IMG/VR virus record: IMGVR_UViG_3300040770_000255
Location: 1 to 35,336 of that record
Source of the DNA: a virus
Length of the DNA stretch: 35,336 nt
Direction: 5' to 3' (one strand)
Below, piece by piece: positions 1-35,336 of this stretch (the first letter of the stretch is position 1; every line of letters starts with the position of its first letter). The translations under genes and the position numbers were made by a program. The notes beneath the pieces are model-generated. The model saw only the letters and a list, made by a program, of their open reading frames with translations. It ran no database searches and was not told the DNA's origin.

Positions 1-54
1 TTTCAAACGATAACGCTTGGCGTAAAAATAAGCGCGAAATAATGGAACTAAAAG
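1..54. repeat. Terminal direct repeat, left copy (circular junction)
   Basis: These 54 bases are identical to the last 54 bases of the window. The repeat spans the end of the baseplate hub gene and the start of the next baseplate gene, so joining the ends restores an uninterrupted operon with a TAATG stop/start overlap. The simplest reading is an assembly of a circular or terminally redundant molecule, with the repeat equal to the assembler's overlap length rather than a biological repeat. Confidence 0.95.
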
Positions 55-827
55 ATATATTAAAAAAGCTAAACGAGAACCAAGACGAAATTTATTCTGT
101 CTTATGTTCTGTCGTTGAAGTTGACGAAAATCAAAGGACTATTCACGCCAAGCCGCTGAACGGGTCCGCCGAAATTTTTGACGTTAGGCTTCAAACCATG
201 CTTTCGGGCGTCATTGGCGTGGTTACGTTTCCAAAAATAGGTTCTGACGTAATAGTTAACTTTATTTCAAAAGAAGTCGCTTATATCGCTTTAAATAGCG
301 AAATTGAAAAAATTCAATTAAATATCGGTGCAATGTCTTTTTTTGTCGATGCTACGAACGCGAACTTGGACGTCGAAAACGTTCACGCGACCGTAACGAA
401 TACAATATTAGACAGCGAAAACGTCGAAGTTAACGCCAGCGCGACGAAATTCGTTTCGACTTCGTTCGAAATTGAAGGCCAAACTTTTAAAATTACCGGA
501 ACCGCCGCCGACATTATAGCGACAGCGATAAACATGAACGGGGCCGTTATAATAACAGGGGCCACAACGATAACGGGCGCCGTTTCTGTCGCTGGTTCTA
601 TGGCCTTGAACGGCGGTGCAAACGGCGGCGTTCCAAAAGGCGCTTCTTTAGCTAATGAATTCAATAAAATAAAAGAGGATTTAAAAGAATTAAAAGCTAA
701 ATTTACCGGCTGGACGCCTGTTAATAATGACGGCGGCGCGGCCTTAAAAACGAGGCTTTCGGCTTGGTCGCCGGACGTTACGCCAATAGTCGCCGAAAAT
801 ATAACGAATTCACAAAACACGCACTAA
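42..827 (+). CDS. Baseplate spike/assembly protein (gpV / Mu gp45-like)
   Basis: Likely the central spike under the contractile tail tube. In 261 residues the N-terminal 90 look like the OB-fold of gpV-type proteins (SVVEVDENQRTIHAKPL, then GVVTFPKIGSDVIVNF). Residues about 95-195 are a regular run of short beta strands rich in V, I, T and N, as expected for a triple-stranded beta-helix. A short helix and a glycine-rich tail follow. On the closed circle its ATG overlaps the stop of the hub gene (TAATG), and a gp25-like gene starts on the next base. The family call rests on fold-like pattern and gene order; I am fairly sure of spike, less of the exact family. Confidence 0.8.
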   Translation: MELKDILKKLNENQDEIYSVLCSVVEVDENQRTIHAKPLNGSAEIFDVRLQTMLSGVIGVVTFPKIGSDVIVNFISKEVAYIALNSEIEKIQLNIGAMSFFVDATNANLDVENVHATVTNTILDSENVEVNASATKFVSTSFEIEGQTFKITGTAADIIATAINMNGAVIITGATTITGAVSVAGSMALNGGANGGVPKGASLANEFNKIKEDLKELKAKFTGWTPVNNDGGAALKTRLSAWSPDVTPIVAENITNSQNTH

Positions 828-1121
828 ATGGACCCCGTAAAAGACATAAAATTTATTGAAGACCTCGTTATTTTGAACGGTGACTTTCAGCTTTTCGAAA
901 GCGACGAAACTCACATTGAAAACATATTAAAAGCGAATAAAGGCTTCTTTTTTGAAACGCCTTTAATTGGTTTAGGAATAGTAAACGAATTAAAAGGCTC
1001 GAAAAATGTTCAGGAGTTAAAACAGGACGTAAGACGTCAGTTAATAATGGACAATTTTAACGTTCAGTTAATCCAAATAAGCGAAGGCAGTATTGACATA
1101 AAGGCTAAAAGGTTAAGATAA
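828..1121 (+). CDS. Baseplate wedge protein, gpW/gp25-like
   Basis: A 97-residue protein with the size and pattern of the GPW/gp25 family, which joins the baseplate wedge to the tail tube and sheath. Visible features are an N-terminal strand pair (VILNGDFQLF), a central ENILKANKGFFFETPLIGLG segment typical of the family, and a closing strand (INIKAKRL-like IDIKAKRLR). It starts on the base after the spike gene stop and its own stop shares one base with the next ATG, so it is translationally coupled in the baseplate operon. The order spike, gp25-like, LysM-like, gpJ-like fits other contractile phages. Confidence 0.85.
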   Translation: MDPVKDIKFIEDLVILNGDFQLFESDETHIENILKANKGFFFETPLIGLGIVNELKGSKNVQELKQDVRRQLIMDNFNVQLIQISEGSIDIKAKRLR

Positions 1122-1411
1122 TGGCAAAAATAATAATAGTTGAAAATCAAAGCGTTTTAGACGTTGTCACGCAATACCTTGGAACGCTTGAAGCCTCTTT
1201 TGCATTTTGTATTGAAAATAATATTTCACTAACGGACGACTTAACTTCAAACGAAAAAGTCGAAATTACAAAAACAAAAGAAAATGTTTCTTTAGTTTCC
1301 GATTATTTCGCCGAAAAGAAAAAGGACTTGGCCACCGGATACCCTTTAATTTTTCCTGATCAATTAGGTATTGGAACAATGACGCTCGAACAAACATTTA
1401 TAGTTGATTAA
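1121..1411 (+). CDS. LysM-like tail/baseplate protein (gpX-like)
   Basis: A 96-residue protein. The first 50 residues read as a LysM-like unit: a leading strand (IIIVENQSVLDVVTQYLG), a helix pair with an N-rich turn, and a closing strand (SNEKVEI). Small LysM proteins (tail protein X) sit at the hub of contractile tails and help attach sheath or tube to the baseplate. The C-terminal half is unassigned. The gene overlaps the gp25-like stop by one base and stands 11 bases before the tail-fibre gene. The LysM call is from pattern only and is moderate; membership of the baseplate operon is firm. Confidence 0.6.
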   Translation: MAKIIIVENQSVLDVVTQYLGTLEASFAFCIENNISLTDDLTSNEKVEITKTKENVSLVSDYFAEKKKDLATGYPLIFPDQLGIGTMTLEQTFIVD

Positions 1412-1422
1412 AATAAAATAAA

Positions 1423-3900
1423 ATGGCAAAAAAACCTATTGATATATTAAAAACGTATTTTGAAACCGGCGACGTACCAACACAAGTACAATTTTCGGAC
1501 CTTATAGACAGTTTTTTCCATAAAGACAGCGGAATAAACATCGAAAACGTTGCTGGACTTTCTGAAGCTTTGCAAGAACTTGAAAACCTTCAAATAGGCG
1601 ACATTGAAGGTCTTCAGCTAGCGCTTAGTAATTTAGCGAATATTGAAATAACCGACGTTTCAGGTTTACAATACGCTTTAAATCAACTAACTACTAGACA
1701 AATTTCCGACATTACAGGGCTTACCGAAGCTTTACAGGATTTTAATAATAGGATTTCAGACATACAAAATAACTTCGTACAAAAAGACGGTGCAAAAGTG
1801 CTTTCTGAAATTAATTATAGCGTTTCAGAAAAAGAAAAAGTTGACGGCGCTTTACAAAAAGACGGCTTTATAGGTTCCGCAAGAACCTTAGACGACAAAA
1901 TTAACGCCTTGGTTATCGCTGATTATGCCAAAATTGTTTACTTCAATACCTTAGAACCTGAAGACGCGACGATTTTCGACATAGTGAACCCGCCGTTATT
2001 AAATGACAACGAATTGACTTTTGACGACGGGAATTTATATATAAGCGCTGTCGATTTGTTAACGTGGGTATTTAATTCGAATACAGGAAACTATGAAACA
2101 AAAACTGTTATAAACGGCGGTTCAAATTTCGTTTTTGAAGGCAGTACGACCGACGCGACAAACGATAAGGCGGCCGATATTTCAAGGACGGGACGAATAG
2201 CGGCGGGACTTGCTACGTTAGGCGGTCACTTGGTCAATATGACTTGGATTTTATCAAACTTTTTTTCTTACGTTCCGGCGAAAGCAACGGCGCTTGTCGA
2301 TACTGACGTTTTGGTTATAGGCGACAGCGCCGACGCTCTAAAGACAAAGACTAGAACTTTCGCGCAAATAAAAGCGACTTTAAAGACTTATTTTGATACG
2401 CTTTATATAACTGCAAATATAAACTCAAGCAATTTTACTAAAAACTTGTCAGTAACCGACAACACTTTGCAAAAAGTAGCTAACAAGGTCGACGCGCTTA
2501 ATTTAGGGGCGGAATCGACAGCACCAACAGTTTCGGCAATTTATGCAGATATTGCTTCAATGATAGCGGCGCGAAGTTCTCAGTCGCCGAACGCTTTTTA
2601 CAAAGTAGACGACGCCAGCGCCGACCCTACGATCACAAGCGGAAAAGCCGTTTATCAATATTTAGGAACAACGTCCGGCACGCTAAATGACTATGACCTT
2701 ATTTGGAAATTAGATGGAAATGTAGTTTCCGGTGAAAACTTACCAACTGAAGGACTTGATTCCGGATTATATTTTAGAGTAGACAAAAACAACAGGCGCT
2801 TGCTAATGCAGTACAACGGCGCCGAATGGGACCCGATAAGGTCTTTTGGTGAAATGAAAATATGGGTTAGTACTTTAGGACAAGATAATATAAATTTTGG
2901 TGATGGTTCTGGTATTAAAGCATTTAGAACAATAGTCTTTGCGGTTAAACAAATTCCGCCGCAATATTACGGTGATGTTACTGTAATAGTGCAAGCGGGT
3001 ACTTATAATGAATCAGTTTATGTAAACGGGAAAAACCCCGTTGGTGATTTTAAAATAAAATTTAAAGGCGAATATTCTTCAATAACCGGAACCATAACAG
3101 CAATTACAAGGGACACGACAACCGGAAGAATTACAATTACAGACAGTTCAAAATCTTTTGCAGGTAGCGCGCAAAAAAATAATTTTTTACACATTACAAA
3201 CGGAATAAATAACGGGTGTATAATGCCAATTATTCAAAACACGACGAATCAAATGACATGCCCGTTTGAAGAATGGTCTTACAGAAAAGATTCTTTTTCT
3301 AGTACTCAAAATATTTTGTTTGGCGTTTGTTCAGTAGGAAATACTTATGAAATAATGACGCCAACTACACTTATAAACGGGTTTATTTTTTCAAAAGGAA
3401 CTTTAATAAGTATTGAAACAATGAGGTTTACAAGTTCTTCAATTGCGGCAAATTATGGGGCTTTCATAGGGAATGCAATGCAGTTTAATGTATTAGGAAA
3501 CGCAGATTCGAGATTTCAAGCTCAAAATGGGGCCTCGATGGCTTTAAATAGCTGCTCGTTGTGGAGTGATTCGCCCCTTACTTCTTGGGTATTATTTCAA
3601 GTTAATGCCTCTAATTTTGATATGGTTTCATGTAGTTTGACGCCGAACACAAATTTTTCAAACGGTGCGCTTTTATATTGGTTAGGATCTACGGGCGTAA
3701 TTCAAGGAACTACATTATTGGGAAAAATAGAGATTGCGACTAATTCAAGTGTTGGTTTTGGATGGAGTCCGTCGACGACTTCAACAATCACAACGACGGT
3801 TGTTAGGTCTTCAGCGGTGGCACAGAGATTAATGACTGTGCAAACAATAGGAACAAAAACAATTGAATCTTCGTCTTTTGGGGTAGGAACAACTGAATAA
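1423..3900 (+). CDS. Tail fibre/spike protein with N-terminal GL-AL repeats
   Basis: The longest gene, 825 residues. The N-terminus has a start common in such proteins (DILKTYFETGDVPTQVQFSD), then four imperfect repeats of roughly 20 residues built on (I/V)xDVxGLxxALxxL at about 45-120, likely a fibrous stalk. Residues about 240-480 are mixed. The last 340 residues are rich in N, T, S and short strands (VIVQAGTYNESVYVNGKNP), resembling a right-handed beta-helix of the pectin-lyase type used for receptor binding. From about base 2860 base composition changes sharply, as in the next gene, suggesting the tip was replaced. Likely adsorption to the host surface; the receptor is unknown. Confidence 0.8.
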   Translation: MAKKPIDILKTYFETGDVPTQVQFSDLIDSFFHKDSGINIENVAGLSEALQELENLQIGDIEGLQLALSNLANIEITDVSGLQYALNQLTTRQISDITGLTEALQDFNNRISDIQNNFVQKDGAKVLSEINYSVSEKEKVDGALQKDGFIGSARTLDDKINALVIADYAKIVYFNTLEPEDATIFDIVNPPLLNDNELTFDDGNLYISAVDLLTWVFNSNTGNYETKTVINGGSNFVFEGSTTDATNDKAADISRTGRIAAGLATLGGHLVNMTWILSNFFSYVPAKATALVDTDVLVIGDSADALKTKTRTFAQIKATLKTYFDTLYITANINSSNFTKNLSVTDNTLQKVANKVDALNLGAESTAPTVSAIYADIASMIAARSSQSPNAFYKVDDASADPTITSGKAVYQYLGTTSGTLNDYDLIWKLDGNVVSGENLPTEGLDSGLYFRVDKNNRRLLMQYNGAEWDPIRSFGEMKIWVSTLGQDNINFGDGSGIKAFRTIVFAVKQIPPQYYGDVTVIVQAGTYNESVYVNGKNPVGDFKIKFKGEYSSITGTITAITRDTTTGRITITDSSKSFAGSAQKNNFLHITNGINNGCIMPIIQNTTNQMTCPFEEWSYRKDSFSSTQNILFGVCSVGNTYEIMTPTTLINGFIFSKGTLISIETMRFTSSSIAANYGAFIGNAMQFNVLGNADSRFQAQNGASMALNSCSLWSDSPLTSWVLFQVNASNFDMVSCSLTPNTNFSNGALLYWLGSTGVIQGTTLLGKIEIATNSSVGFGWSPSTTSTITTTVVRSSAVAQRLMTVQTIGTKTIESSSFGVGTTE

Positions 3901-3911
3901 AAAATAAAATA

Positions 3912-4433
3912 ATGAGATACGCAAAAAAACAAATTGAAGGTATAGTAGTATATAATGAATTACCGGAACCTTATAAGAATTATTATGATTTTAAAAATGA
4001 AAAGCCTGAAATTATAGAGGCGGAAGGATTTTTGGAATTAATTGAAAATGATTTGATTGAAGGGGAAAAATACGGCGAAATATACCAAAAAGAGAATAAA
4101 TATTACAAATCAGTAATTAACATTGATCAAGAATCTTTTGAAAAGTCATTGGAAGAAGAAAAGCAATGGTATTTAAAAAGAAAATCAGATGGAGAAAATG
4201 CATATTTAAAACTAAGCGCTGAATTTCGTTTAGCTAAGTTATCGGGGCAAATAAGTGAGGCAATACATTCTTATTTAGAGGAATTACTAACGCCTGTCAG
4301 AAATGAGGTTATGTTTGGACAGTGGAAAAAAGGACTTTCTATTTTGGAAGATCTTGGTTTTTCTCAGATAGGAGAAGATTTATATAATAAGCTTCACTTG
4401 CAAATAACTATATACATAAATGAAAACTATTAG
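3912..4433 (+). CDS. Probable tail-fibre assembly chaperone
   Basis: 173 residues, directly downstream of the fibre gene (11-base gap), the usual place for a fibre chaperone. The N-terminal half has strand-rich sequence including VVYNELPEPYKNYYDF. The C-terminal half is helical (EEEKQWYLKRKSDGENAYLK, then LAKLSGQISEAIHSYLEELL). It shares the CG-poor composition of the 3-prime end of the fibre gene: I count only 8 CG dinucleotides in bases 3961-4440, against 13 in the 120 bases 481-600. This suggests the pair moved together. No motif is diagnostic, so the function is inferred from position and helical character. Confidence 0.5.
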   Translation: MRYAKKQIEGIVVYNELPEPYKNYYDFKNEKPEIIEAEGFLELIENDLIEGEKYGEIYQKENKYYKSVINIDQESFEKSLEEEKQWYLKRKSDGENAYLKLSAEFRLAKLSGQISEAIHSYLEELLTPVRNEVMFGQWKKGLSILEDLGFSQIGEDLYNKLHLQITIYINENY

Positions 4434-4460
4434 TAATTAAAATATACATATCTTTACCAA

Positions 4461-5330
4461 ATGGCACGAACAATAAACGAAATACAAGAAACAATTTTAA
4501 ACAGAAAAGCGGTGACGCCTTCGCTGTCGCCTTTAGAAGTTTTAACCTTAAGCGAACAAAATTCATTAACAAATTTAACAAGTACTTCAAAAGTATCTAT
4601 TTGGCGCCTTTGGGTCTATATTGTGGCTTTTACAGTTTGGACCTTAGAAAAAATTTATGATACATTTAAGATTGAAATTGAAGAAACTATTGCTTTGAAC
4701 CAAATCGGAACGCCGTCTTGGTATCGAACAAAAATGCTTCAGTTTCAGTTAGGTTTTGAGTTAACCAATATGGGAACTTATGACAATACAAACGAATTGC
4801 AGTCAGTTGTTTTAGCTAGCAAAATTATAAAGCAATCAGTAGTCGAAGAACTAGGCGGCCGCCTTCGGATAAAAGTCGCTACGGTCATAAACGGTGAACT
4901 TTCGCCGCTGTCTTGGCCTCAAATAACGGCTTTTATTGAATACGCCGAAAAAATAAAATACGCCGGAACGCGTTTAATTTTCGTTTCAAGGAACGCCGAC
5001 GACTTTAAAACAAATTATACAATTTACTATGACCCTTTAATTTTGGACGCTTACGGTCAAAGATTAGACGGAACCAACAACGAACCCGTTCAGGACGCAA
5101 TAAAGGAATATTTAAAAAATTTAGAATTCAACGGCGAATTTATAAATACAAAATTGACCGACTTTTTGCAAGGCGTTGAAGGCGTAAAGGAACCCGTAAA
5201 AAACGCCTCTTTTGCTAAATACGGCGCTTTTCCTTATGTAGAAATTAACGAATTTTATATTGCTGACGCTGGTTATATGAAGTTAGACATGATTAACACA
5301 ACTATTCAATTTTTAGCACGTGGATTATAA
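4461..5330 (+). CDS. Baseplate protein, gpJ-like
   Basis: 289 residues. The start MARTINEIQETILNRKA and the following SIWRLWVYIVAFTVWTLEKI segment (about 44-67), looking like a membrane helix but typically buried in this family, match what I know of Bacteroidetes phage baseplate J proteins. Later segments fit too: RIKVATVINGELSPLSWPQI, TNYTIYYDPLILDAYGQRLD and AIKEYLKNLEFNGEF. Family members form the outer wedge that anchors the fibres. The gene follows the fibre/chaperone pair and overlaps the next gene by 11 bases. Composition returns to the CG-rich style of the rest of the genome. Confidence 0.75.
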   Translation: MARTINEIQETILNRKAVTPSLSPLEVLTLSEQNSLTNLTSTSKVSIWRLWVYIVAFTVWTLEKIYDTFKIEIEETIALNQIGTPSWYRTKMLQFQLGFELTNMGTYDNTNELQSVVLASKIIKQSVVEELGGRLRIKVATVINGELSPLSWPQITAFIEYAEKIKYAGTRLIFVSRNADDFKTNYTIYYDPLILDAYGQRLDGTNNEPVQDAIKEYLKNLEFNGEFINTKLTDFLQGVEGVKEPVKNASFAKYGAFPYVEINEFYIADAGYMKLDMINTTIQFLARGL

Positions 5331-5817
5331 GAAACCTTTAACCGTGGATATACAAAAATTGGCGTTATTATTAACGCCTGTTTTTTGGCGAAGAACAACT
5401 TTCATTGAATTTATTTATTGTTTAGTCGACCCCATAAAAAAACTTAATTCTGAATTCATAAGTTTTAGAGAAAAGTCTATTTACAAAATAGTGCATAACG
5501 GTCAAGTAATTCTTTTAGAGAAGGTTTTAAACGATGCTTTTGACAAGTTCGACCGAAGGATTTACATTACAGACAGCGTCCAAAACGAGCCTCTGTACTT
5601 GCATTCCACACAAGAGCAAAGGCCCGTTTATATAGGCGAAAAAACACTTTTTAATTTCGGTTCGTTCGACGCGGCAAATTATGAGTTTATTGTAATAATG
5701 CCTGTCGAATTAAAACCGGTTTTTTTATTTGATTTGCTTAACTTTGAAAACAGAATTAAAACTTCGGTTAATTATTATAAATTAGCCTCTAAACGATACG
5801 TAATACAATGGATTTAA
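5320..5817 (+). CDS. Conserved tail/baseplate protein, possible gpI-like
   Basis: 165 residues, starting at a GTG that overlaps the gpJ-like gene by 11 bases (a second GTG lies eight codons in). Sequence marks are LLTPVFWRRTTFIEFIYCLV near the N-terminus, a middle part rich in aromatic and acidic residues, and a C-terminus ENRIKTSVNYYKLASKRYVI. No motif assigns it. In contractile phages the gene after J is usually I, the wedge protein that links J to the fibre, so that role is inferred from position only. Its stop overlaps the next ATG by ten bases. Confidence 0.5.
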   Translation: MDYKKPLTVDIQKLALLLTPVFWRRTTFIEFIYCLVDPIKKLNSEFISFREKSIYKIVHNGQVILLEKVLNDAFDKFDRRIYITDSVQNEPLYLHSTQEQRPVYIGEKTLFNFGSFDAANYEFIVIMPVELKPVFLFDLLNFENRIKTSVNYYKLASKRYVIQWI

Positions 5818-6677
5818 TTAAACTTTTTTCGGGCGGGTTCCCTATGACAATAGAGACGCTTAGTTTTTTACAAGATGCTTACAGTAAGCCAATAAAAGCG
5901 CTTTCAAAATTGGCCGGCGAAAACACAATTTTAGAAGGGATTAAAGAGGTCGGTGGCGTTGCCCCGCAAGGCTGGTTTATTCGAAACGGCGAACCGGTAT
6001 TTTTTAAAGCTTCGGCTTTAGCCGGCGGAACGGTCCGCATAATCGATAAAACTTCAAAGGTCCCTTATAATGAAGACTTAAACGCTGACGGAAATTTAGA
6101 CCTTAAAGACGCTTACGTTTCAAGGTATGCGACAACAGACGCGGGCGTTTTGCAAGCCGACGAAGTCGAAGTTGTTAGTTTTCCTTTTACTGATCTAAAG
6201 CCAATAAATAGCTTTAAGGATTTATTGCCAATAGGTTCGGCGATACTTTGGTTCGATCCTTTAAGCGTTCCGGCTGGTTACAGAATAATGGACGGAACCG
6301 GCGGCGACATCGTTAGGCTTTCAGGAACTGCAAAAGCATACGACTTAAGGGACAAGTTTGTAAAAATGGCCGGTATTGAGGGCGTGGCCAACACAACGGC
6401 CGGCGCTAGAACAAAAACATTAGTTCCGGCAAACTTACCGCCTCATAATCACAGCATAGCCGAGCAAATTATATATAGACTCTTTGGAACCGGAGGCGCA
6501 AGGTCCGACGGCGGTAACGATTACCTTAAAACGACAGACACAGACGGAAATAGGTCCAATAAAGGCTATATTATTCCAGCAACAACGACTAGCAGCGGAA
6601 CCGGATTAACTTCGACGCCTTTAAATATAGAGCCTTCGCACTATATAGCTATTTGGATTCAATATATAGGCCTTTAA
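5808..6677 (+). CDS. Tail-collar-domain fibre/tip protein
   Basis: 289 residues. The N-terminal 60 (LFSGGFPMTIETLSFLQDAY) resemble a tail-attachment segment frequent in Bacteroidetes phages. The C-terminal half carries collar-fibre marks: PIGSAILWFDPLSVPAGYRI, then YDLRDKFVKMAG, then LVPANLPPHNHS, a glycine/serine loop and a final strand HYIAIWIQYIGL. Such domains form trimeric tips of short tail fibres. It contains an EF-hand-like/dockerin-like stretch, DLNADGNLDLKDAYVSRYAT, which could bind calcium. The position between baseplate and lysis genes supports a second adsorption protein besides the long fibre. Confidence 0.75.
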   Translation: MDLIKLFSGGFPMTIETLSFLQDAYSKPIKALSKLAGENTILEGIKEVGGVAPQGWFIRNGEPVFFKASALAGGTVRIIDKTSKVPYNEDLNADGNLDLKDAYVSRYATTDAGVLQADEVEVVSFPFTDLKPINSFKDLLPIGSAILWFDPLSVPAGYRIMDGTGGDIVRLSGTAKAYDLRDKFVKMAGIEGVANTTAGARTKTLVPANLPPHNHSIAEQIIYRLFGTGGARSDGGNDYLKTTDTDGNRSNKGYIIPATTTSSGTGLTSTPLNIEPSHYIAIWIQYIGL

Positions 6678-6679
6678 TT

Positions 6680-6952
6680 ATGAATACCTTTATCGCAAAA
6701 AATTGGGAATTTATAGTTGGCGTTATCGGTTCGCTTGGTATCTTCTTCAGTGGTTTAAAGCTGAAATTTCACAACGAAAAGACGACAGAACTCGAAAACC
6801 TAAAGACCGTCAGAATTATAGAAAAAGACCTTCTAAACGACATGAAAATTCAAATTGAAGAACTTGTTAAACTAAACAATTATTTAAAAGACATCGTTGA
6901 AGTTCAGACAAAACAGCTTTCGAAATATCAAAAGCAATACGGCGAAATATAA
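6680..6952 (+). CDS. Holin candidate, one membrane segment plus coiled coil
   Basis: 90 residues from the ATG at 6680, two bases after the previous stop; an upstream in-frame TTG at 6653 would add nine residues inside the previous gene and is less likely. Residues about 10-28 (EFIVGVIGSLGIFFSGLKLK) form one hydrophobic helix. The rest is a charged heptad-like helix (LENLKTVRIIEKDLLNDMKI and onward). It directly precedes the amidase, the classic place for a holin. Similar short proteins with one helix and a coiled coil are often called holins in Bacteroidetes phages, but the sequence alone cannot prove pore formation. Confidence 0.55.
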   Translation: MNTFIAKNWEFIVGVIGSLGIFFSGLKLKFHNEKTTELENLKTVRIIEKDLLNDMKIQIEELVKLNNYLKDIVEVQTKQLSKYQKQYGEI

Positions 6953-6970
6953 ATAAACAAATAAATAAAA

Positions 6971-7561
6971 ATGAAGAACAAAACAATTGTTATCGATGCT
7001 GGTCACGGCGGCGTAATTAACGGAATACCACAAACAGCCGGAAAAAGGTCGCCGGACTTCGGAAAAGGTATTTTATATGAAGGCGTAACAAACCGACAAA
7101 TCGCAAAAAAATTAATTGCTTTACTTGTTAAAGCTGGAATTCCTGTTGTTGAATTGGTTCCGGAAATTATAGACGTTTCGCTGGGTGAACGCGTTCGACG
7201 AACCAATAAGATAAAAGACGCCGTTTTAATTAGCTTACATTCGAACGCCGGCGACCCGAAGGCGTCCGGCTTCGAAATATTCACGACAAAAGGCCAAAAT
7301 AATTCCGACCCTATCGCTGAAGCTATTTTTCAAGAAATGAAGAAAGCGTTTCCAAACTCTAAATTCAGGAGCGACAACGCCGACGGCGACAACGACAAAG
7401 AAGAAGATTTTTTTATAATTAAAAACGTCAATTGTCCAGCCGTTTTAGTTGAAAATTTTTTTATGACAAATAAAGAAGACTATCTTATTTTAATGTCCGA
7501 AGACGGTCAAAACAAAATAGCGAAAGCGACCTTTGAAGCAATAAAAAAAATACTTTTATGA
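6971..7561 (+). CDS. Endolysin: N-acetylmuramoyl-L-alanine amidase (Amidase_3, zinc)
   Basis: 196 residues forming one catalytic domain. It should cleave the bond between N-acetylmuramic acid and the stem-peptide L-alanine in peptidoglycan. Zinc and catalytic residues of Amidase_3 are all present: His12 (VIDAGHGG), Glu37 (YEGVTN), His90 (ISLHSNA) and Glu161 (VENFFMTN). There is no signal peptide and no separate wall-binding domain, so release through a holin is expected. It lies between the holin candidate and the spanin-like pair, and its stop overlaps the next start by four bases (ATGA). Confidence 0.95.
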   Translation: MKNKTIVIDAGHGGVINGIPQTAGKRSPDFGKGILYEGVTNRQIAKKLIALLVKAGIPVVELVPEIIDVSLGERVRRTNKIKDAVLISLHSNAGDPKASGFEIFTTKGQNNSDPIAEAIFQEMKKAFPNSKFRSDNADGDNDKEEDFFIIKNVNCPAVLVENFFMTNKEDYLILMSEDGQNKIAKATFEAIKKILL

Positions 7562-7926
7562 TTAGTTACATTAAATCATTTTTAAAGACATACAGGGTTT
7601 ATATTTTTCTTTTCGTCTTGCTTTGGGCCGTTCTTATAGTCATGCAGTTTTACGTTATTTCACCATTAAAACAAGACAATAAAAGACAGAAAACCGAAGT
7701 TAAAAAGCTGGAAAAAGAAAATACAGACTTATATAAAACGATCCTTGAAAACGACGCTTTAATTATAATTAAAGAAAAGAGAATTTTAAAACTTGAAGCT
7801 TTGGAAAAATACTATAAAAATAAAGCTTCAGAAACACATGTAATTTATGAAAAAGAAAAAACTTCTTATGTTGGCCGTTCTGTTAGTGAGCGCCGTCTCG
7901 CTTTCGCAAAACTCGCAAACGAATAG
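7558..7926 (+). CDS. Inner-membrane spanin-like protein (Rz-like)
   Basis: 122 residues: a short cytoplasmic lead, one transmembrane helix at about 14-35 (VYIFLFVLLWAVLIVMQFYV), then a long charged helical region of about 80 residues with heptad-like spacing. This is the architecture of an i-spanin, which helps disrupt the outer envelope at lysis. It overlaps the endolysin by four bases and the next gene by 80 bases in another frame, echoing Rz/Rz1. The assignment is by topology and position; spanins share little sequence. Confidence 0.6.
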   Translation: MISYIKSFLKTYRVYIFLFVLLWAVLIVMQFYVISPLKQDNKRQKTEVKKLEKENTDLYKTILENDALIIIKEKRILKLEALEKYYKNKASETHVIYEKEKTSYVGRSVSERRLAFAKLANE

Positions 7927-8266
7927 AAAAGCGAATGACAGCGTAAAAGTATCTATTAAGGACTTGGACCGCGCCAGCTTCAAAATGATTGAAGGAAAAC
8001 AAGCGAAGGAAAAATTATATTATATTACTGGCGCGCTTTCGGCTTGTGATTCAATAGTAAAGCAGCAAAAAGAAAAATATAGCCTTCAAGAAATGAATTC
8101 GGCCGCTTTAAGACAACAAAACGAAAACTTGACCAAGATAGTCGAAGACGTTAAAATAATCGCTAAAAACGAAAAAAGCGCCGGATTAAGGCGCGGGTTT
8201 TTCGGATTTTTAAAAGGCGTCGGCGTTGGCGTTCTATTAACGAGCGCTTTTTTCCTGATCAATTAA
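7847..8266 (+). CDS. Secreted protein with C-terminal membrane helix, spanin partner candidate
   Basis: 139 residues, starting 80 bases inside the previous gene in a different frame. Residues 1-20 are a clear signal peptide (MKKKKLLMLAVLLVSAVSLS) followed by QNSQ; there is no lipobox cysteine. The middle is helical and charged. Residues about 118-138 are hydrophobic (FLKGVGVGVLLTSAFFLIN). Signal peptide plus C-terminal helix recalls a unimolecular spanin, but those normally begin with a lipoprotein signal. Either a partner of the Rz-like protein or an unrelated envelope protein. It ends the rightward lysis block, and its stop overlaps that of a converging gene by three bases. Confidence 0.55.
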   Translation: MKKKKLLMLAVLLVSAVSLSQNSQTNRKANDSVKVSIKDLDRASFKMIEGKQAKEKLYYITGALSACDSIVKQQKEKYSLQEMNSAALRQQNENLTKIVEDVKIIAKNEKSAGLRRGFFGFLKGVGVGVLLTSAFFLIN

Positions 8267-8397
8267 AGTTCTAATTCAAGGCCGAAGGCTTCGGCTAATT
8301 TTTTAAGGTTCGGATTTTTTTTATTTAAACGATCAAATTTTTCTTTTACTGTTACAGGTTTTTTGTCATGAAGTTTTACTTCTTTTATATTTTGCAT
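8263..8397 (-). CDS. Small 44-residue protein, last gene of the leftward operon
   Basis: Starts at an ATG (8397) inside the end of the previous leftward gene (32-base overlap) and encodes MQNIKEVKLHDKKPVTVKEK, then FDRLNKKNPNLKKLAEAFGL and ELEL before TAA. The composition (lysine and glutamate rich, codons ending in A or T as in neighbours) looks like real coding sequence. It converges with the lysis block, overlapping its stop by a few bases. KNPNLKKLAEAFGLELEL could be part of a helix-turn-helix, but the protein is too short to assign. Function unknown. Confidence 0.5.
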   Translation of the reverse strand: MQNIKEVKLHDKKPVTVKEKFDRLNKKNPNLKKLAEAFGLELEL

Positions 8398-8551
8398 GTC
8401 TTATTAAAATTTTAAGTCTTTCGATTTCTTTTGATAATTTATAGTAACTTTCGACGCAAGCGACAAAAGGCAAAAGGTCCAAATATAAACGGCGCTGAAT
8501 AATTATTTCTTCAAGCGCCGTTTCTTGTTTTTTAGTCAACACTTTCTTCAA
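8366..8551 (-). CDS. Small basic helical protein of unknown function
   Basis: Up to 61 residues. The longest form starts at TTG (8551), overlapping the end of the ATPase gene by 20 bases; GTG or TTG starts lie three and four codons further in, and there is no ATG nearby. The sequence (ETALEEIIIQRRLYLDLLPF, then KLSKEIERLKILIRHAKYKR) is helical and basic. It sits in the leftward operon between the ATPase and the 44-residue gene, with overlaps on both sides, which supports coupled expression. It may be an accessory subunit of the ATPase; nothing in the sequence proves this. Confidence 0.45.
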   Translation of the reverse strand: MKKVLTKKQETALEEIIIQRRLYLDLLPFVACVESYYKLSKEIERLKILIRHAKYKRSKTS

Positions 8552-9797
8552 TTTCTATTTTTAGGGCGCCAGCTTCGCGGTCCACAAGTTCAACAAATAG
8601 TTCGATTCCTTCAGCGCCGGACCATTTTTGGACTTTTTCGAAATTTTCTTTATCAATCAGTGAAGCGTCTATTTTTAGAATTTTAACTTCGTTAAGCAAA
8701 GAAGCGCCAATTTTTAAACCGGCTATTAATTGCGAAGCCGTATTTATTTGCGTTTTATCAAAAGGCAATCCATTAAAAAGGAAACATTCGTTTTCGACGT
8801 CATAAGATAATCCTTCAATTACGATCTTTTCAGAAATAATAAGCGCTTTTGCGTCCTTTTGCGCCTCAATTCCTTCGCTTGCTTCTTGAATACTGTTTTG
8901 TAGCTTTTCAATCGCTTCGTCGGCCTGTTTGAAAGCCTTAGCTTCATTTATACGCTTGTTAATTGATTCACTATTAACAAAAGCCGTTTCTTTTTCCTGA
9001 AGGCTAACGTTTGGAATTGGCTTGTTTTTTTCGTCGTCAAGCCAAGTATAACCGTCTTTAACTTCGGCTTCAATTGTCGCGACCTGAAGAAGCTTCGCTT
9101 CTATTTCGGATTTTAGCGTTTTAACAGTGATTTCACGCGTAGCGATTCCGTCCGTCACTTGTTGCCAAGAAGCCGACTTAATTCGTTCCGCTTCGGTTAG
9201 AACTGCGATTTCTTTGGCCAGCGCTACAACGTCGACAAGTTCTTTTTCGGCGTCTTCAGAATTAAAAAAACCGGTCAAGGTTTGAAATTCGACAAGCTTT
9301 TTCTTGTCAAATTTTCGGCTGTCAGTAAGTTCTTCAATTTGTTGGTTTTGTTCGCAAACATCGACGCCGGTAATTTTACAAAAATACTCAACTTGCTTCG
9401 CGTCCGACATTTTAAAAAAGTCGTTAACGTCAAAGTCAATAACGCCGATACGTTCGTTTAACCATGTTCTGGGCGCCTTTACAAACTTGTCTTTTTCGTC
9501 GACAGCGTTTAAGTTTTCGATTTCGAATTGTATCGGAGTTTTACCGACAGCCAATTTCGTTCGTACTATATAACCGTCAGAAAGTTCGACTTCAATAAGA
9601 CCTTTTTTGGCGCCTGTTGTCACCGGTTTCGGCGGTACGTTCTTACCGGTCAAAGCAAGCCAAACGGCGTCGATAAAAGACGTTTTTCCGCTAGCGTTTC
9701 GGCCTGTCAAATAGACGTCGTTTCCAAGAACTTCGCCTTCGTAAGATTTTAAACCTTTGAAATTCTGTATTTTAATTCTTTTAATTTGGGTTTCCAT
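8532..9797 (-). CDS. RecF/SMC/Rad50-like AAA ATPase
   Basis: 421 residues. The N-terminus has the SMC-type layout: a strand and glycine turn (IKIQNFKGLKSYEG), then Walker A GRNASGKTS at 32-40 with Lys38. Residues about 170-310 are a charged helical region that can form a short coiled coil. The C-terminal part (FNGLPFDKTQINTASQLIAG, LKILKIDASLIDKENF-like, then GIELFVELVD) matches the ending of phage AAA_23-type ATPases, with the Walker-B region at ILKIDASLID rather than a canonical DE pair. No nuclease gene is beside it. Likely DNA repair or recombination during replication, together with the SSB-like gene upstream. Confidence 0.8.
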   Translation of the reverse strand: METQIKRIKIQNFKGLKSYEGEVLGNDVYLTGRNASGKTSFIDAVWLALTGKNVPPKPVTTGAKKGLIEVELSDGYIVRTKLAVGKTPIQFEIENLNAVDEKDKFVKAPRTWLNERIGVIDFDVNDFFKMSDAKQVEYFCKITGVDVCEQNQQIEELTDSRKFDKKKLVEFQTLTGFFNSEDAEKELVDVVALAKEIAVLTEAERIKSASWQQVTDGIATREITVKTLKSEIEAKLLQVATIEAEVKDGYTWLDDEKNKPIPNVSLQEKETAFVNSESINKRINEAKAFKQADEAIEKLQNSIQEASEGIEAQKDAKALIISEKIVIEGLSYDVENECFLFNGLPFDKTQINTASQLIAGLKIGASLLNEVKILKIDASLIDKENFEKVQKWSGAEGIELFVELVDREAGALKIEIEESVD

Positions 9798-9824
9798 GTT
9801 TTTTTTTTATTATTTACTTTTAAT

Positions 9825-9853
9825 ATAAAAGGCGCGCTTTAAAAACGCGCCTT
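9825..9853 (-). terminator. Hairpin between SSB-like and ATPase genes (attenuator or terminator)
   Basis: An 8-bp perfect stem AAGGCGCG/CGCGCCTT with a 9-base loop. On the minus strand it is followed by TTTTATATTA, a weak U-rich tail. It lies just downstream of the SSB-like stop and upstream of the ATPase. A partial terminator here would give more SSB than ATPase from one leftward promoter. No TAnnTTTG box lies between it and the ATPase start. Confidence 0.6.
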
Positions 9854-9871
9854 GGTTAAAAAATTAACTGA

Positions 9872-10537
9872 CTAAAACGGTAATTGCTTTTTAACGATTC
9901 CAACGCCGTCGATAGGATTGATTATAAAACCGGCCGGAATTGCGTCGCCAGCAACCCAATTTTCAGGCGTTACGATTTTGGCGTTCGTTTGCGCTGGCGC
10001 CGCGTTCGGATTTTCAGGGTTTCCGGCCAAGGCTTTTCCGATAAATGGATTTCCGCCGTTTACGAACAATTGCGTTAAGTCAACAGGATTTTCAGTATAG
10101 GCTTCAACAATTGCGTCAGAAACAGCGCTTGGAGGTTCCGGAGCCGTTATGTATTCCGTTTCCATTCCGGAACCTTTTCTTGTAATTACGACATCGTAGT
10201 TTTTAGGGTGGCCCCATGCTGGTTTTAAGGCTAAAGACATAAGCATAGCAATAACGCCGGCTTTATCTAGTTCGAAAACTTCGATTTTTTCGGTCTTGTA
10301 GTTCCAAACGATAAGGCCCCACGCATGCTTGACGCTGTCTTTTTGGCCTTCGCCTTTTTTCGGCGCTGGTTGGCCTTGGGTGAACGGGTGGCGCGTTGGT
10401 TTTCCGTCTAACCATTCCAGCCACATTAATACAGGCGAAGACAGAATTCTAAGCTTGTTGTCGCCCATCTCTAATTTAGTGAAACCGCCGGCGCTAGTTG
10501 GTTGTGAATAACCTTCAGGAATAAATGAATTTGACAT
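9872..10537 (-). CDS. Single-stranded DNA-binding protein-like (OB-fold)
   Basis: 221 residues. The N-terminal half (GGFTKLEMGDNKLRILSSPV, then WLEWLDGKPTRHPF, then HAWGLIVWNYKTEKIEVFEL) matches the OB-fold core of phage proteins annotated as ssDNA-binding. A proline/alanine/asparagine-rich linker follows, and the last residues are KKQLPF. Bacterial SSBs end in an acidic tip finishing in PF that recruits partner proteins; here the final PF is present but the acidic run is missing. Second main gene of the leftward operon, before the RecF-like ATPase. It probably coats ssDNA at replication forks and recombination intermediates. Confidence 0.7.
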   Translation of the reverse strand: MSNSFIPEGYSQPTSAGGFTKLEMGDNKLRILSSPVLMWLEWLDGKPTRHPFTQGQPAPKKGEGQKDSVKHAWGLIVWNYKTEKIEVFELDKAGVIAMLMSLALKPAWGHPKNYDVVITRKGSGMETEYITAPEPPSAVSDAIVEAYTENPVDLTQLFVNGGNPFIGKALAGNPENPNAAPAQTNAKIVTPENWVAGDAIPAGFIINPIDGVGIVKKQLPF

Positions 10538-10569
10538 AATTTTAATATTTATTGATTAATTGTTAATTT

Positions 10570-10824
10570 TTAATTTGTTTCGTTTAATTGTTTTGCAAGG
10601 TCTTCAAGCTTTTCGGTCAAGTCTTTATCGGTCGATCTTAATTGCAATACATTAGCAATTAAGGACCTTTTTTTAACGGTATCGAGGGCCGGAAAAAGGT
10701 AAACTAAAAGCGAAGTAATTCCGCTTTTAGGAAGTGAAGCCTTGGCGTTAATAACGCGAATTTTAAGGCTGTCGTCGGCTGGAAGTCTTTTTTTTTCACT
10801 AGCCGTTTGTTTTTTTGGTCTCAT
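10570..10824 (-). CDS. Small protein of unknown function in the leftward operon
   Basis: 84 residues. A lysine-rich start (MRPKKQTASEKKRLPADDS) leads into two helical stretches: LPKSGITSLLVYLFPALDT and a C-terminal heptad-like DKDLTEKLEDLAKQLNETN. It could bind nucleic acid through its basic start and dimerise through its end, but I recognise no family. It lies between the first leftward gene and the SSB-like gene with gaps of about 25-30 bases and no promoter box between, so it is probably co-transcribed. Confidence 0.6.
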   Translation of the reverse strand: MRPKKQTASEKKRLPADDSLKIRVINAKASLPKSGITSLLVYLFPALDTVKKRSLIANVLQLRSTDKDLTEKLEDLAKQLNETN

Positions 10825-10849
10825 TTAGTTCATTTAAAATTTAGTGTTT

Positions 10850-11101
10850 TTATTTTGCGCAAAAGTTAACAGTAAGACCGCCGCGAAGTCTAATTATAGT
10901 TTTTATTTCGCCGGAATTAAAAGCGCGTTCGAAGTGACGGTTCGCCAATTCAGTAGGTTTTTTTGAATTTTCCAAAAGTACGGAATATTTTCCGGCGCCA
11001 ATTAAAGACGTTTTTTTATCGCCGTCAAATTTATAACGAATAACGAAATTTTTGTTCACTTCTTTTATTGTACTTTGGTCCATTATACTTGTATTGATCA
11101 T
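10850..11101 (-). CDS. First gene of the leftward operon, unknown function
   Basis: 83 residues from the ATG at 11101, with a second ATG at 11083 (MDQSTIKEVN). An open frame extends further upstream but crosses the promoter box at 11132-11139, so the longer form cannot come from that promoter. The sequence contains VIRYKFDGDKKTSLIGAGKY, then ANRHFERAFNSGEIKTIIRL. No known motif. As the promoter-proximal early gene beside SSB and ATPase, it may be a small regulatory or replication accessory protein. Confidence 0.6.
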   Translation of the reverse strand: MINTSIMDQSTIKEVNKNFVIRYKFDGDKKTSLIGAGKYSVLLENSKKPTELANRHFERAFNSGEIKTIIRLRGGLTVNFCAK

Positions 11102-11129
11102 CTTAATAAACTTGTTTGTTGTTGTTGAG

Positions 11130-11174
11130 TGCAAAGATATAAATATATTTGACATTTTAAAGTTTTTTTGCAAT
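11130..11174 (-). promoter_or_regulatory. Leftward early promoter with conserved upstream module
   Basis: On the minus strand TATCTTTG (11139-11132) is a perfect TAnnTTTG Bacteroidetes -7 box, about 30 bases before the first leftward ATG. Upstream, TTTAAAATGTCAAA sits at about the -33 position and ATTGCAA begins the module. The same arrangement, with near-identical words and spacing within one base, recurs at 14717-14760 on the plus strand. Shared words outside the core boxes suggest a common regulator. Confidence 0.7.
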
Positions 11175-11193
11175 TTTTTTTTACATATATTTG
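11167..11193 (+). promoter_or_regulatory. Rightward early promoter
   Basis: TTTG (11167-11170) and TATATTTG (11186-11193) resemble the -33 and -7 elements of Bacteroidetes promoters, though the 15-base gap from TTG is shorter than the usual 17 or more. It points at the small membrane protein and helicase starting at 11223. The -33 element overlaps the ATTGCAA word of the opposing leftward promoter, so the two are back to back and may compete or be co-regulated. Confidence 0.6.
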
Positions 11194-11222
11194 CAGTCAA
11201 CAAAACAAAACATTTATATAAT

Positions 11223-11420
11223 ATGGAAAATTTACTTTATTTCGGTCTATTTTGGATTTTGACCGGCGCCGGAAATTACTTGGTTTTTTTAATAGAATTA
11301 AAAGTAAAAGGCTTGAATTGTTCTAAAAAATTTAAAAGAAAATATTTTAAACTGTCTTTAGCGCTTGGATTTTCAGGCCTTATTTTGTCGGCTTACCTTT
11401 TAATTTTCCCTAAAAAATGA
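11223..11420 (+). CDS. Small membrane protein heading the rightward early operon
   Basis: 65 residues from the ATG at 11223, which lies just after the TATATTTG promoter box; a longer open frame upstream crosses that promoter and is rejected. Two hydrophobic helices: about 4-26 (LLYFGLFWILTGAGNYLVFL) and 44-61 (LSLALGFSGLILSAYLLIF), separated by a basic loop (NCSKKFKRKYFK). Its stop overlaps the helicase ATG by four bases (ATGA). Early small membrane proteins of phages often act on the host envelope or on superinfection, but no specific role can be read here. Confidence 0.7.
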   Translation: MENLLYFGLFWILTGAGNYLVFLIELKVKGLNCSKKFKRKYFKLSLALGFSGLILSAYLLIFPKK

Positions 11421-12901
11421 ATTTAAGACCGTACCAAAACGAAGCCAAAACGCAAATTCGCGCCAGCTTCACAAGTGGGAGTTTATCCGTTGTTCTTTGT
11501 TCGCCGACCGGTTCCGGTAAAACAGTGACTTTCGCCGATATAGCACGCGAAAGCGTCGATAATGGTTTTGTCGTAATGATTGCAGTCGACAGAACCGAAC
11601 TATTGGACCAAGCCAAGAAAAAGCTTATTGAATACGGCCTTAATCCGGCGGTTATTACGGCCGGTAAAACAATGAAACGAAACGCGTCTTGTTATGTCGC
11701 TACGGTACAAACATTGAAAAGGCGCGTTTTTCCTGAAATAAACCTTCTTATTATTGATGAATGTCACAAGCAAATATTCGATCCTGTAATAAAGATTTAC
11801 AAGGAAGCTGGCGTTTTTGTAATTGGCGCGACCGCGACACCGATCAGAACCGGAAAAATGACGCAATTAAGCGATATTTATGACGAAATAGTAGAAACGA
11901 TCACAATAGGCGACTTAATTCAAAAAGCTTTTTTAGTTCCAGCGGTGACATATTCCGTCAAAATGGACGCTTCGAAATTAGCTATAAAAGGGAACGAATA
12001 CGACAACAAGCAAATGTTCGACATGTTCGACAAAAAGAACCTTTATGACGGCGTAATTGAAAAATACAATCAATTCACACCGAATACTAAAGCGATTTGT
12101 TTCAATGTAAACGTCGAGCATTCCAAGAACGTAACGCGCGCCTTCAATGAAGCCGGAATTTCAGCGATTCATGTTGACGGGACAACACCGAAGAAGAACC
12201 GCGAAGACATTTTTAAGGCTTTTAAGGCTGGGCAATTTACAGTACTTTGTAATGTCGATATTGCGACGACAGGCTTCGACGAATGGACAATTGAAACGGT
12301 AATAGTTAACCGCGTGACGCTTTCGCTGTCTCTTTGGCTTCAAATGGGCGGACGAGGTTCGCGAATTACGCCTTCGGAACTTGTCGGCGTTTCCGGTTAT
12401 TTACAAAAGGAACATTTTAACCTTTTAGACATGGGCGGGAATGTTTACAAACTTGGCTTTTGGGAACAAGAACGAGTTTGGAATTTGTCGCACAAGACAA
12501 ACGATAAGGCCGGCGTTGCACCGGTCAAAGAATGTCCTGAAGAACGTTTTGACGAAAATCTAAAAAACGGCTGCGGCTGCATTATTCCAGCGCCGGCGCC
12601 AACTTGTAAATATTGCGGTTTTGTTTTTCCAAAAGAAGAAAAAAAATTTGCTGAAGGCGAATTTATAGAGGTTCAAAATTACAACCTTTTGCCGCCGGAA
12701 ATTGTCGGCCAAGCTTGGGGCGCGTTGTCCTTGGAACAGCTGGAACAAGTCAGAACTATAAAAGGTTATAAACTAGGCTGGATTATAAAACAAATTGCAA
12801 TTAATAAAGACTTAACGCTTTTGGAATACGCTAAGTTTAGAGACTTTAAGGCGCCGGCTATGTGGGTCGAAAGAATGGAAAAAATGTATAATTTAAACTA
12901 A
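11417..12901 (+). CDS. Superfamily 2 DEAD/DEAH-type helicase
   Basis: 494 residues with a full SF2 motif set: Q-like LRPYQNEA at the start, Walker A SPTGSGKT at 29-36 (Lys35), motif II DECH at 114-117, motif III GATATP at 137-142, and motif VI QMGGRGSRI near residue 310. A short C-terminal zinc-ribbon-like segment (CGC, then CKYCGFVF) follows. A UvrB/SSL2-like ATP-driven DNA translocase is expected, working in replication or recombination. It is coupled to the small membrane gene before it and followed by the exonuclease region. Substrate specificity cannot be deduced. Confidence 0.92.
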   Translation: MNLRPYQNEAKTQIRASFTSGSLSVVLCSPTGSGKTVTFADIARESVDNGFVVMIAVDRTELLDQAKKKLIEYGLNPAVITAGKTMKRNASCYVATVQTLKRRVFPEINLLIIDECHKQIFDPVIKIYKEAGVFVIGATATPIRTGKMTQLSDIYDEIVETITIGDLIQKAFLVPAVTYSVKMDASKLAIKGNEYDNKQMFDMFDKKNLYDGVIEKYNQFTPNTKAICFNVNVEHSKNVTRAFNEAGISAIHVDGTTPKKNREDIFKAFKAGQFTVLCNVDIATTGFDEWTIETVIVNRVTLSLSLWLQMGGRGSRITPSELVGVSGYLQKEHFNLLDMGGNVYKLGFWEQERVWNLSHKTNDKAGVAPVKECPEERFDENLKNGCGCIIPAPAPTCKYCGFVFPKEEKKFAEGEFIEVQNYNLLPPEIVGQAWGALSLEQLEQVRTIKGYKLGWIIKQIAINKDLTLLEYAKFRDFKAPAMWVERMEKMYNLN

Positions 12902-12908
12902 AATAAAA

Positions 12909-13223
12909 ATGAATAATATCGAAGTAGTTGACGCAATAGTTTGCGCCGGAACATGTGAAGCTTGCATTTGCCAGCCAGCCACAAAAGGAAAAAACGAAAT
13001 AATTGAGTTTTACGCTTCTTTTTATGCCACAAGTAAAGCAACTCAAACTTTTTGCTGTCTTGTTATAAAAGGAGTTGAAGAAGGTTCTTGGAACCGTCGC
13101 GAATGGTTCGCACTAAAGAACGCCAGCTTTGAAGAAGCGGGCCAAGGCAATAAAATAAAAGTTTCAGCGCCTTTGTGGTTATTGGAGCGAAAAGGAATTT
13201 TAAACTTAATAACTAAAATATAA
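12909..13223 (+). CDS. Unknown protein between helicase and exonuclease
   Basis: 104 residues. The first third is cysteine-rich (VCAGTCEACICQP, later FCCLVI), which could bind a metal, though spacing does not fit a standard zinc finger. The remainder, WNRREWFALKNASFEEAG and KVSAPLWLLERKGIL, is mixed. No family recognised. The gaps to the helicase (7 bases) and exonuclease (4 bases) place it in the same operon, so a DNA-metabolism accessory role is plausible but unproven. Confidence 0.65.
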   Translation: MNNIEVVDAIVCAGTCEACICQPATKGKNEIIEFYASFYATSKATQTFCCLVIKGVEEGSWNRREWFALKNASFEEAGQGNKIKVSAPLWLLERKGILNLITKI

Positions 13224-13227
13224 AAAC

Positions 13228-13968
13228 ATGAAAATATTAAACAATATAAAAATCGAAACCGTTCTTTTCTTGGATATTGAAACGGCCCCAAATTGGTTAA
13301 ATTTAGAAGACGCGCCGGCGTCAATTGCAAGCGAATGGATTTATAAATTCAAGTTCAGAAACGACGCGCCAGCGGAACCAAAAACCGGCGAAGCTATTCC
13401 GGTTTATTATTCTGAACTTTGGCAAAAAGAAGCCGGCCTTTTTCCTGAATTTTCGCGAATAGTTTGTATTTCGGCTGGATTCATGTACAAAGGTGATTTT
13501 TTACTACGATCTTACTTTGATCAAAACGAAGGCGCTCTTTTAACCAAATTTAAAGCGGACCTTGAAAGTTTTTGTATTGCGATTCCTTTGGCGAAGCTTT
13601 GCGCGCACTTTGGTAAAGGTTTTGATTTTCCGGTTATAGCTAAAAGAATGCTAATAAATAGAATAGTAATACCGAACATTTTAGACACGGCCGGCCTTAA
13701 ACCTTGGGAAAACTCAAACCTTGACACTCACGAAATTTGGAAACTTGGCGGAACAACTTCGGCCGGACTGCCAGCGATTTGCATGGCTTTTGGAATTGAT
13801 ACGCCAAAAAGCGACTTAAACGGTTCTTTAGTATCTAAAGCATTTGCTGAAGGTGAACTTCGCCGAATTGCTGACTATTGTGAAGAAGACGTTTTTGCTT
13901 TGCTGAATGTATTCAAAGCGTTCAGAATGGAAGAACCGGTAAGGCGTGAAAAATTAATTCAACACTAA
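13228..13968 (+). CDS. DEDDy-type 3'-5' exonuclease (RNase H fold)
   Basis: 246 residues. Four catalytic acidic positions of the DnaQ/PolB-exonuclease superfamily are visible: Asp16 and Glu18 in FLDIET, Asp133 in HFGKGFDFP, and Asp221 in YCEEDV, with Tyr217 giving the Y-x3-D signature of the DEDDy group. This resembles predicted 3'-5' exonucleases related to DNA polymerase B proofreading domains. No polymerase is present in the genome, so it probably proofreads for the host polymerase or trims recombination ends. It sits between the SF2 helicase and the primase. Confidence 0.85.
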   Translation: MKILNNIKIETVLFLDIETAPNWLNLEDAPASIASEWIYKFKFRNDAPAEPKTGEAIPVYYSELWQKEAGLFPEFSRIVCISAGFMYKGDFLLRSYFDQNEGALLTKFKADLESFCIAIPLAKLCAHFGKGFDFPVIAKRMLINRIVIPNILDTAGLKPWENSNLDTHEIWKLGGTTSAGLPAICMAFGIDTPKSDLNGSLVSKAFAEGELRRIADYCEEDVFALLNVFKAFRMEEPVRREKLIQH

Positions 13969-13973
13969 AAAAA

Positions 13974-14330
13974 ATGGAACCATTAAAACAAGCCGAAAAA
14001 AAGCCAATAAGCGTTTCGGATTTTATTTACCTTCAAGCTTTGGAATTCCAAGGCGAAAAAGGCGAACCGATATTTTTCGGCGAAATAAGCTTTTTTAAGG
14101 CAATAAAAAAAGGTAATTCGATAAAGGTATTCAAAACGCACCATAAAGCGCGCAAAATGGTTTTTTCTGGTAAATTAGAGACCGTAAAAGCTGACAAGAC
14201 AGTTTTACTTTCTTGTTTAAATTCTATTTTCGACAAGAAAAAGGCTTTTGAAGAACGAAAAACAGGCGCTTATTTTATTGAATCGTTTATTGTAGAAAAA
14301 TTTCTTGGTTATGGTTTTAAGTCAGAATAA
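13974..14330 (+). CDS. Unknown early protein
   Basis: 118 residues, lysine-rich, starting five bases after the exonuclease stop. Segments such as ISVSDFIYLQALEFQGEKGE, IFFGEISFFKAIKKGNSIKV and a helical FIVEKFLGYGF end are seen, but no motif. It overlaps the following HNH-like gene by 26 bases in another frame. It likely belongs to the replication operon. Function unknown. Confidence 0.6.
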   Translation: MEPLKQAEKKPISVSDFIYLQALEFQGEKGEPIFFGEISFFKAIKKGNSIKVFKTHHKARKMVFSGKLETVKADKTVLLSCLNSIFDKKKAFEERKTGAYFIESFIVEKFLGYGFKSE

Positions 14331-14703
14331 AAAGGACGCCGGCCGTTCCTGTTGTGCTATCGCTTGCAAAAATAAACCGGTCGCAAAATTGGCCGGTTTA
14401 TGTTATAAACATTATGAACGCAAAAGAAAAAAAACGGACCCGATAGGCGCACGGTTCCAACAGTTCAAAACGAACGCCAAAAAACGAAATATTGACTTTT
14501 CAGTTACAAGAAAAGAATTTCAAATGTTTTGCGAAAAGAACGGTTATTTGATCATAAAAGGCCGGCGCGGTCAAAACGCTACAATCGACCGGCTTTGCAA
14601 TATTCACGGATATCACATTTGGAACATGGGAATTAAAACCAACAGGCAAAACGCCAGCAAAGGGAACCGTTTCAGCGGCGAAAACTTCGACTGTCCTTTT
14701 TAG
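14305..14703 (+). CDS. HNH-endonuclease-like protein
   Basis: 132 residues (ATG at 14305, or at 14311 two codons later). The N-terminus has a possible zinc site: Cys16/17, Cys21, Cys33 and His36 (CCAIAC, then GLCYKHYERKRKK). The second half has the order seen in phage HNH proteins: a basic helix (ARFQQFKTNAKKRNIDFSVT), then TIDRLCNIHGYHIWNM and NRQNASKG, where DR, GYxxxN and the final N/K match the nuclease core. The CxxC knuckles of many HNH proteins are absent. It may be a homing-type or recombination nuclease. Last gene before the next promoter. Confidence 0.55.
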   Translation: MVMVLSQNKKDAGRSCCAIACKNKPVAKLAGLCYKHYERKRKKTDPIGARFQQFKTNAKKRNIDFSVTRKEFQMFCEKNGYLIIKGRRGQNATIDRLCNIHGYHIWNMGIKTNRQNASKGNRFSGENFDCPF

Positions 14704-14716
14704 TTTTTAAAAAAAA

Positions 14717-14760
14717 ATTGCAAATTTATTTTAAAAGTCAAAAACTTTTATATATTTGCA
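14717..14760 (+). promoter_or_regulatory. Rightward promoter with the same module as the leftward promoter
   Basis: TATATTTG (14751-14758) is a perfect -7 box followed by CA. At about -33 lies TTTTAAAAGTCAAA and the module starts with ATTGCAA (14717-14723). Order, words and spacing match the leftward promoter at 11130-11174 to within one base. The first ATG is at 14791 after an A-rich leader (AACAAGGAAAAA). It would drive the small genes, primase and helicase. Confidence 0.75.
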
Positions 14761-14790
14761 TAAGTATTAACAACAAAAAACAAGGAAAAA

Positions 14791-15042
14791 ATGGAAAATT
14801 CAAAAGAAATAAAAGAAATACTTTTAAAAGAAGCGACTGTAATTCAAGACTTTAAGCACGAAAAAACGTCAATAAACTACAAATTAATTCATCATATTGA
14901 CGCAAAAAACAACTTCGAACGTTACGAAATTCAAGCTTGGATTAACGGCGAATTTTATCAGCAGTCAGAAAGAAAGCTTCTTTCTTCAGCGACAGAAAAC
15001 TTCGAAAAAATAATTGTTTCAAGCGTTACGCCTTTTATATAA
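14791..15042 (+). CDS. Small early protein of unknown function
   Basis: 83 residues, the first gene after the strong promoter at 14751. The sequence (KEIKEILLKEATVIQDFKHE, then YKLIHHIDAKNNFERYEIQA) suggests an alpha/beta fold with a two-stranded sheet; no family recognised. Preceded by AACAAGGAAAAA, the closest thing to a ribosome-binding site in this region. Promoter-proximal, so probably well expressed early. Followed by a tight hairpin. Confidence 0.65.
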   Translation: MENSKEIKEILLKEATVIQDFKHEKTSINYKLIHHIDAKNNFERYEIQAWINGEFYQQSERKLLSSATENFEKIIVSSVTPFI

Positions 15043-15054
15043 ATAATTTAATCC

Positions 15055-15072
15055 AGCGCCTTCGGGCGCTTT
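15055..15072 (+). terminator. Stable UUCG tetraloop hairpin after the first early gene
   Basis: AGCGCC-TTCG-GGCGCT: a six-base GC-rich stem closed by C(UUCG)G, an unusually stable tetraloop, 13 bases after the stop of the small gene. Only three T residues follow, so it is a poor rho-independent terminator. It more likely protects the 3-prime end or reduces read-through into the primase block. Confidence 0.55.
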
Positions 15073-15086
15073 AAACCCTTAACAAC

Positions 15087-15167
15087 ATGAAAAAATTATT
15101 CTCAAAAATTTACGATTCTATTTCAAAATTTATTTTCGGCGGTACTAATTGCAATCCTAAAGGCTAA
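15087..15167 (+). CDS. Very small 26-residue peptide
   Basis: ATG at 15087 in the leader CCCTTAACAAC encodes MKKLFSKIYDSISKFIFGG then TNCNPKG. The first 18 residues form an amphipathic basic helix, like small membrane-active peptides. It is followed five bases later by the next gene. Its length is too short for statistical support; start context and codon use match the neighbours. Confidence 0.35.
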   Translation: MKKLFSKIYDSISKFIFGGTNCNPKG

Positions 15168-15172
15168 AAAAA

Positions 15173-15484
15173 ATGAAGAAATTTAGTTACGAAGATATTG
15201 ACGTAATCCTTCAGGACATCGTTAATGCAATAAAAGCAATTCAAAAAGAAAATAACGGCTTCGCCGAAACGCTAACTGTTTACATGCCGAATTATTTCAG
15301 AACGGTTTTAAACCTTTATTATCAGTCAAAAGCTAGTCCGCCAATTAGAAGATATATCGAATTTGGCGACGGGTCTAGCTTTTACGGCGTTAAAAACTTT
15401 TACCCTTCACCATTTAACCAAATCATAATTTCGGACCTAAAAGCGCCTCAATTTAATGAACTTACTAAAATAATTGAACTTTGA
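15173..15484 (+). CDS. Unknown small protein before the primase
   Basis: 103 residues. The N-terminal helix (EDIDVILQDIVNAIKAIQKE) is followed by a strand-rich part (LTVYMPNYFRTVLNLYYQSK, then YIEFGDGSSFYGVKNFYPSP). No known motif. It ends in TTGA, where its TGA overlaps a TTG start for the next small gene. Co-transcribed with the primase and helicase; likely an early accessory protein. Confidence 0.6.
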   Translation: MKKFSYEDIDVILQDIVNAIKAIQKENNGFAETLTVYMPNYFRTVLNLYYQSKASPPIRRYIEFGDGSSFYGVKNFYPSPFNQIIISDLKAPQFNELTKIIEL

Positions 15485-15639
15485 AAAATAATAAAAGAAC
15501 CTACATTTTTAACGGCGTTAATTATCAATTGAAAGCAAAACTTACATTTTACGATAAAATAATGATCTTAACAGGCTTTATTTTTCTTTTTGGCCTGTGG
15601 GTTTCCGGCTTCTTGTTATTGGCTTTTGCGTTATGGTAA
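15481..15639 (+). CDS. Small 52-residue membrane protein, TTG start
   Basis: A frame from TTG at 15481 (TTGA overlap with the previous stop) to TAA at 15639 encodes an N-terminal polar part (KNNKRTYIFNGVNYQLKAKL) and one transmembrane helix (MILTGFIFLFGLWVSGFLLL and onward). Its end overlaps the primase ATG at 15633. A TTGA-coupled start is also used by the MuF gene here, which supports this one. No function recognised. Confidence 0.5.
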   Translation: MKNNKRTYIFNGVNYQLKAKLTFYDKIMILTGFIFLFGLWVSGFLLLAFALW

Positions 15640-16520
15640 AATTTCAATTTTATCCAGCGCGCGTAAATTCTAAAAAACCAATTGGCGAAGTAACTCTTTT
15701 AGAATTCCTTAAAGCAAACCAAGACCCAAACGACGAAATAAAGGCCGTATTCGCACAAATAGCACAAGCTGAAGCCAACGGCGACCAAAAACAAAAAGCC
15801 TTCTTAAAACAGTCTTTTCTTTACTATTTTACGCCGTGCGTATGGACCGACGGCCAAGGGCGTTCGTATGATAACATTTTAAGTTTTACCGGCTTGGCAG
15901 TTCTTGACTTTGATCATATCGAAAACGCGAATGAATTCAAATATTTTATATTTAACTCTTTTCCGTCCGTTGTCGCTGGCTGGCTGTCACCTTCTAAAAA
16001 AGGCTGTAAATTTCTTGTAAAAATTCCGGTCGTTAAAACTGTCGACGAATTCAAGTCTTATTTTTACGGCCTTGGCTTGGAAATGGAAAACTTCAAAGGC
16101 TTCGACGGAACCGGCCAAAACGCAATTTTACCTTTATTCCTGTCGTACGACCCCGATTTATTATATAGGGAAAACGCCGAAACGTGGACCAAGCGCGGAA
16201 AAATGCTAAACGCCTTTGTCGCGTCTTCGGCGCCTTTGGTTCCGGTCCAAGTTGGTGAAGGCGACCAAGCGCGCGTTCAGCGAATTATAATTAAATTATT
16301 TGAAGCTATCGTTTCCGACGGACACCCGCAAGTTAGAAGCGCCGGCGTAACTTTGGGCGGCTATGTCGCCAGCGGTTACATGGACCAAGCCAGCGCCGAA
16401 AATTTTATTAATTCATTAATACAAAATAATTCATACCTTCGAAAAGGAATTTCAGGCTACCAAATCACCGCAAAAACAGCGATTCAAAAAGGAATGTTAT
16501 CGCAATTAACCCTTCAATAA
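15633..16520 (+). CDS. Primase, VirE-N / BT4734-like (AEP superfamily)
   Basis: 295 residues from the ATG at 15633; an in-frame ATG 12 codons upstream lies inside the small membrane gene and gives a hydrophobic lead, so I prefer the shorter form. The mark of the archaeo-eukaryotic primase fold is FTGLAVLDFDHIEN, with Asp92 and Asp94 as the metal-binding pair, then WLSPSKKGCKFLVKIP, matching the SxSGxGxK-like segment of VirE-N proteins. It should lay RNA or DNA primers. The helicase starts on the base after its stop. In many mobile elements the two activities are one polypeptide; here they are separate genes. Confidence 0.8.
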   Translation: MVKFQFYPARVNSKKPIGEVTLLEFLKANQDPNDEIKAVFAQIAQAEANGDQKQKAFLKQSFLYYFTPCVWTDGQGRSYDNILSFTGLAVLDFDHIENANEFKYFIFNSFPSVVAGWLSPSKKGCKFLVKIPVVKTVDEFKSYFYGLGLEMENFKGFDGTGQNAILPLFLSYDPDLLYRENAETWTKRGKMLNAFVASSAPLVPVQVGEGDQARVQRIIIKLFEAIVSDGHPQVRSAGVTLGGYVASGYMDQASAENFINSLIQNNSYLRKGISGYQITAKTAIQKGMLSQLTLQ

Positions 16521-18020
16521 ATGAACAACAACAAAGAAGTAACAGCTGACGACTTTATAAAAGAAAATTTTATACATGACAAAAAATATGTTGAATTCGA
16601 CGAAACGCCTGAAGTACAACAGGCCCGAAATGACCAAGAAAAAGCAAGCTGGCGCGAAGTTTATAGTTTTGCACACGCTATAAATAAAGCCGGCCGTTCG
16701 TTCACCGAAACGGACGTAAAAAACCAATGCGAACGTTTTTATTTGTCATTCGAAAAAGTGCAATTAGTTTTTCAAAAAGTAGCGGAAAACAATCAGGACG
16801 AATTCGGAATTGAAGACAAGCCGGAAATTTTCAAAGTCGAAAATTTTCTTCGAAAAAATTGGGATTTTGTTCGAAACGAAGTAACGCAAAGAAGCGAATA
16901 CAGACTAAAGAATTCGACCAACGAATTCGAAAAATTAAACGTCGATAGCCTATACAGGAAACTGCAACATGTTCGTTTTACTTTTTCAATCGACAAAGTT
17001 AAGTCTTTGCTTCGGTCCGATTTTGTGAAGACTTACAACCCTTTTTTCGAGTATTTCGAAGCCTTGGAGCCGTGGAACCGCGAAGTTGATCATATAGGTA
17101 ATTTGGCCAATTATGTGACAACAACCGACCAAAATTTTCACGTTACGCAATTTCGGAAAATGCTCGTTCGTTGTATAGGGTGCGCGCTTTACGGCGTAGA
17201 AAATCGTTTCGTCTATGTTTTTGTAGGCGAAAAGCAAGAAAAAGGAAAAAGTACTTTTATTCGTTTTTTAAACCCGTTCGGCCGTAACTATTACACCGAA
17301 GCACCAATTAGAGACAATAAAGACACTTATTTTTCTTTTTCTGAAAACTTCATCTACAACCTTGAAGAACTTGCTTCGCTGTCTAATTTAGAGGTTAATC
17401 AATTGAAGTCTATTATTTCTATGACTACGATCAAAGAACGTAAGGCTTACGCCGTGGACGCCGAGGAACAACCAAGACGGACGAATTTTTTCGGTTCCAC
17501 TAATAAGAACGAATTTTTGACCGATACGGAAAACACGCGCTGGCTATGCGTTAACGTTGAAGACATAAATTGGAACTATAAAAAAGACGTTGACATTCAC
17601 GCCGTTTGGTCGCAAGCCTTCGCTTTATACCATGACGAGGAATATAACCAATTTTTAACCGCTGGCGAAATGAGCGTTCGCGACTTGCTGAATAAAAACT
17701 TCGAAGTTTCCGACCTTGAAAAAGATTTAATTAAGCAATGCTTTGAAATTGGCGACGAAAAAGGTTCTTTTTACTCTTTGCCTGACATTATTTCGACGCT
17801 AAGCGATAAATTTAACGGTAAGCCGCTTAATTCGCGCTTTATTGGCAAATCTATGGCCCAGCTTGGTTTTTTGGCTGGAATCCAGCGCGTAAATGGACAC
17901 AAGACGCGCGGCTATTGGGTGAACCTAAGAACGACGGCTTTATACGAAAACGGCGACGAAAAGACGCCTTTCGTCAAACCTGAAGTAAAAGAGGCGGAAC
18001 AAAAAGAATTTAAGTTTTAA
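16521..18020 (+). CDS. Replicative helicase, VirE family P-loop ATPase
   Basis: 499 residues. The C-terminal two-thirds carry the virulence-associated-E domain: Walker A GEKQEKGKST at 236-245 (Lys243), Walker B-like FIYNLEEL around 277-284, a sensor segment STNKNEFLTDTENTRW and an arginine-containing VNVEDINW. This family is found in phage and plasmid replication proteins as the helicase partner of AEP primases. The N-terminal 200 residues are helical and may contact primase or DNA. It directly precedes the repeat array proposed as origin, as expected for an initiator-helicase acting on its own gene's flank. Confidence 0.88.
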   Translation: MNNNKEVTADDFIKENFIHDKKYVEFDETPEVQQARNDQEKASWREVYSFAHAINKAGRSFTETDVKNQCERFYLSFEKVQLVFQKVAENNQDEFGIEDKPEIFKVENFLRKNWDFVRNEVTQRSEYRLKNSTNEFEKLNVDSLYRKLQHVRFTFSIDKVKSLLRSDFVKTYNPFFEYFEALEPWNREVDHIGNLANYVTTTDQNFHVTQFRKMLVRCIGCALYGVENRFVYVFVGEKQEKGKSTFIRFLNPFGRNYYTEAPIRDNKDTYFSFSENFIYNLEELASLSNLEVNQLKSIISMTTIKERKAYAVDAEEQPRRTNFFGSTNKNEFLTDTENTRWLCVNVEDINWNYKKDVDIHAVWSQAFALYHDEEYNQFLTAGEMSVRDLLNKNFEVSDLEKDLIKQCFEIGDEKGSFYSLPDIISTLSDKFNGKPLNSRFIGKSMAQLGFLAGIQRVNGHKTRGYWVNLRTTALYENGDEKTPFVKPEVKEAEQKEFKF

Positions 18021-18026
18021 CCATGC

Positions 18027-18296
18027 GGAACAACAGAAACGCGTTTTGGAACATCACAAAAAAAGCTATTGTTCCAGCTGAAGCCAACGCTGGCGCTGGC
18101 TGGAACATGTGGAACATTAGGAACATCACTTTTCAAACATTTTCCAAGGACATGAAAACAACCATATTTAAATATACAAAAGTTTTAAGGAATTTGATGT
18201 TCCTATTGTTCCACCGGTCCGCAAGCCTTACCATTAAAGGGCTAAGGGTGGAACATCAAAAAAAATCCTGTTGTTCCATGATGTTCCACATGTTCC
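18027..18296. other. Candidate replication origin: inverted arrays of GGAACA iterons
   Basis: Twelve copies of GGAACA or its complement TGTTCC in 270 bases. Plus-oriented copies begin at 18027, 18048, 18102, 18111, 18120 and 18250; inverse copies begin near 18070, 18198, 18207, 18272, 18282 and 18291. Three plus copies have a strict 9-base period with consensus TGGAACATN, and pairs of inverse copies also stand 9 apart. The left cluster is mostly direct, the right mostly inverted, and between them lies an AT-rich core (ATATTTAAATATAC around 18165-18178). Iterons beside a primase-helicase gene recall the phage P4 system. An open frame of 93 codons crosses the array but looks forced by the repeats. 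This region also accounts for the gap 18021-18342. Confidence 0.7.
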
Positions 18297-18342
18297 ACTT
18301 TTGAAATGCCAAATTAAATAATAAAAAAAAAATAAAAACAAG

Positions 18343-19038
18343 ATGACAAATCCATTTATTGACAGTTCGGCCGTGGCCGGTGAATGCGAAAAAATAATTG
18401 AAAACCAAAAACAAACCGAAGGCCGTATTCAGTCCGAATGCTTCATTTGGTTTAATAATGAATTTCCAGCTTTGCGCGGTTTAATGTATCATGTACCAAA
18501 CGGCGGCTTAATGACAGGAGCAAAAGGAAACCAATTAAAAGCAATGGGCGTCGTTGCTGGCGTTCCTGATCTTGAATTTCATTTTTGGAAAAGAACCTTC
18601 TTTTTGGAATGTAAGACCCCGACAGGAACCGTTTCAAAAGACCAAATAAAAATTCATAATATTTTAGACGAACACGGTTTTAGGGTTTTTGTATTCAGGT
18701 CAAAAAAAGAGTTTCAAGACATTATTTATGCGATTATTGAAGACAAGTCGCCAATGTTTAAAAGAGGCTTAAAACGGGCCGAATTCGAATACAGAAACGG
18801 CGTTTTTAATTATCTTTACAACTTAGAAGAAGGAAACGTTCAAATGCTAGATGATTTAGTTACGCCGGAAAATTACGAACGTTTCAAAGGCTTGGTTATT
18901 GAATTTATAAACGAAGGTTTTGACAGTCTCGAAGGCTTCGAAATACTTTTTACGCCGGACTATTTAGGTTTCTATAAAAAAAGCCTTGAAAAAGAAACTG
19001 AAGTATTTTACAAAGGTTCAACAACAACAGAAATATAA
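18343..19038 (+). CDS. VRR-NUC domain nuclease with extra C-terminal region
   Basis: 231 residues. Residues about 25-125 contain the VRR-NUC PD-(D/E)xK core: YHVPNGG, then GVPDLEF with the metal-binding Asp, then FFLECKT with Glu and Lys, and TVSKDQIKIHNIL with the conserved Gln. Phage VRR-NUC proteins usually stop soon after; this one continues for about 100 acidic, helical residues (YLYNLEEGNVQMLDDLVTPE and onward) of unknown role. Members act as Holliday-junction or structure-specific nucleases. Located between the origin candidate and terminase, it may resolve branched DNA before packaging. Confidence 0.8.
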   Translation: MTNPFIDSSAVAGECEKIIENQKQTEGRIQSECFIWFNNEFPALRGLMYHVPNGGLMTGAKGNQLKAMGVVAGVPDLEFHFWKRTFFLECKTPTGTVSKDQIKIHNILDEHGFRVFVFRSKKEFQDIIYAIIEDKSPMFKRGLKRAEFEYRNGVFNYLYNLEEGNVQMLDDLVTPENYERFKGLVIEFINEGFDSLEGFEILFTPDYLGFYKKSLEKETEVFYKGSTTTEI

Positions 19039-19044
19039 ATAAAA

Positions 19045-19608
19045 ATGAAACAACCGAAACCCCGAAAAACAGACGAAAAGAAGGCCGAACGCTTGGCAGT
19101 TCGTGACGCTTCTTTGATTCCTTTTTCGATAATTGTTGAAGACAAAAAAGAAAACAAACCGACTGTTAAAAAGTCGGCTATTGAAAAGCAAAAAGATTTT
19201 ATTGAATTAATATTTTCAAAGAACCCCGTCGGCCGTCCAAGGCTTTATTCAACAGCCGAAGAACTTGAAGCCGAAATAACGAATTATTTTATTTATTGTT
19301 ATAGCAATTCTATAAAGCTGACTATTAGCGGTTTAGTTTTGTACTGCGGCTTTTCAGATAGAAAAAGTTTTTACGCTTATGAAGAAAACCGCGAATTTAG
19401 TCACATTATCAAGAAGGCGCGCGGGATAATAACGCTACATTACGAAAACCTTTTGACTGAAGCGTTCCCGCAAGGGGCGGTTTTTGCGCTCAAAAATTTA
19501 GGCTGGAACGCTGAAGAAAAAATTGAAAACACCGTAAAAACCAAAACGTCGTTTTATATTGGCGGCGACGAAATTGAAGACATAGATTATTATGGCGAAA
19601 ACGAATAA
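19045..19608 (+). CDS. terS: Terminase small subunit
   Basis: 187 residues. It has a basic N-terminus (KQPKPRKTDEKKAERLAVRD) and a GRPRLYSTAEELEAEI segment, typical of DNA-packaging gp3-like small terminases, then a helix-turn-helix-like region (LTISGLVLYCGFSDRKSFYA) and KKARGIITLHYENLLTEAFP. Its acidic C-terminus (GGDEIEDIDYYGENE) may contact the large subunit. It overlaps the large subunit by 17 bases. It should recognise the packaging site and load the motor; no pac or cos site could be located from the sequence. Confidence 0.85.
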   Translation: MKQPKPRKTDEKKAERLAVRDASLIPFSIIVEDKKENKPTVKKSAIEKQKDFIELIFSKNPVGRPRLYSTAEELEAEITNYFIYCYSNSIKLTISGLVLYCGFSDRKSFYAYEENREFSHIIKKARGIITLHYENLLTEAFPQGAVFALKNLGWNAEEKIENTVKTKTSFYIGGDEIEDIDYYGENE

Positions 19609-21148
19609 CGACGTTAACCGCGTCGCACTTAAATTTAATTGGAAACTTTTCAATCCAAACTTTCACCATATAGAACGCGAATTTAGAGACACGACGCGCC
19701 GTTTTATATGGTGCTACGGCGGCTCGTCTTCAGCAAAAACATATTCAGTCAGTCAGGCGGTTTTGATTATTGGCGCGCTCGTCGAAGGTAGTGACACGCT
19801 TGTTTTTCGTAAAGTTTCGGCGACCCTTGAAAGCACCATTTTCAAAGATTTCGTCGGAATTATTGCGAAGCTGAAGCTGGACGCCTTTTTTAAAATTAAT
19901 TACAGAAAAATAACTTGTATTAACGGCGCCGTTATTGACTTTAAAGGTCTTGACGACAATCAAAAAATAAAAGGAATTTCCGGATATAAGCGCGTAGTCA
20001 TGGACGAAATAAGCGAAATGGAATTTGGCGATTTCAAGCAAATTCGTAAACGTTTAAGGGGCCAAATTGGTCAGCAAATTATTTGCATGTTCAATCCAAT
20101 TGACGAAGAACATTGGATAAAAAAAGAAGTTTTTGACAAGCAAGACAAGCGCGTTTTGTCGAATTCATTAATCGACAGGAACGGCGTCTTGAAATTGGAC
20201 GTTAATCCGGTTTATACTGAAGTCACCGAAAAATGGGAAGGCGGCCCGTTATTCATTAAAGGAGTGCAAAGGCCGTCGAATATCGTTGTAATGAAGTCGA
20301 CTTATTTGAATAACTTTTGGGTCGTTGGTTCGCCGTGCGAAACGTTCGGCTTTACCGATGAGCAAACTATAATGGACTTTGATCAGGATAAAGCAAACGA
20401 TTGGGATTTTTACGCGGTTTACGGCCTTGGAAATTGGGGTAAATTGAATAAAGGCGGCGAAATGTATAAAAACTTTGACGTTAAAAGGCACGTTAAACCG
20501 TGGCTTTATGACCCTGAACGCTCGCTTCACCTGACTTTTGACGAAAACGTAAATCCTTTTATGACGCTGGACATTTTTCAAGCTGAAGGAATGAAGGCTT
20601 GGCAAATTGACGAAATTTGTCTTGAAGACCCAAGGAACACTTTAACGCATACGATCAAAGAATTTGCGGACCGGTACGCGCCGAACGGGATGACCATTTT
20701 TATTTACGGCGACGCGACAAGTAAAAAGCAAGACGTCAAGCTAGAAAAGGGCGTTAATTTTTTTGTACTTATTGAAAACCAATTAATTGCTAAGGGTTTT
20801 AACGTGGTTCGTCGAGTTCCGTCCAAAAACCCAAACGTCGAACTTCGCTGCAATTGGTTTAACGCGGTTCTGAACGGTCTCGACGGAATTGAAGTAAGTT
20901 TTGGCGACAATTGCGCGAAAACCATTGGCGACTACAAATATTTAAAACAAGCTTCGGACGGCGGAAAACATAAGGAAAAAGTTAAGAATTCAACAACAGG
21001 CGTTGTTTTCGAAAAATACGGCCACAACACCGACGCGAATGACTACTTTTTTACTTATTTCTTTTCGTCTAGCTTCGATAATTTCGGTTCGTCAAAGGCG
21101 GTTCAAAAAACGATAATTAGAAACCGTTCATTAAAAGGCGCTTATTGA
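19592..21148 (+). CDS. terL: Terminase large subunit
   Basis: 518 residues. ATPase part: Walker A variant GGSSSAKT at 43-50 (Lys49), Walker B VVMDE with Asp138/Glu139, and a coupling-motif region around IICMFNPIDEEHWIK. C-terminal RNase H-like nuclease: FIYGDATSKKQD near residue 375, then a middle acidic site around EVSFGDNC, and GHNTDANDYFFTYFF near the end. The type is like PBSX-family Terminase_3. It cleaves concatemers and drives DNA into the prohead. The Walker A contains serines where many have G/K, as is common in this family. A TAnnTTTG box follows after the stop. Confidence 0.95.
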   Translation: MAKTNNDVNRVALKFNWKLFNPNFHHIEREFRDTTRRFIWCYGGSSSAKTYSVSQAVLIIGALVEGSDTLVFRKVSATLESTIFKDFVGIIAKLKLDAFFKINYRKITCINGAVIDFKGLDDNQKIKGISGYKRVVMDEISEMEFGDFKQIRKRLRGQIGQQIICMFNPIDEEHWIKKEVFDKQDKRVLSNSLIDRNGVLKLDVNPVYTEVTEKWEGGPLFIKGVQRPSNIVVMKSTYLNNFWVVGSPCETFGFTDEQTIMDFDQDKANDWDFYAVYGLGNWGKLNKGGEMYKNFDVKRHVKPWLYDPERSLHLTFDENVNPFMTLDIFQAEGMKAWQIDEICLEDPRNTLTHTIKEFADRYAPNGMTIFIYGDATSKKQDVKLEKGVNFFVLIENQLIAKGFNVVRRVPSKNPNVELRCNWFNAVLNGLDGIEVSFGDNCAKTIGDYKYLKQASDGGKHKEKVKNSTTGVVFEKYGHNTDANDYFFTYFFSSSFDNFGSSKAVQKTIIRNRSLKGAY

Positions 21149-21158
21149 TAAAAAATAG

Positions 21159-21166
21159 TATATTTG
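21159..21166 (+). promoter_or_regulatory. TAnnTTTG box upstream of the acidic structural-region gene
   Basis: TATATTTG, a perfect -7 box, 11 bases after the terminase stop and 35 bases before the next ATG. The nearest TTG upstream is only 11 bases away and no good -33 word is present, so strength is uncertain. It could give independent late expression of the next gene. Confidence 0.45.
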
Positions 21167-21200
21167 AGGTCGATATAATTTAACACAAAATAACATAACT

Positions 21201-21569
21201 ATGAGTAAATTAAAATTTAACGTCGTTTGCACGAACATCGATCACACCGAAGCCGGCGCTTATATTGCCTCGTTTGTTCCAGCTGACGAAAAAACAAAGG
21301 ACAAATTGAAGGACGGCTTTCGCGTTGCTGTCGGTTCCGAAGACTTTGAAGAAGGCGAAGAACCTGAAGCGTTTGAAGAAGCTTTTAAGGTCGGCGAATT
21401 GTACGAAATGACAATAGACGAACCGAAGGCGGTCGAAGAAAAAAGCGACGAAGAAAAAGCAAAAACAGCTGAAGCCAAGGCGAAGAAAGCTGAAGCTGAC
21501 AAAGCTTATAAGGCCAAGAAAAAAGCCGAAGAAGCTGAAGCGATAAACCAAGCTACAAAAAACGCTTAA
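21201..21569 (+). CDS. Charged protein with lysine/alanine/glutamate tail, unknown
   Basis: 122 residues. The N-terminal 75 look folded (KLKFNVVCTNIDHTEAGAYI, then FKVGELYEMTIDE). The last 45 are almost only E, K, A and D (KTAEAKAKKAEADKAYKAKK), a long charged helix or coiled coil. It stands alone between a promoter box and a clear terminator, so it is a single-gene unit between terminase and the head genes. A possible head accessory or DNA-binding protein; no family recognised. Confidence 0.65.
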   Translation: MSKLKFNVVCTNIDHTEAGAYIASFVPADEKTKDKLKDGFRVAVGSEDFEEGEEPEAFEEAFKVGELYEMTIDEPKAVEEKSDEEKAKTAEAKAKKAEADKAYKAKKKAEEAEAINQATKNA

Positions 21570-21587
21570 TACTTAATTTTTAAATTG

Positions 21588-21619
21588 AAACGCCTTATTA
21601 ATTAGGGCGTTTTTTTTTG
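21588..21619 (+). terminator. Rho-independent terminator
   Basis: A seven-base stem AAACGCC/GGCGTTT with an AT-rich loop, running into nine T residues (21610-21618). It closes the single-gene unit and is followed at once by a new -7 box, so the head operon starts fresh. Confidence 0.85.
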
Positions 21620-21620
21620 T

Positions 21621-21628
21621 TATATTTG
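21621..21628 (+). promoter_or_regulatory. TAnnTTTG box, head-operon promoter
   Basis: TATATTTG two bases after the terminator T-run and 17 bases before the first head-gene ATG. The -33 region would fall within the terminator stem and shows no clear TTG, so the upstream element is atypical. The short leader would leave little room for a ribosome site, in keeping with A-rich leaders elsewhere. Confidence 0.5.
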
Positions 21629-21644
21629 GCAAAACATTTTTATT

Positions 21645-22343
21645 ATGGCTTTTTTGATCAAACGAGACTATTTTATTTTAATCGACGAAGAAAACCTTGA
21701 CGTCGTTAGTTATTCCGGCGACGAAGGTACAAGCGCCGAAAGTATTATTGAAGAAACCGAAGCGAACGTTCTTTTCGAAATTTCGTCTTATTTATCGGGG
21801 CGTTATGACGTTTCGAAAGTATTTTTTCCGGTCCTTGAATATTTGAACGGCGAAACGTTCAAAGCTGGCGACTTTATTTATTTAAACGCGCCAAAATACG
21901 ACGTTTTAAGCGCTTATTTAGTCGGCGCCTTAATTGTCAAGCTTGACGGTTTTGTTTATCGTTGTTCAACAGCTGGAGCCGGACCCGAAGCCGATTTTGA
22001 AGTTATCGGAAAAGCTGGAAATTATTACACGGCTATAATTGACACGAACGCTGGCGACTTGTTTAGCGATTCGACGAAGTTCGAGACAGGCGAAAAAAGG
22101 AACGCCTTAATAAAACGTTATGTTATCGATATTACTTTGTATGAATTGCATTCGCGAATAAATCCGAGGAATATACCAGAATTCAGAATTCAAAGGCGCG
22201 ACGACGCTATAAAATGGCTTGGAATGGTCCAGAACCCAAGGAACAACGTCGACGCTGACTTTCTACCGAAGCGCGACTTGGGGCCGCAAAAAGGAAACGA
22301 TATTTCTTGGAGTTCAAAGAAAAAATTAAGTCACGACTATTAA
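21645..22343 (+). CDS. Head-tail adaptor, Mu gp36-like (DUF1320) with an inserted domain
   Basis: 232 residues. Residues 1-60 (MAFLIKRDYFILIDEENL, then EISSYLSGRYDVSKVF) and 150-195 (RNALIKRYVIDITLYELHSR, then DDAIKWLGM) match the helical core of the Mu gp36/DUF1320 family, which forms a ring beneath the portal. Between them, about 60-147, is an insertion (FKAGDFIYL, then DGFVYRCSTAGAGPEADFEV) that looks like a small beta domain of the kind displayed on virions or binding sugars. The C-terminus is basic and extended. First gene of the head operon, ahead of the portal. Confidence 0.7.
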   Translation: MAFLIKRDYFILIDEENLDVVSYSGDEGTSAESIIEETEANVLFEISSYLSGRYDVSKVFFPVLEYLNGETFKAGDFIYLNAPKYDVLSAYLVGALIVKLDGFVYRCSTAGAGPEADFEVIGKAGNYYTAIIDTNAGDLFSDSTKFETGEKRNALIKRYVIDITLYELHSRINPRNIPEFRIQRRDDAIKWLGMVQNPRNNVDADFLPKRDLGPQKGNDISWSSKKKLSHDY

Positions 22344-22353
22344 AACCAAATAA

Positions 22354-23640
22354 ATGAGAATTTTAAACTACGAAATAAGCAAAAAAGGCGTCGTTAACCT
22401 GATCAAAGAAGACAAAAGAAACGCGTTAAAGCAAATAAAAAGAACCAATAACATTCGCGAAAAAATATATAGAACCGCTTTGGCCCGTTCGCGCGCTGGC
22501 GTTCAGGAATGGAAAAACGCGACAACTTCGGCCGAAAGCTTAATATTACCAAATAACACGGAATTAATTCGAATATATAGAGACGTTGAAGTTGACCTTC
22601 ATCTATTTGCTTTAATGCAAACGATCCGTTTAAAAGTTATAGCGAACAATTTTTTTATTTATAATCAAGACGGGGCCGTTAATGACGAAGCGACAGCTTT
22701 ATTCAAGAAGAAGTGGTTCCGAAAAACGGCGAAATATATAGTCGATTCTGAATTTTACGGATTTAGTTTAATTCAATTTTTGGACGTTAAAGACGGAATT
22801 TTCTCGGACGCCGAAATAGTGCCTCGCGAATACGTTATTCAACAGAAAAGAGGCGTTAAAAAGTCGCTTGCTAATTCGACGGACTTGGTTCCGTTTGACG
22901 CGCCGGAATTCTTAAACTGGGTCGTTGCTGTCGGTGAAATTGACAATTTGGGTCTTTTGCACAAGGCGACGCCGCTAGTCATTAAGAAAAAAGAAGTTAT
23001 TTCCGCATGGAGCGAAGGCGCCGAAATTTTTGGTATGCCTTTGCGCGTAGGACGCACCAACATAGGCGACCCTGTTAAGCGCGCAAACATGGAAGACATG
23101 CTTGAAAATATTGGTTCCGCTGGCTGGGCCGTAATTCACGAAGACGACGTTGTAGAGTTCGTCGAAACGTCCAAGACCGACTTTTTTAAGATATACAAAG
23201 AATTTATTGACACGGTTAATTCTGAACTTTCAAAAGGCTTTTTGCTTCAAACCGGAACGACAGACGAAAAGGCCTTCAGCGGTTCCGCTGGCGTACATGA
23301 AAACCTTTTGAAGTCACTTATTGAAGCTTATATTGTTTTGGTCGAAGAAACGACAAATGAAGCAATAATTCCGGCTTGCGTTCGCTTGGGCCTTTTGCCT
23401 GTTGGTTGCTATTTTAAAAGTGATAACGAACAAAAGATTTCGCTTGAAGACATGGTTAAAATTGTGACTGAATTATTGAAATACAAAGATATTCCAAGCG
23501 GGTTTATATTTGACACGTTCGGCGTTCCTGTCGAAGATAAAGAACTTGAAGAAATTGCGGACCCGAAGGCGTCGCCGTCTTCAGTAATGCAGTCGGTCAA
23601 AAATATGTACTCGAATGTCCTTAAAACTTGTGAACATTGA
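22354..23640 (+). CDS. Portal protein, Mu gp29-like (DUF935)
   Basis: 428 residues. Portal features include IIRIYRDVEVDLHLFALMQT-like N-terminal sequence (about 65-90), a beta wing region, FGMPLRVGRTNIGDPV and the long helix-rich C-terminal half with the tunnel region (FSGSAGVHENLLKSLIEAYI). It belongs to the DUF935 portals of Mu-like heads. It forms the dodecameric DNA gate and docks terminase. Its TGA overlaps the TTG start of the MuF gene (TTGA). Confidence 0.88.
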   Translation: MRILNYEISKKGVVNLIKEDKRNALKQIKRTNNIREKIYRTALARSRAGVQEWKNATTSAESLILPNNTELIRIYRDVEVDLHLFALMQTIRLKVIANNFFIYNQDGAVNDEATALFKKKWFRKTAKYIVDSEFYGFSLIQFLDVKDGIFSDAEIVPREYVIQQKRGVKKSLANSTDLVPFDAPEFLNWVVAVGEIDNLGLLHKATPLVIKKKEVISAWSEGAEIFGMPLRVGRTNIGDPVKRANMEDMLENIGSAGWAVIHEDDVVEFVETSKTDFFKIYKEFIDTVNSELSKGFLLQTGTTDEKAFSGSAGVHENLLKSLIEAYIVLVEETTNEAIIPACVRLGLLPVGCYFKSDNEQKISLEDMVKIVTELLKYKDIPSGFIFDTFGVPVEDKELEEIADPKASPSSVMQSVKNMYSNVLKTCEH

Positions 23641-25316
23641 ACGGCCTTAACTACACCGACGCCGAACTTGAAAAAATAATTAACGATGTTTACGGCGGCT
23701 CTATTTCGCGCGACGTTTTGCCTGTTGGTTTATACAACGACATTCGCGCGCGCTTAAATAAAGCCGTTTTTGAAGGTTTCGGCGGAACTTACGCGCAATT
23801 TGACACCTCAACAACTGAAGGCCTTATTATGGCTGGTTTTGAAAAGAATATAGCCGTTTTTTCGGGCGCGAAAACGTTCCAGCAAGTGAACGACATGAGT
23901 AATTTTTTATTTTCAGGAAAAGACAAAATTCCGTTCGGCGAATTTAAAAAGCATGCAAACGAAATACTTGAAACGTATAATAAAAATTGGCTTAATACAG
24001 AATATAACACGGCGTTAAGTCAGGCGATGGCCGGCCGCCAATGGTCCGAAGTTGAAGCACAAAAAGACCTTTTTCCGCTTTTAAAATATTTGACAATAGG
24101 CGACGAACGCGTTCGAAAAAGTCATAAAGACCTTGACGAAGTTGTTTTTGAAGTGGGCGACAATTTTTGGAACAATTATTTTCCGCCTAACGATTGGAAC
24201 TGTCGTTGCACGACTGAACAACTCGAAGAAGGCGAAGAACCGACAACGGACCCGAAGCGAACCTTCGACCCGAACCCCGATTTATTCAAAATGAACGCCG
24301 GAAAAGATAAAATAATATTTCGCGAAGACGTTCACCCTTATTTAAAAGTTGACAAGCGTTATGAAGTCGCGCTTGGTCGGAATTTCGACTTGCCTTTTGT
24401 TCCGCAAGTCAAGACGGTCGCGCCGAAAGTTCCAAGAAAACCAAGGGCGCCGAAAGTTCCGGTTCCGGCGGTTCCTGAAGTGGTTCCAGCTGTCAAAGTA
24501 GAACAAACCGCAAAAGAAGCCGGCGAACGCCTGAAAAACATTCCTGAAATAAAAGAAGCTTTTGAACTTGATCTTAAAATTAAAGCTTCAGGCGAAGTTA
24601 TTAACGAACAAGTTCGCGAACTTAACAAAATGGTTCGTTCAGCAAATAAAACGGAATATTCCGCCAAGCTTGACGCCTATAACGCTGACTTCAAAAAGCG
24701 CGCTGGAATGATTTCAAAAAGAAAGTCGTTACTGAAAAAAGCTGAAGCCGGAATTATTGACGTTCTAAAAGTCGAAGACCATTTTGACGACTTAAATTTT
24801 GTATCTTTAAACGGTTCGCTTGAAGGCCGTCCGAAGCTTGAAGAAACGCTTCAGAAATTCAAAACTTTCTTTTCTAAAAAATGGCAGCCGAAAAACACAA
24901 GCGTTAATATTTATGTCAAGCCAAGAGTTCGCGCCAATTACGTCGGCGGTCGATATAATCGCGTGACGCTTTCGCCTTCAGACGGAACCGAAACAATACT
25001 TCACGAACTTGGACATTTTTTGGAAGGAGACAGCGACGAACTTCATTTTAAAATAATGGATTTTTATAACAGGCGAACCGCAAACGATAAAATTGAAGCA
25101 CTTCGAAACGTTACAGGAAACAAGGCCTACGAATGGCGCGAAGTCACGAAAAAAGACGACTTTTTGAACCCTTATATTGGCAAATATTACAACGAAAAAG
25201 GCGCTTCGGAAATTTTAACTATGTGGTTTACTGAAGTATTCACGAACCCGACGCGCTTGGTCGACAAAGATTTTGATTATTTCGAAACGATTTATAAACT
25301 AATTAGAGAAAAGTAA
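23637..25316 (+). CDS. MuF-type head protein fused to a zinc metallopeptidase
   Basis: 559 residues from a TTG start, coupled to the portal stop. Residues 120-200 carry the MuF/SPP1-gp7 module (WLNTEYNTALSQAM, then IGDERVRKSHKDLDEVV, then FPPNDWNCRC). A proline/valine/lysine-rich linker spans about 258-290 (APKVPRKPRAPKVPVPAVPE). A helical stretch follows, then a C-terminal domain with HELGH at 456-460 and Glu525 (GASEILTMW) as the likely third zinc ligand, a gluzincin-like set. MuF proteins with variable C-terminal domains are known to carry toxin or enzyme cargo into cells with the DNA. This one may be injected, or may process virion proteins; the substrate is unknown. Confidence 0.85.
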   Translation: MNGLNYTDAELEKIINDVYGGSISRDVLPVGLYNDIRARLNKAVFEGFGGTYAQFDTSTTEGLIMAGFEKNIAVFSGAKTFQQVNDMSNFLFSGKDKIPFGEFKKHANEILETYNKNWLNTEYNTALSQAMAGRQWSEVEAQKDLFPLLKYLTIGDERVRKSHKDLDEVVFEVGDNFWNNYFPPNDWNCRCTTEQLEEGEEPTTDPKRTFDPNPDLFKMNAGKDKIIFREDVHPYLKVDKRYEVALGRNFDLPFVPQVKTVAPKVPRKPRAPKVPVPAVPEVVPAVKVEQTAKEAGERLKNIPEIKEAFELDLKIKASGEVINEQVRELNKMVRSANKTEYSAKLDAYNADFKKRAGMISKRKSLLKKAEAGIIDVLKVEDHFDDLNFVSLNGSLEGRPKLEETLQKFKTFFSKKWQPKNTSVNIYVKPRVRANYVGGRYNRVTLSPSDGTETILHELGHFLEGDSDELHFKIMDFYNRRTANDKIEALRNVTGNKAYEWREVTKKDDFLNPYIGKYYNEKGASEILTMWFTEVFTNPTRLVDKDFDYFETIYKLIREK

Positions 25317-25541
25317 ATGTTAACAGCTGAAACACTTGACGGCCTTAAATTTAAAATTGACGGCGAAAATTTGGAATATCCTGAAGGTTTCGACTTTGTA
25401 AAAACCGCTTTCGATAGCTTCGCGCCAATGCCAAGCGAAGGCGAACCTGAAGCGCTTTTTTATTATACATTTATTGAACCTTTTGGATTTATTTTGAAAG
25501 ATTACAAGCCGGCCGACGAAGAACCAAACGCAATATATTAA
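25317..25541 (+). CDS. Small acidic protein directly after the MuF-peptidase
   Basis: 74 residues beginning on the base after the MuF-peptidase stop. It has about 16 acidic against 5 basic residues (ENLEYPEGFDFVKTAFDSFA, then PMPSEGEPEALFYYTFIEPF). Small acidic proteins immediately downstream of a toxin-like effector are often immunity or inhibitor proteins; alternatively it is an ordinary head-completion factor. No sequence match decides this. It is tightly spaced with the gpG-like gene (2 bases). Confidence 0.6.
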   Translation: MLTAETLDGLKFKIDGENLEYPEGFDFVKTAFDSFAPMPSEGEPEALFYYTFIEPFGFILKDYKPADEEPNAIY

Positions 25542-25543
25542 AA

Positions 25544-25957
25544 ATGGCTTTCAACTTTGAACAAAAAATTCGCGAATTCCAGCTGTCGAAGCGCACTTTG
25601 CCGGCTATAATCGGAAACATGGCCAAGCGTCATTTTGTTGAAGGTTTTCGAAAGGGAGGCTTTACAGATATAACCTTTGACCCTTGGGCCGAACGCAAAA
25701 AGAAGGACAGGGTCGACGGTAACGGAACGAATACGCGCGCTATTTTAGTAAAAAACGGTCATTTGCGGCGAAGTATTCGCGTTCGCGTTGCTACATTCAG
25801 TTTAATTGAAATAGGCGCTTACAACATACCTTATGCAGTTTTTCACAATACCGGCGCCGGAAAAATGCCAAAACGTCAATTTATCGGCGAAAGCGCGACT
25901 TTAAACAGAAAAATTAAAGCGCGAATTAATAAAGAATTTAAAGACATATTAAGATGA
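25544..25957 (+). CDS. Virion morphogenesis protein, Mu gpG / P2 gpS-like
   Basis: 137 residues. The pattern fits the phage virion-morphogenesis family: FEQKIREFQL, then FVEGFRKGGFTDITFDPWAE, RAILVKNGHLRRSIRVRV, IGAYNIPYAVFHNTG, and a basic C-terminal helix. Members act as tail-completion or head-tail joining proteins. The gene follows the MuF block as in Mu-like phages and overlaps the next start by four bases (ATGA). Confidence 0.75.
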   Translation: MAFNFEQKIREFQLSKRTLPAIIGNMAKRHFVEGFRKGGFTDITFDPWAERKKKDRVDGNGTNTRAILVKNGHLRRSIRVRVATFSLIEIGAYNIPYAVFHNTGAGKMPKRQFIGESATLNRKIKARINKEFKDILR

Positions 25958-26457
25958 ACCCAAAATTGCAAATATTCGACGCCTTGGCGTTAATGCTGGC
26001 CGAAAAAGTTCCTGAAATAAAAACCTTCAGGCTTTACAATAATCAATTCGTCAAAGAAGGCGTTGAAAAGGCTTTTGCTTTTCCGGCGTTGTTCTTAGAA
26101 TTTTCCGCGCTGGAATATTCCAGCAAAGGCGAAAGCTTGCAAGTCGGCGAAGCTGTCGTTCGCTTTCATTTAGGTTTTGTTTCGTTGAAGACTGAAGACA
26201 GGGCCGTTTTTGAACTTGAAAGTAAATTATACTTTCACCTTCAAGGCTTTAATGTCGCCGGAGTTTCGACGCCTTTGGACCGTAAGCGCGAAGTTCAAGA
26301 CGTAGACCATGGCGCGCTGAATGTATGGCAAATTGAATATAGTACTTTAATCGCTGACAACACGGCGAACCGTAAAAACAAAATGAATTTACTTGTTGGA
26401 ATTCCTTCGCTTGAAGTGAATAAAGAAGTCGAAAGTTATTTCCTGAAACATTCATAA
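25954..26457 (+). CDS. Probable tail terminator or head-tail joining protein
   Basis: 167 residues with alternating strands and helices: FDALALMLAEKVPEIKTFRL, then FAFPALFLEFSALEYSSKGE, VVRFHLGFVSLKTED and VWQIEYSTLI. This resembles gpU/tail-completion proteins (helix, sheet, helix). It is the last gene before a strong two-way terminator, at the end of the gp36-to-gpG block. Inferred from size, fold-like pattern and position. Confidence 0.6.
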   Translation: MNPKLQIFDALALMLAEKVPEIKTFRLYNNQFVKEGVEKAFAFPALFLEFSALEYSSKGESLQVGEAVVRFHLGFVSLKTEDRAVFELESKLYFHLQGFNVAGVSTPLDRKREVQDVDHGALNVWQIEYSTLIADNTANRKNKMNLLVGIPSLEVNKEVESYFLKHS

Positions 26458-26469
26458 ATTAAGCATAAA

Positions 26470-26499
26470 AAAAAGGCCTTCAATTACGAAGGCCTTTTT
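26470..26499. terminator. Bidirectional rho-independent terminator
   Basis: AAAAAGGCCTTC-AATTAC-GAAGGCCTTTTT: a perfect 12-base stem with A-runs and T-runs on each flank, so it works from both sides. It separates the rightward head block from the leftward two-gene cassette. Confidence 0.9.
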
Positions 26500-26564
26500 C
26501 CAATAAATAAAAAAAAATGTTAACAACAAATCAACAGTTTAATAAGGAGTTCCCAAATATACGT

Positions 26565-27074
26565 TTATTTAACTGCTTTTAAAGTTTTGTTTTCGATTAT
26601 TTTTTTATTTGTTAAAGCGTCTAAATTAACGTCATATTTTTCTTTGCGTTCAAGCGCCTTCACGTCATAACTATTTTCTATATTTTGCTTTAGCTTTTCT
26701 TTGTTGATTCTTACAACGTCCATTGTGTTCGTCTCTAAGGTGAAGCCATTCGGTTTCCAATTTACGCGCAAAATAACGAACCCGTTAATCATGTAAATTT
26801 GACGTTTAAAGCGATCATCTATTTTTGAAGTGACAGCTGAAGACTTTAGAAATACTTTTCCGCTTAAAACGTCTTCGGGGTTATAGCCGTTACGCTTTAA
26901 TTCGCTACGAATAGCGTTATTAATTAATTCAAGCGAATTCTGAACAAAAGCTATTGCTTGTTGTTCGACCGAAATAAGATCAGCGTAATTTTTTTTGGCT
27001 TTTTTAAAGTTTGCTAATTGGAACAACGGCGCGAACCCAAAACGCGCAAAAATAGAGTTAATAATATTTTTCAT
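26565..27074 (-). CDS. Unknown leftward cargo protein
   Basis: 169 residues from the ATG at 27074, which shares one base with the stop of the upstream small gene (TAATG); an in-frame ATG ten codons earlier is less likely. The N-terminal part is amphipathic (MKNIINSIFARFGFAPLFQL), the middle helical (VEQQAIAFVQNSLELINNAI), then strand-rich (RFKRQIYMINGFVILRVNWK) and a lysine-rich end. No family recognised. It is one of two leftward genes in an otherwise rightward structural region, ending at a two-way terminator, which suggests a later-acquired cargo (moron) unit. Confidence 0.65.
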   Translation of the reverse strand: MKNIINSIFARFGFAPLFQLANFKKAKKNYADLISVEQQAIAFVQNSLELINNAIRSELKRNGYNPEDVLSGKVFLKSSAVTSKIDDRFKRQIYMINGFVILRVNWKPNGFTLETNTMDVVRINKEKLKQNIENSYDVKALERKEKYDVNLDALTNKKIIENKTLKAVK

Positions 27075-27241
27075 TAGTTTTTTTGTTTTGCGAAGTCTTT
27101 CCAAATCGTTTCTTCAGACAGGAAAAGTTTTTTAGCTAGTTGACGAACTACGTCGGTAGTGTTCAGGCTTTTATGTCGGCCGTTAACTTGGTCTTTTATG
27201 TACTTTTCGCGGTCTTTTACTGTGTTTTGGTTCTTCTTCAT
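27074..27241 (-). CDS. Small HTH-like DNA-binding protein
   Basis: 55 residues from the ATG at 27241: MKKNQNTVKDREKYIKDQVN, then SLNTTDVVRQLAKKLFLSEE and TIWKDFAKQKN. The last 30 residues form a probable helix-turn-helix (TTDVVRQLAKKLFLSEETIW). Very basic, overlapping the next leftward gene by one base. It may regulate its own cassette or phage genes; it is the nearest thing to a regulator in the genome. Too short for certain family assignment. Confidence 0.6.
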   Translation of the reverse strand: MKKNQNTVKDREKYIKDQVNGRHKSLNTTDVVRQLAKKLFLSEETIWKDFAKQKN

Positions 27242-27317
27242 TAGTTTATTACTGTAAAGACAAATTAAAAGCTTTAAAACGAATAAAACAAGCCTTTTTT
27301 TCTGTTAATATTGTGAC

Positions 27318-28499
27318 ATGAAACACAAGTATATAAACGAATTCGACCAAGACGCGCAAAAAGCGGAAATGTTCATATATAAGGAAATTTCTGAAGTTGG
27401 CGTAAACGGCGCGCTTTTCGCCGAAGAAATGCGGTGGCTTGTGGCGAACGGCGTCAAGACTATCGAAATAAAATTTAATTCCGTAGGCGGCGACGTAATT
27501 CACGCACAAAGCATAATTTCCGAAATAATTGACGCGCCGAAAAAAGGCGTTACTGTGAAGGGTTATTTAAATGGCCTTGGCGCTTCGTCGGCTGGCGTTA
27601 TTTGGCTGGCTATTGAGGCCGAAAATCGTTTTGCGAAAGATTACGCGCGTTTAATGATTCACGGCGTTTCTTTAAGAGACGAAAAAAACGTTTCCGAAAA
27701 CGACCTTAACAGCTTGAACCAATTTAAAGCGACCTCAATTCAAATTTTAAGCAACAGGACCGGAAAAAAAGAAGCTTTTTTCGAAACGTTGTTTTCGAAC
27801 GGCTTGGATAATTGGTACAACACAAAAGAAATGATTAAGAATGGCCTTTTATTAGCTTCTAACGTGGAAAATACAAACGTTAAAGTAAATATAACCGATA
27901 AAGAACAAACGGCCGGCGTCGCGGTGGTTTACAATATTTTAAATTCGACGCTAAACGAAAACATTAACAAAAACACTATTAAAATGAAAAACGTTATCGC
28001 ACGTTTAAAGCTTCAAGAAGGCGTTTCTGAAGAAGTGATTGACAAAGCAATTGAAGGAATTCAAAACAGCTTAACAACCGCTTCAGAATTGGCCGGAAAC
28101 CAAGCTTTAGAAATTGCTAAACTTAAAAATAAGTTAGCGGAACAACAAACGACAATCGACGCGACCAATAAGACGGCGACTGTCGCGTTCGTTGAAAATT
28201 GCATCAAAGAAGGAAAAATTGACCCTTCGAAAAAAGAAGCCGTTATTGCTTCAGCTGAAAAAGACCTTCAGGGATTCATCAATTTAATGACAGCGGTTCA
28301 AAGCAAGCCGGCCGACATTAGAAACGCCTTTAGAAACGACAACGGCCAAGCGCCAGCGAACGAAGAAAAAAGAACCTTTAGACAATTAGAACGCGAAGCG
28401 CCGCAAGTGCTAAACGCTTTAAAAGTAAATAACAAAAGCGCTTACGTTGCTTTATATAATGCGGAATACAAAACTAACAAGACTGAAGCGGACCTTTAG
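27318..28499 (+). CDS. Prohead protease (ClpP-like, S14) fused to scaffold
   Basis: 393 residues. The N-terminal 190 form a ClpP-like serine protease: FNSVGGDV at 53-60, the nucleophile in LNGLGASSAG (Ser90), and His115 in LMIHGVSL. The C-terminal 170, from ATG-coded Met223 (MKNVIARLKLQEGVSEEVID), are helical and charged like a scaffolding protein (ELAGNQALEIAKLKNKLAEQ). The protease should cleave scaffold and capsid N-termini during prohead maturation. The capsid gene follows 37 bases later. Confidence 0.85.
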   Translation: MKHKYINEFDQDAQKAEMFIYKEISEVGVNGALFAEEMRWLVANGVKTIEIKFNSVGGDVIHAQSIISEIIDAPKKGVTVKGYLNGLGASSAGVIWLAIEAENRFAKDYARLMIHGVSLRDEKNVSENDLNSLNQFKATSIQILSNRTGKKEAFFETLFSNGLDNWYNTKEMIKNGLLLASNVENTNVKVNITDKEQTAGVAVVYNILNSTLNENINKNTIKMKNVIARLKLQEGVSEEVIDKAIEGIQNSLTTASELAGNQALEIAKLKNKLAEQQTTIDATNKTATVAFVENCIKEGKIDPSKKEAVIASAEKDLQGFINLMTAVQSKPADIRNAFRNDNGQAPANEEKRTFRQLEREAPQVLNALKVNNKSAYVALYNAEYKTNKTEADL

Positions 28500-28536
28500 A
28501 AGTTCGCCGAAGTACAAACTTTAAAATTTAAACAAA

Positions 28537-29616
28537 ATGAAAAACAGAATTTCACTTAAACGCGTAGCGATTAACGTCTTTTTAGCTTTGGCTATTGGCG
28601 TAATGCTTAACAGCGTTATTATTGGCGCCGGCGTCTTCTTAATTGGAACCGGAACACAATTATTATTTAAAAAATCCTTCACGGCTGGAAGTTTTGCTTT
28701 TGCGCTTCAAACTGAAGTTTGGATTGCGGACATTCAAGAAAAACTTTTTTACGGAAACGAATTTTTGTTTTTGGCGCAAGATCATTCCGAATTTATTAAT
28801 AACAAAACGGTCCACGTTCCGCAAGCTGGCGCGTCGCCGAATGTAGTTAAAAATAGAACTGTCGTTAATACGGACCCGATTCAAAGAGTTGATACAGAAA
28901 TAACATACGATTTGGATAACTATACAACAGATCCGATTTTAGTTAAAAGTATTGACGACTTACAAGTTAGTTATGCAAAACGTCAGTCGGTTTTGTCTTC
29001 ACATATTGCGACGTTAAGCGACGTTATAGCGACCTCAACACTTCAAAAATGGGCGGTTTCTGTTTCAGCTACGCATGTAATTAGAACGACAGGAGCGAAC
29101 ACCGGAACTTTACCGAACGCGACAGCGACCGGAACACGCTTAAAGACAACAAAAGAAGACGTCGCACGCGCCGCGGCTAGAATGGATTTGGACAAAATTC
29201 CAGCAAAAGAAAGATACTTAGTAATGCCGGCGGTTATGTTTTACGACTTGTTTACTGATAGCGATTTAGTACGCACACGCGCCCAAATCGGCGCTGACAT
29301 GCTCGCAAAAGGGGTTATTGCTGAATTATACGGCTTTAATATTATTAAGCGCGGCGAAGTAGTGAAATACACTTCAGCTGGCACGAATACGCTTATCGCT
29401 TCAGAAACGGCCGACGCTGTAACTGATTGCGCCGGAGCCGTAGGATTTAGCCGTTATATGACGTCGCAAGCTTTGGGCGCTATTCAGGTTTACACGCTAG
29501 AAGGCGACCCGACAAAATACGGAGACGTTTTTAGCGCTGAAGTTAACCACGGCGCACACTTTTTAAGACCGAACAACATCGGACGTATTTCGATAGCGCA
29601 AGGAGTTGGCGTTTAA
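28537..29616 (+). CDS. Major capsid protein (HK97 fold)
   Basis: 359 residues. Capsid features after about residue 60 include VWIADIQEKLFYGNEFLFLA (E-loop side), VHVPQAGASPNV, DLDNYTTDPILV, the spine-helix region RAAARMDLDKIPAKERYLVM, and the closing GAHFLRPNNIGRIS. Residues 1-44 are unusual: basic, then strongly hydrophobic (AINVFLALAIGVMLNSVIIG), like a signal or membrane anchor. This is probably a delta-like segment removed by the protease encoded upstream. The gene ends the promoter-proximal unit with a strong terminator. Confidence 0.85.
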   Translation: MKNRISLKRVAINVFLALAIGVMLNSVIIGAGVFLIGTGTQLLFKKSFTAGSFAFALQTEVWIADIQEKLFYGNEFLFLAQDHSEFINNKTVHVPQAGASPNVVKNRTVVNTDPIQRVDTEITYDLDNYTTDPILVKSIDDLQVSYAKRQSVLSSHIATLSDVIATSTLQKWAVSVSATHVIRTTGANTGTLPNATATGTRLKTTKEDVARAAARMDLDKIPAKERYLVMPAVMFYDLFTDSDLVRTRAQIGADMLAKGVIAELYGFNIIKRGEVVKYTSAGTNTLIASETADAVTDCAGAVGFSRYMTSQALGAIQVYTLEGDPTKYGDVFSAEVNHGAHFLRPNNIGRISIAQGVGV

Positions 29617-29637
29617 TTCCTAAAATAAATAAATATT

Positions 29638-29673
29638 AAAAAGGCGACGCGTTATTTCGTCGCCTTTTTTTTT
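29638..29673 (+). terminator. Rho-independent terminator after the capsid gene
   Basis: AAGGCGACG/CGTCGCCTT, a nine-base perfect stem with an 8-base loop, extended by A/T pairs and followed by a run of nine T residues. Partial termination here would set a high capsid to tail-protein ratio. No perfect TAnnTTTG box follows, though TAACTTTT just after it is one base off. Confidence 0.88.
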
Positions 29674-29693
29674 AACTTTTAAAAAATAAAATT

Positions 29694-30869
29694 ATGAATG
29701 ATGTTATTTTTAACCGTGGCGAAGGCGGTCTTGGACGCGCTTTGGCTGGTGAAGATCATATTTCGGGCCTTTTGGCTTTTTTATTAGCGGCGGACTTGCC
29801 AGCGGCTTTTTCCACTAATAAAATACAAGTTATTTATTCTATCGAAGAAGCTGAAGCGCTTGGAATCACAAAATTAGCGGCTTCACCTGAAGCTGTAAAA
29901 AAACTTCATTATCAAATAAATTCGATATTTGAAGTGAATAAAAAGGCGGTTATTTATTTGGGAATTTATACGCGCGTAGCTTTAACGGCGCCGGATTACG
30001 CGAAAGTGCTAGATATTCAGCGTTTCGCCGAAGGTAAAGTTCGACAAATCGGAGTTTTAAACGAAGAAATTGCTTTCGCCGGTTCTGTCGTTACTGCTTT
30101 GCAAGCGCAAGCCGACATACTAGAAGCGGAGCATAAACCATTAAGTATTGTTTACGCTGGGAATATGTCAACTTTTGCCGTTCTTGCTACTTTGCCGGAT
30201 TTACGCGTTTTAGACGCAAAAAACGTTTCTGTTGTTGTTGGTCGAGACGGCGCCGGACTTGGTTCGTCTATAAATACTTCAATTTTAGGTTTAACAATTG
30301 GAGCGCTTTCGCTCGCAAAAGTTAACGAAAACATAGCTTGGGTTTCTCGTTTCAATATAGCCAAAAACGCGACAAACGAATTCGACGTTCCGGCCCTTAC
30401 GACAGACGGAACACTTTTAAAAATGTTAAGCGCTGGCGCGGTCCAATCATTAACCGATAAAGGTTATATTTTCTTAAAAAAACACGTTGGAGCCGCCGGA
30501 ACTTATTTTGACGATACACCAACAGCGACAGCCGTAACGTCCGACTATGCTTTTATAGAAAATAACCGAACAATCGATAAAGCCGTTAGAATTTGTCGGA
30601 ATTTTCTTTTGCCTTCGTTAAACGCGCCGCTTTACGTTTTTGATAACGGACTGCTAGCCGAAGACACTATTGCAAGCTTTAGAAACGACGCGCGCCGCGG
30701 TCTTGAAGGAATGCAAAAAGACGGCGAAATTTCGACGTTTGAAGTAATAATAGACCCGTCTCAAAACGTTTTAAGTTCTTCAAAAATCGTTTTGACTTTA
30801 AAAATTGTTCCTGTTGGAGTTGCGCGAAAAATAGAAGTAAACATTGGCTTTGCCGTTAAAATATCTTAA
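29694..30869 (+). CDS. Tail sheath protein (DUF2586-like)
   Basis: 391 residues. It starts MNDVIFNRGEGGLGRALAGE and continues with the sheath pattern LPAAFSTNKIQVIYSIEEAE, a central domain, then YAFIENNRTIDKAVRICRNF and a strand-rich end. The pattern fits DUF2586-type sheaths of Bacteroidetes contractile phages. Followed two bases later by the tube gene, the standard sheath-tube order. The gene shows the virus is a myovirus-type particle. Confidence 0.85.
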   Translation: MNDVIFNRGEGGLGRALAGEDHISGLLAFLLAADLPAAFSTNKIQVIYSIEEAEALGITKLAASPEAVKKLHYQINSIFEVNKKAVIYLGIYTRVALTAPDYAKVLDIQRFAEGKVRQIGVLNEEIAFAGSVVTALQAQADILEAEHKPLSIVYAGNMSTFAVLATLPDLRVLDAKNVSVVVGRDGAGLGSSINTSILGLTIGALSLAKVNENIAWVSRFNIAKNATNEFDVPALTTDGTLLKMLSAGAVQSLTDKGYIFLKKHVGAAGTYFDDTPTATAVTSDYAFIENNRTIDKAVRICRNFLLPSLNAPLYVFDNGLLAEDTIASFRNDARRGLEGMQKDGEISTFEVIIDPSQNVLSSSKIVLTLKIVPVGVARKIEVNIGFAVKIS

Positions 30870-30871
30870 AA

Positions 30872-31291
30872 ATGGAAAACATACCTTTAATTAACGGGCG
30901 CGCGTATTCTTACGTCGACGTTATTGTAAAAATTGCCGGAGTTCCGGCGCCTTCTTGTATGAAAATTAATTATACCGAAGAACAGGAAAAAACGAACAAT
31001 TATGGAACCGGTTCGCGTCCGACATCGAGGGGCGCCGGAAAAATTGAAGCAAAGGCTTCTATTGAGCTTTCAATGAACGACGTCGAAGCAATTCGAGACG
31101 TCGCGCCTTTGGGTTCGTTGCTAGCTTTGCCAGCCTTCGACATTGAAGTTCATTTTTTAAACCTTCAAAAAGTCGTTACGCACGTAATAAAAAATTGTGA
31201 GTTCACAAGTGACGGAAACGAAGCCGGAGTTGGTGACACGGATATAAAATTTAGTTTTGATTTAATTCCGTCGCATATTCTTTACAGATAA
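30872..31291 (+). CDS. Tail tube protein
   Basis: 139 residues, almost all beta (RAYSYVDVIVKIAGVPAPSC, then KIEAKASIELSMNDVEAIRD, FDIEVHFLNLQKVVTHVIKN), fitting the tube/Hcp-like fold. Placed between sheath and tail chaperone, with a leader of 2 bases from the sheath. It forms the inner channel through which DNA passes. Family recognised from size, strand pattern and position. Confidence 0.8.
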   Translation: MENIPLINGRAYSYVDVIVKIAGVPAPSCMKINYTEEQEKTNNYGTGSRPTSRGAGKIEAKASIELSMNDVEAIRDVAPLGSLLALPAFDIEVHFLNLQKVVTHVIKNCEFTSDGNEAGVGDTDIKFSFDLIPSHILYR

Positions 31292-31330
31292 GAAAAAAGT
31301 CGTATTTTTAGCAAAAATTAAACAAGAAAA

Positions 31331-31882
31331 ATGAGCGCTAAAAATTCACAAATTGAAAAAAAAATTCGTTACGAAATAGAAGTTGAAGGCGCGGTTGGAA
31401 AACTCGCGCCTTTGTCGTTTCATGTAGCCGAAGCCTGTCTTGGCTTTACTTTTACGCAATTTCCAAAAATGATACAAGCCGGCGAAATACTTTTAAATTC
31501 GCTTTTCGTTTCCGGTGACAAAAAATACACAACAGAAAAAAACAGCGCCTTTTTTACGCGCGCATGTCTCGAAGCTTATAAAATAATTGAATTACTTTCT
31601 TACGAAGTTGACGGCGACAAAATAACCGTCGAAACTGAAGGGAAAAAATATAGTTGTACGCTTAAAAAAGACATCGACAGGGGCGTTTTAGAAAACGCGC
31701 TTGGTTTAATACGTCCAAACTTCGGCGCGCCGTTTCCGTTAACGGCCGGAAAAATGATTTTAGAAAATTGTTGGCTTGAAGGCGACGAAGAAATAAAAAC
31801 GAACCATGAACTTTTAGTTCCGGCCTGTCTTGCGGCTTATTATAGAATCGAAGCAAAAGAAACAAGCTTAAAAAAGCTATAA
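31331..31882 (+). CDS. Tail assembly chaperone, short (G-type) form with internal duplication
   Basis: 183 residues. Two similar halves are seen: residues 31-90 (FPKMIQAGEILLNSLFVSGD, then ACLEAYKIIE) and 119-178 (FPLTAGKMILENCWLEGDEE, then ACLAAYYRIE), spaced by about 88 residues. Ahead of a tape-measure gene this is the position of lambda gpG/gpGT. A canonical slippery heptamer near the end gives a longer product. The stop is shortly followed by an open -1 frame. It prevents premature tube assembly around the tape measure. Confidence 0.8.
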   Translation: MSAKNSQIEKKIRYEIEVEGAVGKLAPLSFHVAEACLGFTFTQFPKMIQAGEILLNSLFVSGDKKYTTEKNSAFFTRACLEAYKIIELLSYEVDGDKITVETEGKKYSCTLKKDIDRGVLENALGLIRPNFGAPFPLTAGKMILENCWLEGDEEIKTNHELLVPACLAAYYRIEAKETSLKKL

Positions 31883-31908
31883 GTCAGCACGCAATAATTG
31901 ACCCTGAC
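31870..31908 (+). promoter_or_regulatory. Programmed -1 ribosomal frameshift site
   Basis: The heptamer A AAA AAG (31870-31876) is in the exact frame for -1 slippage from the chaperone gene (codons TTA AAA AAG). After a 6-base spacer comes GTCAG (31883-31887), which pairs with CTGAC (31904-31908), a likely stimulatory hairpin or part of a pseudoknot. The same heptamer is used in E. coli dnaX. Confidence 0.85.
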
Positions 31909-32064
31909 AACGACGAAGTTTTTGAAGTTAGGAAAATGAGCGCTTTAATTCGGTTCTACTTTAAAGAAGACCCGAACGCGTTGACTGACTTGGAATTTGC
32001 AAAGCGCTGGAACGACTTAAAATTTGCGTTGCATTTTGAAAGTAAACGAAAATCAATTTTTTAA
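31876..32064 (+). CDS. Frameshift extension of the tail assembly chaperone (T-type)
   Basis: In the -1 frame the sequence is open for 62 codons (AISQHAIIDPDNDEVFEVRK, then MSALIRFYFKEDPNALTDLE, ending FALHFESKRKSIF) and stops four bases before the tape-measure ATG. Joined to 182 residues of the short form it makes a 244-residue GT-like protein. The codon usage matches real genes here. There is no good independent start at its head, though one internal ATG exists; frameshifting is the better explanation. Confidence 0.82.
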   Translation, partial: AISQHAIIDPDNDEVFEVRKMSALIRFYFKEDPNALTDLEFAKRWNDLKFALHFESKRKSIF

Positions 32065-32067
32065 ATT

Positions 32068-33684
32068 ATGAGTAACAATACCGAAGTTTACACAATACGA
32101 CTAAACGACGTCAATTTTTTGGCTGGAATGAGACGCGCACAAGACGAAGCCGAAAACACTTCGCGACGCGTCGGCGGAATTGGTTCGGCTATGAAGTTAG
32201 TCGGCGGAATTATGGCCGGCGTTTCTGTCGGGGCGTTGGGCGTTTCTGTTGTTGAGACCTTGGCAAAATTCGAAAAATTTGAAGCCGTTTTAACGAATAC
32301 TTTTGGCGACAGTTCGACAGCAAAAAAAGCGCTGTCGGATATAACCAAATTTGCAAAGGAAACGCCTTTTGAGGTCGACGAATTAACGGGCGCTTATGTT
32401 AAACTAGCGAACCGCGGCGTCGCGCCAACCATGGAACAAATGGCTAAAATGGGCGACGTAGCAAGTTCAACAGGAAAAGGCTTCGACCAATTAGCTGAAG
32501 CGGTTCTAGACGCTTCGACCGGCGAATTTGAACGTTTGAAGGAATTCGGTATTACAGCCAAAAAACACGGCGATCAAGTTCGTTTTTCCTTTAAAGGAAT
32601 TTCAACCGAAGTTGGTTTTTCAGATAAAGCGATTACGGAATACATTCAAGGCCTTGGCGACATGAACGGCGTTCTTGGTGCGTCCGACGCTATAATGAAA
32701 ACGACAGGCGGCGGAATTTCAAACATGAAAGACACTATTACGGCTTTATACTTGAATATTGGCGAAAATTTAAAGCCAGCGATTACAGCCGTAATTTCAG
32801 GACTAACTTCAGCTATTACGGCTATTAGTTCTTTTGTTTCTTTTCTTGGTTCCGGTTCAACGGGCGCGAAGGCTTTCGGCGTTGTTATGGGCGTTATCGG
32901 CGGCGCTTTGCTAACTTACGGAATTATTACGACAGGATTAGCAATAAAAACGGGCGTTTTAACCGTCGCGCAATTGCTTTTAAATACTGCTATGACTGCG
33001 AACCCTATTGGAATAGTAATTGTCGCTGTCGGGGCGTTAATAGGGGCGCTTGTCATGGCTTATAATACTTTTGACACGTTTCGCGCTGTCGTTAACGGTG
33101 CGTGGTCCGTATTAAAAACAATAGGTTCAAATATCGCTTCAACTTTTACCAATATACCTGATTTAATAATTAAGGCTTTTATGCAAGTTCCGGCGGCGAT
33201 TATGTCGGCCTTTTCAGGCGTTGGAAAATTATTTTCAGCGATTTTTTCCGGTGATTTTAAGGCGGTTCCGGCTATTATGGCCAATCTTGGAAAAGACATT
33301 TTAAAGACGAACCCGCTGACCGGCTTCGGCGTGAATGTAGCTGAAAGTTTAACCAAGGGCGCCGGCGAAGCTTATGGTAAAGCTTACGACGAAACGATGG
33401 CGAAAGCGGAAAAAGACAAAGCAAGTTTAAAGACAGGCAAAAGCAAGGCCGCCGGCGCGAAATTAAACGTTCCTGTTGTCGGTAAAGCTGGAAAAGGCTT
33501 GGACGCTGGGATTTCAGAAGTTCGTTCTTCAGCGCCGAAAAATTTTTATATTTCTATTGGAAATTTAGTAAAAGACTTAAATATTAATACTACAAATTTA
33601 ACTGAAGGTTCGGCGAAACTAAAAGAGGAAATTACAAAGCTTTTATTAACAGCTGTAAACGACATGCAGATAATTTCAGGATAA
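32068..33684 (+). CDS. Tape-measure protein
   Basis: 538 residues. The N-terminal domain is typical of tape measures: VYTIRLNDVNFLAGMRRAQD, then TFGDSSTAKKALSDITKFAK, ETPFEVDELTGAYVKLANRG and AVLDASTGEFERLKEFGIT. The middle holds hydrophobic helices (about 225-345), and a shorter tail follows. At about 1.5 angstrom per residue, the common rule, this predicts a tail near 80 nm. It overlaps no gene and follows the frameshift product by three bases. Confidence 0.88.
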   Translation: MSNNTEVYTIRLNDVNFLAGMRRAQDEAENTSRRVGGIGSAMKLVGGIMAGVSVGALGVSVVETLAKFEKFEAVLTNTFGDSSTAKKALSDITKFAKETPFEVDELTGAYVKLANRGVAPTMEQMAKMGDVASSTGKGFDQLAEAVLDASTGEFERLKEFGITAKKHGDQVRFSFKGISTEVGFSDKAITEYIQGLGDMNGVLGASDAIMKTTGGGISNMKDTITALYLNIGENLKPAITAVISGLTSAITAISSFVSFLGSGSTGAKAFGVVMGVIGGALLTYGIITTGLAIKTGVLTVAQLLLNTAMTANPIGIVIVAVGALIGALVMAYNTFDTFRAVVNGAWSVLKTIGSNIASTFTNIPDLIIKAFMQVPAAIMSAFSGVGKLFSAIFSGDFKAVPAIMANLGKDILKTNPLTGFGVNVAESLTKGAGEAYGKAYDETMAKAEKDKASLKTGKSKAAGAKLNVPVVGKAGKGLDAGISEVRSSAPKNFYISIGNLVKDLNINTTNLTEGSAKLKEEITKLLLTAVNDMQIISG

Positions 33685-33686
33685 AA

Positions 33687-34319
33687 ATGAAAACGAATAT
33701 AATAAGAATTGATAACCCTATTAAATATTTTTCATTTAATAGTCTTATAATTGGCGCTAAAGGTCGCGCGTCTTCAGAATTGAAGTCATCCGTTTATCGC
33801 GAAAATTTAATTTCCGAAGAAGAAGACTTTGACAAGCGTTCGTTATTCGGTACGCCTGTTTATTCAAATTTAGAAATTCCGGCCGGCCAATATACGGACC
33901 TTAACGGAAATGTTATAAATTACGAAGGCGTCCGAATTGACACAATACTTTTCGACATATCACAGGAACGCAATATTATAAGAACCGCCGTGGCTGGAAA
34001 AAATGGAACTATTAAGCAATTTATTGCGGACGGCGACTATATTATAAATTGTTCGGGAATTATTACAGGCGAAAGCTTTGAAACGAATTCGGGTTTTGGA
34101 GTTGAGTCGGTAGTTGGAGTTCCTGAAGCTGAACTTCGAAAACTAAAAGCTATTTGTTCAGTTCCTAAAGAAATTGAAGTTATTTCTGAATTTTTGGACT
34201 TTTTCGACATTACGACCGTCGTTATTACGTCGCCAACTTTTTCGGAAAAAGAAGGTTCTAGGAATGAAATATTTTTTGCATGTTCCATGATTTCAGACGA
34301 ACCTATTGAACTAAAATAA
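33687..34319 (+). CDS. Tail protein, DUF6046-like
   Basis: 210 residues. Features include KSSVYRENLISEEEDFDKRS, LFGTPVYSNLEIPAGQYTDL, YEGVRIDTILFDISQERNII and a later strand-rich segment, matching tail proteins described as DUF6046 in Bacteroidetes phages. It lies between tape measure and gpD-like hub, where a hub or distal tail protein is expected. The family name is given from memory and should be treated as likely, not proven. Confidence 0.65.
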   Translation: MKTNIIRIDNPIKYFSFNSLIIGAKGRASSELKSSVYRENLISEEEDFDKRSLFGTPVYSNLEIPAGQYTDLNGNVINYEGVRIDTILFDISQERNIIRTAVAGKNGTIKQFIADGDYIINCSGIITGESFETNSGFGVESVVGVPEAELRKLKAICSVPKEIEVISEFLDFFDITTVVITSPTFSEKEGSRNEIFFACSMISDEPIELK

Positions 34320-34325
34320 GCCGAC

Positions 34326-35324
34326 ATGTTAAGACCTTGGATAAAAATTAAAATAGGAAACGAAGCGCTATCTTATGTGACGACCGGCGAAGTTTCTTCA
34401 ACTTGGAAAAAGTTCACCGATACGGCCGTTTTAACGATTCCTAAAAAAGTCGTTAAAGACGGTAAAACTATTTATATAGGAAACGAAAACGTATTTAAAA
34501 AAGGCGACTTTGTGACTATTTCAGTCGGTTATTTTCCAAAAATTGAACAAATTTTTGAGGGGTATTTAACTAAAATAACGCCAGCCGAAAACGTGACGCT
34601 TGAATTCGAAGACCCTTCTTGGATTTTAAAACAAACTAATTTAACAGTATCTTTTAAAAAAATAACACTCGAGGAACTGTTAGTAAAATGCATTGAAGAA
34701 GCGATTTCGAAGGCTTCGCCAGATATAAAAAAAGCGCTAAAATTAATCAAAATAGAAGCAATTAAAGCCGAATTTTTCGCCTTCAGGTTAACAAATGTTA
34801 ATATAGTTCAAGTCCTTGACGAACTAAAAAAGACCTATTCGCTGACCTCTTTTTTTAGGAATCAAACGCTTTTTGTTGGACTTGCTTATAATACAGGCGG
34901 AAAAAAGCACAAGTTCGAATTCGAAGAAAATATTATTTCGAACGACTTGGAATATAAAAAAGAAACTGACGTTCGAATGAAAGTTAAAGTTATTTCAATG
35001 CTGGAAAATAACAAAAAAATAGAAATTGAAGTAGGCGACAGCGACGGCGAACAAAGGACTATATTTGCTTATAACGTGACAGACTTAAAAGAGTTAAAAA
35101 GAATAGGCGAACGCGAAAAAGAGCGTCTAAAATACGAAGGTTATTTTGGAAGCTTTGACACGTTTATTCATTCGCTCGTTTCACACGGCGACGAAATCGA
35201 AATTGTAAATAAAAGACAGCCGGAACAAAACGGCCTTTATTACGCTGAAGAAGTGAAACCAAGGTTCGGAATTGACGGATTTTTTCAAACGATAACGCTT
35301 GGCGTAAAAATAAGCGCGAAATAA
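34326..35324 (+). CDS. Baseplate hub protein, gpD-like late control protein
   Basis: 332 residues. It begins RPWIKIKIGNEALSYVTTGE and continues with FKKGDFVTISVGYFPKIEQI, FEGYLTKITPAENVTLEFED, then a phage late-control-like body and a C-terminal GDEIEIVNKRQPEQNGLYYA, as in gpD/gp27-type hubs. It forms the trimeric ring that mounts the spike. Its final bases lie in the terminal repeat, and on the closed circle the next gene (spike) starts at the TAATG overlap. It ends the operon begun at 29694. Confidence 0.85.
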   Translation: MLRPWIKIKIGNEALSYVTTGEVSSTWKKFTDTAVLTIPKKVVKDGKTIYIGNENVFKKGDFVTISVGYFPKIEQIFEGYLTKITPAENVTLEFEDPSWILKQTNLTVSFKKITLEELLVKCIEEAISKASPDIKKALKLIKIEAIKAEFFAFRLTNVNIVQVLDELKKTYSLTSFFRNQTLFVGLAYNTGGKKHKFEFEENIISNDLEYKKETDVRMKVKVISMLENNKKIEIEVGDSDGEQRTIFAYNVTDLKELKRIGEREKERLKYEGYFGSFDTFIHSLVSHGDEIEIVNKRQPEQNGLYYAEEVKPRFGIDGFFQTITLGVKISAK

Positions 35325-35336
35325 TGGAACTAAAAG
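35283..35336. repeat. Terminal direct repeat, right copy (circular junction)
   Basis: An exact copy of bases 1-54. It contains the last 14 codons of the hub gene and the start of the spike gene. See the left copy for the interpretation as a closed or circularly permuted genome. Confidence 0.95.

Follow-up and report, generated by a model that had tools for sequence, protein, structure and literature searches.

A two-sided iteron array downstream of vapE as a putative SaPI-like replication origin in a phage grouped with Flavobacterium phages

We will start with the alpha protein of phage P4, an initiator helicase whose winged helix binds repeated short motifs near its own gene. In SaPI the initiator is Rep. 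According to the passages of PMC7581432 on this protein, its C-terminal domain recognises an iteron origin located directly downstream of its own gene. The passages of PMC9894130 on SaPI origins describe repeats in opposite orientations which load two head-to-head hexamers; those on SV40 describe an origin where opposed repeats load two head-to-head hexamers of T-antigen. Cch2 of SCCmec is a helicase of the self-loading type, whose C-terminal domain binds short iterons downstream of the gene, as described in the part of PMC7581432 devoted to it. The Cch2 site is considered a putative origin, and that part of the article presents no replication in vivo.

The window, as we will call the whole stretch of DNA analysed here, is the entire virus record IMGVR_UViG_3300040770_000255, with 35,336 bases. 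An exact direct repeat of 54 bp is found at its two ends (1–54 and 35283–35336), so that we are probably dealing with a circularly closed assembly of 35,282 bp, and with a complete genome. By its gene order and VapE identity this phage falls among Flavobacterium phages like lotta8-1 (Winoviridae). Its portal and head genes are Mu-like, and there are no tRNA genes in the window. A divergent block on the − strand, in positions 8532–10824, contains a RecF/SMC-like ATPase (phrog_1499, with weak matches of the GajA/LmuB defence type) and also a gene with an SSB-like match. The region of the array has the following features, starting with a primase related to BT4734, a family included among the AEP primases (PMC5862659):

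15597–16520, + strand: BT4734-like (VirE_N) primase of archaeo-eukaryotic type, a separate gene (PF08800, E 3e-9)
16521–18020, + strand: VapE-type AAA+ helicase, the proposed self-loading initiator (PF05272, E 1e-30)
17715–17930, + strand: VapE residues 399–470, predicted C-terminal winged helix and proposed reader of the iterons (AlphaFold2, fold matches and covariation)
17850–17852, + strand: serine 444 of the window VapE, candidate specificity residue
18021–18342: non-coding gap with the proposed origin, between the VapE and VRR-NUC-type genes
18027–18075: left outer module (> > <), with an A7 tract ahead of its last unit
18102–18125, + strand: left core set, three direct GGAACA units with a 9-bp period
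18126–18197: AT-rich core, the proposed melting site (72 bp, 75% AT as compared with 61% in the genome)
18198–18212, − strand: right core set, two inverted units with a 9-bp period
18250–18296: right outer module (> < < <), with an A8 tract behind its first unit
18343–19038: VRR-NUC-type gene, 3' of the gap
19045–21148: terS/terL, 3' of the VRR-NUC-type gene

The array extends over 18027–18296 and contains exactly twelve exact units, either GGAACA or its complement TGTTCC, the first of them 7 bp past the stop codon of vapE. The left units start at 18027 (+), 18048 (+), 18070 (−), 18102 (+), 18111 (+) and 18120 (+); the right units at 18198 (−), 18207 (−), 18250 (+), 18272 (−), 18282 (−) and 18291 (−). 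Their order is > > < > > > (72 bp, 75% AT) < < > < < <: the + orientation is found in five of the six left units and the − orientation in five of the six right ones. A period of 9 bases appears in three sets, 18102/18111/18120, 18198/18207 and 18282/18291; the step from 18272 to 18282 is 10. An earlier sequence-only reading of this DNA had described twelve such units in 270 bases, several of them with a strict 9-base period, mostly direct to the left and inverted to the right of an AT-rich core, in the gap which follows a VirE-type helicase gene. All of this agrees with what we have found.

No other 6-mer forms a larger cluster in any 270-base stretch of the window. Altogether 39 units are present, whereas dinucleotide shuffles give 13.2 ± 3.7 (maximum 23). 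The 27 units beyond the array are scattered, 23 of them on the + strand, which is mostly coding, and a second GGAACA cluster was not found in the 35-kb record. The array is the densest place, a check which the sequence-only reading had suggested. Six of the eight copies of the longer word TGGAACAT in the window also lie inside it. The cumulative GC skew, suggested as a further check, does not change course at the array and is uninformative. The DnaA-box consensus was not found in the gap, which is neutral for an origin, and no Rfam family is present there. The gap does contain an open frame (18023–18304), which we have discarded as a gene. It matches no family and is missing from the closest relatives; it thus seems to be a side effect of the 9-base period.

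The same array is found in the same gap of six relatives, L121, L122, L123, L124, L125 and Flavobacterium phage lotta8-1, as expected from the proposal that related phages would carry it beside vapE. Among the relatives with the array, lotta8-1 is the closest one in culture. Their VapE is 66–84% identical to that of the window, but the gap is only 47–61% identical. When the window and these six relatives are compared, 35 of the 72 iteron columns are invariant, against 20 of 208 in the rest of the gap (Fisher p 1.7e-11). In the four core units, 22 of the 24 bases are invariant across the relatives, and the stretch 18111–18125 is nearly so. Other phages (FPSV-S1, phi18:1, mumin6-4 and a Pasteurella phage) have repeats of another word near vapE. 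In L126, with a VapE 58% identical to that of the window, the array was not found in 12 kb. This locus has a second, short VapE-like frame directly 3' of the first one.

The only PDB sequence match to the window VapE is PriRep1 (7pds), with a profile E of 8e-19 and a single-sequence E of 1e-7; it is also the best fold match (fold E 2e-13). AlphaFold2 models have a winged helix at the C-terminal residues 399–470. Taken alone, this domain gives modest matches to RFX DNA-binding domains, at the fold level only (E about 0.01), and a weak fold match to the origin-binding domain of P4 (1ka8, E 0.57, TM 0.49). The end of VapE (17931–18020) and of its relatives is a tail which finishes in phenylalanine: EQKEFKF in the window, DEDDVPF in L137, DQDPF in L132 and ENPF in L129. 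It is reminiscent of the C-terminal tips of SSB and might recruit host replication proteins.

The locus resembles SaPI Rep/ori, as far as the latter is described in the published passages mentioned above, in several features. The helicase is homologous (PriRep1, PDB 7pds), many short iterons in opposite orientations lie directly 3' of its gene, opposed sets surround an AT-rich region, and the putative DNA-binding domain of the window VapE is C-terminal as well: it is a predicted winged helix, whose sequence covaries with the repeated word. On the other hand the host group and the word are different, we are dealing with a tailed phage and not with a satellite, and the BT4734-like primase and the additional facing outer units are particular to this locus. 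The best reading of these sequence comparisons is that the array would work like a SaPI origin, by analogy. We consider SaPI nearer than P4 because primase and helicase are encoded separately, a single array has been found and PriRep1 is the sole PDB sequence match. P4 also has an initiator helicase of phage type with repeated short motifs near its gene, and the sequence-only reading had proposed a P4-like logic. However, P4 alpha is a primase-helicase fusion, whereas the two functions are found here in separate genes (15597–16520 and 16521–18020), and P4 needs a second element in cis (crr), whereas the 35-kb record has a single array. A strict P4-type system is ruled out by the unfused primase and the lack of a second array in the record. 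Cch2 is similar in having a putative origin with short iterons 3' of a self-loading-type helicase gene, but it is of the D5/Primase_Cterm type and the published passages show three direct AAGTG-type repeats only. SV40 is a eukaryotic virus whose T-antigen reads DNA with its N-terminal domain, so that it provides an analogy of mechanism only.

The array is very probably the replication origin of the phage, with units that VapE would read through its winged helix in order to load two opposed hexamers. Position, architecture, conservation and the homology of the neighbouring helicase give strong support to a putative origin here, as the sequence-only reading had suggested; from them we infer that there is binding, that hexamers are loaded and melt the DNA, and that the array functions as an origin. 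VapE, the product of the gene just upstream, would bind the GGAACA units with its C-terminal winged helix. The core sets at 18102–18125 and 18198–18212 would place two hexamers in opposite directions on both sides of the AT-rich core, which they would melt before serving as the helicases of the two forks. Primers would come from the neighbouring BT4734-like primase. The outer facing units may be extra binding sites, which would raise occupancy or bend the DNA. The primase, the helicase or a small early protein had been considered as the binder; the helicase VapE now appears as the likely one, and the other two are not favoured.

In order to see how general this organization is, we have gathered a non-redundant set of 108 VapE loci, drawn from viral contigs, bacterial genomes and phage records. 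Arrays were called with a 6-mer test in two orientations, with significance determined against first-order Markov resampling. In this set of mutually related and unweighted loci, a significant two-orientation array is found downstream of vapE in 49 out of 107. The same test gives 1/97 upstream, 4/108 inside vapE and 13/318 elsewhere. In the other 58 loci the 6-mer test detects no array; some of them are misses, with displaced or degenerate arrays (L140, L164). In L224, L225 and L227 both orientations of ATAGGA/TAAGGA-type repeats occur densely about 500–900 bp past vapE, and these may be displaced arrays as well. The word of the array varies by clade (GGAACA, GTTACA, GTAACA, TGACCA, GTGACA and others), and the layout >> AT-rich << returns with different words across clades. 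A strict core, with two units in the same direction 7–11 bp apart which face two opposite ones across 40–125 bp, is found in 19 of 47 arrays, when 3.4 are expected with shuffled orientations. The spacing of neighbours in the same direction has a peak at 8–9 bp. The TGACCA array of Cellulophaga phi12:1 is intact, although its start is about 700 bp more distant from vapE than that of phi18:1, so that it acts like an independent DNA element.

The similarity of words follows the C-terminal winged helix of VapE and not its helicase domain. After correction for the helicase, word similarity and winged-helix identity have a partial r of 0.36, a value reached in none of 2000 permutations, a test which removes phylogeny only in part. 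In the reverse comparison helicase-domain identity adds nothing (r −0.03). A sliding scan places the highest partial correlations in the C-terminal stretch 385–490. The seven GGAACA phages of the window clade all have serine at residue 444, and the six of the GTTACA clade have asparagine. Since this covariation is correlative and the sequences are related to each other, it supports recognition without proving it. A tentative proposal, to which we give somewhat less than even chances, is that VapE replicons keep a fixed scaffold (>> AT-rich core <<) while the word has been repeatedly rewritten, each rewriting being tied to a few residues of the winged helix; origin specificity could then be read from the protein sequence.

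Repeats in this position might instead be a packaging site of pac type, read by the small terminase subunit. The terS gene starts about 750 bp downstream of the array in the window and lies directly 3' of it in L129, L131 and L132. Yet the array is linked more closely to vapE than to terminase, with the caution that homologues may escape a single-sequence terminase search. The 4.5 kb shown 3' of the array in Pasteurella phage KY203335 (L141) include no annotated terminase, and the terS gene of phi18:1 begins about 2.7 kb past vapE. The word also covaries with the winged helix of VapE, and we consider a packaging role very improbable. Some origins double as operators, and the array sits between early replication genes and late genes on the same strand. 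It could be a regulatory hub where a repressor, or VapE regulating itself, controls the nuclease, terminase and structural genes which follow. No promoter-like sites above chance were found in the region, as judged with a consensus which fits Bacteroidota promoters poorly. A two-sided layout around an AT-rich core with a link to the VapE winged helix is unexpected for a plain operator, and the phi12:1 array has remained the same in content although it no longer adjoins its former neighbour. A regulatory hub is very improbable; the sequence-only reading had mentioned both packaging and regulation, and both have lost ground. A functionless array, produced by tandem-repeat expansion or by a repetitive coding frame, would agree with the 93-codon open frame which the 9-bp period maintains through the gap, but the iterons have stayed conserved in a gap which otherwise diverges, relatives lack the frame and unrelated words build the same layout, so that this is almost certainly not the case.

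What is new here is the spread of such putative origins through Bacteroidota phages and the covariation of protein and iterons. The phage studied, taken as having its origin in the array, offers a concrete candidate for a group for which the papers we found give no replication start. Our results support a replication role for genes to which annotations still assign an association with virulence; the virE genes of phi18:1 appear as virulence-related in a 2025 paper (PMC11946311). The covariation makes origin specificity testable with natural protein pairs, and it is a simple route to finding the origins of VapE phages and islands.

A first scan of genome contigs found no relative. A scan of viral contigs with TGGAACATNTGGAACAT left 21 loci which pass a two-orientation filter; several of the densest matches were rejected as origins, since they are GGAACATCA-type repeats in one orientation inside long open frames. 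Two GC-rich phages have GGAACA arrays in both orientations (L004:634–948 and L078:3567–3881), directly 3' of Toprim-type DNA primases (phrog_1139). There the GGAACA word stands beside an initiator which is apparently unrelated. Two-orientation GGAACA arrays with no recognised initiator nearby are found in L007, L011, L016, L022, L033, L052, L084, L085, L089 and L114. Large terminase genes are present within a few kb of the array in those tested (L033, L085 and L089).

Follow-up and report, generated by a model that had tools for sequence, protein, structure and literature searches.

A probable lambda-type tail-chaperone frameshift in a contractile-tailed Bacteroidota phage, within a family of drifting slip sites

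Results

The tail genes of the window

The window, the whole stretch of DNA analysed here, is the 35,336-base virus record IMGVR_UViG_3300040770_000255. Its tail genes run in the order sheath, tube, G, T, tape measure and DUF6046 protein, and the features referred to below are these.

29694-30869, + strand: contractile tail sheath (DUF2586), from phrog and Pfam matches
30872-31291, + strand: tail tube protein, directly 5' of G; phrog_4579 (tail protein), E 1.3e-12
31331-31882, + strand: G, putative tail-assembly chaperone, the zero-frame product of 183 aa; ATG open reading frame, phrog_19076 at E 9.5e-9
31361-31600, + strand: first copy of the G domain, residues 11-90; single-domain HMM, 33.1 bits
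31622-31879, + strand: second copy of the G domain, residues 98-183; single-domain HMM, 57.3 bits
31870-31876, + strand: putative slippery heptamer A_AAA_AAG, one codon 5' of the G stop
31877-31882, + strand: CTATAA, the final codon and stop of G
31876-32064, + strand: T, the 62-aa region in the -1 frame that a shift would reach; stop at 32062-32064
31331-32064, + strand: GT fusion of 182 + 62 aa, the product expected of a -1 shift, from sequence comparison
31883-31908, + strand: proposed GTCAG...CTGAC stem, judged unsupported
31936-31938, + strand: ATG in the T frame, a possible separate start, present in 6 of 12 distinct clade members
32068-33684, + strand: tape measure protein; phrog tape-measure families, for example phrog_5062 at E 4.3e-45
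33687-34319: DUF6046 protein, the next gene after the tape measure gene

The best phrog match of the tube protein (2.3e-14) carries the name major head protein, and the gene occupies the position of the lotta8-1 'tail protein'. The tape measure protein has a Pfam TMP_3 match slightly below that family's cut-off, and its ATG at 32068 follows immediately on the T stop. Two open reading frames lie between the tube and tape measure genes, as in the lambda-type G/GT arrangement.

The closest isolates are lotta8-1 and pippi8-1, two Flavobacterium phages with 67% identity in G and 61% in the sheath, followed by FPSV-S1. Their records are classified as Winoviridae, and all three share the order sheath, tube, G, T, tape measure. 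Two window proteins were compared with Winoviridae, the sheath (61% over its full length, to lotta8-1) and G (67%); the part of PMC8776804 that deals with the core genes of that family names the Clp protease, neck, major capsid, sheath and protein D, among others. In the isolate records (lotta8-1 gp38/gp39, pippi8-1 gp38/gp39 and FPSV-S1; our loci L006, L007 and L008) G is annotated as hypothetical and T is either started at an internal ATG or omitted.

The slip site in the window and its clade

G ends in the codons TTA AAA AAG CTA TAA, which puts A_AAA_AAG in the phase needed for a -1 slip, ten bases 5' of the G stop. The same heptamer is found in frame at 5 of the 10,099 codon positions in the window, and any X_XXY_YYZ at 144. 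After a slip, the -1 frame would stay open for 62 residues and close just before the tape-measure ATG. The window's clade comprises 12 distinct double-domain loci (the window, L001, L002, L003, L006, L008, L018, L019 and L023-L026; L034 was excluded, its stretch stopping 5' of the junction), and A_AAA_AAR stands at the site in every one, as A_AAA_AAG in ten and A_AAA_AAA in two. The heptamer also lies 10 nt before the G stop in lotta8-1, pippi8-1, FPSV-S1 and Winogradskyella Peternella_1, which resemble the window in gene order too, although the G of Peternella_1 has a single domain. The Winoviridae member fF4 has G_GGA_AAG, 19 nt before the stop.

Much of the original prediction thus stands: the heptamer is in frame, 6 nt separate it from the proposed stem, the -1 frame is open as described, the DUF2586 sheath marks a contractile phage, and the check on conservation of the heptamer, once run, came out in its favour.

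The T frame and the question of a separate start

The T regions of the window and L001 differ at 1, 2 and 13 sites in codon positions 1, 2 and 3. Across the -1 loci the differences divide as 26/17/57% (151 ungapped pairs, 70-97% identity). Because the differences concentrate on third positions, T is a coding frame. When only the stretch 5' of the T ATG is taken, seven gap-free clade members give 145, 107 and 158 pairwise differences, a pattern less clear by position.

T could in principle be a separate small gene read from the internal ATG at 31936, as annotated for gp39 of lotta8-1 and pippi8-1. These annotations contain such an open reading frame, the ATG is kept in 6 of the 12 distinct clade members, and half of the six without it have a TTG within about 10 nt of its place. 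In those six, however, the ATG has become ATA or ATT, so a start there could not serve the whole clade, and L002, L023 and L026 have no T-frame ATG, GTG or TTG up to 75 nt past the G stop. In 138 of the 199 -1 loci the T frame has no such start as far as 40 nt beyond the stop, and just 2 of the 199 have any start codon within 12 nt of it. Nor would a separate start be expected from the third-position bias between the window and L001, or from six relatives in which T is joined to G in frame. We therefore rejected ATG 31936 as the start of T. The original prediction had named a separate start for the downstream frame as something that would count against it; with the ATG missing from half of the clade, this is a weak alternative and a very unlikely one.

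RNA structure 3' of the site

The original prediction also held that a GTCAG/CTGAC hairpin follows the heptamer and that all elements of a lambda-like site are present. The heptamer, its phase, the spacer and the -1 frame are indeed there. The bases of the stem exist as well, but as a hairpin they are not supported in either the phage or its clade. The 84 nt 3' of the heptamer in the window fold no better than shuffles (z +0.54). Shuffling produced a perfect 5-bp stem with a 3-20 loop and a start 3-9 nt 3' of the heptamer in 195 of 2,000 cases, and the window has such a stem at 745 of 5,006 places. RNAalifold, run on the window's clade, predicted zero pairs 3' of the site. The proposed stem has 64.6% of its cells paired across these loci; column shuffles matched its covariation score in 0 of 500 and its share of pairs in 6 of 500, while two of six slid controls had a higher covariation score.

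A conserved stem-loop 5-9 nt after the heptamer was not found in the window and its clade and was found in two sister clades. The family as a whole shows an excess of structure at this place. For 129 loci, 40-nt segments beginning immediately after the G stop (6 nt after the heptamer) folded on average 3.1 kcal/mol below shuffles, against means of 0.04 to -1.3 for segments outside offsets -15 to +3. With 2 sd as the criterion, 54 of the 129 were structured directly after the stop, compared with 4-19 of 128-129 outside those offsets, and in a larger set the figures were 60 of 199 and 306 of 3,768 background segments.

In the sister clade with A_AAA_AAC, 14 of 20 loci were aligned, leaving out L161, L162 and L190 (without the stem), L181 and L188 (a different stem) and L216 (a near-copy). 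The hairpin of its 12 distinct rows has 98.8% of cells paired, and four of seven pairs have changed on both sides, each in one row. The second sister clade, the other double-domain loci, was aligned from 9 of 10 members (L143, with a different stem, was omitted); 88.9% of cells are paired, with six of 12 pairs and 13 cells changed on both sides. These stems stand at the spacing of a stimulator. Judged from sequence, they speak independently for ribosomal slippage in the family, but not for slippage in the window.

The hairpins also bear on a second alternative, that RNA polymerase, not the ribosome, slips on the A run to give the fusion. Six A stand in a row at the site, and polymerase slippage on longer A runs is described in a section of PMC3711429; six is short, however, more than seven being the length named there. 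Relatives carry G_GAA_AAG, G_GTA_AAG or G_GGG_GAA at the same spot, and covarying RNA hairpins 6 nt 3' of the site in two sister clades are what ribosomal slippage would lead one to expect. We consider a transcriptional origin highly improbable and favour slippage by the ribosome.

Elsewhere in the family, RNAalifold found no longer-range structure in the G_GAA_AAG/G_GTA_AAG/G_GTT_TTT class (51 sequences) or in the single-domain A_AAA_AAG class (38 sequences). The G_GAA_AAR class has a structure signal 27-39 nt past the stop, at -1.8 to -2.9 kcal/mol. Directly after the stop there was no excess either in this class (4 of 36) or in the six loci whose G_GGA_AAG lies 19 nt 5' of it (0 of 6). Two loci, L048 and L049, carry G_GAC_AGG where the heptamer usually stands. 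This sequence obeys no slippery rule known to us, yet a 14-pair stem is predicted after the stop and T is in the -1 frame.

The G protein

Judged from its sequence, G in the window's clade consists of one domain that occurs twice in tandem. Profiles of its halves, compared with each other, gave 96.1%, and in an AlphaFold2 model of the window's G (mean pLDDT 90.4) a similar order of elements is repeated. Double-domain G proteins also occur in L061, L088, L142-L148 and L176; other relatives have a single copy, such as the 111-aa G of Peternella_1.

The predicted fold of a single-domain relative, L042 (pLDDT 92.6), was closest among solved structures to RBSTP2171 (3fgx; Z 8.3, 88 residues, rmsd 4.2), followed by YqbN (3klu; Z 5.6, 76 residues, rmsd 3.4) and the HK97 tail assembly chaperone (2ob9; Z 5.1, 73 residues, rmsd 3.0). 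Next, at Z 4.0, came the phage-satellite protein 5ir0, whose function is unknown, and after it an unrelated enzyme at Z 2.5. The 2ob9 entry itself names a chaperone, and RBSTP2171 and YqbN we take to be chaperone relatives. L042 is alike to these three in predicted fold and unlike them in sequence, with 7-18% identity, and Z values below 8 may reflect merely a common arrangement. The window's own double-domain model matched 3fgx (Z 5.8) and 5ir0 (Z 2.7), and neither 2ob9 nor 3klu. Chaperone-like folds were thus found in the predicted models at moderate Z, as 3fgx, 3klu and 2ob9 for L042 and as 3fgx for the window.

Other searches were less informative. Foldseek alone gave no match at E 0.001, its best being 3fgx at 0.0015, and a sequence-based search returned 3fgx as its sole solved-structure match, at E 0.052. 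Among BFVD structures three matches had E of 0.001 or below, with uninformative names, and named tail assembly chaperones appeared from E 0.019 (among the best 50 of 453); we gave these matches no weight. Pfam had no match to the window's G or T up to E 1. Across 17 relatives it gave one weak match to Phage_TAC_16 (E 0.15) amid other weak, chance-like ones, and Pfam and NCBIfam scans of the relatives provided no useful name. The original prediction also described the chaperone as apparently unrelated in sequence to that of lambda; what bears on this is the lack of a Pfam match for G and, on the other side, the third place of the HK97 chaperone among solved structures for L042. The predicted fold moderately backs a chaperone of the GT type.

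A family survey of T relative to G

The survey covers 251 distinct G loci, the window counted in, all of them from phages and prophages of Bacteroidota; loci with identical 150 bases around the stop were counted once, so close relatives are still separate entries. Of these, 199 have T in the -1 frame and 34 in the +1 frame; six have it fused in frame, and in 12 it was not detected. In none of the 251 is T a separate open reading frame in the same frame. A first survey held 161 distinct G open reading frames, 129 with a -1 T match, and was later enlarged with viral contigs and further genomes. The viral contigs were searched with two narrower alignments, of which the second kept 80 of 126 loci; an alignment of all 17 single-domain relatives was too divergent. 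Left out beforehand were island and flank stretches (L110-L126, L241-L245, L247, L248 and L250-L252), the window's extra locus L005, two 10-base stretches, and G open reading frames with fewer than 120 of the 150 junction bases present.

All 17 tested relatives match phrog_19076, a family of unknown function. In samples of genomes that share a few members, matches to it were found in 12 of 397, 13 of 395, 65 of 296, 13 of 301 and 7 of 201.

Six of the 12 loci without a detected T are the G-only partners of in-frame GT genes, and L087 is cut off by the end of its contig. Besides three loci that look degenerate, L180 and L358 remain. It is scarcely credible that T in the window is a decayed remnant or a sequencing error and G the sole product, as nothing in the window favours this and the degenerate-looking loci are of the Bacteroides family (L163, L166 and L167, whose T frame appears decayed by stop codons), whereas frame and coding are kept in 199 distinct -1 loci and the changes between the window and L001 fall mainly at third positions. 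One further locus, L119, has two T-like open frames (starts 2454 and 2929) behind a single G.

How the -1 site varies

In the first survey 83 of 129 loci had an X_XXY_YYZ heptamer at a distance of exactly 10 nt from the G stop, on its 5' side; over the 60 codons further upstream such heptamers filled 78 of 7,740 positions (1.0%). Among the 199 -1 loci of the full survey, 99 have one at this position (A_AAA_AAG in 58, A_AAA_AAC in 20, A_AAA_AAA in 17, A_AAA_AAT in 2 and G_GGA_AAG in 2). Another 20 have one elsewhere in the overlap only, including the six with G_GGA_AAG 19 nt before the stop. The remaining 80 have none anywhere in the overlap, and carry at -10 G_GAA_AAG (33), G_GTA_AAG (12), G_GTA_AAC (8), G_GGG_GAA (5), G_GGG_GAG (3) or rarer forms. 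The four letters 5' of the last codon are A_AAN in 168 of the 199, which suggests that the A-site half of the slip site is conserved and the P-site half drifts. On a tree of the G domain (232 rows, last five residues excluded) the A_AAA_AAN and G-G classes need nine changes; this tree is built from few columns, and it has long branches and many unresolved forks.

Start codons offer no explanation for the non-canonical sites, since 29 of the 36 G_GAA_AAR loci have no T-frame ATG, GTG or TTG up to 40 nt past the stop, and none of the 36 has one within 12 nt.

Of 81 loci with Lys-Glu at G codons -8/-7, a place 8 nt 5' of the slip site, 27 use AAG GAG (10.6 expected); at other Lys-Glu pairs these codons are used in 20 of 202 (20.8 expected, both expectations from codon use in the same genes). 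This over-use hints at a possible Shine-Dalgarno-like stimulator as in dnaX. Bacteroidota ribosomes rarely use Shine-Dalgarno pairing.

A sister clade with T in the +1 frame

Of 26 loci initially scored as lacking T, 14 proved to have it in the +1 frame, and the number rose to 34 distinct loci once viral contigs and further genomes were added. They include L150-L155, L197-L200, L203, L205, L206 and L208 besides viral-contig loci, and their junction is at the G stop. All 34 have TTT_CGY_NNN_stop (31 CGC, 3 CGT), and in-frame TTT_CG occurs at none of the other 4,481 codons examined in the G open reading frames of this clade. CGC is the rarest arginine codon in three neighbourhoods of the clade (1.7 per 1,000 of 9,636 codons). 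Shifting by -2 was considered and judged unlikely, because in 9 of the 34 the codon 5' of TTT is TAC and the resulting TAC_TTT_CGC has no T run for re-pairing.

T differences in this clade fall 22, 14 and 64% by codon position (179 pairs). No +1-frame ATG, GTG or TTG occurs up to 40 nt past the stop in 28 of the 34, and three have one within 12 nt of it. A structure signal lies just 5' of the site (-3.1 at offset -21), with none 3' of it (2 of 34).

The clade is a single branch (SH-aLRT 99) and its G is homologous to that of the remaining family (99.5%), while hhalign found no homology between the +1 and -1 T (probability 0.2%). The new direction may thus have arrived together with a new T module. 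Relatives of the sheath, tube and hub were found in all six prophage neighbourhoods searched, three of the +1 clade (L245, L248, L252) and three others (L247, L250, L251).

Among tailed phages overall, -1, -2 and +1 shifts are known for this gene, according to the relevant section of PMC5009743. UUU_CGN is described, in passages of PMC3498833 and PMC5052127, as a +1 motif of influenza PA-X and of plant amalgaviruses. The sister clade is like these in having UUU_CGC or UUU_CGU in 34 of 34 loci; it is unlike them in belonging to bacterial phages and prophages, and the motif is not the window's own site. A search of open-licence papers found no UUU_CGY shifting in a phage and no frameshift in the phrog_19076 family.

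Islands with G and in-frame GT as separate genes

Six genomes carry GT as an in-frame gene together with a second gene for G alone. In five genomes the two genes share a contig and are separated by about 8 to 16 kb; in the sixth they are on different contigs. The islands concerned are L110-L114, L117 and L118, with flanks L241-L244. DUF2586 sheath genes are present in all six islands, and tube, DUF6046 and hub genes in L110-L114. Queries with the window and Peternella_1 capsid, tape-measure and protease proteins, and with the window terminase and portal-like proteins, had no match in the islands, nor in some 50 kb of sequence surrounding two of them (L110 with L243 and L244; L111 with L241 and L242). 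A control prophage, L251 (18 kb), gave capsid and portal-like matches and no tape-measure or terminase match, so for those two the test has little power. The loci look like apparently headless contractile-tail islands that would need both G and GT and encode them separately, and this separation supports the view that both products matter.

The gene after G in two islands (L111 12461-13345 and L113 12760-13200, on the island coding strand) begins with a common N-terminal stretch, NHNIEL.DTSASEMARFRQIML.IWRQQIEDD. The C-terminal parts of the two differ, as often in polymorphic payload proteins.

Discussion

The locus is very likely a lambda-type two-product tail-chaperone gene, expressed by a -1 frameshift on A_AAA_AAG. 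The conserved site, the frame, the gene order and the coding pattern of T strongly back the shift and the GT-type reading, and six relatives encode GT as a single in-frame protein beside a separate G gene. On the other side stand the window's own clade, with no supported 3' stimulator, the 80 of 199 -1 loci with no X_XXY_YYZ in the overlap, the 12 of 251 without a detected T and the 34 of 251 that appear to shift in the opposite direction. With T in the -1 frame in 199 of 251 loci, a fixed site and a chaperone-like predicted fold, the central proposal of the original prediction, a GT-type tail chaperone made through a -1 shift, holds up well.

Most ribosomes would make G, 183 aa with two tandem domain copies, and stop at 31880. 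We infer what would follow from here: a minority would slip back one base on A_AAA_AAG and add 62 codons to give GT. By analogy with lambda, many copies of G and few of GT may then bind the tape measure protein, the T part recruiting the tube protein so that the tail reaches its right length. The window phage is unlike lambda, whose slippery heptamer is G_GGA_AAG, in its contractile tail, its A_AAA_AAG heptamer, its duplicated G domain and its lack of a Pfam match for G. The roles assumed here follow the account of lambda in part of PMC5009743, where binding to the tape measure is assigned to the G part and binding to the tube protein to the T part.

The heptamer is also that of E. coli dnaX, as given in passages of PMC5009743 and PMC3711429, and some relatives resemble dnaX, as described there, in its two stimulators, having over-used AAG GAG upstream and hairpins on the 3' side. 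The gene is a different one, and the window's clade has no supported hairpin.

This kind of frameshift is already known; what is new, as far as our searches go, lies in details, namely the family, its duplicated domain, its drifting site and the +1 clade. It seems probable that within one chaperone family a clade of Chryseobacterium-family prophages and viral contigs has flipped to +1 shifting at UUU_CGY, that the rest shift by -1 at drifting sites, with canonical and non-canonical heptamers, and that apparently headless contractile-tail islands do without a shift by keeping G and GT as two genes.

The family would then form a natural series of slip sites at a nearly fixed place, from A_AAA_AAG through A_AAA_AAC with a hairpin, G_GAA_AAG, G_GTT_TTT and G_GGG_GAR to the +1 site UUU_CGY and no shift at all, and this series lets the requirements of a slip site be tested in Bacteroidota. 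The GT reading would also correct annotations that split or drop T. Together the results suggest a function for phrog_19076, which is widespread in Bacteroidota and has had none assigned.
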